64,000 nt of DNA. Origin: Closterium sp. NIES-65 (taxonomy: Eukaryota; Streptophyta; Zygnematophyceae; Desmidiales; Closteriaceae). The notes under the pieces are model-generated. The model saw nothing but the letters and a program-made list of their open reading frames with translations, had not been told where the DNA came from and searched no databases. The translations under genes and the position numbers were made by a program. The stretch lies in contig CANXME010002464.1 in the NCBI GenBank assembly GCA_948144175.1, forward strand, positions 62,001 to 126,000, in the 5' to 3' direction. Below, in pieces: positions 1 to 64,000 of this stretch. Numbering within the stretch: position 1 is the first letter of the stretch; each line of letters starts with the position of its first letter.

Positions 1-199
1 CCACCTGAGCCGCCCGAGCCACCGAGCCGCCGCTGCTGCGGAGCCACCCGAGCCGCCCGAGCCGCCGAGTCCCCGAGCTGCAGTTGCTGCCGAGCCGCCG
101 AACTGCCGAGCCGCCCGAGCCGCCCTGTCCGGTAAGAGCGGCACCTCTACCAGTGCGCTGCCCTTAGCCTACTGCTCGCGCTGCTAGTCCACTGCTGTC
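1..199 (+). repeat. GC-rich untranslated leader of element A
   Basis: Degenerate tandem GAGCCGCC-type units fill about 1-130, followed by about 70 bases of non-repetitive leader up to the gag ATG at 200. The last 70 bases closely match the leader of inverted element B just upstream of its own ATG (reverse complement of about 15628-15700), showing A and B belong to one subfamily. Confidence 0.7.
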
Positions 200-319
200 A
201 TGGCTACCCCCAGCGTCCTCGCTTTTGACGCTGAGGGTCGGGCCATTGACTTTGACGTTCGGGTAGATGACCTGCAGCTTTTCCTACAGTGCGATAGGGC
301 AGACGGTCTCTCCCTCTTT
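200..319 (+). pseudogene. gag: gag 5' fragment of element A, cut by element N
   Basis: ATG at 200 opens the family's Gag N-terminus (start MATPSVLAFDAEGR, shared with elements B, C, D and E). Translation runs for 40 codons and stops being Gag at 320, where the TG of element N's LTR begins. The reading frame resumes at 7871 after N, with the five bases TCTTT repeated. One residue differs from its relatives in this stretch (Arg in place of Trp in the FDVWVDD block). Confidence 0.85.
315..319. repeat. Target site duplication of element N, left copy
   Basis: TCTTT directly precedes the TG that starts the left LTR of N. The same five bases directly follow the CA that ends the right LTR (7871-7875). 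Joining the flanks with one copy restores the gag sequence seen in the sister elements. Confidence 0.95.
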
Positions 320-1411
320 TGCGGAGATAACTGCAGCAACGGGAGCTAGGCTACGGGCTAGGCACGTGTGCTCGTGTGATCTCTGCGTTCTCTGTTCCTT
401 AGTCGTTTTCCTTGTGCACACACTACTTGCTAGTTCACGGGGAAAATTGGCAAGAGTTTCACTAGGAAAAGTTCAGAACAATGGTACAATGAAGTTGGCA
501 ATGCAAGACTACATCAGGGCTAGCATTCAGGTCGGCCAACTGCCAGCGCAGCTTGGTCGACCGCGTTCCAGCACGGCTTGGTCGACCGAACTCCAGCAAG
601 GCAAGGTCGACGGCGTGCCAGCGTTGCTCACGCAGGACAGCAGTGCACCCGCTTCGCAGGTGTGCGTAGCCGATTGGCGTGCAGAGTCCCGTCACCTGCA
701 CAGCGCACACTCCACGTCAACCTTGAGCTGACGACTGCCTCTGGCCCGCCACGACGACCTCGGGATACCACCACTGAGGTCGTGCTCGCCAACTTCGCCT
801 GGGCGACCGTCGCACTCCTTCGCAGCACTTCGTCACCCAGGTAACCTGGTCGACCAGGCTACCACGTCGACCAGCAGCTCCCGTACGTGCCCGTCGACCT
901 CCCAAGTCGACGACCACCTCCACGTCGACCTCACTAGGTCGACGACACCATCGGTCGACCTCCTCCAGGTCGACATCCCCTCTGGTCGACCAGCTCCACG
1001 TCGACCAGCACAGTCGTCGGCCGACCACCCACGTCGGCCACCCGAAGCTGACGTCACAAAGTTGACGCCCAGCTATTCGACACCCAACTGCTCAGCGTCC
1101 TGAGTCGAGGTCGACGTCGGCCCCTCCTTCGTCGACCACCAGGTCCAGTCGACCACTAACAGGTCGACTAGCAGTCCGTTAGCCGATTGCCGAAGTCGGC
1201 TTCAACGTCCTCTTCAGGTCGACTCCCAAGTCGACCTCCCTGAAGTCGGCGCCACCCTGAAGTCGGCGCCCGTGCAGTGGTCCCCCGTGCAGGTCGACCT
1301 CCTCGTCGACCAGCTCACCCACTGCTGCAGGTCGGCTGCTCCCCTCACACCCGACCACGAAGTCGGCTCCGCCCAAGCGAGGACGGGGCCAATACCCAAC
1401 TCCCGTTGACA
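320..1411 (-). repeat. 3' LTR of element N
   Basis: Direct repeat of 6779-7870, TG...CA ended, 1092 bp. It is the 3' LTR because the element is transcribed leftward. It contains 21 GTCGAC hexamers, most of them between about 842 and 1320. Short open frames in it have no recognisable product and occur identically in both LTRs. Confidence 0.97.
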
Positions 1412-1418
1412 CTCCCCT
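1412..1418 (-). other. Polypurine tract of element N
   Basis: On the minus strand AGGGGAG abuts the 3' LTR start TGTCAACGGG. This is where plus-strand DNA synthesis would be primed during reverse transcription. Confidence 0.75.
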
Positions 1419-1541
1419 GCCGCGTTCACGCTTGGCCCCCCCAAGTCCACTCGGCAGTACTCCTCGGAGAATAGCTCGTCGACGTGCACCCAACACATAG
1501 CACGTCGTCCACCGCACCAGCCATGCAAAAGGGCATGGCAC

Positions 1542-3932
1542 CTACTGCTGCACGTCATTGTCGCCGTCGCCCACATTGTCCAAGCGCACTTGGCCGATTG
1601 CAACGGAGCACCGGTTGAAGGCCGGATAGTGCAGCGCCTTCGTCAGGAAGTCGGCCGGCTGTTCAGCGGTCGGGATGTACTGCAGCGAGAACTTCCCGCG
1701 CCTCACCATGTGCTGTAGCCAGGCCTGCCGCCGTTCCATGTGCTTGAGGTTGCCCGTTAACCCCATGCCCTCGGCGACCGTGATGGCCGACTTGTTGTCC
1801 ACGCGCAGGACAGTCGGCTTCCCGGCGTCCAGTTGCCGGAACTCGGCGAGGAGGAAGCGAAGGCGACGTCCCTCCTTGCCAGCTTCAGTGGCCGCCACGT
1901 ACTCCGACTCGGTCGACGACAGCGTCGCGCACTTGATGCGCTGGCTCGACCAGGAGACTGCAGCCCCTCCGTAGACGAACACGTAGCCGCTCGTGCTCAT
2001 CCTGTTCTGCTTGTCACCGGCGTCGTCGGCGTCCACGTAGCCGACCAGCTCCAGCGACTGAGGTCCACCGCCGAACTCTAGGGCGGTGTCACGTGTGTTG
2101 GCGAGGTAGGCGAGGCAGCGGTCGACCTCGCGCCAGTGCTGGTCGCTCCTCACCGTGAGGCCGCTCCCCAGCTTGCTACAGGCGAAGGCGACGTCCGGCC
2201 TCGTCGTCGTCGCCGCGAACTGCAGCGAGCCGACCTTCTGCCGGTACTCCTCCTCCTGCCGTTCCTGCGCCTCCTCGTCATCGAAGGTGAGCTCGGCATA
2301 GGCACCGACCGAGACCGGCGTCTTCGGGGTGCGCCCGGTCTGCTCCTCGTCGAGGAAGCGCCTACGCAACTTGTCAGCGTAGCCCTGCTGGTGCAGCCAC
2401 AGCTTCCCCGCCGACCTATCGCGTACGATCTCGAGCCCGAGGTACTTCTGCACCGGCGAGATCTCGCGCAGCTCGAAGGCGGCTTCCAGCAGCTCCTTCA
2501 GCTCCTTCAGCATCGCGGCGCTGCTGCTGGCGGCAAGCAGGTCGTCGACGTAGACCAGGACCCAGCAGGCCATTCCACCCTCGCCGACTTTGAAGTAAAG
2601 AGCCTCGTCGACTTGACTCTTCTTCCACCCGGCGCCGACCAGCACATCATTGAGCGCCAAGTACCACAACAGCGGCGACTGCTTCAGCCCGTACAGGCTC
2701 TTCAGCAGCTTACACACCCGGCCGGTTCCGTCGTTGAAGTAGTCCGGCTGAGACATGTACAGCACCCGATCGAGCTTGCTCTGCAGGAAGGCGTTCTTCA
2801 TGTCGAGCTGCATCAGGTTGAGGTCGAGGACAGCGACGATGCTGAGGAAAATCCTTAGCGTGACGTAGCTGCTCACCGGCGCGAACGTCTCGTCGTAGTC
2901 GGCGCCGTACACCTGTGTGAAGCCCTTCACGACCAGCCTCGCCTTCTCTCGCTCGACCGTGTCGTCGATGTGGTACTTCGTCGTCAACACCCACCGGTTC
3001 TTCATGACGTTCACCCCCGGCGGGCGTTGGACCAGCTCCCAAGTGCCCATGTTGATGAGGCTACGAATCTCCTCCTCCATGGCGGCCTTCACCGCCGGGC
3101 CCTTCCAGCTCGCCAGCGCCTCCTTCACCGTCATCGTCGAGATGTCCCAACGGTGCTCGGGGTCAGCTAGCATGTCGGGGTCGAGCTCCGGAAACCCCTC
3201 ATCCTCCTCAGCGTCGTCGTACAGCAGGTCGTCGTCATCGTCCACGTCGTACACCGTGGTGAAGGCAGCGGGGACGAAGAAGTCATGCGGCCTCCGAAGT
3301 CGGCCTGAACGTCGCGGTCCTTGCTGGACCTCCTCGGCGTCCCCTCCATTGTCACTGTCGTCGCTGCCCTCGGCGTCCTGCTGCTCCTCCACTGTGCTCG
3401 GCTTCCCAGCCGACTTCTCCCTTGCCGACGTCCCAGTCGCCGACTGCTCCGTGGTCGGCTTCCCGACAGCCTGTTCCTTTGTCGGTTGCTGCTCCCCAAC
3501 CTGCTCCTCCCCTGTCGACTTCAATCCCTCGTCGATTCGCCGCTCGTCACGTCGGCCACCGGCGATGCACTTGGCCGGCGCCGAAGGCGGCGTCCCACTA
3601 CTCCCCTCATCGCCGGAGGCCGACACCGAGGTCAGCCCACGCAGGTCGGCCACGAGGGGTGGGGCAGGGGTCAGAGGGTGAGGGGTAGGGGTGTGGACGT
3701 CCTCGACGTCCTCAGCAGCAAGCTCACCGACCTCGGCAAGCAGCGGCAGCGTCGCCGACGAGGTGTCAGAGGGCGGCAAGCGGCCGGACACCGGCCCATG
3801 CTCCGTCTTCCACTCGGCCAGGGACAGCTCCTCATAGAACACCACGTCCGACGTGGTGACCACCCGGTCAGTGGCGACGTCAAGAAGCTCCCAGCCCTTG
3901 CTCGCCTCTGACACACCAAGGTGTAGGCCCCA
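1542..3932 (-). CDS. pol: Copia reverse transcriptase and RNase H part of element N polyprotein
   Basis: This is the downstream part of the N polyprotein, in the same frame as 3933-6671 and separated from it only by a TAG codon. The first Met after the stop is at 3914, and the ORF ends with TAG at 1542. The first ~260 residues after that Met are the low-complexity linker typical between integrase and reverse transcriptase. Reverse transcriptase follows: the NRWVLTTKYH start block, QLDMKNAFLQ and the catalytic LVYVDDLLAA. RNase H follows with the SSTESEYVAA motif and DNKSAI block, ending near QPADFLTKAL. All core catalytic Asp residues I can identify are present. If the TAG is not read through, this part would not be made from a full-length message. 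Confidence 0.93.
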   Translation of the reverse strand, partial: WGLHLGVSEASKGWELLDVATDRVVTTSDVVFYEELSLAEWKTEHGPVSGRLPPSDTSSATLPLLAEVGELAAEDVEDVHTPTPHPLTPAPPLVADLRGLTSVSASGDEGSSGTPPSAPAKCIAGGRRDERRIDEGLKSTGEEQVGEQQPTKEQAVGKPTTEQSATGTSAREKSAGKPSTVEEQQDAEGSDDSDNGGDAEEVQQGPRRSGRLRRPHDFFVPAAFTTVYDVDDDDDLLYDDAEEDEGFPELDPDMLADPEHRWDISTMTVKEALASWKGPAVKAAMEEEIRSLINMGTWELVQRPPGVNVMKNRWVLTTKYHIDDTVEREKARLVVKGFTQVYGADYDETFAPVSSYVTLRIFLSIVAVLDLNLMQLDMKNAFLQSKLDRVLYMSQPDYFNDGTGRVCKLLKSLYGLKQSPLLWYLALNDVLVGAGWKKSQVDEALYFKVGEGGMACWVLVYVDDLLAASSSAAMLKELKELLEAAFELREISPVQKYLGLEIVRDRSAGKLWLHQQGYADKLRRRFLDEEQTGRTPKTPVSVGAYAELTFDDEEAQERQEEEYRQKVGSLQFAATTTRPDVAFACSKLGSGLTVRSDQHWREVDRCLAYLANTRDTALEFGGGPQSLELVGYVDADDAGDKQNRMSTSGYVFVYGGAAVSWSSQRIKCATLSSTESEYVAATEAGKEGRRLRFLLAEFRQLDAGKPTVLRVDNKSAITVAEGMGLTGNLKHMERRQAWLQHMVRRGKFSLQYIPTAEQPADFLTKALHYPAFNRCSVAIGQVRLDNVGDGDNDVQQ

Positions 3933-6671
3933 CTATGCCTTCGGCTGCAGCTTCCCACCACGCTGCTGCTCAGGGACAAGGAACTGCGCCATGCAGCCCC
4001 ACACCCGCGCCAGCGACAAGTCGGGCTTCTTCCCTGTCAGCAGCTGGTACGGCGTCGTCCCCGGCGGCAGCGTCGACCTCTCAAGGCAGTTGCGGACCCA
4101 GACGGCCTGCCGCAGAGCGAGGTGCCACCAGTGGTGCTGCACACCCATGTGCAGCAGCATTGTCCGCACCGACTCCACTACCGTCCTCATCTCCCGTTCC
4201 GCCATGCCGTTCTGCTGCGGGGTGTATGGGCAGGTCAGGTCGTGGACGATCCCCTTGTCGTTCACGAAGTCGGTGAACTGCTTCCCGAGAAACTCCCCTC
4301 CCCGGTCAGAACGCAGCATCAGCACCGACTTCTTCGTCTGCCGCTCAGCCACCGCCAGCCACTGTACGAACGCCTGCAACGCATCGGACTTCTTGGCGAC
4401 CGTCTTAACCCACACATAGCGGGTCTTGCGGTCCTTCAGCAGCAAGAAGTACAGGCTACCATCCTTGGCAGCCACGCGGAACGGCCCGCACAGGTCGATG
4501 TGCATGACAGCCAGCACGTCGTCGACGTCGGAGCCTTGGTTGGGGAAGGTGTGCTGCGCCAGTTTCCCGCCGACGCACGAGACACACGGGGAGTCGGCGT
4601 CCATCGCCGACTTGAGGTCCAGCCCAATGGCGACCTCGTTCTTCGCCGAGCTCCGTATGGTGTCCATGCCGACATGCGCAAGCCTCGCATGCATCCGGTC
4701 CGGCGTCGACTTCGTCTTCGAGACGATCGCCCGCAGGGCCACCACCTCCGTCGTGGGTGGTGTCGACCTCGTCGCGCAGGGACGCAGATCGGTGCAGAGG
4801 ACTCGCCCAGAGTACGTCGCTCGACCGAGCACCTCCCCTGCTGCTGAGACGAGCAACATGCCGTCTCCGTCCTCCTGCAGCTTCACGCCATGCTCCTTCA
4901 GCTGGCCGGCCGACAGCAGGTTGGCTCGCACACCCGGGACGTACAACACGTCGGGGATGAGCACCTGCTTCCCGGCCTCTCCTTGCAGAGCGACAGTGCC
5001 GCGGCCCTGGACATCCTGCAGCGCCCCATTGAAGCCGCGCACATGCCTGATGGCGCCGCTCGGCTGCAGGTCGACGAAGACCTCCTTCGTCCCCATCAGG
5101 TGGTGAGAGCAACCGCTGTCGAGCAGGACCACCGCCGGGTTCGCCTGCACAGCTGCCGCTACCGCCTGGAAATCCTCTCCAGCTTCCGGCGCCAGAGAGA
5201 TGGTCGGCTCCACGACGCCGACCAGCGAGCACGACGCCGTCTTGTCGTCTCGCCCCTTTCCGCCTGCAACGGAGTCGGCGTCCTTCGCCGAAGTCGATGT
5301 CTTGGTCGACTGCTTCTCCTTGCGCGGCTGGTTTCCTCCACGACGAGGACGACGGCTGCCAGACCTCCCACGGCCTCCCTTAGCATCGTCGTCGTCGGAG
5401 TCGCTGCGGTTGGGACACTCGAAGGAGAGATGGTCGGGGTCGCCGCACAGCCAGCACTCCCGACGTCGACCTCCTCCTCCCCGACCACTGTCCTTGGTCG
5501 ACTTCTTCTTGTCGACCTCCTTGGCCGGCTTCCAGCCACTGCTACCACCACCGCCGCCGAACTGCCCGCGCTGTCCCAGTCGGCCTCCTTGGTTCGCTGA
5601 GGTGACCAAGTTCGCCTGCGCCAAGAGCTCCTGCGACCGCTCAGCCTCCTGCATCGCCTCGTCCTGCAGGATATACGAGGTCAGGTTGTCCTCGTTGAGC
5701 GTTGCCCTCGTGCTCGGCGCCATGGACAGCCGCTTCAGCAGGTTGTAGCTGCTAGAGAGACCCTGCATGACATGGGTGATGTACGACGCCGTGGAGTACT
5801 GCGCGCCGGCCATCCTAATGGTGGCGAGAATTCGCCGTGCCCGGTTGCAGTAGTCGGTCGCAGTCTCATCGTCACCCATACGCAGGTGCGTCAGCTGTCC
5901 CTCCAGCTGGGCGATGAACAGGTCGTCGGTGACCTGGTACGTCGACTCAATGAAGTGCCACGCCCGGTGGCCGGCGTCGACGTACTCCCGGCACCACTTC
6001 AAGGCGATCTGCACGCCCGGCGAGCAGCACCGCGAGATGACTGTGAAGGTCAACAGCTGCACGGCGCGAAACTCCGCTCGCAAGTCGGGGTGGTGTTCCC
6101 CCGGTGTCGCCACGGTCCCTCGGGCGAAGCCGATCAGTCCGGCCATCTCCAGCTGGGGCTCGATGGCTTCCTTCCAGGTGAGAATGTCGGGTCGACCGAC
6201 CAGCGGAGGGGTGACCGAGATCCTGTCCGGCGTAAACTTGAAGTAGCCGTAGCTCGGCGCAATCCCGCCCGCCGTCACCTGGGTCGCCGACATCGGCGAC
6301 AGCCCACCTCGACGCCCACCAGCGTCGCCATGCGAGGAGCCTGCAGCCGCCGAAGACTGCATCCCTCGAGTCTGAACGCCGCCGGCTTCACCGGCATGTA
6401 TCACACCTCTTTGCCGCGACGTGCCTCCAGCACTGCTGCCGACTTGACCACCACCGGCGTTGACGCCCATGTCGACGCCGCCTTCGTTGTTCACCGGACG
6501 AGGAGAGGCAGGTCGAGACGGGTGCTCCGTCGCCCACGTGGAGCGGAGTCCAGCCTCGACGACCGCCCAGGGCAAGTCGCCATACTCGTTGGCCTCATGC
6601 TTCCTCCTCGCGTTCTCCAACCGTGCCTCCAGGGTGTCCACCACCCCCGAGTCACCTACGGCTCCTACCAT
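3933..6671 (-). CDS. gag-pol: Copia Gag, protease and integrase part of element N polyprotein
   Basis: ATG at 6671, about 107 bases inside the 5' LTR, opens 912 codons ending at TAG (3935-3933). Residues ~140-360 are a Copia Gag (UBN2-like) domain. Residues 406-419 form a canonical zinc knuckle CWLCGDPDHLSFEC (CX2CX4HX4C). The aspartic protease active site DSG is at ~518-520. Integrase has an HHCC finger (HARLAHVGM ... CVSCVGG) and a core with HIDLCGPF, RSDRGGEF and the PQQNGMAERE block. The stop falls at the integrase C-terminal end (about QPKA), inside a region that is continuous in other Copia polyproteins, so it is more likely a nonsense mutation than a gag/pol boundary signal. Read-through cannot be excluded from sequence. 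Confidence 0.95.
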   Translation of the reverse strand: MVGAVGDSGVVDTLEARLENARRKHEANEYGDLPWAVVEAGLRSTWATEHPSRPASPRPVNNEGGVDMGVNAGGGQVGSSAGGTSRQRGVIHAGEAGGVQTRGMQSSAAAGSSHGDAGGRRGGLSPMSATQVTAGGIAPSYGYFKFTPDRISVTPPLVGRPDILTWKEAIEPQLEMAGLIGFARGTVATPGEHHPDLRAEFRAVQLLTFTVISRCCSPGVQIALKWCREYVDAGHRAWHFIESTYQVTDDLFIAQLEGQLTHLRMGDDETATDYCNRARRILATIRMAGAQYSTASYITHVMQGLSSSYNLLKRLSMAPSTRATLNEDNLTSYILQDEAMQEAERSQELLAQANLVTSANQGGRLGQRGQFGGGGGSSGWKPAKEVDKKKSTKDSGRGGGGRRRECWLCGDPDHLSFECPNRSDSDDDDAKGGRGRSGSRRPRRGGNQPRKEKQSTKTSTSAKDADSVAGGKGRDDKTASCSLVGVVEPTISLAPEAGEDFQAVAAAVQANPAVVLLDSGCSHHLMGTKEVFVDLQPSGAIRHVRGFNGALQDVQGRGTVALQGEAGKQVLIPDVLYVPGVRANLLSAGQLKEHGVKLQEDGDGMLLVSAAGEVLGRATYSGRVLCTDLRPCATRSTPPTTEVVALRAIVSKTKSTPDRMHARLAHVGMDTIRSSAKNEVAIGLDLKSAMDADSPCVSCVGGKLAQHTFPNQGSDVDDVLAVMHIDLCGPFRVAAKDGSLYFLLLKDRKTRYVWVKTVAKKSDALQAFVQWLAVAERQTKKSVLMLRSDRGGEFLGKQFTDFVNDKGIVHDLTCPYTPQQNGMAEREMRTVVESVRTMLLHMGVQHHWWHLALRQAVWVRNCLERSTLPPGTTPYQLLTGKKPDLSLARVWGCMAQFLVPEQQRGGKLQPKA

Positions 6672-6761
6672 AGTGACTACTGCACAGTTGCCGGCCTGTA
6701 GCTACGCAATAGGTAAGTGGTATCTACGTCAACCTGACTGAAAAGGTAAGTCGTGTGCCTT

Positions 6762-6778
6762 CCACGCTCACCGCACCA
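6762..6778 (-). other. Putative primer-binding site of element N
   Basis: Immediately inside the 5' LTR the minus strand reads TGGTGCGGTGAGCGTGG. It starts with the TGG expected to pair with a tRNA 3' CCA end. It does not match the initiator-Met type seen in elements B, C, D and E. I cannot name the tRNA. Confidence 0.55.
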
Positions 6779-7870
6779 TGCGGAGATAACTGCAGCAACG
6801 GGAGCTAGGCTACGGGCTAGGCACGTGTGCTCGTGTGATCTCTGCGTTCTCTGTTCCTTAGTCGTTTTCCTTGTGCACACACTACTTGCTAGTTCACGGG
6901 GAAAATTGGCAAGAGTTTCACTAGGAAAAGTTCAGAACAATGGTACAATGAAGTTGGCAATGCAAGACTACATCAGGGCTAGCATTCAGGTCGGCCAACT
7001 GCCAGCGCAGCTTGGTCGACCGCGTTCCAGCACGGCTTGGTCGACCGAACTCCAGCAAGGCAAGGTCGACGGCGTGCCAGCGTTGCTCACGCAGGACAGC
7101 AGTGCACCCGCTTCGCAGGTGTGCGTAGCCGATTGGCGTGCAGAGTCCCGTCACCTGCACAGCGCACACTCCACGTCAACCTTGAGCTGACGACTGCCTC
7201 TGGCCCGCCACGACGACCTCGGGATACCACCACTGAGGTCGTGCTCGCCAACTTCGCCTGGGCGACCGTCGCACTCCTTCGCAGCACTTCGTCACCCAGG
7301 TAACCTGGTCGACCAGGCTACCACGTCGACCAGCAGCTCCCGTACGTGCCCGTCGACCTCCCAAGTCGACGACCACCTCCACGTCGACCTCACTAGGTCG
7401 ACGACACCATCGGTCGACCTCCTCCAGGTCGACATCCCCTCTGGTCGACCAGCTCCACGTCGACCAGCACAGTCGTCGGCCGACCACCCACGTCGGCCAC
7501 CCGAAGCTGGCGTCACAAAGTTGACGCCCAGCTATTCGACACCCAACTGCTCAGCGTCCTGAGTCGAGGTCGACGTCGGCCCCTCCTTCGTCGACCACCA
7601 GGTCCAGTCGACCACTAACAGGTCGACTAGCAGTCCGTTAGCCGATTGCCGAAGTCGGCTTCAACGTCCTCTTCAGGTCGACTCCCAAGTCGACCTCCCT
7701 GAAGTCGGCGCCACCCTGAAGTCGGCGCCCGTGCAGTGGTCCCCCGTGCAGGTCGACCTCCTCGTCGACCAGCTCACCCACTGCTGCAGGTCGGCTGCTC
7801 CCCTCACACCCGACCACGAAGTCGGCTCCGCCCAAGCGAGGACGGGGCCAATACCCAACTCCCGTTGACA
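6779..7870 (-). repeat. 5' LTR of element N
   Basis: 1092-bp direct repeat of 320-1411, with TG...CA ends, carrying the leftward promoter of the element by position. It has the same 21 GTCGAC hexamers as the other LTR. Confidence 0.97.
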
Positions 7871-7875
7871 TCTTT
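7871..7875. repeat. Target site duplication of element N, right copy
   Basis: TCTTT, identical to 315-319; gag of element A resumes here. Confidence 0.95.
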
Positions 7876-9357
7876 GACCTCACTTCTGGTGCCTCTCCTG
7901 CCCCTGCTGCTGATGCTGACGCCACTGTTCGCTCAGAGTGGGCCACACGCGATGCTGCTGCACGTCTTGCTGTGCGTCGCCACTTGCCTACCTCTGAGCG
8001 TGCACACTTTAGCCAGTACAAGAGTGCTAGGACCTTGTACGACGCTGTAGTTGCGCGCTACTCTTCCCCTGCCACTACTGCACTTAGCCGCCTCATCCTG
8101 CCGTACCTCTTCCCTGACCTCGCTGCTTTTCCCACTGTCGCTGACCTCATTACGCACCTTCGCACTAGTGACATTCGTTACCGCGCTGCCCTTCCCGCTG
8201 ATTTCTGCGCCAAGAACCCCCCCCCCTATGTACATCACCCTCTACTACATAGTCACCCGGCTCCCTGACACCCTTCGCCCGGTCAGGGACCACTTTCTCT
8301 CTGTTTGCCCCACCACTCTCACCGATGACCTCCTCGAGGAGCGCCTCCTAGCAGCAGAGAAGAGCATAGTCGCTGTAGGAGCCTCTCGTGGTGACCCTCG
8401 TGCCCCTGTCTTTGAGGGGTGCTCCCCCTCTCCTCTCTTGCCCTCTGTTGCCTCTGCTGCTGCGGCCGACCTCGTTGGTCTTGAGTCGGTCGTTGCGGCG
8501 TCTGCCCCTAGCGGGAGACGCCCCCCTGGCAAGGGCAAGGGGGGCAGGGGCGCTGAAGGAGCTAGCGGGGGCGGTGGCGGCGATGGTGGAGGCGGCGGAG
8601 GGGGTGGGGGTGGCGGTGGGGGTGGTGGCGGGGGTGGGGGCGTCGGTGGCAGCAGTGGAGGCAGAGGCAGCGGCGGCGGTGGCGGTGGGAGCGGAGGTGG
8701 CGGAGGTGGCGGCGGTGGAGGAGGTGGCGGTGGAGGAGGTGGAGCTGGTCGGGGTGGCACTGCGCAGAGGGTCGGCTCCGGTGGTGGTCCGCGCCATCAG
8801 CAGCAGCAGCAGCGCGCTCGTGAGATCCCCCCCCGTCAGCAGCTTCGTGAGTGGTACGCTGCACGCCAGCGGGGTGGGGGTACTGGTCCGTGCACCTACG
8901 TCCTACGCACCGGCGACCGCGCGGGTGAGCAGTGCGGGGGTGCGCACTCCACCCAGCGCTACTTTTGCCGCCTGACGGACGCTTGGCGTCACCAGTTCCC
9001 TGAGGCCACTGAGATCCCTCGCTGGGGCGAGCTGTCTAGGGCGGGAGTAGCTATCTTTGACCTTGACTTTGATGCTATTCTTGCTGCCATGTATGCTGTG
9101 ACTATTAGTGATGAGGGTGACTGTTACCGGTGTTTTCCGCCCGGCCCGGGCATTGGGACTGCTGCTCTAGGTACTGGTGACGCTGCTGCTCTAGGTGCTA
9201 GCGAGGATGCTGCTCTAGGTGCTAGTGCGTCTGCTTCATCAGGTGCTGGTGAGTTTCCGCTCTCAGGTACCGAGTCGGCTTCGGCCTCCCTCACCTTCAC
9301 CCTTGACTCAGGGGCTTCTCGCTCCTTCTTTCGAGACCGCACCACACTCACGCCGCT
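7871..9357 (+). pseudogene. gag: gag-protease of element A, first copy (broken)
   Basis: This continues the Gag interrupted at 319. It encodes the helical Gag domain (SQYKSARTLYDAVVARYSSP and following), with a frameshift at the C-run near 8217-8227, where an extra T follows ten C. Downstream are a very long Gly-rich tract (about 8567-8750), the Cys/His motif (CTYVLRTGDRAGEQCGGAHS, then RYF where relatives have RCF, so the last Cys is lost), and the protease active site LDSGASRSFF near 9305. At about 9357 the sequence jumps from protease back to mid-gag, with a GCT overlap at the join. Confidence 0.85.
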
Positions 9358-12160
9358 GCTGCACGTCTTGCTGTGCGTCGCCACCTGCCTACCTCTGAGC
9401 GTGCGCACTTTAGCCAGTACAAGAGTGCTCAGACCTTGTACGACGCTGTAGTTGCGCGCTACTCCTCCCCTGCCACTGCTGCACTGAGCCGCCTCATGCT
9501 ACCGTACCTCTTCCCTGACCTTGCTGCCTTTCCCACAGTCGCTGACCTCATTACGCACCTTCGCACTAGTGACACTCGCTACCGCGCTGCCCTTCCTGCT
9601 GAGTTCTGCGCCAAGAACCCCCCCCCCATGTACATCACCCTCTACTACATAGTCACCCGGCTCCCTGACTCCCTTCGCGTAGTCAGGGACCACTTCCTCT
9701 CAGTTTGCCCCACCACTCTCACCGTTGACCTCCTCGAGAAGACCCTCCTAGCAGCATAGAAGAGCATAGTAGCTGTAGGAGCTTCTCGTGGTGACCCTCG
9801 CACCCCCATCTTTGAGGGGTGTTCCCCCTCCCCCCTTTTGCCCTCTGTTGCCTCTACTGCTATGGGCGACCTCGTTGGTTTCGAGTCGGTCGGCGCTGCG
9901 TCTCCCCCGAGCGAGAGACGCCGCACCGGCAAGGGCAAGGGGGGCAAGGGTACTGGAGGGGCTGGCGGGGGTGGCGGAGGTGGCGGTGGAGGCAGTGGAG
10001 GGGGTGGGGGTGGTGGTGGGAGTGGTGGCAGGGGTGGAGGTGTCGGTGGCGGCAGTGGAGGCGGAGGCGGCGGCAGCGGTGGCGGTGGGAGCTGAGGTGG
10101 CGGAGGTGGCGGCGGTGGAGGAGGCAGCAGCGGAGGAGGTGGAGCTAGTCGGGGTGGCGCTGCGCAGAGGGTCGGCTTCGGTGGTGGTCAGCGCCAGCAG
10201 CAGCAGCGCACTCGTGACATCCCCCCCCCCTCAGCAGCTCCGTGAGTGGTACGCTGCACGCCAGCGGGGTGGGGGTACTGGTCCGTGCAGCTACGTCCTA
10301 CGCACCGGCGACCGCGCGGGTGAGCAGTGCGGGGGTGCGCACTCCACCCAGCGCTGCTTTGGCCGCCTGACGGACGCTTGGTGTCACCAGTTTCCTGAGG
10401 CCACTGAGATCCCCCGCTCAGGCGAGCTGTCTAGGGCGGGAGTAGCTGTCTTTGACCTTGACTTTGATGCTATTCTTGCTGCCATGTATGCTGTAACTAC
10501 TAGTGATGAGGGTGACTGTTACCGGTGTTTTCCGCCCGACCCGGGCATTGAGACTGCTGCTCTAGGTACTGGTGAGGCTGCTGCTCTAGGTGCTAGCGAG
10601 GCTGCTGCTCTAGATGCTAGTGCGTCTGCTACCTCACGTGCTGGTGAGTCTGCTCTCTCAGGTACTGCGTCGGCTTCAGCCTCCCACACCTTCACCCTTG
10701 ACTCAGGGGCTTCTCGCTCCTTCTTTCGAGACCGCACCATACTCACGCAGCTTGGTCGGCCAGTTGCAGTCTCTCTGGCAGACCCCTCTGGGGGTCCTGT
10801 CCTTGCTCACTTCTCCACTGTCCTCCCGTGTGCGGCGGCCCCCTCTGGCACCCTATCTCGTCTTTACCTCCCCTCGTTCTCTACGAACTTGGTGAGTGGT
10901 GCTGACCTACAGGATGCGGGGGTTCACCAGTTCACTCCTGCGAGCCAGCGGGTGACCCACTGCACGGACACTCAGACGGGCCGACACTTGGCCACGTTTA
11001 CACGTCGGCCGGGGTCGAGCCTGTACACACTGAGCACTGAGTCTCCTCCGGTCACTGCGTCTGGTCAGGTAGCTGCGTCGGGTCAGGTGTTTGCTGCAGC
11101 GTCCAGGTCTGGTCCTGAGTCTGCCCCCTACTCGTGTGGCCTCCTGTCTCACGAGACTCTCCTCTGGCACCACCGCCTTGGTCACCCCTCCCTGCTTCGT
11201 CTCCGAGGCATCGCCTCCCGTGTCCTTGTCTCTGGTCTTCCCTGGTCCCTCCCTCCCCTACCTCCGGGGCCTGCCCCTACCTGCATCCCCTATGTCGAGG
11301 GGCGGCAGCGGGCTGCCCCTCACTCCTCCCAGTTTCCTCCGACAGAGGCCCCGCTGCAGACGCTTCACATGGACGTGTGGGGCCCCGCCCGCGTCCGTGG
11401 ACAGGGTCACGAGCGCTACTTCCTGCTTGTGGTTGTTGACTACTCGCGTTACACCACAGTCTTCCCCTTGCGCAGCAAGGGTGATGTCACTGAGGTGTTG
11501 ATCGACTGGATCCGCGCAGCTCGTCTCCAGCTGAGGAAGAGTTTTGGCTCGGACTTTCCTGTTCTGCGTCTGCACTCTGACAGAGGCGGAGAGATCTCCT
11601 CTGGCCTTCTGCGAGCCTACTGTCGTGCACGAGGCATCCGCCAGACCTTCACGCTTCCGGACTCTCCACAGCAAAATGGGATTGCTGAGCGCCGCATTGG
11701 CATGGTCATGGACGTCGCCCGTACGTCCATGATGCATGCGGCTGCCCCTCATTTTCTGTGGCCGTTTGCGGTTCGGTACGCGGCGCATCAGATCAACCTT
11801 CAGCCAAGGGTCTCCATGCCGGAGACCTCCCCAGCTTTGTTGTGGACGGGGAAGGTTGGCGATGCGTCTGTGTTCCGTGTCTGGGGATCTAGGGTGTTTG
11901 TCCGCGACTTGTCTGCGGACAAGCTGTCCCCTCGTGCTGCTCCCTGCGTCTTCCTTGGCTTCCCCCCTGATACGCCAGGGTGGCAGTTCTACCACCCCAC
12001 CTCTCGCCGAGCTCTGTCCTCCCAGGACGTCACGTTTGACGAGTCGGTCCCCTACTACCATCTTTTCCCCTACTGCACTCCGTCCCTCCCCCCGCCACCG
12101 CTCTTCCTTGTGCCAGGTCCCCCCCCCGGTAGACCCCCTTCCCCCTCAGGTGTGTCCTAG
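9358..12160 (+). pseudogene. gag-pol: Second gag copy, protease and integrase of element A
   Basis: Gag restarts at a point equivalent to about 7956 and runs to protease (LDSGASRSFF near 10700), then integrase. Integrase has the HHCC finger (LLWHHRLGHPS ... CIPYVEGR, one Cys apparently replaced by Tyr), core blocks HMDVWGPA, LHSDRGGE and SPQQNGIAERR, and the C-terminal VFLGFPP region. Lesions: TAG near 9758 (GAG in relatives), TGA near 10094 in the Gly-rich tract, a C-run frameshift near 10205-10214, and TAG at 12158-12160 (CAG in relatives). The Cys/His motif (QCGGAHSTQRCFGRL) is intact here. Many silent and replacement differences from the first copy show the two are not a fresh duplicate of each other. 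Confidence 0.87.
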
Positions 12161-14890
12161 GTAGACACAGTCGAGCTTGTCGAGGTCGCTGGTGACTCTT
12201 GTGCTGCTGGGGGTGCTGAGCCTGGGGGTGGTGAGTCTGAGGGTGCTACGACTGGGGGTGCTGAGCCTGGGGGTGCTGAGTCTGGGGGTGCTGAGCCTAG
12301 GGGTGCTGAGTCTGGGGGTGCTGAGCTTGGGGGTGCTACGACTGTGGGTGCTGAGCCTGGGGGTGCTACGCCTGGAGGTGCTGCGCCTGGGGGTGAGGAG
12401 CCTGAGGGAGCTGGACCTGCTCGTGTGGCGTCTGGCAGTGCTGGGCCTGGCGGTTCACCGGGTGCTCCGTCTAGACGGGAGCCACTCTCTCCACAGGAGG
12501 TGCATGAGTGGTTTGCCCGGCGCTGGAGACGTGCGGCTGGAGCTGGAGGTCCTTCGGCTACTGAGGGTGCTGGTGCCACGGGTCTCGGAGGTGCTCGTAC
12601 AGGGAGTACTGGAGCTGCTGGGCCTACGGGTAGTACTGGAGCTGGGGCCATTGCGTCGTCTCGTGGTCCGACTGGAGCTGGAGCTGCTGAGGGTGTTGGC
12701 GCTGAGAGTGCTGCTGGCGGTACTGGAGGCAGTCCTGCTGGGGGTGCTACTGGTGTTGCTGGAGGTCCTGGAGCTACTGGAGCTGCTGGGGGTACTGGAG
12801 CTGGAGGTGCTGCTGGCGCTGGTGCTACCACTGGGGGTACTGGTGCTGTCCCTACTGTGTCTGGAGTCGCTGAGCGGCCTCGGCCGTACTTCGTTCCGCT
12901 CCTTGAGCAGGTTCTTGGTCTCCCGCCTTCTACTGGTCCTCCTCCGTTAGAGTGTCCACAGCCTGTCCCGTCGCAGTTACAGTTACAGGCGACCTCCCCA
13001 CTGCCCGCTCCTTCTCCTTACACTGGTCCTACTGGGGGTCTTGCTGAGCGTCCTGAGCCTGCGTCTCGCCCTGCGTCGCCTGTCCGTGCTGCTCGCACTA
13101 GTGGTCGTGGCTCGCGTCAGCGTCCTCCTCCTGTCCCTGGCATGCACCGGATGTCTCTGCGTCCATCCACTGCTCCTCTGCATGCCCCTTTACCTTCTCC
13201 TCCTGAGTCCTCTCTTCCTGCTCTTGCTGACCCGGAGTTGGACTCTCTTCGTGCGGCGAGTCCTACTGTCACGCGTCTACTGGCTACTGTTGTCACTACC
13301 CCTTCCTTTGAGTCCACTGCTGGGTCTGCCCTAGTTGCTGAGCTCGTCGACTTTGCTGCTCGCTGTCGTCTAGACTACGCTGCTAGTCTTGTTGCTGAGT
13401 CTGAGTTTGTCTGTCCTCCGTCCGTCGGGGGTGAGTGTGCCCTTGGCACGGACGTCCTTGAGGACAGGCAGGATGAGTTCCAGTGTTTGGCTGCTGCTTC
13501 ACCTCATCTCGTGTCCGTACTGCTTACCCCTGAGGGAGACCCGGATGCACTTGACATCCCGACTCCGCGCTCCTACGCTGAGGCGATAGAGGGTCTCTAC
13601 TCTTCTCAGTGGCAGGCAGCTATGGACGCAGAGATGGCTTCCTCGAAATCCACAGGCACCTACGTTGACGAGGTTCCCCCGCCTGGGGCGAACATCGTCA
13701 GTGGCATGTGGATTTTCAGGGTGAAGCGGCCGCCGGGTTCTCCGCCTGTCTTCAAGGCGCGTTACGTGGCTCGTGGCTTCAGTCAGCGGCAGGGAGTTGA
13801 CTACTTTCAGACCTTCTCTCCCACCCCAAAGATGACCACTCTTCGGGTACTGCTGCACATAGCTGCTCACCGTGACTACGAGCTGCACTCTCTTGACTTC
13901 AGCACTTCTTTCTTGCAGGGCAGCCTGCACGAGGAGATCTGGCTGCGTCGCCCACCTGGCTTCATTGGGTCCTTTCCTCCCGGCACCCAATGGAGCCTCC
14001 GGCGGCCAGTCTACGGTCTCCGCCAGGCACCGCGTGAGTGGCACGACACACTGAGGACTACACTTGCGGCTCTTGAGTTTGCTCTGTCTACTGCCGACCC
14101 GTCGCTGTTTTTGCGCACCGACACTTCTTTGCCGCCGTTCTACATCCTCGTGTACGTCGACGACTTAGTCTTTGCCCCAGCTGACACTGCTGGACTCGCC
14201 CACGTGAAGTCCGAGCTGCAGAAGAGACACACGTGCACAGACCTGGGTGAACTGCGCAGCTACCTTGGCTTGCAGATCACCCGGGACAGAGCACGCCGCA
14301 CCATTACCCTTACTCAGTCACACATGGTGCAGCAGGTCCTTCAGCGCTTTGGCTTCACGTACTCCTTGCCTCAGGCCACTCCTCTGCCTACTCGCCACTC
14401 ACTCTCAGCTCTGCCTTCGGATGAGTCCGTTGATTCGAGTGGCCCGTACCCAGAGCTTGTTGGCTGCCTCATGTACCTGATGACCTGCACTCGACCTGAC
14501 CTTGCATACCCTCTTAGCATTCTCGCACGCTATGTTGCTCCTGGGAGACACAGATGTTACTTAGCTGCAGCGAAGAGGGTGTTGCGCTACTTGTGCAGTA
14601 CGTCGGGCATGGGGCTTGTGCTTGGAGGGCAGAGTCCAGTGGTCCTCACTGGGCACGCAGACGTTTCTTGGGCTGACGACCAGGCTACGCAGCGGTCGTC
14701 ACAGGGTTACACCTTCAGCCTTGGTTCCGGCTATGTTTCGTGGCGGGCTACCCGCTCGTCTTCTGTTCTCGGCTCCAGTTGTGAGGCTGAGATCTACGCG
14801 GGGGCCATGGCTGCACAGGAGCTTTGGTGGCTCACCTACCTGCTGACTGACCTCGGAGAGCTGCTCGTTCTCCTTCCGTGCAGTACGTAG
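12161..14890 (+). pseudogene. pol: Reverse transcriptase and RNase H of element A
   Basis: This is in the same frame as the integrase part but separated by the TAG at 12158. It begins with a repetitive Gly/Ala/Glu/Pro linker (15-bp GGTGCTGAGCCTGGG-like units, about 12200-12420) and further Gly/Ala-rich sequence. Reverse transcriptase starts near 13620: GMWIFRVKR, KARYVARGFSQRQG, LDFSTSFLQG, and ILVYVDDLVFA near 14146. RNase H starts near 14640 (LTGHADVSWADD). A one-base deletion near 14858 relative to element C shifts the frame and ends this ORF at 14890. Confidence 0.9.
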
Positions 14891-15132
14891 ACAACAAGGC
14901 CATGCTGGCCTTGTGTCGAGAGCAGAGACTGGAGCACAGAACGAAGCACATTGCTCTTCGCTACTTCCTTGCTCGTGAGCTACAGCAGCGTGGTCAGTTG
15001 CGTCTTGCGTACGTGGCCTCTGAGGCCAACACTGCTGATATCTTCACCAAGGCACTTGCGCCTTGTGATCATCAGCGCTTCTGTACTCAGCTGGGTCTTG
15101 TGCCTGCCTTGCCTCACTTGCTCACCCCTTGA
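14878..15132 (+). pseudogene. pol: RNase H C-terminal part of element A after frameshift
   Basis: This reads YVDNKAMLALCREQRLEHRTK and continues through NTADIFTKALAPCDHQ to a TGA at 15130-15132, matching the C-terminus of elements C, D and E. It is displaced from the upstream frame by the deletion near 14858. Confidence 0.85.
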
Positions 15133-15339
15133 CCTTGTTTGTACTGTTACATATATATATACACCTGCTCTTGCTTGTCTAGCCTTATATATATTTGTAA
15201 TCCTGCATGTGAACTGGCCTTGTGGCCTTGAACTTGTGCTTGGAATGTGTGGTGACTTTGTGATCCACCCTGAGCTTACTTTGCTTTGCTTCATTGGTCT
15301 TGTGACCCCTTGTTCTCCCCCACTTTGCCTATGGGGGTG
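15133..15339 (+). other. 3' untranslated region and polypurine tract of element A
   Basis: About 200 bases are conserved among A, C, D and E: TA dinucleotide stretches, a CCTGCATGTGAACTGGCC block, TGATCCACCCTGAGCTT, and a terminal ATGGGGGTG directly before the LTR. The last block is the likely polypurine tract. Confidence 0.8.
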
Positions 15340-15465
15340 TGTCAGATTTATATGACATAGCTGCTGTAGGCTATAGTGGGGTAGCACATATGGGGTACAG
15401 CTTTCTAGGGTTTGTACTTGTACCCAACTTTCCCATAGTCATTCTCATTCTCGTTCAATTTCTCA
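15340..15465 (+). repeat. 3' LTR of element A (126 bp)
   Basis: TGTCAGATTTATATGACATA ... TTTCTCA with TG...CA ends. It shares the box GTAGGCTATAGTGGGGTA and a TACTTGTACCCA block with the LTRs of C, D, E and F. Confidence 0.9.
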
Positions 15466-15627
15466 AGCATCAGCAGCAGGGGCAGGAGAGGCACTAGAAG
15501 TGAGGTCAAAGTGGGAGAGACCGTCTGCCCTATCGCACTGTAGGAAAAGCTGCAGGTCATCTACCCAGACGTCAAAGTCAATGGCCCGACCCTCAGCGTC
15601 AAAAGCGAGGACACTGGGGGTAGCCAT
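15466..15627 (-). pseudogene. gag: gag N-terminal fragment of element B
   Basis: ATG at 15627 (minus) gives the family Gag start and 54 codons matching elements A, C, D and E through the SASPAPAADA block. It ends abruptly at the junction with A's LTR. Confidence 0.85.
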
Positions 15628-16540
15628 GACAGCAGTAGACTAGCAGCGCGAGCAGTAGGCTAAGGGCAGTGTAGTGGTAGAGGTGCTGCTCTTACCGGGC
15701 AGGCGAGAAGGACCGAGGCCCGCCGGCAGGAACAGGGCCACGACGGCAGTGACCGGGTGTAGCGGACAGGGCGGCTCGGACGGCTCGGTGGCCCGGCGGC
15801 TCGGCAGCAACAGCAGCTCGGCGGCTCGGCGATTCGGCGGCTCGGGCGGCCGAGCAGCTCGGCGGCTCGGGCGGCTCGGGCGGCTTGGCGGCTCAGGCGG
15901 CTCGGGCGGCTTGGCGGGAGCGGCGGCTCGGTAGCTCGGGCGGCTCGGCGGCTGCAGGGACAGTGGCAGCTGCTGCTGCAGGGACGCAGCGGCGGCTGTT
16001 GCTGCAGAGACTGTGGCGGCCGCTGCTGAAGGGACGACGGCGGCGGCCGCTGCTCCAGGGAAGGCGGCGGCCGCTGCTATAGTGGGCGACGGCGGGCCGC
16101 AAAAAGGGGGGGGTCGTAAGGGGCCGCACGAGGGGTCGTAAGGGGCCGCTAAGGGCGGCGCGAGGGGCCGCAAGGGTGGCGGCGGGGCCGAGGAGCGGCG
16201 CGAGGGGCCGCAAGGGCGGCGCGCGGGGCCGACGAGAGGCGTGAGGGGCCGCAAGGGCGGCGTGCGGGGCCGACGAGAGGCGCGCGGGGCCACAAGGGCG
16301 GCGCGCGGGGCCGACGAGTGGCGCTCGGGGCCGCAAGGGCGGCGCGCGGGGTCGACGGGCGGCACGAGGGGCCGTAAGGGTGGCGCGCGGGGCCGTAAGG
16401 GCGGCTCAAGGGGCCGCTAAGGGCGGCGCGACGGTAGGGAGGGCACTCGGGGCGCGACTCGGGCAGGGGCGAAGCGCGCTCCGGGCTGGAAAAAAAAAAT
16501 TATCGAGGTGGGCCCTAGAGAGCGTTCCCACTAGGGAACC
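15628..16540 (-). repeat. GC-rich minisatellite leader of element B
   Basis: Untranslated leader built of degenerate GC-rich repeats: GAGCCGCC-type units nearest gag (about 15760-15960) and GGCCGCAAGGGCGGCGC-like units further away (about 16100-16440). Long open frames here arise from base composition and have no recognisable product. Confidence 0.75.
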
Positions 16541-16553
16541 TGCTCTGAAACCA
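16541..16553 (-). other. Primer-binding site of element B
   Basis: The minus strand reads TGGTTTCAGAGCA directly after the LTR end CA, close to the initiator-Met tRNA type site TGGTATCAGAGC common in Copia elements. Confidence 0.75.
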
Positions 16554-16678
16554 TGTGAAGAATGAAACGAGGAATGATTGAACTGAGCAGCATGAGAAGT
16601 ACAAGTACCAGACCCTAAAGTGTTGTACCCCATATAAGCTACCCCACTACAGCCTACACAGACTATAGTGTATGAACA
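16554..16678 (-). repeat. 5' LTR of element B (125 bp)
   Basis: On the minus strand TGTTCATACACTATAGTCTG ... TTCTTCACA, with the shared box GTAGGCTGTAGTGGGGTA and ATGGGGTACAACACTT. Closest to the LTR of remnant F. Confidence 0.85.
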
Positions 16679-16681
16679 AAT

Positions 16682-16809
16682 TGTCAGATTTATATGACAT
16701 AGTTGCTGTAGGCTATAGTGGGGTAGCACATATGGGGTACAGGTTTTCTAGGGTTGTATTTGTACCCAATCTTTCCTTAGTCATTCCATTCCTGTTCTTC
16801 AGTTTCACA
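16682..16809 (+). repeat. 5' LTR of element C
   Basis: TGTCAGATTTATATGACATA ... CAGTTTCACA, identical to 23841-23968, preceded by CAAAT. Confidence 0.97.
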
Positions 16810-16827
16810 TGGTATAGAGCAGGTTCC
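16810..16827 (+). other. Primer-binding site of element C
   Basis: TGGTATAGAGCAGGTTCC follows the LTR with no spacer. It is a one-base-deleted form of the initiator-Met tRNA type site TGGTATCAGAGC. Confidence 0.8.
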
Positions 16828-17759
16828 CTGTGGGAACTTCGCCTAGGGCCCACCGAAGCGCGCCCCGAGGCGCGCGATTCTTTTTTAGCGACCCTCCGAG
16901 TCGCCCTGTCCCCTTGTGGCCCCGCCGCCCTTCAGACGCGGCCCCGCCACCCCTTCACGCGGCCCCGCCACCCAGTCGCGGCCCCGCCACCCAGTCGCGG
17001 CCCCGTCGCCCAGTCGCGGCCCCGCCGCCCGTTCTGATCGCGGCCCCACCGCCCAGTCGCGGCCCCGCCACTTCGTCGCGGCCCCGCCGCCCAGTCGCGG
17101 CCCCGCCACTTCGACGCGGCCCCGCCATCCCTTCGCGGCTCCGCCGCCTTTCTGCGGCCCGACCACCGCCCTACCAGCGGCCGTCCCGCCGCCCTACCTG
17201 CGGCCCTACGCCGCCTCATCTGCGGCCCACCCGCCGCCCTACCCGCGGCCCTTCGCCGCCCTACTCGCGGCCCTTCGCCGCCCTACTTGCGGCCAGCCGC
17301 CGCCCTACCTGCGGCCCACCTGCCGCCCTATCAGCGGCCCGCCCGCCGCCCTACCTTCGCGGCCCAGCCGCCTTACCTACACGGCCCAACAGCACCCGAG
17401 CCGCCCGGAGCAACCGAGCCGCCCGGAGCCGCCGAGCCGCCCGGGAGCCGCCGAGCCGCCCAGCAGCAGCCGAGCCGCCCGGGAGCAGCCGAGCCGCCCA
17501 GGAGCCGCCGAGCCGCCCAGCCGCAGCCGAGCCGCCCAGCCGCAGCCGACCCTGAACCTGACCCGCCCTGCACCCGAGCCGCCCAGCCGAGCCGCCCTGC
17601 GCCCGAGCCGCCCAGCAGCCGAGCCGCCCAGCACCCGAGCCGCTAGGTCGCTGAGCCGCCTTTCTGCATACCTACACGACCTGCCCTGCCTGGTGAGCAC
17701 AGTCCCACTGACACTGCGAGCTCTTTCCCTGCTGCTTGCACTGCGTCGCTGTCGTCGCC
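16828..17759 (+). repeat. Minisatellite leader of element C
   Basis: Untranslated leader. About 16910-17390 is a tandem array of ~19-24-base GC-rich units (GGCCCCGCCACCCAGTCGC and CTACCTGCGGCC variants). About 17390-17645 is GAGCCGCC-type repeat. About 100 less repetitive bases precede ATG 17760. All frames are open over long stretches because of composition; no product is recognised. Confidence 0.8.
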
Positions 17760-20700
17760 ATGGCTACCCCTAGTGTCCTCGCTTTTGACGCTGAGGGTCG
17801 CGCCATTGATTTTGAGGTCTGGTTAGACGACCTGCAGCTGTTCTTACAGTGCGACAGGGCTGACGACCTTTCTCTCTTTGATCTCACCTCTGGCGCCTCT
17901 CCTGCTCCTGCTGCTGATGCTGATCCCGCTGTCCGCTCTAAGTGGGCCACCCGCGATGCTGCTGCACGTCTTACTGTGCGTCGCCACCTCCCTACCTCTG
18001 AGCGTGCGCACTTCAGTCAGTACAAGAGTGCTCAGACCTTGTACGACGCTGTAGTTGCGCGCTACTCCTCCCCTGCCACTGCTGCACTGAGCCGTCTCAT
18101 GCTTCCCTACCTCTTTCCTGACCTCTCTGCCTTTCCCACTGTCGCTGACCTCATTACGCACCTCCGCACTAGTGACACTCGCTACCGCGCCGCCCATCCT
18201 GCTGAGTTCTGCGCTAAGAACCCCCCCCCCATGTACATCGCTCTCTACTACGTAGTCGCGCGCCTCCCTGACTCCCTTCGAGTCGTCAGGGACCACTTTC
18301 TCGCAGTCTGTCCCACCACCCTCACCGTCGACCTCCTCGAGAAGGCCCTCCTCGCAGCGGAGAAGAGCATAGTCGCTATAGGTGCTTCTCGTGGTGACCC
18401 TCGCACCCCCATCTTTGAGGGGTGCTCTCCTTCCCCCTTGCTGCCCTCTGTTGCCTCTGCTGCTGCTGCCGACCTGCTTGGTTTTGAGTCGGTCGGCGCG
18501 GGGTCTGCCCCTAGTGGGAGACGTCGCTCCAGCAAGGGCAAGGGGGGCAAGGGCGCGGGTGGAGCTGGAGGGGGCGGTGGCGGTGGCGGCGGTGACATCG
18601 GAGGGAGTGGGGGTGGCGGCGGGACTAGTGGCGGGGGTGGTGGTGGTGGTGGCAGCAGCGGCGGAGACGGTGGTGGTGGTGCCAGCGGTGGTGGTGGAGG
18701 CAGCGGCGGAGGTGGAGGCGGCGGAGGTGGAGGCGGTGGAGGCGGCAGCGGAGGAGGCAGTAGTGGTGGAGGGGGTGGAGCTGGTCGGGGTGGTACCCAG
18801 CAGCGTAGCGGCGGTGGTGGTGGCCAGCGCTCGCAGCGGCAGCAGCAGCAGCGCTCTCGGGACATCCCTTCGCCTCAGCAGCTTCGTGAGTGGTACGCTG
18901 GGCGTCAGAGGGGTGGGGGTACTGGTCCCTGCACCTACGTTCTTCGTTCCGGCGACCGCGCGGGTGAGCAGTGTGGGGGTGCCCACGCCACCCAGCGCTG
19001 CTTTGGCCGCCTGACGGACGCCTGGCGTCAGCAGTTCCCTGGGGCTAGTGAGATCCCTCGCTGGGATGAGCTTCTCAGGGCTGGTGTAGCGATCTTTGAT
19101 CTTGATTTTGATGCTATCCTTACTGCTATGTATGTTGTGGATTATAGTGAGGAGAATGAGGGTTACCGCTGTTTCCAACCCGACCCGGGCATTGGTACTG
19201 CTGCGCCAGGTGCTTGTGAGGCTGCTGCTCTAGGTGCCAGTGCGTCTGCGCTCTCAGGTACTGGTGAGACTGCGCTCTCAGGTACTGAGTCGTCCTCGTC
19301 CTCCCTCACTTTCACACTTGACTCCGGAGCTTCTCGCTCCTTCTTTCGAGACCGCACTACCCTTACGCCGCTCGGCCGGCCGGTTGCAGTCTCCCTTGCT
19401 GACCCCTCTGGGGGTCCTGTCCTGTCTCACTTCTCCACTGTCCTCCCGTGTCCGGCTGCCCCTTCGGGCACCCTGTCGGGTCTGTACCTTCCCTCGTTCT
19501 CTACGAACTTGGTGAGTGGAGCGGACCTGCAGGATGTGGGTGTTCACCAGTTCACTCCTGCGAGTCAGCGGGTGACCCACTGCACGGAGGCACGCACAGG
19601 CCGACACCTGGCCACGTTCTCGCGTCGGCCGGGGTCGAGTCTCTACACCCTGACCGTTGAGTCTCCTCCTGTCCCTGCGTCTGATCAGGTGGCTGCGTCG
19701 GGTCAGGTACTTGCTGCTGCGTCCCGGTCAGGTCCTGAGTCTGCCCCCTGTTCTTGTCGCCTCCTGTCTCACGAGACTCTCCTGTGGCACCACCGTCTTG
19801 GCCACCCCTCCTTGCCCCATCTTCGGAGCATGGCTTCCCGTGTCCTTGTCTCTGGTCTTCCCCAGTCTCTCCCTCCTCTCCCCTCCGGGCCAGGACATTC
19901 CTGTGTCCCCTGTGTCGAGGGTCGCCTCCGGGCTACTCCTCACTCCTCCCACTTCCCCCCGACAGAGGCTCCCCTGCAGACGCTTCACATGGATGTGTGG
20001 GGCCCAGCCCCCGTCCGTGGGCAGGGTTACGAGCGCTACTTCCTGTTGGTGGTTGACGACTACTCGCGTTACACCACAGTCCTCCCCTTGCGCAGCAAGG
20101 GTGCGGTCACTGAGGTGCTGATCGACTGGATCCGCGAGGCTCGTCTCCAGCTCAGGAAGAGCTTCGGCTCGGACTTTCCTGTTCTGCGTCTGCACTCTGA
20201 CAGAGGCGGAGAGTTCTCTTCTCGCCTTCTGCAAGACTACTGTCGTGCACGGGGGATCCGCCAGACCTTCACGCTTCCGGACTCACCACAGCAAAATGGG
20301 ATTGCTGAGCGCCGCATTGGCATGGTCATGGAGGTCGCTCGTACGTCCATGATGCATGCGGCTGCCCCCCATTTTCTGTGGCCGTTTGCGGTGAGGTACG
20401 CGGCGCATCAGCTCAACCTTCACCCCCGGGTCTCTCGGCCTGCGATGTCCCCAGCCTTGCTGTGGACGGGGAAGGTTGGCGATGCGTCTGTGTTCCGTGT
20501 CTGGGGATCTCGGGCGTTTGTCCGCGACTTGTCTGCGGACAAGCTGTCCCCTCGCGCTGCTCCCTGTGTCTTCCTTGGCTTCCCCACTAACGCCCCAGGG
20601 TGGCAGTTTTACCACCCCTCCTCTCGTCGTGTTCTGTCCTCCCAGGACGTCACGTTCGACGAGTCAGTCCCCTTCTACCGTCTCTTCCCCTACCGCACTC

Positions 20701-20810
20701 CTTCCCTCCCCCCTCCCCCGGACTTCCTTGTGCCGGTTCCCCCCCCGGTAGACACCCTTCCCCCCTCAGGTTCCTGCCCCCTCAGGTGTGTCCCAGGTAG
20801 ACGCCGTTGA
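17760..20810 (+). CDS. gag-pol: Copia Gag, protease and integrase of element C
   Basis: Start is ATG 17760, shared with relatives; an in-frame upstream Met at 17736 is not conserved. The Gag helical domain covers about codons 1-220 and includes the C10 run (about 18221-18230, Pro-Pro-Pro). A Gly-rich tract of ~80 residues follows (about 18556-18790). Next is an unusual Cys/His motif with spacing CX13CX3HX4C (QCGGAHATQRCFGRL). Protease has LDSGASRSFF near 19318. Integrase has the HHCC finger (LLWHHRLGHPSLP ... CVPCVEGR) and core blocks HMDVWGPA, LHSDRGGEF and SPQQNGIAERR. The ORF ends at 20810 because one extra C near 20760 shifts out of the pol frame; elements D and E read straight through here. 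Confidence 0.95.
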   Translation: MATPSVLAFDAEGRAIDFEVWLDDLQLFLQCDRADDLSLFDLTSGASPAPAADADPAVRSKWATRDAAARLTVRRHLPTSERAHFSQYKSAQTLYDAVVARYSSPATAALSRLMLPYLFPDLSAFPTVADLITHLRTSDTRYRAAHPAEFCAKNPPPMYIALYYVVARLPDSLRVVRDHFLAVCPTTLTVDLLEKALLAAEKSIVAIGASRGDPRTPIFEGCSPSPLLPSVASAAAADLLGFESVGAGSAPSGRRRSSKGKGGKGAGGAGGGGGGGGGDIGGSGGGGGTSGGGGGGGGSSGGDGGGGASGGGGGSGGGGGGGGGGGGGGSGGGSSGGGGGAGRGGTQQRSGGGGGQRSQRQQQQRSRDIPSPQQLREWYAGRQRGGGTGPCTYVLRSGDRAGEQCGGAHATQRCFGRLTDAWRQQFPGASEIPRWDELLRAGVAIFDLDFDAILTAMYVVDYSEENEGYRCFQPDPGIGTAAPGACEAAALGASASALSGTGETALSGTESSSSSLTFTLDSGASRSFFRDRTTLTPLGRPVAVSLADPSGGPVLSHFSTVLPCPAAPSGTLSGLYLPSFSTNLVSGADLQDVGVHQFTPASQRVTHCTEARTGRHLATFSRRPGSSLYTLTVESPPVPASDQVAASGQVLAAASRSGPESAPCSCRLLSHETLLWHHRLGHPSLPHLRSMASRVLVSGLPQSLPPLPSGPGHSCVPCVEGRLRATPHSSHFPPTEAPLQTLHMDVWGPAPVRGQGYERYFLLVVDDYSRYTTVLPLRSKGAVTEVLIDWIREARLQLRKSFGSDFPVLRLHSDRGGEFSSRLLQDYCRARGIRQTFTLPDSPQQNGIAERRIGMVMEVARTSMMHAAAPHFLWPFAVRYAAHQLNLHPRVSRPAMSPALLWTGKVGDASVFRVWGSRAFVRDLSADKLSPRAAPCVFLGFPTNAPGWQFYHPSSRRVLSSQDVTFDESVPFYRLFPYRTPSLPPPPDFLVPVPPPVDTLPPSGSCPLRCVPGRRR

Positions 20811-23634
20811 CCCGGTCGAGGTTACTGGTGACTCAGGTGCTGCTGCGGGTGCTGAGCCTGGGGGTGCTGACTCTGGGGGTGCTGTGCGCGGGGGTGCTGG
20901 GCCTGAGGGTGCTACTGCGAAGGGTGCGGAGCCTGGGGGTGCTGAGCCGGGGGGTGCTGTGCCTGGAGGTGCTGGGTCTGGGGGTGCTGGGTCGGGAGCT
21001 GCTGAGCCTGGGGGTGCTGAGCTGGGAGCTGCTGCGCCTGGGGGTGCTGCGTCTGGAGCTGCTGAGCCTGGGGTTTCTCCTGATGCTGCGTCTCGCCGGG
21101 AGCCCCTCTCTCCACAGGAGCTGCGCGAGTGGTTCGCTCGCCGCTGGAGGCGTGCTGGTGAGTCTGGAGGTGCTGCTGGAGCTGGGGCTGGAGCTTCTTC
21201 GACCGTCGAGGGTGCGGGTGCTGCCGGTCCCGGAGCTGCTGGACCTGCGGGTCCTCCTGGAGCTGGAGCTGCTGAGGGCGTTGGTGCTGAGCCTACTGCT
21301 GTTGGTCCTGCCGCTGGAGGTGTGGGTGGCGCTGGTGCTGTCGCTGAGGGTGCTGGTGCTGTCCCTGCTGAGTCTGGAGCTGCCGCGCGGCCTCGGCCGT
21401 ACTTCGTTCCGCTCCTGCAGCAGGTTCTTGGTCTTTCTCCTCTCTTAGAGGGTCCACCGCCTGTCCAGTCGCTGTCCCTGCTGGAGCCTTCCTCTCCACT
21501 GCCTGCTCCCTCTCCTTACACTGGTCCTACTGGAGGTCTTGCTGAGCGTCGTGAGCCTGCGTCTCGTCCCGCGTCGCCTGTTCGTGCTGCTCGCGCTAGT
21601 GGTCGCAGTTCGCGTCAGCGTCCTCCTCCTGTCCCTGGCACGCACCGGATGTCTTTACGTCCGTCCACTGCTCCTCTGCGTGCCCCTTTGCCTTCTCCTC
21701 CTGAGTCCTCTCTTCCTGCGCTTGCCGACCCTGAGTCGGACTCTCTTCGTGCTGCCAGTCCTACTGTCACGCGTCTGCTTGCTACTGTCGTCACTGACCC
21801 CTCTTTTGAGTCCACTGCTGCGTCTGCTCTAGTCGCTAAGCTCGTCGACTTTGCTGCTCGCTGTCGTCTCGACTACGCTGCTAGTCTTGTTGCTGAGTCT
21901 GCGTCTGTCTGTCCTCCGTCCGTCGGGGGTGAGTGTGCTCTTGGCACGGACGTCCTAGAGGACAGGCAGGAGGAGTTACAGTGTCTAGCGGCTGCTTCAC
22001 CTCATCTCGCGTCTGTACTGCTTGCCCCTGAGGGAGACCCGGATGCACTAGACATCCCGACTCCGCGTTCTTACGCGGAGGCCGTAGAGGGTCCCTACTC
22101 CTCTCAGTGGCAGGCAGCTATGGATGCAGAGATGGCTTCCTGGAAGTCCACAGGCACCTACGTTGACGCGGTTCCCCCTCCTGGGGCGAACATCGTCAGT
22201 GGCATGTGGATCTTCAGGGTGAAGCGGCCGGCGGGCTCTCCACCTGTCTTCAAGGCACGGTACGTTGCTCGTGGCTTCAGTCAGCGGCAGGGAGTTGACT
22301 ACTTTCAGACCTTCTCTCCCACCCCGAAGATGACTACTCTTCGGGTGCTGCTGCACATAGCCGCTCAGCGCGACTACGAGCTTCACTCTCTCGACTTCAG
22401 CACTGCGTTCTTGCAGGGTAGCCTGCACGAGGAGATCTGGCTTCGCCGTCCACCTGGCTTCACTGGGACTTTCCCTCCTGGCACCCAGTGGAGCCTCCGA
22501 CGGCCAGTCTACGGTCTCCGCCAGGCACCGCGTGAGTGGCACGACACACTGAGGACTACGCTTGCGGCTCTTGGGTTTGCTCCTTCTACTGCTGACCCGT
22601 CGCTGTTTGTTCGCACCGACACTTCCCTGCCGCCGTTCTACATCCTCGTGTACGTCGACGACTTGGTCTTTGCCACAGCGGACACTGCTGGACTCGCCTA
22701 CGTGAAGTCCGAGCTGCTGAAGAGACACACGTGCACAGACCTGGGTGAACTGCGCAGCTACCTTGGCTTGCAGATCACTCGGGACAGAGCACGCCGCACC
22801 ATTACCTTGACTCAGTCACACATGGTGCAGCAGGTCCTTCAGCGCTTCGGCTTCACGTACTCCTCGCCTCAGGCCACTCCTCTGCCTACTCGCCACTCAC
22901 TCTCAGCTCTGCCTTCGGATGAGTCCGTAGAGTCGAGTGGTCCGTATGCAGAGCTTGTTGGCTGCCTCATGTACCTGATGACCTGCACACGACCTGACCT
23001 TGCATACCCTCTGAGCATTCTTGCACGCTATGTTGCTCCTGGGAGACACAGACCGGAGCACATGGCTGCAGCGAAGAGGGTATTGCGCTACCTGTGCAGT
23101 ACGTCGGGCATGGGGCTAGTGCTTGGAGGGCGGAGTCCAGTGGTCCTTACCGGCCACGCGGACGCTTCTTGGGCTGACGACCAGGCTACGCAGCGGTCGT
23201 CACAGGGTTACACCTTTTGCCTTGGTTCCGGCTTTGTCTCGTGGCGGTCTACTCGCTCGTCTTCGGTTCTCGGCTCCAGTTGTGAGGCTGAGATCTACGC
23301 CGGGGCCATGGCTGCACAGGAGCTTCGCTGGCTCACCTACCTGCTGACTGACCTTGGAGAGCCGCCTCGTTCTCCTCCAGTGCTGTACGTAGACAACAAG
23401 GCCATGCTGGCCTTGTGTCGAGAGCAGCGCTTGGAGCACAGAACGAAGCACATTGCTCTCCGCTACTTCCTTGCTCGTGAGCTGCAGCAGCGTGGTCAGT
23501 TGCGACTTGCGTACGTGGCCTCTGAGGCCAACACTGCTGATGTGTTCACCAAGGCACTCGCGCCTTGTGACCATCAGCGCTTTTGCACCCAGCTGGGTCT
23601 TGTGCCTGTCTTGCCTCACTTGCTCTCCTCTTGA
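20788..23634 (+). CDS. pol: Copia reverse transcriptase and RNase H of element C
   Basis: Open from 20788 to TGA at 23632-23634, in the +1 frame relative to the upstream ORF; by comparison with D and E it is the continuation of one gag-pol frame. It opens with a linker of 15-bp repeats (GGTGCTGAGCCTGGG-like) encoding Gly/Ala/Glu/Pro-rich sequence. Reverse transcriptase blocks: GMWIFRVKR, KARYVARGFSQRQG, LDFSTAFLQG and YVDD at 22651-22662. RNase H blocks: LTGHADASWADD, SSCEAEIYAGA, VDNKAMLALC and NTADVFTKAL. No internal stop. Confidence 0.95.
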   Translation: MSQVDAVDPVEVTGDSGAAAGAEPGGADSGGAVRGGAGPEGATAKGAEPGGAEPGGAVPGGAGSGGAGSGAAEPGGAELGAAAPGGAASGAAEPGVSPDAASRREPLSPQELREWFARRWRRAGESGGAAGAGAGASSTVEGAGAAGPGAAGPAGPPGAGAAEGVGAEPTAVGPAAGGVGGAGAVAEGAGAVPAESGAAARPRPYFVPLLQQVLGLSPLLEGPPPVQSLSLLEPSSPLPAPSPYTGPTGGLAERREPASRPASPVRAARASGRSSRQRPPPVPGTHRMSLRPSTAPLRAPLPSPPESSLPALADPESDSLRAASPTVTRLLATVVTDPSFESTAASALVAKLVDFAARCRLDYAASLVAESASVCPPSVGGECALGTDVLEDRQEELQCLAAASPHLASVLLAPEGDPDALDIPTPRSYAEAVEGPYSSQWQAAMDAEMASWKSTGTYVDAVPPPGANIVSGMWIFRVKRPAGSPPVFKARYVARGFSQRQGVDYFQTFSPTPKMTTLRVLLHIAAQRDYELHSLDFSTAFLQGSLHEEIWLRRPPGFTGTFPPGTQWSLRRPVYGLRQAPREWHDTLRTTLAALGFAPSTADPSLFVRTDTSLPPFYILVYVDDLVFATADTAGLAYVKSELLKRHTCTDLGELRSYLGLQITRDRARRTITLTQSHMVQQVLQRFGFTYSSPQATPLPTRHSLSALPSDESVESSGPYAELVGCLMYLMTCTRPDLAYPLSILARYVAPGRHRPEHMAAAKRVLRYLCSTSGMGLVLGGRSPVVLTGHADASWADDQATQRSSQGYTFCLGSGFVSWRSTRSSSVLGSSCEAEIYAGAMAAQELRWLTYLLTDLGEPPRSPPVLYVDNKAMLALCREQRLEHRTKHIALRYFLARELQQRGQLRLAYVASEANTADVFTKALAPCDHQRFCTQLGLVPVLPHLLSS

Positions 23635-23840
23635 CTTCACTTGTACTGTGACATATATATATGCCTGCTCTTGTTTGTCTAGTTTTATATATATGTCTGT
23701 ACTCCTGCATGTGAACTGGCCTCTGGCCCTACTCTTGTGCTCGGACTGTGTGGTGACTTTGTGATCCACCCTGAGCTTGCTTTGCTTTGCTTGACTGGTC
23801 TTGTGACCCCTTGTTCTCCCCCACTTTGCCTATGGGGGTG
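23635..23840 (+). other. 3' untranslated region and polypurine tract of element C
   Basis: Conserved block as in element A: TATATATAT stretches, CCTGCATGTGAACTGGCC, TGATCCACCCTGAGCTTGC, ending ATGGGGGTG before the LTR. Confidence 0.8.
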
Positions 23841-23968
23841 TGTCAGATTTATATGACATAGTTGCTGTAGGCTATAGTGGGGTAGCACATATGGGGTACA
23901 GGTTTTCTAGGGTTGTATTTGTACCCAATCTTTCCTTAGTCATTCCATTCCTGTTCTTCAGTTTCACA
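23841..23968 (+). repeat. 3' LTR of element C
   Basis: 128 bp, identical to 16682-16809, followed by CAAAT (23969-23973). Confidence 0.97.
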
Positions 23969-23973
23969 CAAAT

Positions 23974-24227
23974 CTGTCCACACTTTGTTAACCAAGCCGT
24001 CGGCTTTCGCAAAAATAAGTACATACATAAATGAATACATAATTGCATAAATATTAAAAAATTAAATGAATAAACAAGCATACAATTCCACCGAGCATGT
24101 GGTCAATAGAAAAGCTTATGTTTGGGGAATTTAGATGCCCTGGATGCGAAAGCATGTTCTACAAGGCAGTTGCGAGACATACCTCTGTAATGTACATATG
24201 ATTCGACACTAGGTGGTGAGTGATGAT
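23974..24227. other. Non-element spacer between C and D
   Basis: About 250 AT-rich bases with no open frame, repeat or RNA gene that I recognise. It is the original flank of element B on one side and continues at 31593 after element D. Confidence 0.6.
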
Positions 24228-24356
24228 TGTCAGATTTATATGACATAGTTGCTGTAGGCTATAGTGGGGTAGCACATATGGGGTACAGGGTTTCTAGGGT
24301 TGTATTTGTACCCAATCTTTCCTTAGTCATTCTCATTCCTGTTCACTTGTTTCACA
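24228..24356 (+). repeat. 5' LTR of element D
   Basis: 129 bp, TGTCAGATTTATATGACATA ... CTTGTTTCACA, identical to 31459-31587. Followed by primer-binding site TGGTATAGAGCGGGTCC at 24357. Confidence 0.96.
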
Positions 24357-25303
24357 TGGTATAGAGCGGGTCCTTCCTAAGGACCGTTTTTTTTAGGGCC
24401 CACCGAAGCGCGCCCCGAGGCGCGCATTTTTTTTTAGCGACCCCTCGGGTCGCCATTTCCCTCGCGGCCCCGCTGCCCCTCCTGATCGCGGCCCCGCCGC
24501 CTGCTTGACGCGGCCCCGCCGCCTCCACTGACGCGGCCCCGCCGCCGGCTCTGACGCGGCCCGGCCGCCCGCCACGTCGCGGCCCCGCCGCCTGCTTGAC
24601 GCGGCCCCGCCGCCTCCACTGACGCGGCCCCGCCGCCGGCTCTGACGCGGCCCTGCCGGCCCGCCGCTGCACCTGACGGCTCCGCCGCTGCACCTGCCGG
24701 CCCGCCGCTGCACCCTACGGCCCGCCGCTGCACCCTACGGTCCGCCGCCTCACGTGACGGCCCCGCCGCTGCACCTACCGGCCCGCCGCTGCACCCTACG
24801 GCCCCGCCGCTGCACCTGCCGGCCCGCCGCTGCACCTGCCGGCCCGCCGCTGCACCTGCCGGCCCGCCGCTGCACCCTATGGCCCACCGCTGCACCCAGC
24901 GGCCCGCCGCTTCACCTGACGGCCCCGCCGCTGCACCTACCGGCCCGCCGCTGCACCCTACGGCCCCGCCGCTGCACCTGCCGGCCCGCCGCTGCACCGG
25001 TCGACCCGCCGCTGCACCTGCCGGCCCGCCGCTGCACCTGACGGCCCCGCCCCTGCATCTCCCGGCCGAGCCGCCCCAGCAACCGAGCCGCCCCAGCCGC
25101 CGAGCCGCCCCAGCAGCCGAGCCGCCCCAGCAGCCGAGCCGCCCCAGCTGCAGTGCCGCCCGAGCCGCCCGAGCCGCCGAGTCGCCCGAGCCGCCCAGCA
25201 GTCGAGCCGCCGAGCCGCCCTAGCCGCCCGAGCCCTCCCTGCACTGCCCTGTCTGGTGAGCACTGAGCTTTACTCTGCGCACTGCCCTCTCTCTACTGCT
25301 GTC
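24357..25303 (+). repeat. Primer-binding site and minisatellite leader of element D
   Basis: After the primer-binding site comes a leader whose main array (about 24650-25060) has 20-21-base units of the form CCGGCCCGCCGCTGCACCTG. An array of a different GC-rich unit precedes it (24455-24650) and GAGCCGCC-type repeats follow (25065-25245). The core unit differs from those of B, C, E and F. The gag ATG is at 25304. Confidence 0.8.
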
Positions 25304-27850
25304 ATGGCTACCCCCAGTGTCCTCGCCTTTGACGCTGAGGGCAGAGCCATTGACTTTGACGTGTGGGTAGACGACCTACTGCTTTTCCTACAGTGCGACA
25401 GAGCTGACGGACTCTCTCTCTTTGATCTCACTTCTGGTGCCTCTCCCGCCCCTGCTGCTACTGAGGATGCCACTGTTCGCTCACAGTGGGCCACACGCGA
25501 TGCTGCTGCACGTCTTGCTGTGCGTCCCCACCTCCCTCCCGCTGAGCGTGCGCACTTTGGGTCGTACAAGAGTGCTAAGACCTTGTACGACGCCGTTATC
25601 GCACGCTACTCCACCCCTGCCACTGCTGCACTGAGCCGCCTCATGCTACCATACCTCTTTCCCGACCTTGCTGCTTTTGCCACAGTCGCTGACCTCATAA
25701 CCCACCTGCGCACTAGTGACGCTCGCTTCCGCGCTGCACTTCCTGCTGAGTTCTGCGCCAAGAACCCCCCCCCCCAGTACTTCACTCTCTACTACATTGT
25801 CACCCGCCTCCCTGACTCCCTTCGCGGAGTCAGGGACGACCTACTCGCTGTCTGCCCCACCACTCTCACTGTCGAGATCCTCGAGAAGTCCCTCCTCGCA
25901 GCCGAGAAGAGCATTCTCGCTGTAGGGGCCTCTCGTGGTGACCCGCGCACCCCCATCTTTGAGGGGTGTTCCCCCTCCCCCCTCCTGCCCTCTGTCGCCT
26001 CTGCTGCTACGGCCGACCTTGTTGGTTTTGAGTCGGTCGGAGCGGCGTCTGCCCCCAGAGGGAGACGTCGCTCTGGCAAGAGCAAGGGGGGCAGGGGCGG
26101 TGGTGGAGGCGGCGGGGGTGGTGGAGGCGGAGGTAGAGGCAGCGGCGGAGGTGAGGGTGGCAGCGGGAGTAGTGGCGGGAGTGGAGGTGTCGGCGGAGGC
26201 AGTGGAGGCGGGGGCGGCAGCGGCGGTGGTAGTGGGGGTGGAGGCGGAGGCGGCGGTGGCGGCGGCGACGGTGGGAGTGGCAGTGGCGGTGGAGGTGGTG
26301 GCGGCGGCGGCGGAGGAGGCGGAGGAGGTCGTGGCGCGCCGAGGAGGAGTGGCTCCGGTGGTGGTCAGCGCCAGCAGCAGCAGCGTGGTCAGGAGACCCT
26401 CTCCCCGCAGCAGCTCCGTGAGTGGTACTCTGCGCGTCAGCGGGGTGGGGGTCCTGGTCCGTGCACTTACGTCCTGCGCACTGGCGACCGTGCGGGTGAG
26501 CAGTGTGGTGGTCCACACTCCGCCCAGCGTTGCTTCGGCCGCCTGACTGACGCTTGGCGCCGCCAGTTTCCTGACGCCTCTGAGATCCCTCGCTGGGACC
26601 AGCTGTCTAGGGCTGGAGTAGCTATCTTTGATCTTGACTTTGATGCTATTCTTGCTGCTATGTATGCTGTGACTATTAGTGAGGAGGGTGACTGTTACCG
26701 GTGTTTCCCGCCCGACCCGGGCATTGGTACTGCGGCTCTAGGTGCTGTTGAGGCTGTTGCTCCAGGTGCTGGTGAGGCTGTTGCTCTAGGTGCCAGTGAT
26801 TCTGAGTCCTCAGGTGCTGGTGAGTCTGCTCTCTCAGGTACTGTGTCGACTTCACCCTCTCTCACTTTCACTCTTGACTCCGGGGCGTCTCGCTACTTCT
26901 TTCGAGACCGCACCACACTCACGCCGCTTAGTCGGCCAGTGGCGGTCTCCTTGGCAGACCCCTCCGGGGGTCCTGTTCTGGCTCGCTACTCCACTGTCCT
27001 GCCGTGCCCTGCGGTCCCGTCTGGCGCCCTGTCCGGTCTCTACCTCCCCTCGTTCTCTACGAACTTGGTGGCGGGTGCTGACCTACAGGATGCAGGGGTT
27101 GACCAGTTCACCCCTGCGCGCCGACGAGTCACCCATTGCACGGACGCGGACAAGGGTCGACACCTGACCACATTCACACGTGGTCCAGGGTCGAGCCTGT
27201 ACACACTCACTGTTCCGTCTCCTTCTCCTGCGTCTGGTCAGGTAGCTGCGTCGGGTCAGGTGTTTGCTGCAGCGTCCAGGTCTGGTCCTGAGTCTGCCCC
27301 CTGCTCGTGTCGCCTCCTGTCCCACGAGACTCTCCTGTGGCACCACAGGATGGGTCACCCCTCCCTGCCTCGTCTCCGGGGCATGGCCTCTCGCCTTCTT
27401 GTCTCTGGCCTTCCCCGGTCCCTCCCTCCCCTTCCTCCGGGGCCTGGCCCTCCCTGTGTCCCCTGTGTCGAGGGTCGCCTGCGGGCTACCCCTCACTCCT
27501 CCCCGTTTCCTCCGACGGAGGCCCCGATGCAGACGCTTCACATGGACGTGTGGGGCCCAGCCCGCGTCCGTGGACAGGGTCACGAGCGCTACTTCCTGCT
27601 GGTGGTTGACGACTATTCGCGTTACACCACAGTCTTCCCCTTGCGCAGCAAGGGTGAGGTCACTGAGGTGTTGATCGACTGGATCCGCGCAGCTCGTCTC
27701 CGGCTCAGGCGGAGCTTCGGCTCGGACTTTCCTGTTCTGCGTCTGCATTCGGACAGAGGCGGAGAGTTATCCTCCGGCCTTCTGCGAGCCTACTGTCGGG
27801 CACGAGACCTTCACGCTTCCGGACTCTCCACAGCAGAATGGGATTGCTGA
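25304..27850 (+). pseudogene. gag-pol: Gag, protease and integrase of element D, truncated
   Basis: Gag start as in C. The C-run near 25765 has 11 C and stays in frame. Gly-rich tract about 26095-26340, Cys/His motif with QCGGPHSAQRCF, protease LDSGASRYFF near 26872, integrase finger and core through LHSDRGGE. An 11-base deletion near 27806 (relative to A and C) shifts the frame, giving a short foreign tail ending at 27850. Confidence 0.9.
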
Positions 27851-30800
27851 GCGCCGCATCGGCATTGTCATGGACATCGCCCGTACGTCCATGGTGCATG
27901 CGGCTGCCCCCCATTTTCTGTGGCCGTTTGCGGTTCGGTACGCCGCGCATCAGATCAACCTTCAGCCCAGAGTCTCCTGACCGGAGACCTCCCCAGATTT
28001 GCTGTGGACGGGGAAGGTTGGTGATGCGTCGGCGTTCCGTGTCTGGGGATCTCGGGCGTTTGTCCGCGACTTGTCTGCGGACAAGCTGTCCCCTCGTGCT
28101 GCTCCCTGTGTCTTCCTTGGCTTCCCCACAGACGCTCCCGGGTGGCAGTTTTACCACCCCTCCTCTCGTAGTGTTCTGTCCTCCCAGGACGTCACGTTCG
28201 ACGAGTCAGTCCCCTTCTACCGCCTCTTCCCCTACCGCACTCCTTCCCTCCCCCCTCCGCCGGACTTCCTTGTGCAAGTTCCCCCCCCGGTAGACCCCCT
28301 CCCCCTTCAGGTTCCTGCCCCCTCAGGTGTGTCCCAGGTAGACGCAGTTGATACGGTCGAGGTTACTGGTGACTCTGGTGCTGCTGCAGGTGCTGAGCCT
28401 GGGGGTGCTGACTCTGGGGGTGCTGTGCGCGGGGGTGCCGAGCCTGGAGGTGCTGCTACTGGGGGTGCTGAGCCTGGGGGTGCTGGGCCTGGGAGTGCTA
28501 CTGTGGAGGGTGCTGAGCCTGGGGGCGCAAAGCCGGGGGGTACGGTGCCTGGAGCTGCTGAGCTAGGGGGTGCTGGGTCTGGGGGTGCTGGGTCGGGAGC
28601 TGCTGAGCCTGGGGGTACTGAGTCTGGAGCTGCTGAGCCTGGGGGTACTACGTCTGGAGCTACTTAGCCTGGGGTTTCTCCTGCTGCTGCGTCTCGCCGG
28701 GAGCCCCTCTCTCCACGGGAGCTGCGCGAGTGGTTTGCTCGCCGCTGGAGGCGTGCTGCTGGAGCTGGAGCTTCTTCGACCGTCGAGGGTGCAGGTGCTG
28801 CCGGTCCCCGAGCTGCTGGGCCTGCAGGAACTTCTGGAGCAGGAGCTCCTGAGGGTGTTGGTGCTGAGACTACTGCTGTCTGTCCCGGCGGTGGTTCTGC
28901 TGCTGGTGCTGCTGGAGGTCTTGCCGCTGGAGGTGTTGGTGGCGCTGGTGCTATCGCTGAGGGTGCTGGTGCTGTCCCTGCTGAGCCTGGAGCTGCCGCG
29001 CGGCCTCGACCGTACTTCGTTCCTCTCCTGCAGCAAGTTCTTGGTCTTTCTCCTCCGGTAGAGTGTTCACAGCCTGTCCAGTCACAGTCACTGTTGGAGC
29101 CTTCCTCTCCACTGCCTGCTCCCTCTCCTTACACTGGTCCTACTAGAGGTCTTGCTGAGCATCGTGAGCCTGCGTCTCGTCCTGCGTCGCCTGTTCGTGC
29201 TGCTCGCACTAGTGGTTGCGGTTCGCGTCAGCGTCCTCCTCCTGTCCCTGGCACGCACCGGATGTCTCTGCGTCCGTCCACTGCTCCTCTGCGTGCCCCT
29301 TTGCCTTCTCCTCCTGAGTCCTCTCTTCCTGCGCTTGCCGACCCTGAGTCGGACTCTCTTCGTGCTGCTAGTCCTACTGTCACGCGTCTGCTTGCTACTG
29401 TCGTCACTGACCCCTATTTTGAGTCTAATGCTGCGTCTGCTCTTCTCGCTGAGCTCGTCGACTTTGCTGCTCGCTGTCGTCTAGACTACGCTGCTAGTCT
29501 TGTTGCTTAGTCTGCGTCTGTCTGTCCTCAGTCCGTCGGGGGTGAGTGTACTCTTGGCACGGACGTCCTAGAGGACAGGCAGGAGGAGTTACAGTGTCTG
29601 GCTGCTGCTTCACCTCATCTTGCGTCTGTACTGCTTGCTCCTAAGGGAGATCCGGATGCACTAGACATCCCGACTCCGCGCTCTTACGCGGAGGCCGTAG
29701 AGGGTCCCTACTCGTCTCGGTGGCAGGCAGCTATGGATGCAGAGATGGCTTCCTGGAAGTCCACAGGCACCTACGTTGACGCAGTTCCCCCTCCTGGGAC
29801 GAACATCGTCAGTGGCATGTGGATCTTCAGGGTGAAGCGGCCGCCGGGCTCTCCACCTGTCTTCAAGGCGCGGTACGTTGCTCGTGGCTTCAGTCAGCGG
29901 CAGGAAGTTGACTACTTTCAGACCTTCTCTCCCACCCCGAAGATGACCACTCTTCGGGTGCTGCTGCACATAGCCGCTCAGCGCGACTACGAGCTTCACT
30001 CTCTCGAATTCTGCACTGCGTTCCTGCAGGGTAGCCTGCACGAGGAGATCTGGCTGTGCCGTCCACCTGGCTTCACTGGGACTTTCCCTCTTGGCATCCA
30101 GTGGAGCCTCCGACGGCCAGTCTACGGTCTCCGCCAGGCACCGCGTGAGTGGCACGACACACTGAGGACTACGCTTGCGGCTCTTGGGTTTGCTCCTTCT
30201 ACTGCTGACCCGTCGCTGTTTCTGCGCACCGACACTTCTCTGCCGCCGTTCTACATCCTCGTGTACGTCGACGACTTGGTCTTTGCCACAGCGGACACTG
30301 CTGGACTCGCCTACGTGAAGTCCGAGCTGCTGAAGAGACACACGTGCACAGACTTGGGTGAACTGCGCAGCTACCTTGGCTTGCAGATTACTCGGGACAG
30401 AGCACGCCGCACCATTACCTTGACTAAGTCACACATGATGCAGTAGGTCCTTCAGCGCTTCGGCTTCACGTACTCCTCGCCTCAGGCCACTCCTCTGTCT
30501 ACTCGCCACTCGCTCTCAGCTCTGCCTTCGGATGAGTCCGTAGAGTCGAGTGGCCCGTACCCAGAGCTTGTTGGCTGCCTCATGTACCTGATGACCTGCA
30601 CACGACCTGACCTTGCATACCCTCTGAGCATTCTTGCACGCTATGTTGCTCCTGGGAGACACCGACCAGAGCACATGGCTGCAGCGAAGAGGGTGTTGCG
30701 CTACCTGTGCAGTACGTCGGGCATGGGGCTAGTGCTTGGAGGGCGGAGTCCAGTGGTCCTTACAGGGCACGCGGACGCTTCTTGGGCTGACGATCAGGCT

Positions 30801-31247
30801 ACGCAGCGGTCGTCACAGGGTTACACCTTCAGTCTTGGTTCCGGCTCTGTCTCGTGGCGGGCTACTCGCTCGTCTTCGGTTCTCAGCTCCAGTTGTGAGG
30901 CTGTGATCTACGCTGGGGCCATGGCTGCACAGGAGCTTCGCTGGCTCACCTACCTGCTGACTGACCTTGGAGAGCCGCCTCGTTCTCCTCCAGTGCTGTA
31001 CGTAGACAACAAGGCCATGCTGGCCTTGTGTCGAGAGCAGCGTCTGGAGCACAGAACGAAGCACATTGCTCTTCGCTACTTCCTTGCTCGTGAGCTGCAG
31101 CAGCGTGGACAGTTGCGGCTTGCGTACGTGGCCTCTGAGGCCAACACTGCTGATGTGTTCACCAAGGCACTCGCGCCTTGTGACCATCAGCGCCTCTGCA
31201 CCCAGCTGGGTCTTGTGCCTGTCTTGCCTCACTTGCTCTCCTCTTGA
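27851..31247 (+). pseudogene. pol: Integrase end, reverse transcriptase and RNase H of element D
   Basis: The rest of pol is recognisable in pieces. The integrase C-terminal VFLGFPTDA and linker are open from 27999 to a TAG near 28665. The linker and N-terminal reverse transcriptase region follow, with TAG near 29507 (GAG in relatives). Reverse transcriptase 29733-30446 includes ILVYVDDLVFA and ends at TAG near 30444 (CAG in relatives). RNase H 30582-31247 ends in TGA like C. In this copy the integrase-to-pol junction is in frame, which shows the ancestral single ORF. Confidence 0.88.
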
Positions 31248-31458
31248 CTTTACTTGTACTGTGACATATATATACCTGCTCTTGCTTGTCTAGTTTTATA
31301 TATATATGTCTGTACTCCTGCATGTGAACTGGCCTCTGGCCCTGCTCTTGTGCTCGGACTGTGTGGTGACGTTGTGATCCACCCTGAGCTTGCTCTGCTT
31401 TGCTTTACTTGACTGGTCTTGTGACCCCTTGTTCTCCCCCACTTTGCCTATGGGGGTG
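31248..31458 (+). other. 3' untranslated region and polypurine tract of element D
   Basis: Same conserved block as in A and C, with TATATATA runs and ATGGGGGTG directly before the LTR. Confidence 0.8.
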
Positions 31459-31587
31459 TGTCAGATTTATATGACATAGTTGCTGTAGGCTATAGTGGGG
31501 TAGCACATATGGGGTACAGGGTTTCTAGGGTTGTATTTGTACCCAATCTTTCCTTAGTCATTCTCATTCCTGTTCACTTGTTTCACA
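31459..31587 (+). repeat. 3' LTR of element D
   Basis: 129 bp identical to the 5' LTR, followed by ATGAT. Confidence 0.96.
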
Positions 31588-31592
31588 ATGAT

Positions 31593-31740
31593 GGATGTGA
31601 GAAGCAAGTGGAGGGGAGAATGCCTCAACCCCGTGTCGTAGGCTTTATGAAAGTCCACTAGCACCATCAGCCAGTCCTCTCTTCCCGCTATGTAACTCTG
31701 CTGGCCGTCCCAGCACCGCCTGTATTTTACTCGCATGGGA
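31593..31740 (-). pseudogene. LINE-like reverse transcriptase fragment
   Basis: On the minus strand a short open stretch reads MVLVDFHKAYDTGLRHSPL, resembling the first catalytic-Asp block of non-LTR (LINE) reverse transcriptases (pattern VDF-KAYD). Element D is inserted at its downstream end. No other LINE domain is visible nearby. The assignment rests on one motif. Confidence 0.4.
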
Positions 31741-32746
31741 AATGATCAACGAGGGGCCGTACAGTGCCAGAGAGGTGATCAACCAGGGGCCGAGAGGCCC
31801 GAAACTGACCAAACTGCTGCGCGAGGGGGGATTAATAGAAAGGTTCGTCACGGCTTGCATTTTCGCTCACACCTCAATATTCTTAGGATATCGTAAATGA
31901 ATCATTTTTTTCATCCGGTACCGTCGTTTAGCGAGCCAGGTAGCGCTACCAGCGGTACCGACGCTACTGGGAAATGTTAGATAGCCTAAAAAACAAAAAC
32001 AAATAGGGAACCTGTTCGCATTGTCGGGATGGATCAACCATAAACACAGGAACCCGCCTGGTGTTTAGGGTTGATGCCTCCCAAGTCCCATCCATTTCCG
32101 AACGGGTTTTATAATTTATGTCAGCTAAAGCGATGTAATATTTTCGAAAACGATTACGCATTCATTTCCTAAAAATATATACATGACGAAACTGTTAACC
32201 ACTATTTGGGATGTAGAAGCTACTAATGCACCTTTAATTCACACCAGGTAGTCCCCACAGGGTCACCTCCAAGGGTCCTCGGGTGCCTGGCAAAGCCAGC
32301 CCCTAACCAAGGGTCCGTGTTTGTAGAGGGACGCACTAAGTGTAAAAACAACGGCGTGCACTAGAGCACTCTCAAAACTTGTATACGCAGCGTTGACGAC
32401 AAACTGGTCGTGTGCAGAGAGTTCTGTTCACGTCAATACGTTGAAAGATAAAATATTCACTCAAAAGATTGATTACAACTTCGCACAAGCACGTATATAT
32501 ATTTCGCCTAACACACATGCAAAGGAAAATAGCAAACAATTCATAAACTGCATTTCTAGGAGTTCGTCTTGCTGTCTTGAAAACGGTTGCCAAACTTCTG
32601 CTACATTTGGCTTGATCTGAGTCCTTGAAATAACTGCCTTCAAATTACATGTCTGCCAAATGCCCCTGCTGACTCCTCTCGCGAGCGATCATGAACTCCC
32701 GTGTAGAATCATGAACGCTCGTGTGGGAATTCTGTTTCCCCAAGCT
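31741..32746. other. Intergenic DNA, no gene recognised
   Basis: Moderately AT-rich, non-repetitive. Only short open frames (under 75 codons) without recognisable motifs. I see no RNA gene I can support. Confidence 0.55.
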
Positions 32747-32889
32747 TTACAGTTGTAAAACGGTTTTCACCGTTTTGTACCTGTAAGAAACAATCGCGTT
32801 ACACGCGCGACTTAAATGGCGAATTTCACTATTTCGCCATGTCACAAAAAGACTCGCTCGAGATTCAGTTTTACAACTGAAATCTCGAG
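32747..32889. repeat. Cluster of imperfect hairpins
   Basis: Three inverted repeats lie in tandem: 32747-32764 with 32769-32786 (16 of 18 pairs by eye), 32816-32840 (TGGCGAA ... TTCGCCA), and 32857-32870 with 32875-32889 (CTCGAGATTCAGTT arms, one extra base on the right). The outer two also share CAGTTGTAAAAC and its reverse complement GTTTTACAACTG, so the whole block could fold back. Function unknown. Confidence 0.6.
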
Positions 32890-32968
32890 TGAATCTCGAG
32901 CACCCCTCGGGATCTCTCGGCACCCCTTGCAACCCACGCGGCGCACCGTCCTGACGTGGGCAGGGCGA

Positions 32969-33299
32969 TACACCTAACCACCGCTATTTTCAAGGGGAAA
33001 CCCAACCCACTAATCTCGTGTTTCAAAGTTACCCTACACGTTTTCGACCATTTCAGTTCAACACTTAGATGACTGCGGCTATGAATGACGCCTAATGCTC
33101 GAAGTTTAAACTCATTATGCGAATCTGATTCCATAGCGCCACTTCTACAGTACTCTCTTTGAGGATCTGGAACAGACTCTCGCAAAAATTAAATGATGCC
33201 CCACACAACCCTCGGTCAAAGATTTAGAAAGGGTGCATACCCCACTTGTGCAAGTGGGGTGGAAAATAGACCGAAAGAAAATAGCGGTGGTTGGGTGTA
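32969..33299. mobile_element. Candidate MITE with 23-bp terminal inverted repeats
   Basis: The left end (32969-32991) and right end (33277-33299) are inverted repeats with one mismatch: TACACCTAACCACCGC... against its complement ...GCGGTGGTTGGGTGTA. If the outer TA is the target duplication, the repeats begin CACCYAACC, as expected of a Tc1/mariner-like miniature element. The ~285-base interior has no transposase frame. A perfect 10-base-arm hairpin (ACCCCACTTG ... CAAGTGGGGT, about 33239-33260) lies near the right end. Confidence 0.55.
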
Positions 33300-33304
33300 A
33301 TTAT

Positions 33305-33430
33305 TGTCAAACTCATATGCTATAGTCTGTATAGGCTGTAGTGGGGTAGACAATATGGGGTACAACACTTCTAGGTTTTCCTACTTGTACCCACCTGCTT
33401 GCTAGTTCATTCATTCCTCGTTTCTTCACA
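33305..33430 (+). repeat. 5' LTR of remnant F
   Basis: TG...CA ended, 126 bp, closest to B's LTR, with the shared GTAGTGGGGTA and ATGGGGTACAACACTT boxes. Confidence 0.8.
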
Positions 33431-33956
33431 TGCTATCAGAGCAGGTTCCCTAGTGGGAACTTTTTCCTAGGGCCCACCACTGAAAATCGAGTTTTCTTTC
33501 TTTTTCCTGCCCTGAGATCGAGTCGCCCCTGACCGAGGCGCGCCCTGTGTGCCGCCCTCCCCTTAGCGACTCGTCGTGCCGCCCTTAGCGGCCCCGTCGC
33601 CCCCTCTCACGGCCCCTCGCGACCCCGTCGCCGCCCCCTAGCGGCCCGTCGCGCCGCCCTGAGCGGCCCGTCGCACCGCCCTGAGCGGCCCGTAGTGCCG
33701 CCCTCAGTGGCCCCTTGCGGCCCCGCCTCCACGGCCCCGTCGCCGCCCTCTCGCGGCCCCGTCGCCGCCGTTCGCGGCCCCGCCGCCGCCCTTAGCGGCC
33801 GCGTCACCGCCCGTCGCAGCCCTGCAGCTGCTCCTCGCGGCCTCGTCGCCGCCCTCTCGCGGCCCCAGTGCCGCCCTCTCGCGGCCGCGTCGCCGCCCTT
33901 TCGCGGCCCCAGTGCCGCCCTCTTGCGGCCTCGTCGCGGCCCCGTCGCTGCCCCTA
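33305..33956 (+). mobile_element. Copia remnant F: 5' LTR and leader only
   Basis: LTR 33305-33430 (126 bp, TGTCAAACTCATATGC ... TTCTTCACA), then primer-binding site TGCTATCAGAGCAGG at 33431, then a GC-rich repetitive leader (about 33540-33955; GCGGCCCCGTCGCCGCC-like units). Homology ends around 33956; no gag or 3' LTR follows, even after removing element E. Confidence 0.8.
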
Positions 33957-34010
33957 GGGTACTCGCTTCAGGGGAAACCCATTATGAAATAGGTAACCCT
34001 GAGTCATCAG

Positions 34011-34137
34011 TGTCAGAACATTATAGCTTATGCTTTTGTGTAGGCTATAGTGGGGTATCCCATAGGGGGTACAACCCAATTAGGGTTAGTACTTGTACCC
34101 ACTTCACTCATAGTTCATTCACGTTCACTTCTTCAGA
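34011..34137 (+). repeat. 5' LTR of element E
   Basis: TGTCAGAACATTATAGCTTA ... CTTCTTCAGA; the 3' terminal CA is mutated to GA. Followed by primer-binding site TGGAATCAGAGTAGG at 34138. Confidence 0.95.
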
Positions 34138-35168
34138 TGGAATCAGAGTAGGTCCCCTCCTAGAGACTGTTCCCAGGGCCCACCGAAGCGCGCCCCGAGG
34201 CGCGCGTTCCTTTTTTTTCGCGACCCTCCGTGTCGCCCCTAGCGGCCCGTTACGCCGCCCTTACCTACGCGGCCCCGCCGCCCTTACCTACGCGGCCCCG
34301 CCGCCCTTACCTACGCGGCCCCGCCGCCCTTACGTCGCGGCCCCGCCGCCCTTACCTACGCGGCCCCGCCGCCCTTACCTACGCGGCCCCGCCGCCCTTA
34401 CGTCGCGGCCCCGCCGCCCTTACGTCGCGGCCTCGCCGCCCTCACATCGCGGCCCCGCCGCCCTCACGTCGCGGCCCCGCCGCCCTCACCTCGCGGCCCC
34501 GCCGCCCTCACGTCGCGGCCCCGCCGCCCTCACGTCGCGACTTCGCCGCCCTTACGTCGCGGCCCCGCCGCCCGCACGTCGCGGCCCCGTCGCCTCACCT
34601 TCGCGGCCTCGCCGCCCTCACCTTCGCGGCTCCGCCGCCCTTACCTACGCGGCTCCGCCGCCCTTACCTACACGGCCCCGCCGCCCTTACCTACGCGGCC
34701 CCGCCGCCCTTACCTACGCGGCCCCGCCGCCCTTACGTCGCGGCCCCGCCGCCCTCACGTAGCGGCCCCGCCGCCTCACCTTCGCGGCCCCGCCGCCCTC
34801 ACGTAGCGGCCCCGCCGCCTCACCTTCGCGGCCCCGCCGGTCTCCCCTCCTGCCGAGCCGCCCGAGCAGCCGCCCGCCACGCTGCCCGGTACCGGAGCAG
34901 CCGAGCCGCCCAGCAGCAGCCGCCGAGCCGCAGTTCAGCCGAGCCGCCCAGCAGCAGCCGCCGAGCCGCCGGGCCGCCGACCCACAGTACAGCCGAGCCG
35001 CCCAGCAGCCGCCGCCGAGCCGCCGGGCCGCCGAGCAGCAGTACCGCCGAGCCGCCCCGCAGCCGAGCCGCACTACTGCTGAGCCGCCCGACCTGCCCTG
35101 TCTGGTGAGCACAGCCCCACTGCTACTGCGTGCCCTTCCCCCACTGCTTGCACTGCTAGTCTGTCGTC
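34138..35168 (+). repeat. Primer-binding site and minisatellite leader of element E
   Basis: The main array (about 34255-34840) has 23-24-base units CCGCCGCCCTTACCTACGCG with variants ending CACGTCGCG. GAGCCGCC and CAGCAGCCG units follow to about 35090, then the gag ATG at 35169. Again a leader repeat unit of its own. Confidence 0.8.
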
Positions 35169-37030
35169 ATGGCTACCCCTAGTGTCCTCGCGTTTGACGC
35201 TGAGGGTCGAGCCATTGACTTTGAGGTCTGGGTCGACGACCTGCAGCTGTTTTTACAGTGCGATAGGGCGGACGGTCTTTCTCTCTTTGACCTCACCTCT
35301 GGCGCCTCCCCTGCTCCTGCTGCTGATGCTAACCCCACTGTTCGCTCTCAGTGGGCCACGCGCGATGCTGCTGCACGTCTTGCTGTGCGTCGCCACCTTC
35401 CTACCACTGAGCGCTCGCACTTTAGTCAATACAAGAGTGCTCAGACCTTGTACGACGCCGTAGTTGCGCGCTACTCTTCCCCTGCCACTGCTGCACTGAG
35501 CCGCCTCATGCTACCGTACCTCTTTCCTGACCTTGCTGCCTTTCCTACAGTCGCTGACCTCATCACGCACCTCCGCACTTCTGACACTCGCTACCGCGCT
35601 GCACTTCCTGCTGAGTTCTGCGCCAAGAACCCCCCCCCATGTACATCGCTCTCTATTACATAGTCACTCGCCTCCCTGACTCCCTTCGCGTAGTCAGGGA
35701 CCACTTCCTCTCAGTCTGTCCCACCACCCTCACTGTCGACCTCCTCGAGAAGGCCCTCCTAGCGGCGGAGAAGAGCATAGTCGCTGTAGGAGCCTCTCGT
35801 GGTGACCCGCGCACCCCCATCTTTGAGGGGTGTTCTCCTTCCCCCCTGCTGCCCTCTGTTGCCTCTGCTGCTGCTGCCGACTTGCTTGGTCTTGAGTTGG
35901 TCGGCGCGACGTCTGCCCCTAGCGGAAGACGCCGCCCTGGCAAGGGCAAGGGGGGCAAGGGCACGGGTAGAGCTGGCGGGGGCGGTGGAGGTGGCAGTGG
36001 CGGTGGCAGAGGGAGTGGGGGTGGCGGTGGGAGTGGTGGTGGGGGTGGTGGTGGTGGTGGCGGCAGCGGAGGCGGCGGCGGTGGCGGCGGCGGCGGTGGG
36101 AGCGGAGGCGGCGGTGGTGGCGGAGGTGGAGGCGGCGGTGGCGGAGGAGGTGGAGCCGGTCGGGGTAGTGCCCCGCAGCGGAGCGGCTCAGGTGGTGGTC
36201 AGCGCCAGCAGCAGCAGCAGCAGCAGCAGCGTTCTCGGGACATCCCCCCGCCTCAGCAGCTCCGTGAGTGGTACACGCAGCGTCAGCGTGGTGGAGGTCT
36301 TGGCCCGTGCACCTACGTTCTTCGTTCCGGCGACCGCGCAGGTGAGCAGTGTGGGGGTGCCCACTCCACCCAGCGCTGCTTTGGCCGCCTGACGGACGCT
36401 TGGCGTCAGCAGTTCCCCGAGGCTAGTGAGATTCCCCGCTGGGGAGAGCTGTCTAGGGCTGGCGTAGCGATCTTTGATCTTGACTTTGATGCTATCCTTG
36501 CTGCCATGTATGCTGTGATTATTAGTGATGAGGGTGACTGTTACCGGTGTTTCCCGCCCGACCCGGGCATTGGTACTGCTGCGCTAGGTGCTTGTGAGGC
36601 TACTGCTCTAGGTGCCAGTGCGTCTGCACTCTCAGGTACTGGTGAGGCTGCGCTCTCAGGTACTGCGCCGGCTTCGGCCTCCCTCACCTTCACACTTGAC
36701 TCAGGGGCTTCTCGCTCCTTCTTTCGAGACCACACCACACTCACGCCGCTTGGTCGGCCGGTTGCAGTCTCCCTGGCTGACCCCTCTGGGGGTCCTGTCC
36801 TCGCTCACTTCTCCACTGTCCTCTCGTGTCCGGCTGCCCCCTCGGGCACCCTGTCGGGTCTGTACCTCCCCTCGTTCTCGACGAACTTGGTGAGTGGTGC
36901 TGACCTGCAGGATGCGGGGGTTCACCAGTTTACTCCTGCGAGTCAGCGGGGGACCCACTGCTCGGACGCCCGCACAGGCCGACACCTAGCCACGTTTTCG
37001 CGTCGGCCCGGGTCGAGTCTCACACCCTGA
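35169..37030 (+). pseudogene. gag: Gag and protease of element E, frameshifted
   Basis: Gag is open from ATG 35169 until the C-run at about 35630-35638, which has nine C instead of the ten in C and so shifts the frame. It continues in a second frame from 35639 through the Gly-rich tract (about 35970-36155), the Cys/His motif (QCGGAHSTQRCFGRL) and protease LDSGASRSFF near 36700. A one-base deletion near 37021 (TCTCACACC against TCTCTACACC in C) ends this frame at 37030. Confidence 0.9.
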
Positions 37031-38538
37031 CCGTTGAGTCTCCTCCAGTCCCTGCGTCTGGTCAGGTAGCTGCGTCGGGTCAGGTGTTTGCTGCTGCGTC
37101 CAGGTCTGGTCCTGAGTCTGCCCCCTGCTCGTGTCGCCTCCTGTCTCACGAGACTCTCTTGTGGCACCACCGTCTTGGCCACCCCTCCTTGCCTCGTCTT
37201 CGGGGCATGGCTTCCCGTGTCCTTGTCTCTGGTCTCCCCCGGTCTCTCCCTCCCCTTCCTTCGGGGCCAGGACCTTCCTGTGTCCCCTGTGTCGAGGGGC
37301 GGCTCCGGGCTGCCCCTCACTCCTCCCAGTTTCCCCCGACAGAGGCTCCTCTGCAGACGCTTCACATGGACGTGTGGGGCCCAGCCCGCGTCCGTGGACA
37401 GGGTCACGAGCGCTACTTCCTGCTGGTGGTTGACGACTACTCGCGTTACACCACAGTCTTCCCCTTGCGCAGCAAGGGTGATGTCGCTGAGGTGCTGATC
37501 GACTGGATCCGCGCAGCTCATCTCCAGCTCAGGCAGAGCTTTGGCTCGGACTTTCCTGTGTTGCGTCTGCACTCGGACAGGGGCGAAGAGTTCTCCTCTG
37601 GCCTTCTGCGTGCCTACTGTCGTGCGCAAGGCATACATAAGACCTTCACGCTTCCGGACTCACCGCAACAAAATGGGATTGCAGAGCGCCGCATTGGCAT
37701 GGTCATGGACGTCGCTCGTACGTCCATGATGCATGCGGGTGCCCCCCATTTTCTGTGGCCGTTTGCGGTTCGGTACGCGGCGCATCAGCTCAACCTTCAT
37801 CCCAGAGTCTCCCGGCCGGAGACCTCCCCAGCTCTGGTGTGGACGGGGAAGGTCGGCGATGCGTCTGCGTTCCGTGTCTGGGGATCTCGGGCGTTTGTCC
37901 GCGACCTGTCTGCGGACAAGCTGTCCCCTCGTGCTGCTCCCTGTGTCTTCCTAGGCTTCCCCCCTGACGCCCCAGGGTGGCAGTTCTACCACCCCTCCTC
38001 TCGTCGTGTTTTGTCCTCCCACGACGTCACGTTCGACGAGTCCGTCCCCTTCTACCGCCTCTTCCCCTACCGCACTCCTTCCCTCTCGCCGCCACCGCAC
38101 TTCCTTGTGCCAGGTCCCCCCCCGGTAGACCCCCTTCCCCCTCAGGGTCCTGCCCCTTCAGGTGTGTCCCAGGTAGATGCAGTCGAGCCGGTCGAGGTTG
38201 CTGGTGACTCAGGTACTGCTGGGGGTGCTGAGCCTTGGGGTGCTGAGCCTGGGGGTGCTGACTCTGGGAGTGCTGAGTCTGGGGGTACTGAGCCTGGGGG
38301 TGTTGAGCCTGGGGGTGCTGCCTCTGGGGGTGCTGAGCCAGGGGGTGCTGACTCTGAGGGTGCTGCGCGCGTGGGTGTTGAGCCTGGGGGTGCTGAGCCT
38401 GGGGGTGCTGCGTCTGGAGCTGCTGAGCCTGGAGGTGTGGAGCCTGCGGCCACTGGACCTCCCCTTGTGGCGTCTGGCGGTACTGGGCCTGGAGGTTCTC
38501 CGGGTGTTTCGTCTCGGCGGGAGCCACTCTCTCCATAG
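37031..38538 (+). pseudogene. pol: Integrase and linker of element E
   Basis: Open from about 37084: HHCC finger (LLWHHRLGHPSLP ... CVPCVEGR), core HMDVWGPA, LHSDRGEEF (a Gly of the usual GG replaced by Glu), SPQQNGIAERR, and C-terminal VFLGFPPDA. It then runs through the 15-bp repeat linker without the frameshift seen in C, ending at TAG (38536-38538; CAG in relatives). A second TAG follows near 38549 (GAG in relatives). Confidence 0.9.
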
Positions 38539-41081
38539 GAGCTGCGCTAGTGGTTTGCTCGCCGCTGGAGGCGTACTACTTGAGCTGGGGCTTCTTCGGC
38601 CGCTGAGGGTGCTGGTGCCGCCGGTCCCGGAGCTGCTGGGCCTGCGGGTCCGCCTGGAGCTGGAGCTGCTGAGGGTGTTGGTTCTGAGACTACTACTGTC
38701 CGTCCTGGAGGTGGTCGTGCTGCGGGTGCTGCTGGTGCTGCTGGAGGTCCTGTCGCTGGAGGTGCTGTTGGCGCTGGTGCTGCCGGAGGTGCTGAGGGTG
38801 CTGGTGCTGTCCCTGCTGTGTCTGGTGCCACTGCGCGGCCTCGGCTGTACTTCGTTCCGCTCCTTCAGCAGGTTCTTGGTCTTCCTCCTCTCTTAGAGGG
38901 TCCACCGCCTGTCCAGTCGCAGTCACAGTTACCGCCGGCCTCCCCACTGCCTTCTCCCTCTCCCTACACTGGTCCTACTGGGGGTCTTGCTGAGCGTCGT
39001 GAGCCTGCGTCTTGTCCTGCGTCGCCTGTTCGTGCTGCTCGCACTAGTGGTCGTAGTTCGCGTCAGTGTCCTCCTCCTGTCCCTGGCACGCACCGGATGT
39101 CTGTGCGTCCGTCCACTGCTCCTCTGCGTGCCCCTTTGCCCTCTCCTCCTGAGTCCTCTCTTCCTGCGCTTGCCGACCCTGAGTCGGACTCTCTTCGTGC
39201 TGCCAGTCCTACTGTCACGCGTCTCCTTGCTACTGTCGTCACTGACCCCTCCTTTGAGTCCACTGCTGCGTCTGCTCTTGTTGCTGAGCTCGTCGACTTT
39301 GCTGCTCGCTGTCGTCTAGACTACGCTGCTAGTCTTGTTGCTGAGTCTGCGTCTGTCTGTCCTCCGTCCGTCGGGGGTGAGTGTGCTCTTGGCACGGACG
39401 TCCTTGAGGACAGGCAGGAGGAGTTTCAGTGTCTGGCTGCTGCTTCACCTCATCTCGCGTCTGTACTGCTTGCCCCTGAGGGAGACCCGGATGCACTAGA
39501 CATCCCGACTCCGCGCTCTTACGCGGAGGCCGTCAGGGTCCCTACTCCTCTCAGTGGCAGGCAGCTATGGATGCAGAGATGGTTTCCTGGAAGTCCACAG
39601 GCACCTACGTTGACGAGGTTCCCCCTCCTGGGGCGAACATCGTCAGTGGGATGTGGATCTTCAGGGTGAAGCGGCCGCCGGGCTCTCCACCTGTCTTCAA
39701 GGCGCGGTACGTGGCTCGTGGCTTCAGTCAGCGGCAGGGAGTTGACTACTTTCAGACCTTCTCTCCCACCCCGAAGATGACCACTCTTCGGGTGCTGCTG
39801 CACATAGCCGCTCAGCGCGACTACGAGCTCCACTCTCTTGACTTCAGCACTGCTTTCTTGCAGGGTAGCCTGCACGAGGAGATCTGGCTGCGCCGTCCAC
39901 CTGGCTTCACTGGGACTTTCCCTCCTGGCACCCAGTGGAGCCTCCGACGGCCAGTCTACGGTCTCCGCCAGGCACCGCATGAGTGGCACGACACACTGAG
40001 GACTACGCTTGCGGCTCTTGGGTTTGCTCCCTCTACTGCTGACCCGTCGTTGTTTTTGCGCACCGACACTTCTCTGCCGCCGTTCTACATCCTCGTGTAC
40101 GTCGACGACTTGGTCTTTGCCACAGCGGACACTGCTGGACTCGCCTACGTGAAGTCCGAGCTGCAGAAGAGACACACGTGCACAGACCTGGGTGAACTGC
40201 GCAGCTACCTTGGCTTGCAGATCACTCGGGACAGAGCACGCCGCACCATTACCTTGACTCAGTCACACATGGTGCAGCAGGTCCTTCAGCGCTTCGGCTT
40301 CACGTACTCCTCGCCTCAGGCCACTCCTCTGTCTACTCGCCACTCGCTCTCAACTCTGCCTTCGGATGAGTCCGTAGAGTCGAGTGGCCCGTACCCAGAG
40401 CTTGTTGGCTACCTCATGTACCTGATGACCTGCACTCGACCTGACCTTGCATACCCTCTTAGCATCTTGGTACGCTATGTTGCTCCTGGGAGACACCGAC
40501 CAGAGCACATGGCTGCAGCGAAGAGGGTGTTACGCTACTTGTGCAGTACGTCGGGCATGTGGCTAGTGCTTGGAGGGCGGAGTCCAGTGGTCCTCACTGG
40601 GCACGCGGACGCTTCTTGGGCTGACGACCAGGCTACGCAGCGGTCGTCGCAGGGTTACACCTTCAGTCTTGGTTCCGGCTCTGTTTCGTGGCGGGCTACT
40701 CGCTCGTCTTCTGTTCTCGGCTCCAGTTGTGAGGCTGAGATCTACGCCGGGGCCATGGCTGCTCAGGAGCTTCGCTGGCTCACCTACCTGCTGACTGACC
40801 TTGGAGAGCCGCCTCGTTCTCTTCCAGTGCTGTACGTAGACAACAAGGCCATGCTGGCCTTGTGTCGAGAGCAGCGCCTGGAGCACAGAACGAAGCACAT
40901 TGCTCTCCGCTACTTTCTTGCTCGTGAGCTGCAGCAGCGTGGTCAGTTGCGACTTGCGTACGTGGTCTCTGAGGCCAACACTGCTGATGTTTTCACCAAG
41001 GCACTTCCGCCTTGTGATCATCAGCGTTTCTGCACTCAGCTGGGACTTGTCCCAGTCTTGCCTCACTTGCTCACCTCCTGA
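38539..41081 (+). pseudogene. pol: Reverse transcriptase and RNase H of element E
   Basis: The linker end and N-terminal reverse transcriptase region (38818-39540) lie in one frame. A one-base deletion near 39532 (GTCAGGG against GTAGAGGG) shifts it. 39567-41081 is then open and carries GMWIFRVKR, LDFSTAFLQG, ILVYVDDLVFA (about 40092), LTGHADASWADD, VDNKAMLALC and NTADVFTKAL, ending in TGA. Confidence 0.9.
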
Positions 41082-41305
41082 CCTTACTTGTACTCTTGCA
41101 TATATATATATGTATACTTGCTCTTGCTTGTTTAGACCTATATATATAGATATATATATATATATATATGTCTCCTCCTGCATGTGAAGTGGCCTTGTGG
41201 CCTTGACTGTGTGGTGACGTTGTGATCCACCCTGAGCTTGCTTTGCTTTGCTTTGCTTGACTGGTCTTGTGACCCCTTGTTCTCCCCACTTTGCCTATGG
41301 GGGTG
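41082..41305 (+). other. 3' untranslated region and polypurine tract of element E
   Basis: Longer TATA dinucleotide tracts than in C or D (about 41098-41170), then the conserved TGATCCACCCTGAGCTTGC block and ATGGGGGTG before the LTR. Confidence 0.8.
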
Positions 41306-41432
41306 TGTCAGAACATTATAGCTTATGCTTTTGTGTAGGCTATAGTGGGGTATCCCATAGGGGGTACAACCCAATTAGGGTTAGTACTTGTACCCACTTC
41401 ACTCATAGTTCATTCACGTTCACTTCTTCACA
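41306..41432 (+). repeat. 3' LTR of element E
   Basis: 127 bp matching 34011-34137 except near its end; followed by ATCAG. Confidence 0.95.
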
Positions 41433-41437
41433 ATCAG

Positions 41438-42343
41438 TGTGCCTTGTAAACCCTGGCATATCAGGAAAATTCTAGCTCCCGAAAAAATTTACCCTAGGCC
41501 ATCAATGTGACTACCAAAAACCACCCTGATAATCAGGGTATCAGAGAGATTTACACTAATAAAATTTGCCCTGGTCAGGATCTGCTGGTTTTCAACGTGA
41601 CACCTGTATGGTTACTGACGTCAGCCGTTCTGACATTGCGATCTTTGGCTGGGAAGAGTTGAAGGTTTGAAAATTTGAACCACTTGTTACCCTTATGTCT
41701 TTACAAAAACACGTGTCAGCCCTGATAGACCGAACTGTACCGCGTCCTGATTTATGAGATGCCTAGAAACTGACTTCAAATAGCCATATGTAGCCTTCGC
41801 CGCGCCGACAATAGCGAAGCAGTGAGCGACTTGATTGGTGGCAGTCCCAACGTCCAGCCAGGAACTCAGCGCGCGACATCCCTTGGTCCAAAACGTTTTT
41901 CAGGTCAATTTCTACGTTACAGAAGTGTTAAATACGGTACCTAAGCCTCGGCCCAATCTCAACGTCAACTCCGTCAGAGCACCAGGAAACAATATGCAAC
42001 GGTTTATCCAGAATCCACCCCCCCACTCCACCAAATGCTGCCGTACAGCGAAGCAAGTGAGCACCAGACCAAGAATTCACATTTTGCTCATCGAAAGCGG
42101 TTCAGTACAATACCATGCACTCTGAAGCGGTATTCTCACTCGGACTTCCATTTCTCACTACTCACCAGTCCGAGCTGAACTTTCAGACATGTAGCGGAAT
42201 GAGCACCATTACCAAGAATGTTTCAGTTAGATCGCAATGATGCGGCTACCCTCATAACCGAGCTACTCACGGCATTGCGGAGTTAGTGTTCTCCTTCCAT
42301 TGAATCTTCAATAGCTTCTAGCTTTCTCTGATTTTCCTTACAG
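41438..42343. promoter_or_regulatory. Upstream region of the alpha-mannosidase gene
   Basis: About 0.9 kb between element E and the first recognised exon, less GC-rich than its surroundings, with no coding signal. It contains a small perfect inverted repeat ACCCTGAT/ATCAGGGT near 41524. TTTTCCTTACAG at 42332-42343 looks like a 3' splice site, so the gene probably has an upstream non-coding exon somewhere here. No core promoter element can be assigned with confidence. Confidence 0.4.
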
Positions 42344-42354
42344 TGGAACTAAAA

Positions 42355-42687
42355 ATGAACGCGGCGGCGATGGCTTCATGGAATCGAGCCGCAGTGCTCG
42401 TGCCGCCGTTCGTTATAGGCGTCTTGACGGGCTTCACTTTGCTGATGCTGCAGCAGTCACTGTCACCACGCATTCCGATATCATTTGACAGGGTAGAAAC
42501 AGCAACGGTTCAGAACGAACATACGCCGATCGCGCCGGTTCGCAGTGAATCTCTAACCTCGTTTGAGGAGATCGTACCGTTTCGTTACAACACGAGCGCT
42601 GTATTAGTGGACGGAAAGCTGAACGTACACTTGGTGGCTCACTCGCACGACGATCTCGGTTGGCTGAAAACCATTGATCAGTATTAC
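42355..42687 (+). CDS. Alpha-mannosidase exon 1: membrane anchor and first zinc-binding motif
   Basis: ATG 42355 lies 11 bases after a likely acceptor at 42343. Residues ~12-30 ([20 protein letters not shown]) are hydrophobic and uncharged, a signal anchor or uncleaved signal peptide. The exon ends at [23 protein letters not shown]; the His and Asp of HSHDD are zinc ligands in GH38. Donor GTGAGT at 42688. A three-residue upstream in-frame extension from a non-ATG codon is not needed. Confidence 0.85.
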
Positions 42688-45600
42688 GTGAGTACGGACT
42701 ACGAAAAATGCCAGAGATTGAGAGATTGAAGAATCGGATCGAATTCTGCGTTACTCTCTGTCAGGAGTCCTCACTGCAGCTTGAACTCGTCCGCTGTCCT
42801 CACTGCTACAGCATTGTTCCCCGAAAATGTTGGAAATAGATTTCAAATGGATCTTCAAGGCCTCCCAGCCGGGCTGCGCTTCCGTAGGGAATTCGATAAG
42901 GGGCTTCTGTGTTTGGCGGAACATCGGTCTTTGAAGTTCGGAGAGCCGCATATTAAGTTCGTGACGTGAAATCATGGGCGTGGTTTGTATGACGTGGGTC
43001 CGTGTAGTCAGTTCACGCTGACAAGCGGAGATGACGAAAGTCTGACAAATGCTAACCTTCATCCGCACCCTGTTTCTGTTTCGTCGTACATCACTGCAGG
43101 TCGACCCGGTACAGTACATCATTGAGACCGTCGTTGACCAGCTTTCAGACAATCCTGACCGTAGATTCATTCAAGTCGAGCAGGTGAGAGCATCGTCTGG
43201 ACCTAGTAATAGGTTCAATGTGGCCTTACGTTTGCACGGTAGTACCAAGTGCTCCGTACCTCTACTGCTAAATCCTAAGTGGAAGCATATTACAAGTCGC
43301 ACCACTTATCTGTATTTCTGCAGGGTTTTTTCTATCGTTGGTGGGAACGCCAGCACGAACCAATGCGGGATAAAGTACGGAAGCTGGTGGCTTCTGGCCG
43401 ATTGGAGTTCATGTGAGTCAGCCCATGCCTTGATGTAGACCGGGATTCACTGACAACATCGCATTCTGACATGTGACAGGAGGGATACGAATCTAGTAGC
43501 ATCACCCATGCTTTTTCAAGTTTTCATTACCGTAGCATGCATGCATTCGCTGAATTCAAGTTTTCCCTCACCTCCAGAGCATGGCGTGTAGGTCATGCAT
43601 GACAGGAGTACTGGGCATGCTGCACACCCCCATGGCGGGATGTTGAAGAACCCTCATTTGACATGTCATCCCCCCCTCCTCCCCCTCCTACAACCCCCAC
43701 TCCCGTGTCTACCCTTCCCCCCACTTCCCCCTCCCTCCCCCTCCTTTCCTTCCCCTTCTTCTCTCATACACATATCTTCTATGTTTCTTCCATGTGCTAT
43801 GCTGTGCAGCAACGGCGGGTGGGTGATGCATGACGAGGCGTGTGCACATTACACGGACATGGTGCATCAGATGGCCATGGGGCACCGCTTCCTCATGGCG
43901 ACATTCAACGTCACCCCGCGCATCGCCTGGCAGATCGACCCCTTCGGCCACTCTGCTACTCAAGCCAGCCTCATCACTGCTCAGGTGCGGCCTGGGCAGG
44001 TGGTCCTTCCCCTCCTTCATTTCCCTTCCCCCCCACCTCCCCCCCACTTAGTCCCCCCCCACCCCTCCCCACATGCATGTCCACCAGGCGCAGTGTTCAT
44101 GGGGAGGGTGGACCAGCAGGCAAAGGACGCTCACATGGCCGCCTGCGAATTCCAACCCCTGCCCCCTTTCCCATTCCCCATCCCTTCCTCTCCACGAAAT
44201 CACCACCACCCCTCTCTTCCCACCTTCCCCTTTCCCCCACCCTTCTCCCACAAGCATCTCTCCACCAGACGGGGCTACAAGCGGTGTCCATGGGGAGGGA
44301 GGACCAACAGGAGAGGGAGACTCGGTTGACCATCCACTCCCACCCCCGACCCCCCATCCCTTTTCCTCCCCCACCTCCCACACACGTGCCCACCAGGCGG
44401 GGTTGGAAGCCGTGTTCATGGGGAGGGTGGACCAGCAGGAAAAGGAGTCTCGTTTGGCCGCCAAAACAATGGAGTTTGTGTGGCGGGCAGACGGGGCGAC
44501 GCAGAGAGAAAACCAGGTGTGTGCTAGGGTGTGCTGCTGCTGTATGGTAGGGTGTGTTACGGTGGATTCTATTGGAAAAGCAGACTCGTTTGGCCACCAA
44601 AACAATGGAATGGAGTTTGTGCGGCGTGCTGAAGGGGCGTCACAGAGAGACAACCAGTTGTGTGTGATATGTGAGGAGGCTGATTGAATGGTAGGGTGTG
44701 CTGCTGGGGATTGAATAGGAGAAGCAGGCTCACATGTCCGCCAGGACATCACAGTTCGTGTGCCAGACAGGCAGGCAGCTGTATTTCTCTAATACACGAA
44801 CTGGGGCCACATGTGGTATTGTCTACGACAGACAATACGAAGGTTCGTTCGAGGCAACCAGGTGGGCCACATGTCATGCTGTTGAGATGTAGGGTGTGCT
44901 GTTGTGGAGCGAATATTGCGTGCGTTGTACGGGTGATGGTGAAGATAGGATCTGGTGGTGCTCGTGCATTGAGTGTGCTTCGGTTAGATTGGTCGTACCA
45001 AGGTCACCATCTTCTCTCCTCTTGTCAAATGCAATGCACCTGATCCGCTAGATTGCATGTAGCAAAGCGAGTTCTTATCCTCTTCTTACATTTTAATTCA
45101 AAACTAGCAGATAGCACTGTGAGTCAACTCTGCCAGCGGCAGATGAAGTCAAATTCGCGTCAAAGACTTTGGATGTCACGAGCACCATCGGATGTCATGC
45201 GCCCAGCAATCAAGGTGGCTTTTTTGACGTTCGCGAGCGCGGCGATCTCGATTTAAAAAAACCTTCATCGTCAACCTTGGAATGGTATTCGGTTACTACT
45301 TGCCCATACCAGGAAACAGACGATCCTACCAGCCATTCCCCTCGCCACCCCACTCTCTCCACCCCTCTCCAACCCTCTCCCAGGTGCTGGGAATGGTATC
45401 CTATGATGGTTACTACTCGCCCTCACAGTTCCGCTACCAGGACTCAGACGATCCTTCTTACCGCATTCAGGTACTCCCTCGCTCTCTCTGCTGCTCTGCA
45501 CTCGCCCCTCTGCTGCAACGCACTTGCCCCTCTGCTGCAACGCACTTGCCCCTCTGCTGCAACGCACTTGCCCCTCTGCTGCAACGCACTTGCCCCTCTG

Positions 45601-48600
45601 CTGCAACGCACTTGCCCCTCTGCTGCTCTGCACTTGCCTCTCTGCTGCACAGCAAGCTTCATGTGTGCACCTCTCCTGTAGGCGCGTGATAAAGGAGTGT
45701 TTTTGAGACGTCTCACCATGCCTTCCACCATGCCTTCCACCATGCCTGTCAGCACCATGCCTTGCACCACTCAGTGTTTCGGCTGATCACTTGTGTGGAT
45801 CCCTGGTCGTGTGCGCACTGAACCCCCTTACTCCTGACAACCCCATTTCACTCTGCAAGAGTAACTCCCCCTTTCCTGCCTTGTCGCACCACCACAGCTT
45901 CCCCACACCCTCTGCTCTTCCATTGCTCGATCTGCTCTACCATCGTCCCTCTGCCCTCGTCCACTGGTCAGGACAATCCCTATGGGGGTTCGCCCAACGT
46001 GCAGCGCCTGGTGGACGAGTTCGTAGCGGAAGTGACCAAGAGGGTGAGTGAGTGGCTCTTGGGCCTTCAAGTGGTTCTTGCCCAGTACATGTTTTTATAG
46101 TTGACATAAAAACGAACGTGCAGCGCCTCGCAGAAGAGTTTGTTGCAGAAGTAACACCGAGAGTGGGTGAGTGAGTGGCGCTTGGAGTGTGCTTTGAGAC
46201 GTCTTGAAAATTTTGACACCGAGAGTGAGTGGTGTGGCGCTTGGACTGTGTTTCAAGCGCACTTGCACAGTAGATGTTCGTGTTAATCATGCTGAAGTGC
46301 TCATGGTTTGAAATATGGGTGACGTGACTGATTGAGCGCGCAATGTTAGTCGCCTAAGTTTTTTTCACGTTTCTTGGTACTTGCATGGGGCCTTCAAGTC
46401 TTCTAAGTTCCCTGGTGTGCGTGATTGGCCCTCCTCTGTACCATCCACAGCGTCTTTCCACCCGCCAACCCCTCTATCTCAAAACCCTTTCTTCCTCTCA
46501 CTGCCTTAACCGTTGCTCTCCACGGTTCTCATCTCACTCACCCCCCAAGGGGCCTCACGGGTTTAAGATATGCTGTTCCCTATGAGCAAGGACTTTGCGT
46601 TGAACCAGCCACCCTTCACCCATTGCATCCTCTGCACCTCACCGAGTGAGTGAGGCTCACTCTCTCCCACACACTCTCCCGAGGAAGCAGAGGGCTTCAA
46701 GGCGAATCACCTGCTGCTTCCCATGGGCGAGGACTTTACCTTGAACCAAGCCCTCACTCACTCACTCACCCACTCATTCACTCACTCACTCACTAACTCC
46801 CTTGCTGCTTCTTCTACACCTTACTCTCTCTCACACTAACTAACAGGCGGAGGGCTTTAAGACGAATCACCTGCTGTTCCCCATGGGCGAGGACTTTGCG
46901 TTTGACCGCGCCATCTTGTGGTTCAAGAACATGGACAAGCTCATTCACTACGTCAACCTGGTCGGTCGCTCGCTGGGTGGTTGGTGTGGTATGGCATGGC
47001 ATGGCTTGACATGACACATCATGCGATGGGATGGGATGGGATTGCATGCTATCTCGTGGTTCAAGAACATGGACAAGCTCATTCATTATGTCAACCTGGT
47101 CAGTCGCTGTTGGGTCGCTGTGTGTTAGGCATGGCTTGGGATGGCATGGCGTGGCATGCCATCTCGTGGTTTAAGCTCATTCACCAAGTCAACCTGGTCA
47201 GTTGCTCGCTGGGTGCGAAGTGGGCTGATGGATGCTGGATGATTGGGTTGGGTCGCTGCTGGTTGCTTGGCTTGGCATGGCATGGGGTGGGATGGCGTGA
47301 CATGCCATGCCATCTCATAAGAAACCAATTTTTTGCACCTTGGGATGAGATTTTACCCATTTTAACTCTGTACCTGTGTTACAGGACGGGAGGGTGAACG
47401 CGCTCTATTCCACGCCATCCATGTATCTGGACGCACTCCACTCTGCCAATGCCACGTGGCCTCTCAAGACTGGTGACATGTTCCCGTGAGTCAGCAGGCA
47501 GGCAACGGTTTGGTTACCCCTGCAACTAGCCATCCCCACCCACCTGCACCCATCCGCGCCCACACGCACTCACCACACTGCATTCATCTATATATGTTCT
47601 TAAAAAGAATATACATCTCTCTCACCCATCATGCCCCCCTATCGCTCACCCATTCCCCTTCCCCTTCTCCCTCCCAATCTCTGCTTTTCCATGCCCAAGA
47701 GTCTCTCACCCCAGCCATGGGGAGGACGGCTCAGCACGCCCCACCGGGCGGCACAGCACACCCCGCTGGGCGGCACAGCACACCCCGCTGGGCGGCATAG
47801 CACGGCACAGCACACCCCGCTGGGCGGCATAGCACACCCCGCTGGGCGGCACAGCACGCCCCACTGGGCGGCACAGCACGCCCCACTAGGCGGCACAGCA
47901 CGCTCCACTGGCCGCCACAGCACGCTCCACTGGACGGCACATCACGCCCACTGGACAGGCTGGGCCATGGCACAAGGGAACCTATTCTCTGCATAGAGTT
48001 CTCACATACCCTCCCCCCAGTCTCCCCCCTTCCCGCTCCCCTCCCCCCTTGCCTCACCCCTCACCCCATGCATGTGCCCCTCGCCCCAGCTATCAGGACG
48101 ATGGGCCCTACTGTTCGGGCTACTTCAGAGGAGAAACCATTGTCCGCATATGTTCTCGCGTTCCCCCCTCGTCCCCATTCCCCTCCCTCCCTTCCGCCCA
48201 CCCTCTCCCTCCCCTCCGCCCATGCGCCCCTCGCCCCAGCTACCAGGACGACGGGCCCTACTGGTCCGGCTACTTCACATGAGGACCCTTCTCCGCATAT
48301 TTTCCCCCGTCCCCCAACCCCTCCCTCTTCTCCGTCCATGCGCTCCTCGCCCCAGCTACCAGGACGACGGGCCCTACTGGTCCGGCTACTTCAGCAGCCG
48401 CCCCTCTCTGAAGCTCCTCGCGCGCTCCTGCAGCGCCCTGCTGCTGGTGCGCTGCCCTCTCAACCTGCTCATTTGATGTGGTGTGGTGTGGTGTGGTGTG
48501 ATGGGATGGGATGGGATGGGCTGGGATGGGCTGGGGTGGGATGGGATGGGATGGGATGGGATGGGATGGGATGGGATGGGATGGGATGGGATGGGATGGG

Positions 48601-51600
48601 ATGGGATGGGATGGGATGGGATGGGATGGGATGGGATGGGATGGGATGGGATGGGATGGGTTGGGATGGGATGGGATGTCACATTGGGTCTTACTCCCTG
48701 AAGCTCCTCGTGCGCTCCTGCAGCTCGCTGCTGCTAGCGCGCTGCTTATTTCAGCTGCCTGTTTCTGTGTGATGCTATGGGATGGGATGGGATGTTGTAT
48801 GGTATGATGCGATATGCTGTGTTGTGATGTGATTATGATGTGACGCGAGAAGAGAATTCACCTATTAATTGTTTCCCTCCCTACAGTCACATCATCCAGA
48901 CCTGCCGCACCCTCCCATCTTTCACTCTGGCCTGTTGTTTCAACCATTTGAGTCAACTCAACAGTCACATCAATCACGTTTTCCTCACTCACCCATGTTT
49001 CACGCAACCCGTCGGTCGATGCTGCTCACCTGGCCTACATGCAGGGGACTGGTTGGTTGGTTGGCATCAGTGCTGGAAGCTACGGATGCCTGAACCCATC
49101 TGGCTCACGTCACTTGGCGCGCCCTTGAAAAGCACACTTGCCATTGCTTCCTTTCAAGGACAAGAAGTGGGCTGAAGCTGTCTTGCTTACCCCAACAGCA
49201 TCACATGTGTGCCTGTCCTGCTCTCTCGTCCTTCAGGCCACCACAGCAGCAGAGGCAGCAGTGGGGAAGGAAGCGCTACAGGCATGGGGCATGGCGACGG
49301 GGCGCATGATGGTACTGGAGCACCTTGTGCTCGACACACACATGGGCAAGACGACCAGAGACAGCCAGAAGGAGGAGAAGCAGGCGGATGGGGGGGAGAG
49401 TGCGGGAGGGGTGGAGCGGATGAGGGTGGGGTGGGAGGGCGAGCGGCGGGTGCGAGTGGCGAGCTCGTTCCGGTTGGAGGAGGCGGTGGCAGTGGTGTAG
49501 CACCATGATGGCATCACAGGCACGGCGCAGCAGCATGTTACCGATGACTACTCTGACAGGCTGCACCGCGCTTCTGAGGAGGTGAGGGTTGCACGGATAG
49601 AGGTTGATCCCTTCAGTGCACGGGTAGAGACTGCTCCTGTGAGTGTATAGCATGGGCTAGAGGAGGCGGTGGCGGTGGTGCAGCACCATGATGGGATCAC
49701 AGGCACGGCGCAGCAGCATGTTACCGATGACTACTCTGCTCTGCTGCACCGCATTGCTGAGGAGGTGAGGGATGAGTGCATGGGTAGAGGTTAGTCCCCT
49801 CAGTGCAAGGCGAATGGACTGGAGGAGGCGGTGGCAGTGGTGCAGCTCCATGATGGCATCACGGGCGCGGCCCAGCAGCACGTTACTGATGATTACTCTT
49901 CCAGACTTCACCGCGCTTCAGAGGAGGTGAGTGCGTGCCTGATGACTGGCTTGCTACAGCTAGGGCTGGTCGGGGTTAGGGTTGAGCTCGTTCCGGCTGT
50001 AGGCGGCGGTGGCAGTGGGGCAGCACCACGACGGCATTACAGGCACGGCACAGCGGTACGTTACTGATGATTACTCTGCTAGACTTCACCGCGCTGCGCT
50101 GGAGGTGAGCTGTGGTGTGGATGGCGACGGATGGTATTAGGTGCTGCGTGCATGTGTGAGCTCCTATGCGTGCATGTGTGAGCTCCCATGCGTGCAACAC
50201 CGCATCACAGGCACAGCACAGCAGCATGTTACTGACGACTGCTCTGAACGGCTGTATTGCACTGCACTGCCGAGGTTGGGTGCTGCGTACATACACGTAT
50301 GGGTTGGTTTGGTTTGGGTTGGGTTGGGTTGGGTGCGACATGCATGGTATTACCATAGACTGCTCCTTTAAATGGGTTCAGGCTGGTGCTAGCCTCCCAA
50401 CCTCACGGGCCCCCATTCCCCATACCACCCACCGCCGACCGCCGACCCAGGCATCCACCAGCTGTGCTCACAGCAGCCCTCATGCACCTCATCACGCGAG
50501 GCACCCCCCGCCCCTCCCCAGACACTCCACACACCTCGGTGACTTTTGAGTCGACTCAAAAGTCACCTCACTCCACACACCTCACCTCACCATCCCCATC
50601 TTCCCCACCTATCCCTCCCACCGCCCATACAGGAATCAGCCGTGCTGACACCTCATCATGCGAGGCACCATCCCCCCTCTCCAGGCACTTCACACACCCC
50701 ACCATCCCCATCCGTACCCTACCCCCTCCTGCCAACTTCCCCTCCCATCTCCCAACCTCCCATGCCCCACCCTACCAACCGCCCATGCAGGCATCAGCCG
50801 TGCTGACAGCAGCACTGGCGCACCTCATCACGCGAGGGACCCTCCCCCCATCCCCATCCGTACCTCCATCCAACCTCTCCTCCAACCTGTCCTCACGGGC
50901 AGCAGCAGCCGTGGAGTTCACATTTAGGGAGGACAGTGTCGAGCAGCGCGGGTGGGGGTTCTGGAACCAGTTAGCAGATGGGGCGGAGGAGGGGGACGAG
51001 GAGGATGAGGAAGATGAGGGGGACGAAGAGGGTAAGGCACGCAACAAAATCGACAGGATGAATGAGTTATTGTATGAGGCGGATAGAGCAGGTGCGGCGG
51101 ATGACGAAGATGAGGGGGATGAGGAGGCGGGCGAGGGAGATGGTGGGAAGCATGCTGCAAGGTCCCGTGCAAAGAAGAAAGTCCCTCACGTGACGGAGGA
51201 GGCAATATTTGAGTCGACTCAGAAAAATTCCCGTGTGGAAAAGAGGGTTCCTGACAAGGAGGAGGAGGAGGAGGAGAGAACAAGCGACCCCAATGAGGTG
51301 TTTGACCCTCAGTCGTTGCAGCCAGCTGACCCTCAAGCGGTCCAGAATGGTGCTGCTGGCCGTGCTGCTGACGGCACACGGGCTGAGGAGAGGAGGGTGC
51401 AGGAGGTGGAGGAGGGGCAAGTGAGCAGGGGGCGGAGAAGGAGGGGGGTGACGCTGGGCGACGGTGCCAAAGCAGAGCAGGGGGGACAGCAGCTTCCTTC
51501 ACTGAACCTGAAAATGGTGTGTGATGGTGTTGATGGTGGCGGTGTGATGTGGTGGTGGTTTGATGGTGGTGTGATTGTGGTGTGATGGATGGTGGTGTGA

Positions 51601-53961
51601 GTTGATGGTGGTGTGATGTTGATGATTGTAGAAGTGCGAAACAGGAGCTGGTCAACGAGGTGACTGATTCCCTGGATGTTTCTTTTTGCTACGCCACGAT
51701 GGTCAAAGGGGCGATTGGTTGGATTCAATGAAATTGACAGGTTTTGAGACGTCTCAAAATTAGACGTTGTAAAACCAAAGGGGCAATTGGATTGGATCAG
51801 ATCAGGTTGACAGACTGTACCAACCAGACCAGCTGCTCTTTCAACTGCTCCCACGACGTCTGAGCATCACAAATTGTTGTGCTCCAACCATTTGTGACCG
51901 CTATGCTCCTAACCTCTATGCCGCTTCCATCTTGCCTGTCATCCTCTCATCCCTCCTCCCTCTATCACCCCCTCTCATCCCTGAATTCCACTCCCCACCC
52001 TCCCTTCCTTCCCCCCTCTTCACAGTGCCCTCTGCTCAACATCTCCTATTGCCCTCCAACCGAAACACCCCTGCAGCCAGATCAGACCCTGGTACGTACC
52101 CTGCGTGCTGTGCTGTTTCACATGCCATGCCACACACACACCATCCCATAAAGCGCCGTGAAGCATTCCCTCATGCAGTCAGTCAACTCAAAACCCACTG
52201 ACCTGTGCATCCTTGCTTCCCTCTGTTTCACTGCCCATTTCCCAACTGCCCGTTTCCGCATCTCCTTTGCTTGCCTTCCTTGCTACTTTCTCACTCACCT
52301 CTCACATCCATCCCTACTCTCACCTCCATCTAACTTCTCACCCACCTCCCTCTCCATCTCTCTCTTTCAGTTCCATACGCACCGCTTGTCTCCATGCTTC
52401 CTCCCTCCCACCCATATCCTTATACCCGGGCACCTTTGAGAATTCCCAAGGCACCTTTGAGAACTCCCAAGGCACCTTTGAGAATTCCCAAGGCACCTTT
52501 GAGAACTCCCAAGGTACCATTGGGAATTCCCAAGGCACCTCATCCATATCATATCGGCCCACACGTCTCCACCTTTCTCATCCATCCATACCCATCGGGC
52601 CATCCCACAGGTGGTGGTGGCCTTCAACCCTCTTATGAGGTGCCTCAAAAGCACCTCATCTGTATCATATTGGCCCACACGTCTCCACCTTTCCCATCCA
52701 TCCATACCCATCCCACAGGTGGTGGTGGCCTTCAACCCTCTCGCGTGGTCCCGCTCTGAAGTGATTCGATTCCCGGTATGAGTGCACCGCGCACCCTTCA
52801 ATGCTGTTACTTGCTTCATCCATCTTGCCTTGCATTGGCATTAAGCATCAGCAATTGCATCAGCAACTGCATGGGCACCTGCATGGGCACCGGCACCAGA
52901 GGTCGACAGCATTAACAAGTGAACGATTTGTTGCCCTCCTCTCCCTTACAACGCAGAGGTTTCACACACTCTCCCTCCCCACACAACACCCCCCTCCCTC
53001 TGTTCTCACTCCTTGATAGGTATCTTTCCCCAGCTTACTCCTCACTGCTGCCTCTCATGCCCCCATCCCCTCTCAAATTTCTCAACAATCACTCTCCTCC
53101 CTTTTTACATTCACTCCACTCCAACCACATCATGTCTTACGCCCTTTCCATCCCTTCCCTCCTCTGCTCCTCCCTCTCTCTCTCCCCTTCCCACTACGCT
53201 CCTTGACAGGTGTCATCCCCCTACCTTCTAGTCACTGATGCCTCTGGCGCCCCCATCCCCTCTCAAAAACTTCAAGAGACCCTCCTCTCCCCTCCCTCTG
53301 TTCCCCCCGTCTCTCCGCCTCTCCCACTGCTCTCCCTGACAGGTGTCATCCCCCCATCTCCTTGTTACCGACGCTTCTGGCGCCGCCATCCCTTCTCAAA
53401 TACTCCAAGAGACCCTCCTCTCCCCCTCCACCTGCTCCACTCCAACCACATCAGGGCTTACGCTTTCCCTTCCACCCCCTCCCTTCTCTTCCTCTCCCCT
53501 CTCCCCCTCTCCCAATGCTCTCCCTGACAGGTGTCATCCCCCAATCTGCTAGTCGCCGACGCCTCTGGCGCCCCCATCCCCTCTCAAATAATCAGGGAGA
53601 CGCTCGTCACCCCCGCCACCCGCTCCACCTACATTGCTGCTTACACTGGCGTGGGGGAAATAGTAGGAGAGGTGGAGGGGGAGGAGGAAGGGGTGGAGGG
53701 GGGGGAAGGAGGGGAGGAGGGAGCGGAGGAGGGGGAGGAGGGGGATGAGGAGGAGGGCGGGGAGGGGGAGGAGGAGGAGGAGTGGGTGGATTATGGGGAT
53801 GGGCGAGGGCCGCAGCCGAGCCATAAGCCGAAAAGGAAGCATCGGGAGAGGCAGACGAAGGAGGAGACGGGGGGAGAGCAGAAGGAGGGAGAGCAGAAGG
53901 AGGGAGAGCAGAAGGAGGGAGAGCAGAAGGAGGGGGAGCAGCGGGAGGGAGAGCAGGAGGG

Positions 53962-54005
<44 letters not shown>

Positions 54006-57000
54006 CAGTGCTGTCGCTTGTGTTTTATGCAGAGGTGCCTCCTCTTGGATTCGCCACCTTCTTTGTCTCGCCAGCAACCCAAGGTACAGCACCTATCATC
54101 AGTCAGGTACGCTGTCTAGCCCATCTCGAAAAATCGTCACTCGGGTTTGCTACTCATGGCGGAAGAGCAGCAAATCTGAAGCTTGTCAAAGTACAGAAGC
54201 TGTGGTATACAGCTCGCTAAGGTATGTTCCAAGGAAAGAGCTCACTGGAAAGGACGGTTTGCCAAGGTATGTTCCATGCAGACAAGCACATGCACAGAGA
54301 GCAAGCAGAGCATGCTACGTGTGTGCTTCCTGTCACACCACAGCACCCCTGCAAACCACTCTGCTCCCTTGCTCACCTGCCTCTCACAATTCCACGCCTT
54401 CCCCACGTGCAGACACACCTGGCAGAGCGTACGAGAGTGCTGCATGGAGCAGTGTGGTTGACGCTACAGCAACAACGGCAGCGGCAGCAGCAGCAGCACA
54501 GCCTGTGGCAGCACCGCTGCCTGCGACAGCAGCAGCAGCATCATCAGCATCTGAAAAGGCATCAGCTGAGACGGAAGCTGCAGCGGCCCAGGCAGGGGCA
54601 GCCGAGAAGCAACCCGGCAAGGCGGGGAGGGGGAGGAACACGAGAGGGCGGAGGATGGCGGTGCGCGGTGGACAGGAGGGAGGGTTGAACGGTGGGGAGA
54701 GGAGAGGGAGAGAGGCGGGGAGCAGGGGGAGAGGAAGCAGGAGGGGGTTGCATGGCGGTGGTGGGGGAATGGAGGAGGGCAAGATGGGTGGGGGAGGAGG
54801 AGAGGGAGGGGGAGGGGGAGGGAGGGGGCTGGAAGGGGGTGATACTGTTGTGCTGGGAGGGTGGCAAGGCGTGGGGGCCACTCGTGGTAGCGGTGCTGCT
54901 GGTGCTGGCACGGACGGTGGGGAGCGGGCTGCGTTGCGTGTCTCGTTCTCCAAGTCAGCGGTGGGCATGCAGCGGATGGAGCTGGTCTCTCGGAGTGCCA
55001 ATGGCACGGAGGAGGTTGTGGTGAGTGGTGTGGCACGGGGGAGATTGTGGTGTGGCAGTGGAGTAAGTAAGTGGTGGGTGGTGATGTGACTATGGCGGGC
55101 AATTAGCGATGGGTGTTGAGTGAGGGAAAAGGGTTGGCTGGCGGCATGAGCAGGGATGACATGGGCAGGGATGACATGGGCAGGGATGACATGGGCAGGG
55201 ATGACATGGGCAGGGATGACATGGGCAGGGATGACATGGGAAAGGATTACATGGGCAGGGATGATTTGTTACTGGCTGGGATGATTTGTTACTGGCTGGG
55301 ATGATTTGTTACTGGCTGGGATGATTTGTTACTGGCTGGGATGATTTGTTACTGGCTGGGATGATTTGTTACTGGCTGGGAAAGCGAGATTAGAAAGGAT
55401 AGAATGGGTAACCTCCTGCAAGCTGTTGCAGTTGAAGAGCATATTGACTTGACACAGTGGATCGTGTCAATCCTTCTTTCTACTTTCTTTGCAACTAAAG
55501 CATAGCGTACTCACATAGTGAAGCGAAAACACTGTACTTTCCAGTCCAGCCGACAATGGCACTTGGTAGGCACTGCACTTGTACCATCCTCAAATGGATG
55601 TAATTTCTCGTTGTGCACTCCTGTTACATGCCCTGTCATGTCATCTGCTCTGCTCCCTGCATACCATGGCACGCACCCCCTCACCCCACCACATCATCCC
55701 ATCCCACGCCCCCCCATGCCGCGCCATGGCACAGCGCATGGGCATGGCAGTGAGTGCCAGCATGATGGAGTATGCCACCTTAGCTTGAGGTGCATACATC
55801 GTACCACCTCATCCACTCCACCCCACCCCATGCCACGGCAGCGCATGGGCATGGCAGTGAGTGCCAGCATGATGGAGTATGCCACATTCGCCGGCGGCGC
55901 ATACATCTTCCAACCCTCCAAGCCAGCCATGCCCATCACCTCCACCAACGCCACCTACCAGGTCAGTCAGTGGACGTGTGGGTCACAACAAGCGCCAAGG
56001 TGCACGCAGCATGGCTCTCACACTCCACTGATAGAACCAGTGCCTTGAGTCTCCACTGGTAGAACCAGTGCCTTGAGTCTCCACTGGTAGAACCAGTGCC
56101 TTGAGTCGTTCAAGTCACAGCAGGTGCATACATCTGAGTCGCTTTTGAGAATTCTCAAGAGCGACATCTTCCAGCCCACCAAGCCAGCCACGCCCGTCAC
56201 CACCAAGCCAGCCACGCCCGTCACCACCACCACGAATAGCACTCACCAGGTCAGTGGGCGGGAGGGTGGGTCACGACTCAGAACCACCACCATGACGCAG
56301 CATGCCTCTCGCAGGGCAGTGGTGGCGCCAGTGGCAGTGTCTTGAGAATGAAAAGGTCAGAGGAGGTGGTGTGTGCACCGCAGCGCATGGGCATGTACGT
56401 GATGCACCATAGTGCGACATGCTTGTGATGCTTCTCCTGCTGCACCGGTGCTGACTGTGCCTTCAGTGTAGAATGGCTCTTGATGGCTGGGGTGGGTGGG
56501 TGCTCTCGTGGGTGCGTGCGTGCATGGGTGGGTGGGTGGGTGGGTGGGTGGGTGGAGTGAAGCCGCTTTACAGCACCAGGCCTTTGATTTCCATGAGATT
56601 TTTGTTCTGCTCTGCTGACGTGGCACAGGTGCCCATTCACATCCAGCGTGGACCAATCGTGGAGGAGTTCAGCCGCCAGATCACTCCATGGATCTCTGAG
56701 GTGAGTGCACTTCCTTCACCTCCTTCTCCTCCACCTCCTTGAGTATGCAGGGCACTTTTCAGAAACATAAACCCGCAACTTCCTGCAGTGGTGCATAAAT
56801 GGATTCCCTTTTTGTTACCTCGCCCTACCCACTGCAACGTGCTTCCACTGCCTCATTGCATCCTCCCGCTGCTTGCGTCTCTGCCGCTCTGCACCGCTCC
56901 CAACTCCCAGGTCTTCAGAGTGTATCCAGGGGGGGACTACGCTGAGCTGCACTATTCCGTGAGTGCTCTCTGATTCTTGCACACCCTGGTTTCCAGAATC

Positions 57001-60000
57001 CGCATGAACCGACTCTTCATTTCAGTCGTCTCACAAGACATTGCCTGGGCCAACCGGCTGTGGTCTGACAAGACATTGCTTGGGCCAGATGGATCCCTGC
57101 CCCCCTGGGGTGGCAACCAGACCAGAGGTGCTTGTGAAGCCATTTCCACGCGATGGAAAAGGAATGCGCTGCTCGTTCACATCAGCCTGTGCTGTTCATT
57201 GCTGTGTGCGTGCGTGCGTGCGTGTGTGTGTGATGACCAGGTGGGTCCGCTGCCCGCCAAGCAACCCAACCACGAGGTGGTGACTCGCTTCGTGTCGCCC
57301 ATCAACAGCAGCAAGGCCTTCTACTCCGACTCCAATGGCCGCAGCTACCTCAAGCGGGTGAGACGTTGTTTGTTGTTTGTTGTGTACACACACAGTCCGT
57401 GTTGGCGCCTGGAAGCTCTCTTCAATGCGCCCATCAACAGCAGCAAGGCCTTCTACTCCGACTCCAATGGCCGCAGCTACCTCAAGCGGGTGAGACGTTG
57501 TTTGTTGTTTGTTGTGTACACACACAGTCCGTGTTGGCGCCTGGAAGCTCTCTTCAATGCGCCCATCAACAGCAGCAAGGCCTTCTACTCCGACTCCAAT
57601 GGCCGCAGCTACCTCAAGCGGGTGAGAGGGTGTTTGTTGCGCTCGCATGAGTGTACACTACACGGTCATTGCTTGCTGCTGCCTGGCAACTCGACACGCT
57701 TCACTGCTCCCATTGACAGCAGCACAACCCGCTATTCTGAATCCAACAGCCAGAGCTACATCATGCGGATGACTTTCGTGGATAATCAAAAGTGACTTTC
57801 AATAGCCTGAGCTGCAACAAGCGGGTGAGAGAGGTTGCAGATCTGGGTTCCTGACAGGCTACCGTTGACAGGAGGAGCTCTTTTCACGCAGTGGGGTGGG
57901 TGGTTGATCGCCACGTGTATGAAGTAATGTTTTGAGATGTCTCAAAGCTATATCAAGCGGGTGAGAGAGGCTGTAGATTTGGGATCCTGACAGGCTACTG
58001 TTGACAAGAGGAGCTCTTTTCACACAGTGGGGTGGGTGGTTGATCGCTTCCCTCCTCGTGACAACAGCAGCAGCACTGGTCACCCTGATTCAAGTGGCGG
58101 AGTCACATCAAGCGGGGTAGAGGGTGTTGCCTTCACGGCTCCCATCCACAGCAGCAAGACAAATGCCATTGCCAAGTGGCAAATGCTCCTATGGACGTGC
58201 CCAATATACCGCCTATAAGGTGACTTTTGAGTCGACTCAAAAGTCACCAGGTGGCAAATGCTCCTATGGACGTGCCCAAAATACCACCTACATCAGCCCA
58301 GCATCCCACACACCATTCCACCATCCCCACCATCCTCACCATCCCCACCATCCCCACCATCCCCACCATCCCCACCATCCCACCATCCCCACCATCCCCA
58401 CCATCCCCACCATCCCCACCATCCCCACCATCCCCACCATCCCACCTTCCCCACCATCCCCACCATCCCCACCATCCCACCATCCCACCATCCTCACCAT
58501 CCCCACCATCCCCACCATCCCCACCACCACCACCACCACCACCACCACCACCACCACCACCACCACCACCACCACCACCACCACCACCACCACCACCACC
58601 ACCACCACCACCACCACCACCACCACCACCACCACCACCACCACCACCACCACCCCGCGTTCAGGTGGTAGACTACTGCTCTGACTTTTGAGTCGATTTC
58701 AAATTCATCCCATCATCCCCACCACCCCGCACGCATTCAGGTGGTGGACTACCGGTCTGACTGGGACCTCAATGTCACCAACCCCATTCATACCCTCTCC
58801 CTTCACCATGCTGTCTCCATTCACCACCCACCACCCCCACCACACCACCCCACCATCGCATGTTCAGGTGGTGGACTACCGGTCTGACTGGGACCTCAAT
58901 GTCACCGACCCCATCGCAGGGAACTACTACCCGGTGAGTCAACGCAAGTCAACAGAGTCAGGACAGTCAATCACAGTCAACTAGAGGCAGCAGAGTCAAC
59001 CAGAGTCAACTCAAGGCAAGAATCAGTGCACCTGGGAGTGGTCCTGTCTATGAATGACGCAATCGCATTGGCAAGTCAATAGGAACAAGAGTCTTCTCTT
59101 TTTGTTTCCCCTCCGAGCCGTCGTGCACCCATCCTTCTCTTGATTTGCCTTCTTCCATCATCCCTTGCTCTCCACTCCACTCCAGCTTACGGTCGGGGCT
59201 TTCATAAAGGACAAAGAAGCCCAGTTGTCCGTGCTTGTGGACCGGGCGGCAGGCGCTGCCAGCCTGGCATCCGGCCAGATAGAGGTCATGCTACACAGGT
59301 GAGGTCACTGTAGCATCTCTGTAGCACAGGAGAGGGTACTGTAGCACGAGTGAGGGTACCGTAGCACGAGTGAGGGTACTGTAGCACGAGTGAGGGTACT
59401 GTAGCACGAGTGAGGGTACTGTAGCACGAGTGAGGGTACTGTAGCACGAGTGAGGGTACTGTAGCACGAGTGAGGGTACTGTAGCACGAGTGAGGGTGCT
59501 GTAGCACGAGTGAGGGTACTGTAGCACGAGTGAGGGTACTGTAGCACGAGTGAGGGTACTGTAGCACGAGTGAGGGTGCTGTAGCACGAGTAAGGGTACT
59601 GTAGCATAGGTAAGCCTGTTAGAAAGAAAAGAATGATGGAAGAGTGATTATTCTATTAGAGAATCACAGAAATACACAGGTGAGAAAAACGGGGAGGAGG
59701 GGGGGAGGAGGGGAGGGGCGGGGAAAGGATACTTTGGCCAACATTATTGGCCCCCACCAATAGGTTGATTGGGAAATTATGGCGGGGGCCGATATTTTTT
59801 GTAAGGGTGTGCCAAGATTATTGCGTCTCCAGTAATCTCCCAATCCAACCTTTGGGGGCCAAACGATTGGGCCAAGGTCAGACACTCAACCCCACCTAGG
59901 GTAAACCCTGTATTGTGCTCCCACCTGTAGTTTGAGCAGAATGATGGTACTGTGGCACAGTGATGGTACTGTAGCACAGTGATGGTACTGTAGCACAGGG

Positions 60001-60083
60001 GGTGCATGCATGTATTCATGGAAAGTTGCGTGTTGGTTACAGCTGCTACACCAATCCTGGTTTGATGTGCTGCAAAAACAAAA

Positions 60084-60121
<38 letters not shown>

Positions 60122-63100
60122 ACACTCTTCCATCACTGTCTTACCAACCTTGACATCCATCTTTCCTCATCTCCCTGCCTCTCCCCACATCTTCCCCCGC
60201 CCAGCCTGCTACCGACTGGGCTAAAAGGGCATGTTTGTAGGGTGGGTAGCACACCCATAACCCCCCAGGCCGCACCTGTAGCCCTCCCACACTCAACCGG
60301 GAACGATCCCAGTGCCCCACCAACACCCCCATCCCCTCCCCCGCTCACATGCCACCAGGAAGCTGAGTTCGCTGGACGGCAAGGGCGTGGGGGAACTGCT
60401 GCAGGAGAGCAAAGCACGTCTGTCACACCCTTGTGACTCGTCACACCCTTGTGACCCATCTTCCCCCATCTCTCCCATCCCCTCCCCCACTCACATGCCA
60501 CCAGGAAGCTGAGTTCGCTGGATGGCAAGGGCGTGGGGGAACCGCTGCAGGAGAGAATCGCACTGGGAAACAGGACCCGCTCCCTCACCGTGAGTGCCTC
60601 ATGTGTTTCGGTGACTTCTGAGTCGACTCAAATTCACAAGTCACCTCCTGTGACTCGACTCAAATTCACAAGTCACCTCCTGTGAGTCGACTCAAATTCA
60701 CAAGTCACCTCCTGTGAGTCGACTCAAGGGGGTGGGGGAACCACTACGAAAGAGCTTCACACCGGGCAACAGGACCCGCTCCCTCACCGTGAGTGCTTCT
60801 TTCAGTTATTTCTCTGTAATCTTTCAAGGGCCCATTACTCATGTACGTCTGTGGCCCCACCCCTGCCATATTTCCTTCCTTCCATTCAAGTCACAACCCT
60901 TCCTCCAAACCTCCACCCCTCCCTCCCCTCCATCTCCCAATGCTTCTGCCTGATACCCACTCCTCAACATCCCCCCCTCCTCCTCGCCCACTTCACCCTC
61001 TTTCTCCGCCCAATACCATGTACGACCAACCGTCTCTCCCCTGCCCTGCAGTTACCAGAATCTTGGCGCTTAGAATCATTCAAACTGCACACTGGGCACC
61101 ACCGAGAACGTTTAAAGCGAGCACTCTCCACCTCTTGAACCCTCCAGCAACCATCGCTCCCTCCTCTGCCGTGCACGTTGTGGGCTCGCTGCACACAGCC
61201 GCGCATAGCCCCACTTCAGTTGGCCGTCACTGTTAGCTCTTCAGAACGCCCCCATCCTCCAACAACCATCTCGAATGGTCCTTGCATTGATTAAGGGGTG
61301 GTACAATGGAAGATGCAAACACATGCAACAACCATCTCTCTCTCTCTCTCCTCCGTCCTGCAGGCTGTGGGCTCCCTGCGCTTTGGGCTGCCTACACAGC
61401 CCATTTCAGCTTGTCCTACCTGGTGCAGACTATCCCCTTTCAATCTCTCTTACCCTCGAACAACTGACTCTCCTCCACCCTCCCAGCAACAACCATCTGT
61501 CTCCTGCCCGGCAGGTTGTGGGCTCTCTGTGCTTTGGGCTGCATCTTGAAACAGGCTCTGACGAAAGAGCAGGGGAGCACGAACGAAGGGGAGCAAGGGG
61601 GCCGCTCATCGCCCCACTTCAGCTTGCCTTACCTCGTTTGGGCTAAGCCCTACCAATCTCCCCCCACCCTCCAACAACTGTCTCTCCCATGCCCGGCAGG
61701 TTGTGGGCTCGCTGCGCTTTGGGCTGCATCTTAACACAGGCTCTGAAGAAAGAGCAGGGGAGCATGAAGGGGAGCAAGGGGAAGAGCGTGTGGGGTTGGG
61801 ACAGGGAAGCGAGTGGAGGAGGCAGCACGCACAGCACCTCCTAACCCCTCTGCAGCTCTCGTTTGCGGTTGAAGTGAGCCCTTTCCATGCTCCTCCCTCT
61901 CTTTCTCTTCGCAAGTTTTCAATTGCATGTCACAGCACATGCACGCAGCACATGCACCCGGCACATGCACGCAGCGGCTCATCATAGCCCCTCTCCGGCT
62001 CGCCTTTGCCGTTGAAGTGAGCCCTCGCCATCTCTCACTCAGTGACCTCCTTCCCGCCAACCCTCTGCCTCTCCTTGATGATTCTTGCCCTTCCCATGTG
62101 CTCCCTCTCGCGCTCCTCTGCTTCCCTTGCAAACCATCTTGCTCCACCGTCAACCTTCCATCCACTCGAACCTCTCTCCATCCATCTCTTCTCTGACTCC
62201 TGCAGACTCAGCAGTCCATCAGGGCAGCACAAGGCAGCTACACGTGGCACTACTCCCTCTCCCAGCCATCATCCACATCAGCATCCTCCACGTCATCCAG
62301 CAAGCCTAACAGTGCTTCATCCTACTCGGTTCCTCCCAATGTTGCTGTCATCACGATGCAGGTAACAATCATCGTGCATGCAGGCAAGCACTGTGTTGTG
62401 TTGTAAGAGGCGCCTCGACATCACTGTGTATCATCCGTACTTAACACTGTTGAGACGCGTCAACATTCGTGCTGCACACATTAATCTTCCACTATTTATT
62501 ATCGCTTCACCTACCTTTCGCTAACGATAATCTAGGCACTTCAGCAAATAATCGTCCACTCCACTCCATCACTCCTCTGCCCTCCCTTCTTCAACCTCCC
62601 ACACCACTTATAGTTGATCCTTCATCCATCAGCACCCCCATGTTCTCACCACCAGCATACGTGGAGGAGCTTTGAGAACGCTGTGTTGTATGCTCCATCA
62701 GAATGCTGTGCTGTGCCATGCCGTGCTGTGCTGTGCTGCAATGCTACTAGTTGTTCCGTTTATCTCAAACGCGCTTGTGCCACTGTCACATGTGCAGGAG
62801 CTCTCACCAAGCACGGTTGTCTTGAGACTAGCTCACCTGTATCAAGTGAGTCCCACACTCACTCCCTCTCACTCATTCTCTCCTCACTCACATCTCTTCC
62901 CTCACACACTCCTCGTCCGCACTCGCGCTCCTCCCTCTCTCACACCCCTGCCTCACTAGTGCCCTTTACTCACTCAAATCCCCCCCCAGTCGGCCTTCCA
63001 TCCATCCTGCCCTGCCGTACTGCACCGCTTCCAATCCTCTCAAAATCTCACCGTCCTCTCCTCTGCATTGCACTGCACCACTTGCACTCCACTCCCCACT

Positions 63101-64000
63101 CACACTCTACACACGCCCTCATACCTCCCTCACCATTGTACTGCCCTTGTATTCCTCCTTTCCGCCAAGATTTCATTCTCAATAATACCTCCCTCGAACT
63201 CGGCAAGGCCTCCTGGTTTCAGGAGACCCAAAGCCCACCTCCTTCACTGCCTTATGTGTGTCTGCTTCCCTGTCTCATCTGCTTCCCTGTCTCATCTGCT
63301 TCCCTGTCTCATCTGCTTCCCTGTCTCATCTGCTTCCCTGTCTCATCTGCTTCCCTGTCTCATCTGCTTCCCTGTCTCATCTGCTTCCCTGTCTCATCGG
63401 CCTCCCCCTCCCTGCCCCATCTGCAACTGCAGCCCGGGGAGCATGCTGCCTGGTCGCGTCCAGCTCAAGTGGACCTCCGAAGATTGTTTGCAGCAAAACA
63501 GGTAGATAGTCTGGTTGCCCTACCTTTTCAACAGGTAGATAGTCTGGTCGCCCTACCTTTTCAACAGCTCTAACACGCTCTTGGTTTAAAACCCTTAATA
63601 GTCGCCTCTTTGTGACATGTAACTGGTCACCCTACCTGCGTTCTGACTTGCTCTCAAACCCTCTCTCGCACACACCTCTTCACACACCGCTTAGTGATTC
63701 AACCACAGCTGCGTGCATACATAATATTTTGTGAGTGAGCTGACCAGGAATCATACAGCAGTCAATCTCAGAAACCCCTAGAATGCTAGCTTCAAATTTC
63801 AACCCTACTATCCAGCCTCAGAGCGTGTACCGTAATTGCTTTCCATCCCTTACCAAGATCACACCCATCTCATCCCCCCCATGTTACTTCCCTTACTGTC
63901 ACATTCCCACCCACCCCTAGCAGATACATGAGGTGACAGAACTGAGTCTGATGGCCAATCAGAAACAAGCAGACATGCGACAGCCTCTTTCCTGGCGAGT
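42355..64000 (+). CDS. GH38 alpha-mannosidase, lysosomal/vacuolar class (spliced, 3' end outside window)
   Basis: The enzyme would hydrolyse terminal alpha-mannose from N-glycans in a secretory or vacuolar compartment. Exons I resolve: 42355-42687, 43100-43183, 43324-43412, 43810-43984, 44397-44516, 45384-45470, 45972-46043, 46847-46960, 47385-47485, 48356-48446, 49651-49764 (one of several candidates), 50791-51516, 52026-52091, 52719-52775, 53531-54083, 54413-55020, 55842-55961, 56629-56700, 56911-56958, 57241-57357, 58868-58933, 59186-59298, 60505-60589, 61700-61873, 62206-62361, 62798-62845, 63433-63501 and 63924 onward. Every intron is GT-AG and phase closes at each join. Catalytic landmarks: [20 protein letters not shown] (nucleophile Asp) and QHHDGITGT. 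No transcript evidence, so exact boundaries of exons 11, 12, 15 and 16 are least certain. Confidence 0.9.
43100..43984 (+). CDS. Alpha-mannosidase exons 2-4: catalytic core
   Basis: Exon 2 (43100-43183) encodes [15 protein letters not shown]...FIQVEQ. Exon 3 (43324-43412) encodes [20 protein letters not shown]...LEF. Exon 4 (43810-43984) encodes [17 protein letters not shown], then [19 protein letters not shown]. The Asp in IDPFGHS is the GH38 nucleophile and a zinc ligand. Phase 2 at the exon 3/4 join completes an Ile codon. Confidence 0.92.
44397..46043 (+). CDS. Alpha-mannosidase exons 5-7
   Basis: Exon 5 (44397-44516): [20 protein letters not shown] ... [14 protein letters not shown]. 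Exon 6 (45384-45470): [23 protein letters not shown]. Exon 7 (45972-46043): [20 protein letters not shown]. Together they match the FARIDYQD...VWR, phenylalanine/tyrosine-rich and N-VQERVD-FV segments of lysosomal mannosidases. Degenerate copies of each lie in adjacent introns: exon 5 near 44085, 44267, 44565 and 44715; exon 6 near 45277; exon 7 near 46115. Confidence 0.85.
45500..45650. repeat. 22-bp tandem repeat in intron 6
   Basis: About six copies of CACTTGCCCCTCTGCTGCAACG, directly downstream of exon 6. Confidence 0.9.
46195..46212. repeat. Palindrome between duplicated intron segments
   Basis: TTGAGACGTCTTGAAAA, one of the TTTTGAG/CTCAAAA family. It separates two copies of ACACCGAGAGTG...GTGGCGCTTGGAGTGTG (about 46154-46190 and 46216-46251). 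Confidence 0.7.
46847..48446 (+). CDS. Alpha-mannosidase exons 8-10
   Basis: Exon 8 (46847-46960): [20 protein letters not shown] ... [14 protein letters not shown], the MG-DF block of the family. Exon 9 (47385-47485): [18 protein letters not shown] ... WPLKTGDMF. Exon 10 (48356-48446): [19 protein letters not shown], matching the Y-D...W-GYF-SRP block. Three versions of exon 10 exist (48088, 48236, 48355); only the third continues into SSRPSLK and has a usable donor. The donor of exon 8 (GTCGGT) is weak. Confidence 0.85.
47740..47950. repeat. 22-bp GC-rich tandem repeat in intron 9
   Basis: About nine degenerate copies of GGCGGCACAGCACACCCCGCTG. Confidence 0.85.
48501..48678. repeat. (GGGAT)n tandem repeat in intron 10
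   Basis: About 35 copies of GGGAT, nearly perfect apart from a few T and C substitutions at the ends. A partial copy of the exon 10 3' end (CTGAAGCTCCTCGTGCGCTC) follows at about 48700. Confidence 0.95.
49238..50275 (+). CDS. Alpha-mannosidase exon 11 region: five tandem copies of the HHDG exon
   Basis: The exon carrying [20 protein letters not shown] (third zinc-ligand His) occurs five times: about 49470-49580 (Gln replaced by a TAG at 49498), 49651-49764 (intact), 49815-49927 (intact apart from [10 protein letters not shown]), 49995-50105 (frameshifted) and 50195-50275 (partial). Each of the first four is followed by a GTGAG-type donor. The first is preceded by an open stretch from an acceptor near 49237 ([17 protein letters not shown]). 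I use copy 2 in the gene model because it is open and in phase; copy 3 is equally possible. Confidence 0.65.
50538..50567. repeat. Perfect 30-bp palindrome, copy 1
   Basis: Half-site GGTGACTTTTGAGTC followed directly by its reverse complement. It is flanked by a 15-bp direct repeat CACTCCACACACCTC (50523-50537 and 50569-50583). Identical in sequence to 58219-58248. Confidence 0.95.
50791..51516 (+). CDS. Alpha-mannosidase exon 12 with acidic insertion
   Basis: [17 protein letters not shown] matches the helix after the HHD motif. Then [18 protein letters not shown] leads into ~200 residues of acidic and charged low-complexity sequence (runs of Glu and Asp, then Lys/Arg) that is absent from typical family members, ending LPSLNLKM at donor GTGTGT. 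The palindrome GAGTCGACTC (51211-51220) lies inside this coding stretch. Earlier partial copies of the exon start occur near 50455 and 50630. Confidence 0.65.
51742..51759. repeat. Perfect 18-bp palindrome between duplicated segments
   Basis: TTTTGAGAC followed by its reverse complement. Flanked by ~38-bp diverged direct copies (51704-51741 and 51776-51813) reading CAAAGGGGC-ATTGG...TTGACAG. Confidence 0.9.
52026..52775 (+). CDS. Alpha-mannosidase exons 13-14
   Basis: Exon 13 (52026-52091): [20 protein letters not shown], the conserved C-LNIS-CP block that begins the middle domain. Exon 14 (52719-52775): [19 protein letters not shown], matching V-V-YNPL-W in relatives. A truncated copy of exon 14 with its acceptor lies at 52616-52635, ending at a palindrome. 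Confidence 0.88.
52433..52540. repeat. 21-bp palindromic tandem array in intron 13
   Basis: Five copies of GGCACCTTTGAGAATTCCCAA, each carrying the TTTGAG half-site and an EcoRI-like centre. The last copy leads into a ~100-bp duplication that ends at palindrome 52636-52658. Confidence 0.9.
52636..52658. repeat. Palindrome at duplication junction near exon 14
   Basis: TGAGGTGC ... GCACCTCA arms around CTCAAAA. The left segment (about 52536-52635) and right segment (about 52652-52741) are near-copies carrying the exon 14 acceptor. Confidence 0.85.
53531..54083 (+). CDS. Alpha-mannosidase exon 15 with Glu/Gln-rich insertion
   Basis: Begins [20 protein letters not shown] and ends [20 protein letters not shown], both matching the family's middle domain (the latter the VPPLGFSTY block). 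Between them are about 120 extra residues: a Glu/Gly run, a Gln-Lys-Glu-Gly repeat and a run of 12 Gln (about 53964-54006). Three degenerate copies of the exon start lie at about 53018, 53212 and 53343. The phase-1 donor after ACCCAAG joins exon 16 in frame. Confidence 0.75.
54413..55020 (+). CDS. Alpha-mannosidase exon 16 with Ala- and Gly-rich insertion
   Basis: After the splice comes [17 protein letters not shown], then about 130 residues of Ala-rich and Gly/Arg-rich low complexity. It ends with [20 protein letters not shown] and SANGTEEVV, matching the L-L-FS...G-M...N-RS block of the family. Donor GTGAGT at 55021. The start is the less certain boundary. Confidence 0.65.
55142..55380. repeat. 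Two adjacent minisatellites in intron 16
   Basis: 55142-55255 is about seven copies of GGGCAGGGATGACAT. 55256-55380 is six copies of GGGATGATTTGTTACTGGCT. Confidence 0.95.
55842..56958 (+). CDS. Alpha-mannosidase exons 17-19
   Basis: Exon 17 (55842-55961): [20 protein letters not shown] then [12 protein letters not shown], matching the SGAYIFRP block. Exon 18 (56629-56700): [20 protein letters not shown], matching the GP-V-EV block. Exon 19 (56911-56958): [16 protein letters not shown], matching R-Y----H-EVE. Partial copies of exon 17 lie at about 55730, 56125 and 56382. Confidence 0.85.
56022..56108. repeat. 28-bp tandem repeat in intron 17
   Basis: Three copies of a unit containing the inverted repeat ACTGGTAGAACCAGT and ending GCCTTGAGTC. 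Confidence 0.9.
56138..56165. repeat. 28-bp imperfect palindrome inside an exon 17 copy
   Basis: GTCGCTTTTGAGAA followed by its reverse complement with one mismatch. It splits a degenerate exon 17 copy between GCATACATCT and CTTCCAGCCC; ACATCT occurs on both sides. Confidence 0.9.
57241..59298 (+). CDS. Alpha-mannosidase exons 20-22
   Basis: Exon 20 (57241-57357): [20 protein letters not shown] then [18 protein letters not shown], the K-FYTDSNGR block. Exon 21 (58868-58933): [20 protein letters not shown]. Exon 22 (59186-59298): [20 protein letters not shown] ... GQIEVMLHR. Exon 20 is followed by two exact 132-bp repeats containing its 3' half. Exon 21 has two upstream partial copies (58666, 58741). 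Confidence 0.88.
57358..57621. repeat. Two exact 132-bp repeats containing the 3' half of exon 20
   Basis: Units 57358-57489 and 57490-57621 appear identical. Each holds intron start GTGAGACG, a short intron, then GCGCCCATCAACAGCAGCAA through CTCAAGCGG. All three exon copies plus the intervening introns are open in one frame as far as 57795. Confidence 0.95.
57817..58048. repeat. ~95-bp duplication with palindrome at its junction
   Basis: Copies 57817-57912 and 57953-58048 share AAGCGGGTGAGAGAGG through GGTGGGTGGTTGATCGC with scattered differences. Between them lies the palindrome TTTGAGATGTCTCAAA (57931-57946). Confidence 0.9.
58219..58248. repeat. Perfect 30-bp palindrome, copy 2
   Basis: Identical to 50538-50567. 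Flanked by ~36-bp direct copies of GTGGCAAATGCTCCTATGGA (58175-58210 and 58249-58284). Confidence 0.95.
58318..58654. repeat. CCATCCCCA minisatellite running into (CAC)n
   Basis: About 58318-58519 is CCATCCCCA-type units. 58520-58654 is an uninterrupted CAC trinucleotide tract of about 45 units. An exon 21 partial copy follows directly. Confidence 0.95.
59321..59606. repeat. 20-bp tandem repeat in intron 22
   Basis: About 14 copies of GTAGCACGAGTGAGGGTACT, starting 23 bases after the exon 22 donor. A few related GGTACTGTAGCACAG units recur near 59945-60000. Confidence 0.95.
59734..59880. mobile_element. Foldback/MITE-like inverted repeat in intron 22
   Basis: The left arm 59734-59780 (TTGGCC...TTGGCCCCCA...AGGTTGATTGGGAAATTA) pairs with the right arm 59831-59876 read in reverse complement (TTGGCCCAATCGTTTGGCCC...GGTTGGATTGGGAGATTACT) with roughly three quarters identity by eye. 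The loop is about 50 bases. No coding capacity. Confidence 0.55.
60084..60119. repeat. (AT)n microsatellite in intron 22
   Basis: About 17 uninterrupted TA units. Confidence 0.95.
60505..64000 (+). CDS. Alpha-mannosidase exons 23-28, C-terminal part
   Basis: Exon 23 (60505-60589): [20 protein letters not shown]. Exon 24 (61700-61873): [20 protein letters not shown], then EWRR and [12 protein letters not shown]. Exon 25 (62206-62361): [20 protein letters not shown], a Ser-rich stretch, then [11 protein letters not shown]. Exon 26 (62798-62845): [16 protein letters not shown]. Exon 27 (63433-63501): [20 protein letters not shown]. Exon 28 (63924 onward): [20 protein letters not shown]. These match the NVA-ITLQ, LLRLAHLY, and EV-E-SLSANQ blocks near the C-terminus of plant and lysosomal enzymes. 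The gene runs off the window. Confidence 0.88.
60609..60726. repeat. 32-bp array built from the GAGTCGACTC palindrome in intron 23
   Basis: Starts as GGTGACTTCTGAGTCGACTC ... AAGTCACC, then three further units of GTGAGTCGACTCAAATTCAC plus AAGTCACCTCCT. It lies between exon 23 and a degenerate exon 23 copy at about 60727-60789. Confidence 0.92.
63268..63404. repeat. 17-bp tandem repeat in intron 26
   Basis: About eight copies of CTGCTTCCCTGTCTCAT, just upstream of exon 27. Confidence 0.95.
63500..63568. repeat. ~34-bp tandem duplication at the exon 27 donor
   Basis: CAGGTAGATAGTCTGGTTGC through CCTACCTTTTCAA occurs twice with one difference, so the donor CAG/GTAGAT is also duplicated. Confidence 0.85.

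Follow-up and report, generated by a model that had tools for sequence, protein, structure and literature searches.

Palindromes in the alpha-mannosidase introns

The introns of an alpha-mannosidase gene in Closterium sp. NIES-65 raise the question of how short palindromes come to lie between the two copies of duplicated host segments. The gene lies in a stretch of 64,000 nucleotides, referred to here as the window; its glycosyl hydrolase family 38 exons span 43592..57795 on the + strand, and Glyco_hydro_38N, Laman-like_dom and Glyco_hydro_38C were detected in three of the six frames scanned. An earlier note on this DNA had named eight such sites, with duplicates of 15 to ~100 bp, and had offered two readings: either the palindrome is mobile and leaves a long duplication of its target, or a hairpin stalls replication and sets off local re-copying. 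We found a direct repeat on both sides of the palindrome at all eight sites (8/8), with 46195 and 51742 being weak. The eight coordinates were right, while the length range was slightly too narrow, with an 11-bp duplicate at another locus (L064) and a few weak cases exceeding 100 bp.

The core of these palindromes is 18 bp, TTTTGAG-NNNN-CTCAAAA, in which the four central bases (TCGA, ACGT, GCGC or AATT) are self-complementary, and the inserts span 18-54 bases. In the following, D denotes a copy of the duplicated segment, and palindromes and duplicates are given without strand. At 50538, a perfect 30-bp palindrome of the TCGA class, GGTGACTTTTGAGTCGACTCAAAAGTCACC (50538..50567), lies in a target duplication at 50523..50583, of which D1 (50523-50537) and D2 (50569-50583) are identical (15/15). 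A second perfect 30-bp TCGA-class palindrome, at 58219..58248, has duplicates at 58172-58215 and 58247-58290 (41/44). The palindrome of site 52636, TTATGAGGTGCCTCAAAA (GCGC class; 52633..52650), lies between 52535-52632 and 52651-52740 (86/98), while that of site 57931 consists of CACGTGTATGAAGTAATG, the core TTTTGAGATGTCTCAAAG and CTATAT (ACGT class, one arm full; 57912..57953), with duplicates at 57818-57911 and 57954-58047 (87/94). At 58683, the core TTTTGAGTCGATTTCAAA is degenerate (58686..58703) and the duplicates, at 58638-58685 and 58710-58761, match at 41/52 columns. Site 60609 is a tandem run of degenerate TCGA-class palindromes (60609..60694), so that its duplicates (60526-60600 and 60725-60799; 63/75) surround several palindromes. 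Of the two weak sites, 46195 has a degenerate ACGT-class palindrome with three mismatches, CTTTGAGACGTCTTGAAA (46192..46209), between 46154-46191 and 46216-46250 (32/38 columns), and 51742 a perfect 18-bp core, TTTTGAGACGTCTCAAAA (51742..51759), between 51704-51740 and 51776-51813 (32/39, gapped).

Altogether, the window contains 18 cores with at most three mismatches, 16 of them within 45701-62448, whereas ten first-order shuffles of the window gave no core with at most two mismatches and a mean of 0.8 with at most three. At four sites absent from the earlier list (45701, 48946, 51207 and 56143), a duplicate was looked for and none was detected; among these are a core with two mismatches (45701..45718) and the AATT-class palindrome GTCGCTTTTGAGAATTCTCAAGAGCGAC (56138..56165). 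Many spaced duplications without a palindrome are also present in the same introns; therefore, the palindrome is not the sole thing found between duplicate copies.

A dispersed palindrome family and its flanking repeats

The exact sequence TTTTGAGNNNNCTCAAAA occurs 30,327 times in the 874-Mb genome, a count inflated by near-identical contigs, compared with 4 times for its reversed control. Similarly, an arm plus half core, TGAAGNAGTGTTTTGAGAC, occurs 533+561 times versus 0, and 85 among the first 100 matches listed fall in one satellite. In our samples, short palindrome copies are dispersed, and the contigs that hold them measure 144 kb to 2 Mb. An exact 28-mer had no match in viral_contigs, and a 24-mer had none in genome_contigs, which may omit the records of this genome. 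The fullest TCGA-class form is ~32 bp with AGGTGAC arms, and the fullest ACGT-class form is ~54 bp with arm ends CACGTG. In 43 of 48 exact cores, the halves abut at the self-complementary centre rather than flanking a spacer as terminal inverted repeats. Trimming affects either one arm or both (left,right, for example: 14,11; 19,0; 0,15; 17,16), and the two arms of a copy match each other even though subfamilies have different arms. The identity to the own arm is 95% versus 62% to other copies of the same class, the own-arm value being biased upward because sites were picked for complementary arms. That arms are newly made at each insertion is unlikely for the ACGT class because, leaving the C71 array aside, at least seven contigs share one arm motif.

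We scanned 307,677 bases, a small part of the genome, with seven half-site words at positions away from palindromes. This gave nine rows, with one locus continuing into the arm. None of the nine resembles a terminal repeat (0/9), and we rejected a long element with palindrome halves at its ends for these bases; the same half-site search detected no enzyme or autonomous element. Among strong palindromes in the examined DNA, which is biased to core loci, 55 have the core and 6 do not, with 3 of the latter kind expected from one shuffle. None of the six non-core palindromes has a duplicate. Because loci were located via the core, intact cores are partly built into these samples.

Is a flanking repeat more frequent at cores than elsewhere? 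In loci sampled blind to their flanks, an exact core lies at a direct-repeat junction in 18/24 loci of one set and 8/8 of the next. In a strict test demanding exactly two copies at most 25 bases from the core, 15/39 and 6/12 exact cores scored; of the remainder, 13 and 5 have more copies, and 11 and 1 have none. Control positions scored at 42/4419, 42/1072, 10/1060 and 6/766 (0.8-3.9%), and two-copy junctions are thus ~10 to 60 times as frequent at exact cores (Fisher's exact test against 6/766, in which control positions overlap: 4e-17 for the 39 cores and 3e-9 for the 12). In a third set from other contigs, for which the limits were looser (score 13, 40 bases), 5/8 scored by program, one of the five with a score of 14, and L064 (11/11) was added by eye. 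An earlier two-copy test gave 23/66 cores versus 25/4042, 16/552, 10/1084 and 20/533. In the window, 4/6 cores with at most one mismatch and 1/12 with two or three scored, compared with 42/1072 control positions taken from 43-63.5 kb (Fisher p 4e-5, and 7e-4 for all 18 cores; overlapping control positions make both values optimistic).

Counting any junction, of two or more copies, gave 28/39 and 11/12 versus 1670/4419, 110/1072, 80/1060 and 31/766, and by this looser count the cores are not set apart from stretches rich in satellites. Multi-copy scores were obtained at 1628/4419 control positions from evenly picked, satellite-full stretches, and multi-copy junctions alone are no evidence. A first control (1368/3635 positions versus 43/66 cores) was discarded as unusable because its evenly picked stretches were full of satellites. 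The excess of flanking repeats that the earlier note had proposed to look for genome-wide is, accordingly, present in samples in its two-copy form.

Empty relatives and second copies

The earlier note had also asked whether empty sites carry one or both flank copies. At six sites, representing seven insertions, we found relatives that lack the palindrome and carry one D, not two, arguing that palindrome and duplication came together; these relatives are mostly local paralogues, and D-D recombination could recreate an empty site. Two sites lie in the window. The relative of 50538 is a homologous local unit at 50649..50713 (+; 66 columns, 85%), and that of 58683 is one at 58822..58914 (+; 95 columns, 87%). 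Elsewhere, L044_401 has relatives at 92% and 84% and L057_180 has one at 97%, all ungapped; L034_401 has one at 80%, and the doubly inserted L028 has two at 86% and 82%. The relatives of 50538 and L028 appeared in one comparison only and not in a second one with a low-complexity filter and other limits, which used another D pair for L028. This second comparison listed nine sites with a core-free relative, of which we kept L034_401, L044_401, L057_180 and 58683. We rejected 51742, whose match turned out to be this very site's left flank in contig C1881, and L029, L047, L050 and L056_1959, for which the matches are gapped and weak. A test for D-D joins returned 32 rows; judged via gap counts and locus names, one of them is a single-D relative, and the others are palindrome arrays or filled copies with gaps.

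We found six copies of the gene region of the window. In the part of the C1881 copy that was compared, there is no indel at a palindrome over 50300-54000, and the alignment over 57472-58654 is unbroken. L031 and L035 are present at full length in two further contigs. Contig C1658 has filled copies of L032 (709/818 bases), of L033 and of L029, the last with D reshuffled. Because the second copies of the window gene and of these five loci are all filled, no insertion polymorphism was seen among them.

Insertion ends, origin and known systems

Most sampled copies are flanked on both sides by the same host stretch, usually of 11 to ~100 bp. With arrays dropped, duplicates at 45 junctions measure 15-237 bp; a shorter one, the 11 bp of L064, was read by eye. 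The lengths vary without one fixed value, as in SINEs and LINEs and unlike DNA transposons and MITEs, and repeats of the organelle type (2-3 bp) were not found. The D copies are identical at 11/46 junctions. After ends near other palindromes were dropped, the 77 ends showed no consensus at the target (the smallest among 80 p values was 0.0056); an early excess of A, considered as a sequence preference of a cutter, derived partly from neighbouring palindromes and vanished once such ends were dropped. Homology of 1 bp or more, often 1-2 bases, with the next arm base was seen at 23 of the 35 ends that were informative (18/29 without L012 and L044), as judged from an arm consensus that we drew from the same data. 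Extra bases that belong to neither the arm consensus nor D are present at 23/70 ends. Variable duplication, lack of a target motif and microhomology are as found in end joining; filler of arbitrary origin is not what we see.

Based on the excess in samples, the D-palindrome-D junctions and the six sites with one-D relatives, all of which support the first of the two original readings, we suggest that these palindromes are probably a nuclear mobile family whose copies are captured where staggered breaks are filled in. A double-strand break would arise from one nick in each strand, the two being spaced by tens of bases; a fragment would be captured as a protein-bound duplex or hairpin; end joining would seal it through short homologies; and filling in both overhangs would create the two D copies. 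Captured filler normally comes from anywhere, and one family as filler implies that something must supply or target the fragments. Divergence between D copies does not significantly track decay of the core (rho 0.22, p 0.14), which goes against capture, as a common age would predict tracking. We tentatively speculate, while considering it doubtful, that this is mobile DNA without ends of its own, in which only a protein-bound 18-bp core must survive, the first arm serves as template for the second, entry is solely via staggered breaks that leave long variable duplications, and copies later seed arrays and satellites.

An unlikely alternative is target-primed insertion of a hairpin RNA by non-LTR machinery, SINE-like but of 18-54 bases, in which endonuclease nicks would account for the variable duplications, and synthesis of the second strand on a self-complementary template for the palindrome. 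Target priming typically leaves duplications that are tens of bases long and variable in length, with microhomology at the junctions, both as seen here, and trimmed arms in many copies and the agreement of the two arms of a copy fit as well. However, the 77 ends lack a consensus and no tail was seen; both arms are trimmed, whereas a constant 3' end or tail with truncation only at the 5' end would be expected; and truncated cores, which 5' truncation would yield, are nearly absent in the 307,677 bases.

It is quite improbable that the palindromes are ultra-short transposons moved in trans by a transposase, each consisting of two back-to-back terminal inverted repeats that form a dimer site bound via TTTTGAG. 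The presence of this motif in both halves, the rarity of halves alone and the agreement of subfamily arms on both sides, as for the inverted repeats of distinct elements, are consistent with this idea. DDE-type transposases, however, make duplications of one fixed short length, while those observed range from 15 to ~100 bp, and arms flanking a cargo were never seen in the 307,677 bases, a small part of the genome.

The second original reading, in which a pre-existing hairpin stalls replication and the next stretch is copied again on its other side, we consider very unlikely as the origin of the junctions because it needs the palindrome before the duplication, yet one-D relatives lack the palindrome. 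Moreover, duplicating a palindrome together with D should usually give two palindromes, whereas simple junctions, which are common, have one between two D copies. Continuing rearrangement is nonetheless evident in arrays of palindrome plus D (spacing 37 bp in L030, 53 bp in L036 and 42 bp in L051), an 89-bp satellite in C71 and the reshuffled L029 copy, and re-copying likely has a secondary role. Finally, frequent local tandem duplication with palindromes in some gaps by chance, as the palindrome-free duplications in the same introns and the abundant multi-copy repeats of control stretches might suggest, is extremely improbable and is contradicted in the examined samples by the two-copy excess, the membership of the cores in a dispersed sequence family and the absence of duplicates at the six other strong palindromes.

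Several known systems resemble capture of a mobile palindrome in part. The same kind of variable duplication by end joining is involved at insertions that arose naturally in rice and at adjacent single-strand breaks in plants. REPINs and Rickettsia palindromic elements are tiny, palindromic, dispersed and presumed to move in trans, but they are bacterial, and we know of no long target duplications at them. MITEs and foldback elements are short, non-autonomous and built of inverted repeats; they differ in that their target duplications are short and of fixed length and a spacer separates the inverted repeats, in contrast to the variable duplications and abutting halves here. Small tandem duplications established elsewhere as arising through fill-in at staggered breaks are described as variable in length and mostly <100 bp, and are attributed to end joining at breaks whose overhangs are single-stranded; their copies are adjacent or carry extra mutations, whereas here one palindrome family lies between the copies (PMC8355091). 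The GC clusters of yeast mitochondria (GC42) are 42 nt, palindromic and multi-copy, and are described as mobile-looking, with direct-repeat flanks, absence sites with one target set and a constrained palindrome; they differ in being mitochondrial hairpins with loops, flanked by AG or ACT, while the palindromes here are loopless with repeats of 11 to ~100 bp (PMC4478555). In Volvox carteri, multi-copy plastid palindromes of 14-79 nt were termed selfish, and nuclear DNA also holds palindromes (~65 kb of examined scaffolds), making them similar to those here in being short, multi-copy and present in the nucleus (PMC2670323). They differ in their plastid motif, TCCCCTTTAGGGA, and in having 3-5-nt loops; inert transfer from organelles is the origin that the authors suggest for the nuclear copies, and the main text contains no word starting with "duplication" (PMC2670323). 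We found no nuclear counterpart of a duplicating mobile palindrome described in the literature, and a text search with the palindrome letters returned no paper.

If capture in staggered breaks is correct, this nuclear genome would hold thousands of natural records of such breaks, each duplicate measuring one overhang, and break geometry, fill-in and end joining could be read at scale. Mobile palindromes, as in organelles and bacteria, would then extend to the chromosomes of the nucleus, where they would show a habit of duplication that we did not find described for them, the step from D-palindrome-D to the 89-bp satellite would offer a simple path from a single insertion to a tandem array, and palindrome insertion would contribute to intron growth in the alpha-mannosidase gene. 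A 3.9-kb plastid stretch around rbcL contains no real core, with one chance-like match at three mismatches. Plastid-type rbcL itself gave 20 full-length matches, with 475 residues aligned to solved Rubisco, and is presumably of the green type.

Palindromes in the window and across the genome

The 18-bp core TTTTGAG-NNNN-CTCAAAA occurs in the window far above chance, with 18 matches at up to three mismatches whereas ten shuffles averaged 0.8. The earlier note had placed palindromes of this family between direct repeats at eight sites in alpha-mannosidase introns. The gene is present, with domains of glycosyl hydrolase family 38 in three of the six frames that were scanned, and direct repeats flank the palindrome on both sides at all eight sites; four of these repeats are strong (50538, 52636, 57931 and 58219), two are fair (58683 and 60609), and two are weak (46195 and 51742). 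Four other palindromes of the region (45701, 48946, 51207 and 56143) lack a flanking repeat. Many spaced two-copy duplications without a palindrome are present in window 43000-64000 (e.g., 48197-48277 = 48313-48393; 55732-55800 = 55839-55907), so that duplication on a local scale is frequent in this region irrespective of what causes it. A 132-bp unit that includes a mannosidase exon is repeated 2.6 times (99%) at 57296-57639, and several copia-type retrotransposon frames with RVT_2, rve and gag_pre-integrs domains lie at 1542-41081.

In the genome (874 Mb, 2400 contigs, with the window in contig C2166), TTTTGAGNNNNCTCAAAA occurs 30,327 times and the same pattern read backwards four times; independent insertions are fewer than 30,327 because the assembly contains near-identical contigs. 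The gene region (window 50300-54000) is present in six copies (97-100%; the others at C2166:212335-216031 and on C853, C1430, C1881 and C1786), two of them on one contig and 100 kb apart, and the regions of the sampled loci L031 and L035 are present in three copies each. In an even-step sample of twenty stretches chosen by contig number (191.6 kb in total), all six cores with up to two mismatches fell in two stretches, arguing that the family is unevenly spread.

The assembly contains plastid-type rbcL, which points to a photosynthetic host, with 20 full-length matches that include both orientations; a 72-bp near-perfect stem-loop adjoins rbcL at L066 1361-1432. A 44-bp palindrome, CCTGTTCGGTTCGCCTCGAACG... 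(L043 1262-1305), has a core that differs from the family and lacks a duplicate.

Target duplications and their empty relatives

Loci were taken from first-listed matches, blind to their flanks, as sets of 24 (L001-L004 and others) and then eight (L045-L052), all 32 from contigs C6, C9 and C10; under 100 of the roughly 30,000 cores enter the junction statistics. An exact core was met by a direct repeat on both sides, within 25 bases, in 18 of the 24 and in all eight loci. Among the six misses, L001 has a repeat under looser scoring, L002 has a 149-bp repeat farther from the core, L025 and L040 have repeats enclosing two or three palindromes, and L032 and L039 have no trustworthy repeat. The excess of flanking repeats that the earlier note anticipated held in these samples: repeats of exactly two copies were found at 15 of 39 (first set) and 6 of 12 (second set) exact cores, and at 42/4419, 42/1072, 10/1060 and 6/766 control positions. 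Of the remaining exact cores, 13 and 5 have repeats of more than two copies, which leaves 11 and 1 with no repeat; because 1628 of the 4419 positions of the first control (satellite-rich stretches) are multi-copy, this class alone proves nothing. A third set comprised eight loci picked by an ACGT-class arm motif on C21, C27, C43, C66 and C71, with the satellite piece L065 left out. Under looser limits, the program found repeats at five of them (17, 22, 27, 29 and 35 bp); an 11/11 repeat in L064 was found by eye, that in L058 is doubtful, and L057 has none at the core used for selection and a 15/15 repeat at another core. Duplicates at 45 junctions (arrays dropped) are 15-237 bp long, and the longest (L026, 237 bp; L006, 127 bp) are weak matches.

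Probes consisting of the left flank, one copy of the duplicated target segment (D) and the right flank, joined by script, were searched against the sampled DNA. Of the 68 and 70 probes used, most had no relative of any kind there; empty relatives, i.e., homologous stretches with one D and no palindrome, were found for six sites that together account for seven insertions. These sites are L044_401 (61 columns, 92%, ungapped; a second of 79 columns, 84%), L057_180 (73 columns, 97%, ungapped), L034_401 (110 columns, 80%, the relative being a stretch of L004), window site 58683 (95 columns, 87%), window site 50538 (66 columns, 85%; L054 and L056 hold more relatives) and L028, at which a pair of palindromes from different classes lies amid three copies of D and two nearby relatives have one D each (102 and 105 columns, 86% and 82%). 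The 50538 and L028 relatives were recovered in one of the two probe searches. At the six sites, therefore, the palindrome and the extra D arrived together, in line with the first of the two readings offered in the earlier note. In L028 (357-535), one duplicate measures about 44 bp and the other about 40 bp, and their ends are offset by 1 and 3 bases, giving both palindromes nearly the same target boundaries, as if the target had been cut twice at the same places.

The copies of D are identical at 11 of 46 junctions, suggesting that some insertions may be recent. D divergence and core decay showed no significant relation, and no insertion polymorphism was found among the near-identical contig copies compared.

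Anatomy and junctions of the palindrome

Outside arrays, 43 of 48 exact cores have a self-complementary centre, with TCGA in 20, ACGT in 15 (over-represented owing to the third set), GCGC in 5 and AATT in 3. The fullest TCGA form is AGGTGAC-core-GTCACCT, and the fullest ACGT form is CACGTG-N12-core-N12'-CACGTG. Inserts measure 18-53 bases, with arms trimmed on one side or both. Intact cores are partly built in because loci were found by their core; unpaired half cores, however, are very rare in the sampled DNA. Within 15 two-armed copies (ACGT, AATT and GCGC classes), own arms match at 95% versus 62% for other copies of the same class, a comparison that carries selection bias. One arm motif occurs 533 + 561 times, with a large share of the occurrences in satellites, and 85 of the first 100 listed places belong to one array; it also recurs in at least seven contigs outside this array, arguing that arms mark subfamilies and are not made anew at each insertion. 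Both arms agree closely though subfamilies differ, which means that palindromy is maintained by selection or else restored when one arm serves as the template for the other.

Where D meets the palindrome, an overlap of at least one base with the next arm base is present at 23 of 35 informative ends (18 of 29 when two loci confused by neighbouring palindromes are set aside), about a quarter being expected by chance and the arm consensus being drawn from the same data. Extra bases are present at 23 of 70 ends. With correction for 80 tests, the base composition around 77 target ends departed from that of the local sequence at no position, giving no target consensus.

Proposed mechanism and later rework

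Opposite-strand nicks tens of bases apart, followed by fill-in on both sides, yield tandem duplications in mouse and human cells, and fill-in at staggered nicks has been suggested for plants (PMC8355091). We propose that two such nicks and fill-in on both sides would generate the two copies of D, and that a palindrome would close the gap between the filled ends, often with microhomology. Fragments of the palindrome family would have to be supplied, and are perhaps shielded by a protein that binds the 18-bp core as a dimer; such a protein would also explain why trimming halts at the core.

Mobile palindromes are known from yeast mitochondria, where they are flanked by AG or ACT (PMC4478555), and from Volvox organelles, with nuclear copies that the authors suggest are inert (PMC2670323); no word beginning with "duplication" was counted in the main text of the Volvox paper. 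Searches of open-licence papers for nuclear palindromic elements with target duplications, for fill-in duplications and for the palindrome letters listed no description of the present family. We therefore class it as a variant, not found described before, of the mobile palindromes, and its duplication habit is compatible with repair of staggered breaks.

Palindrome sites are also reworked by later events. Arrays of palindrome and D are present among the sampled loci, and the C71 satellite (L065, G000:C71:74264-81847), with 89-bp units that each combine a 53-bp ACGT-class palindrome with some 36 bp of D, is a palindrome insertion turned tandem array, D being the former target. L029 has a reshuffled copy, and a comparison of L069 with L029, from two near-identical contigs, shows a 37-bp difference that lies within the duplicated target and adjoins the palindrome, arguing that such sites keep recombining.
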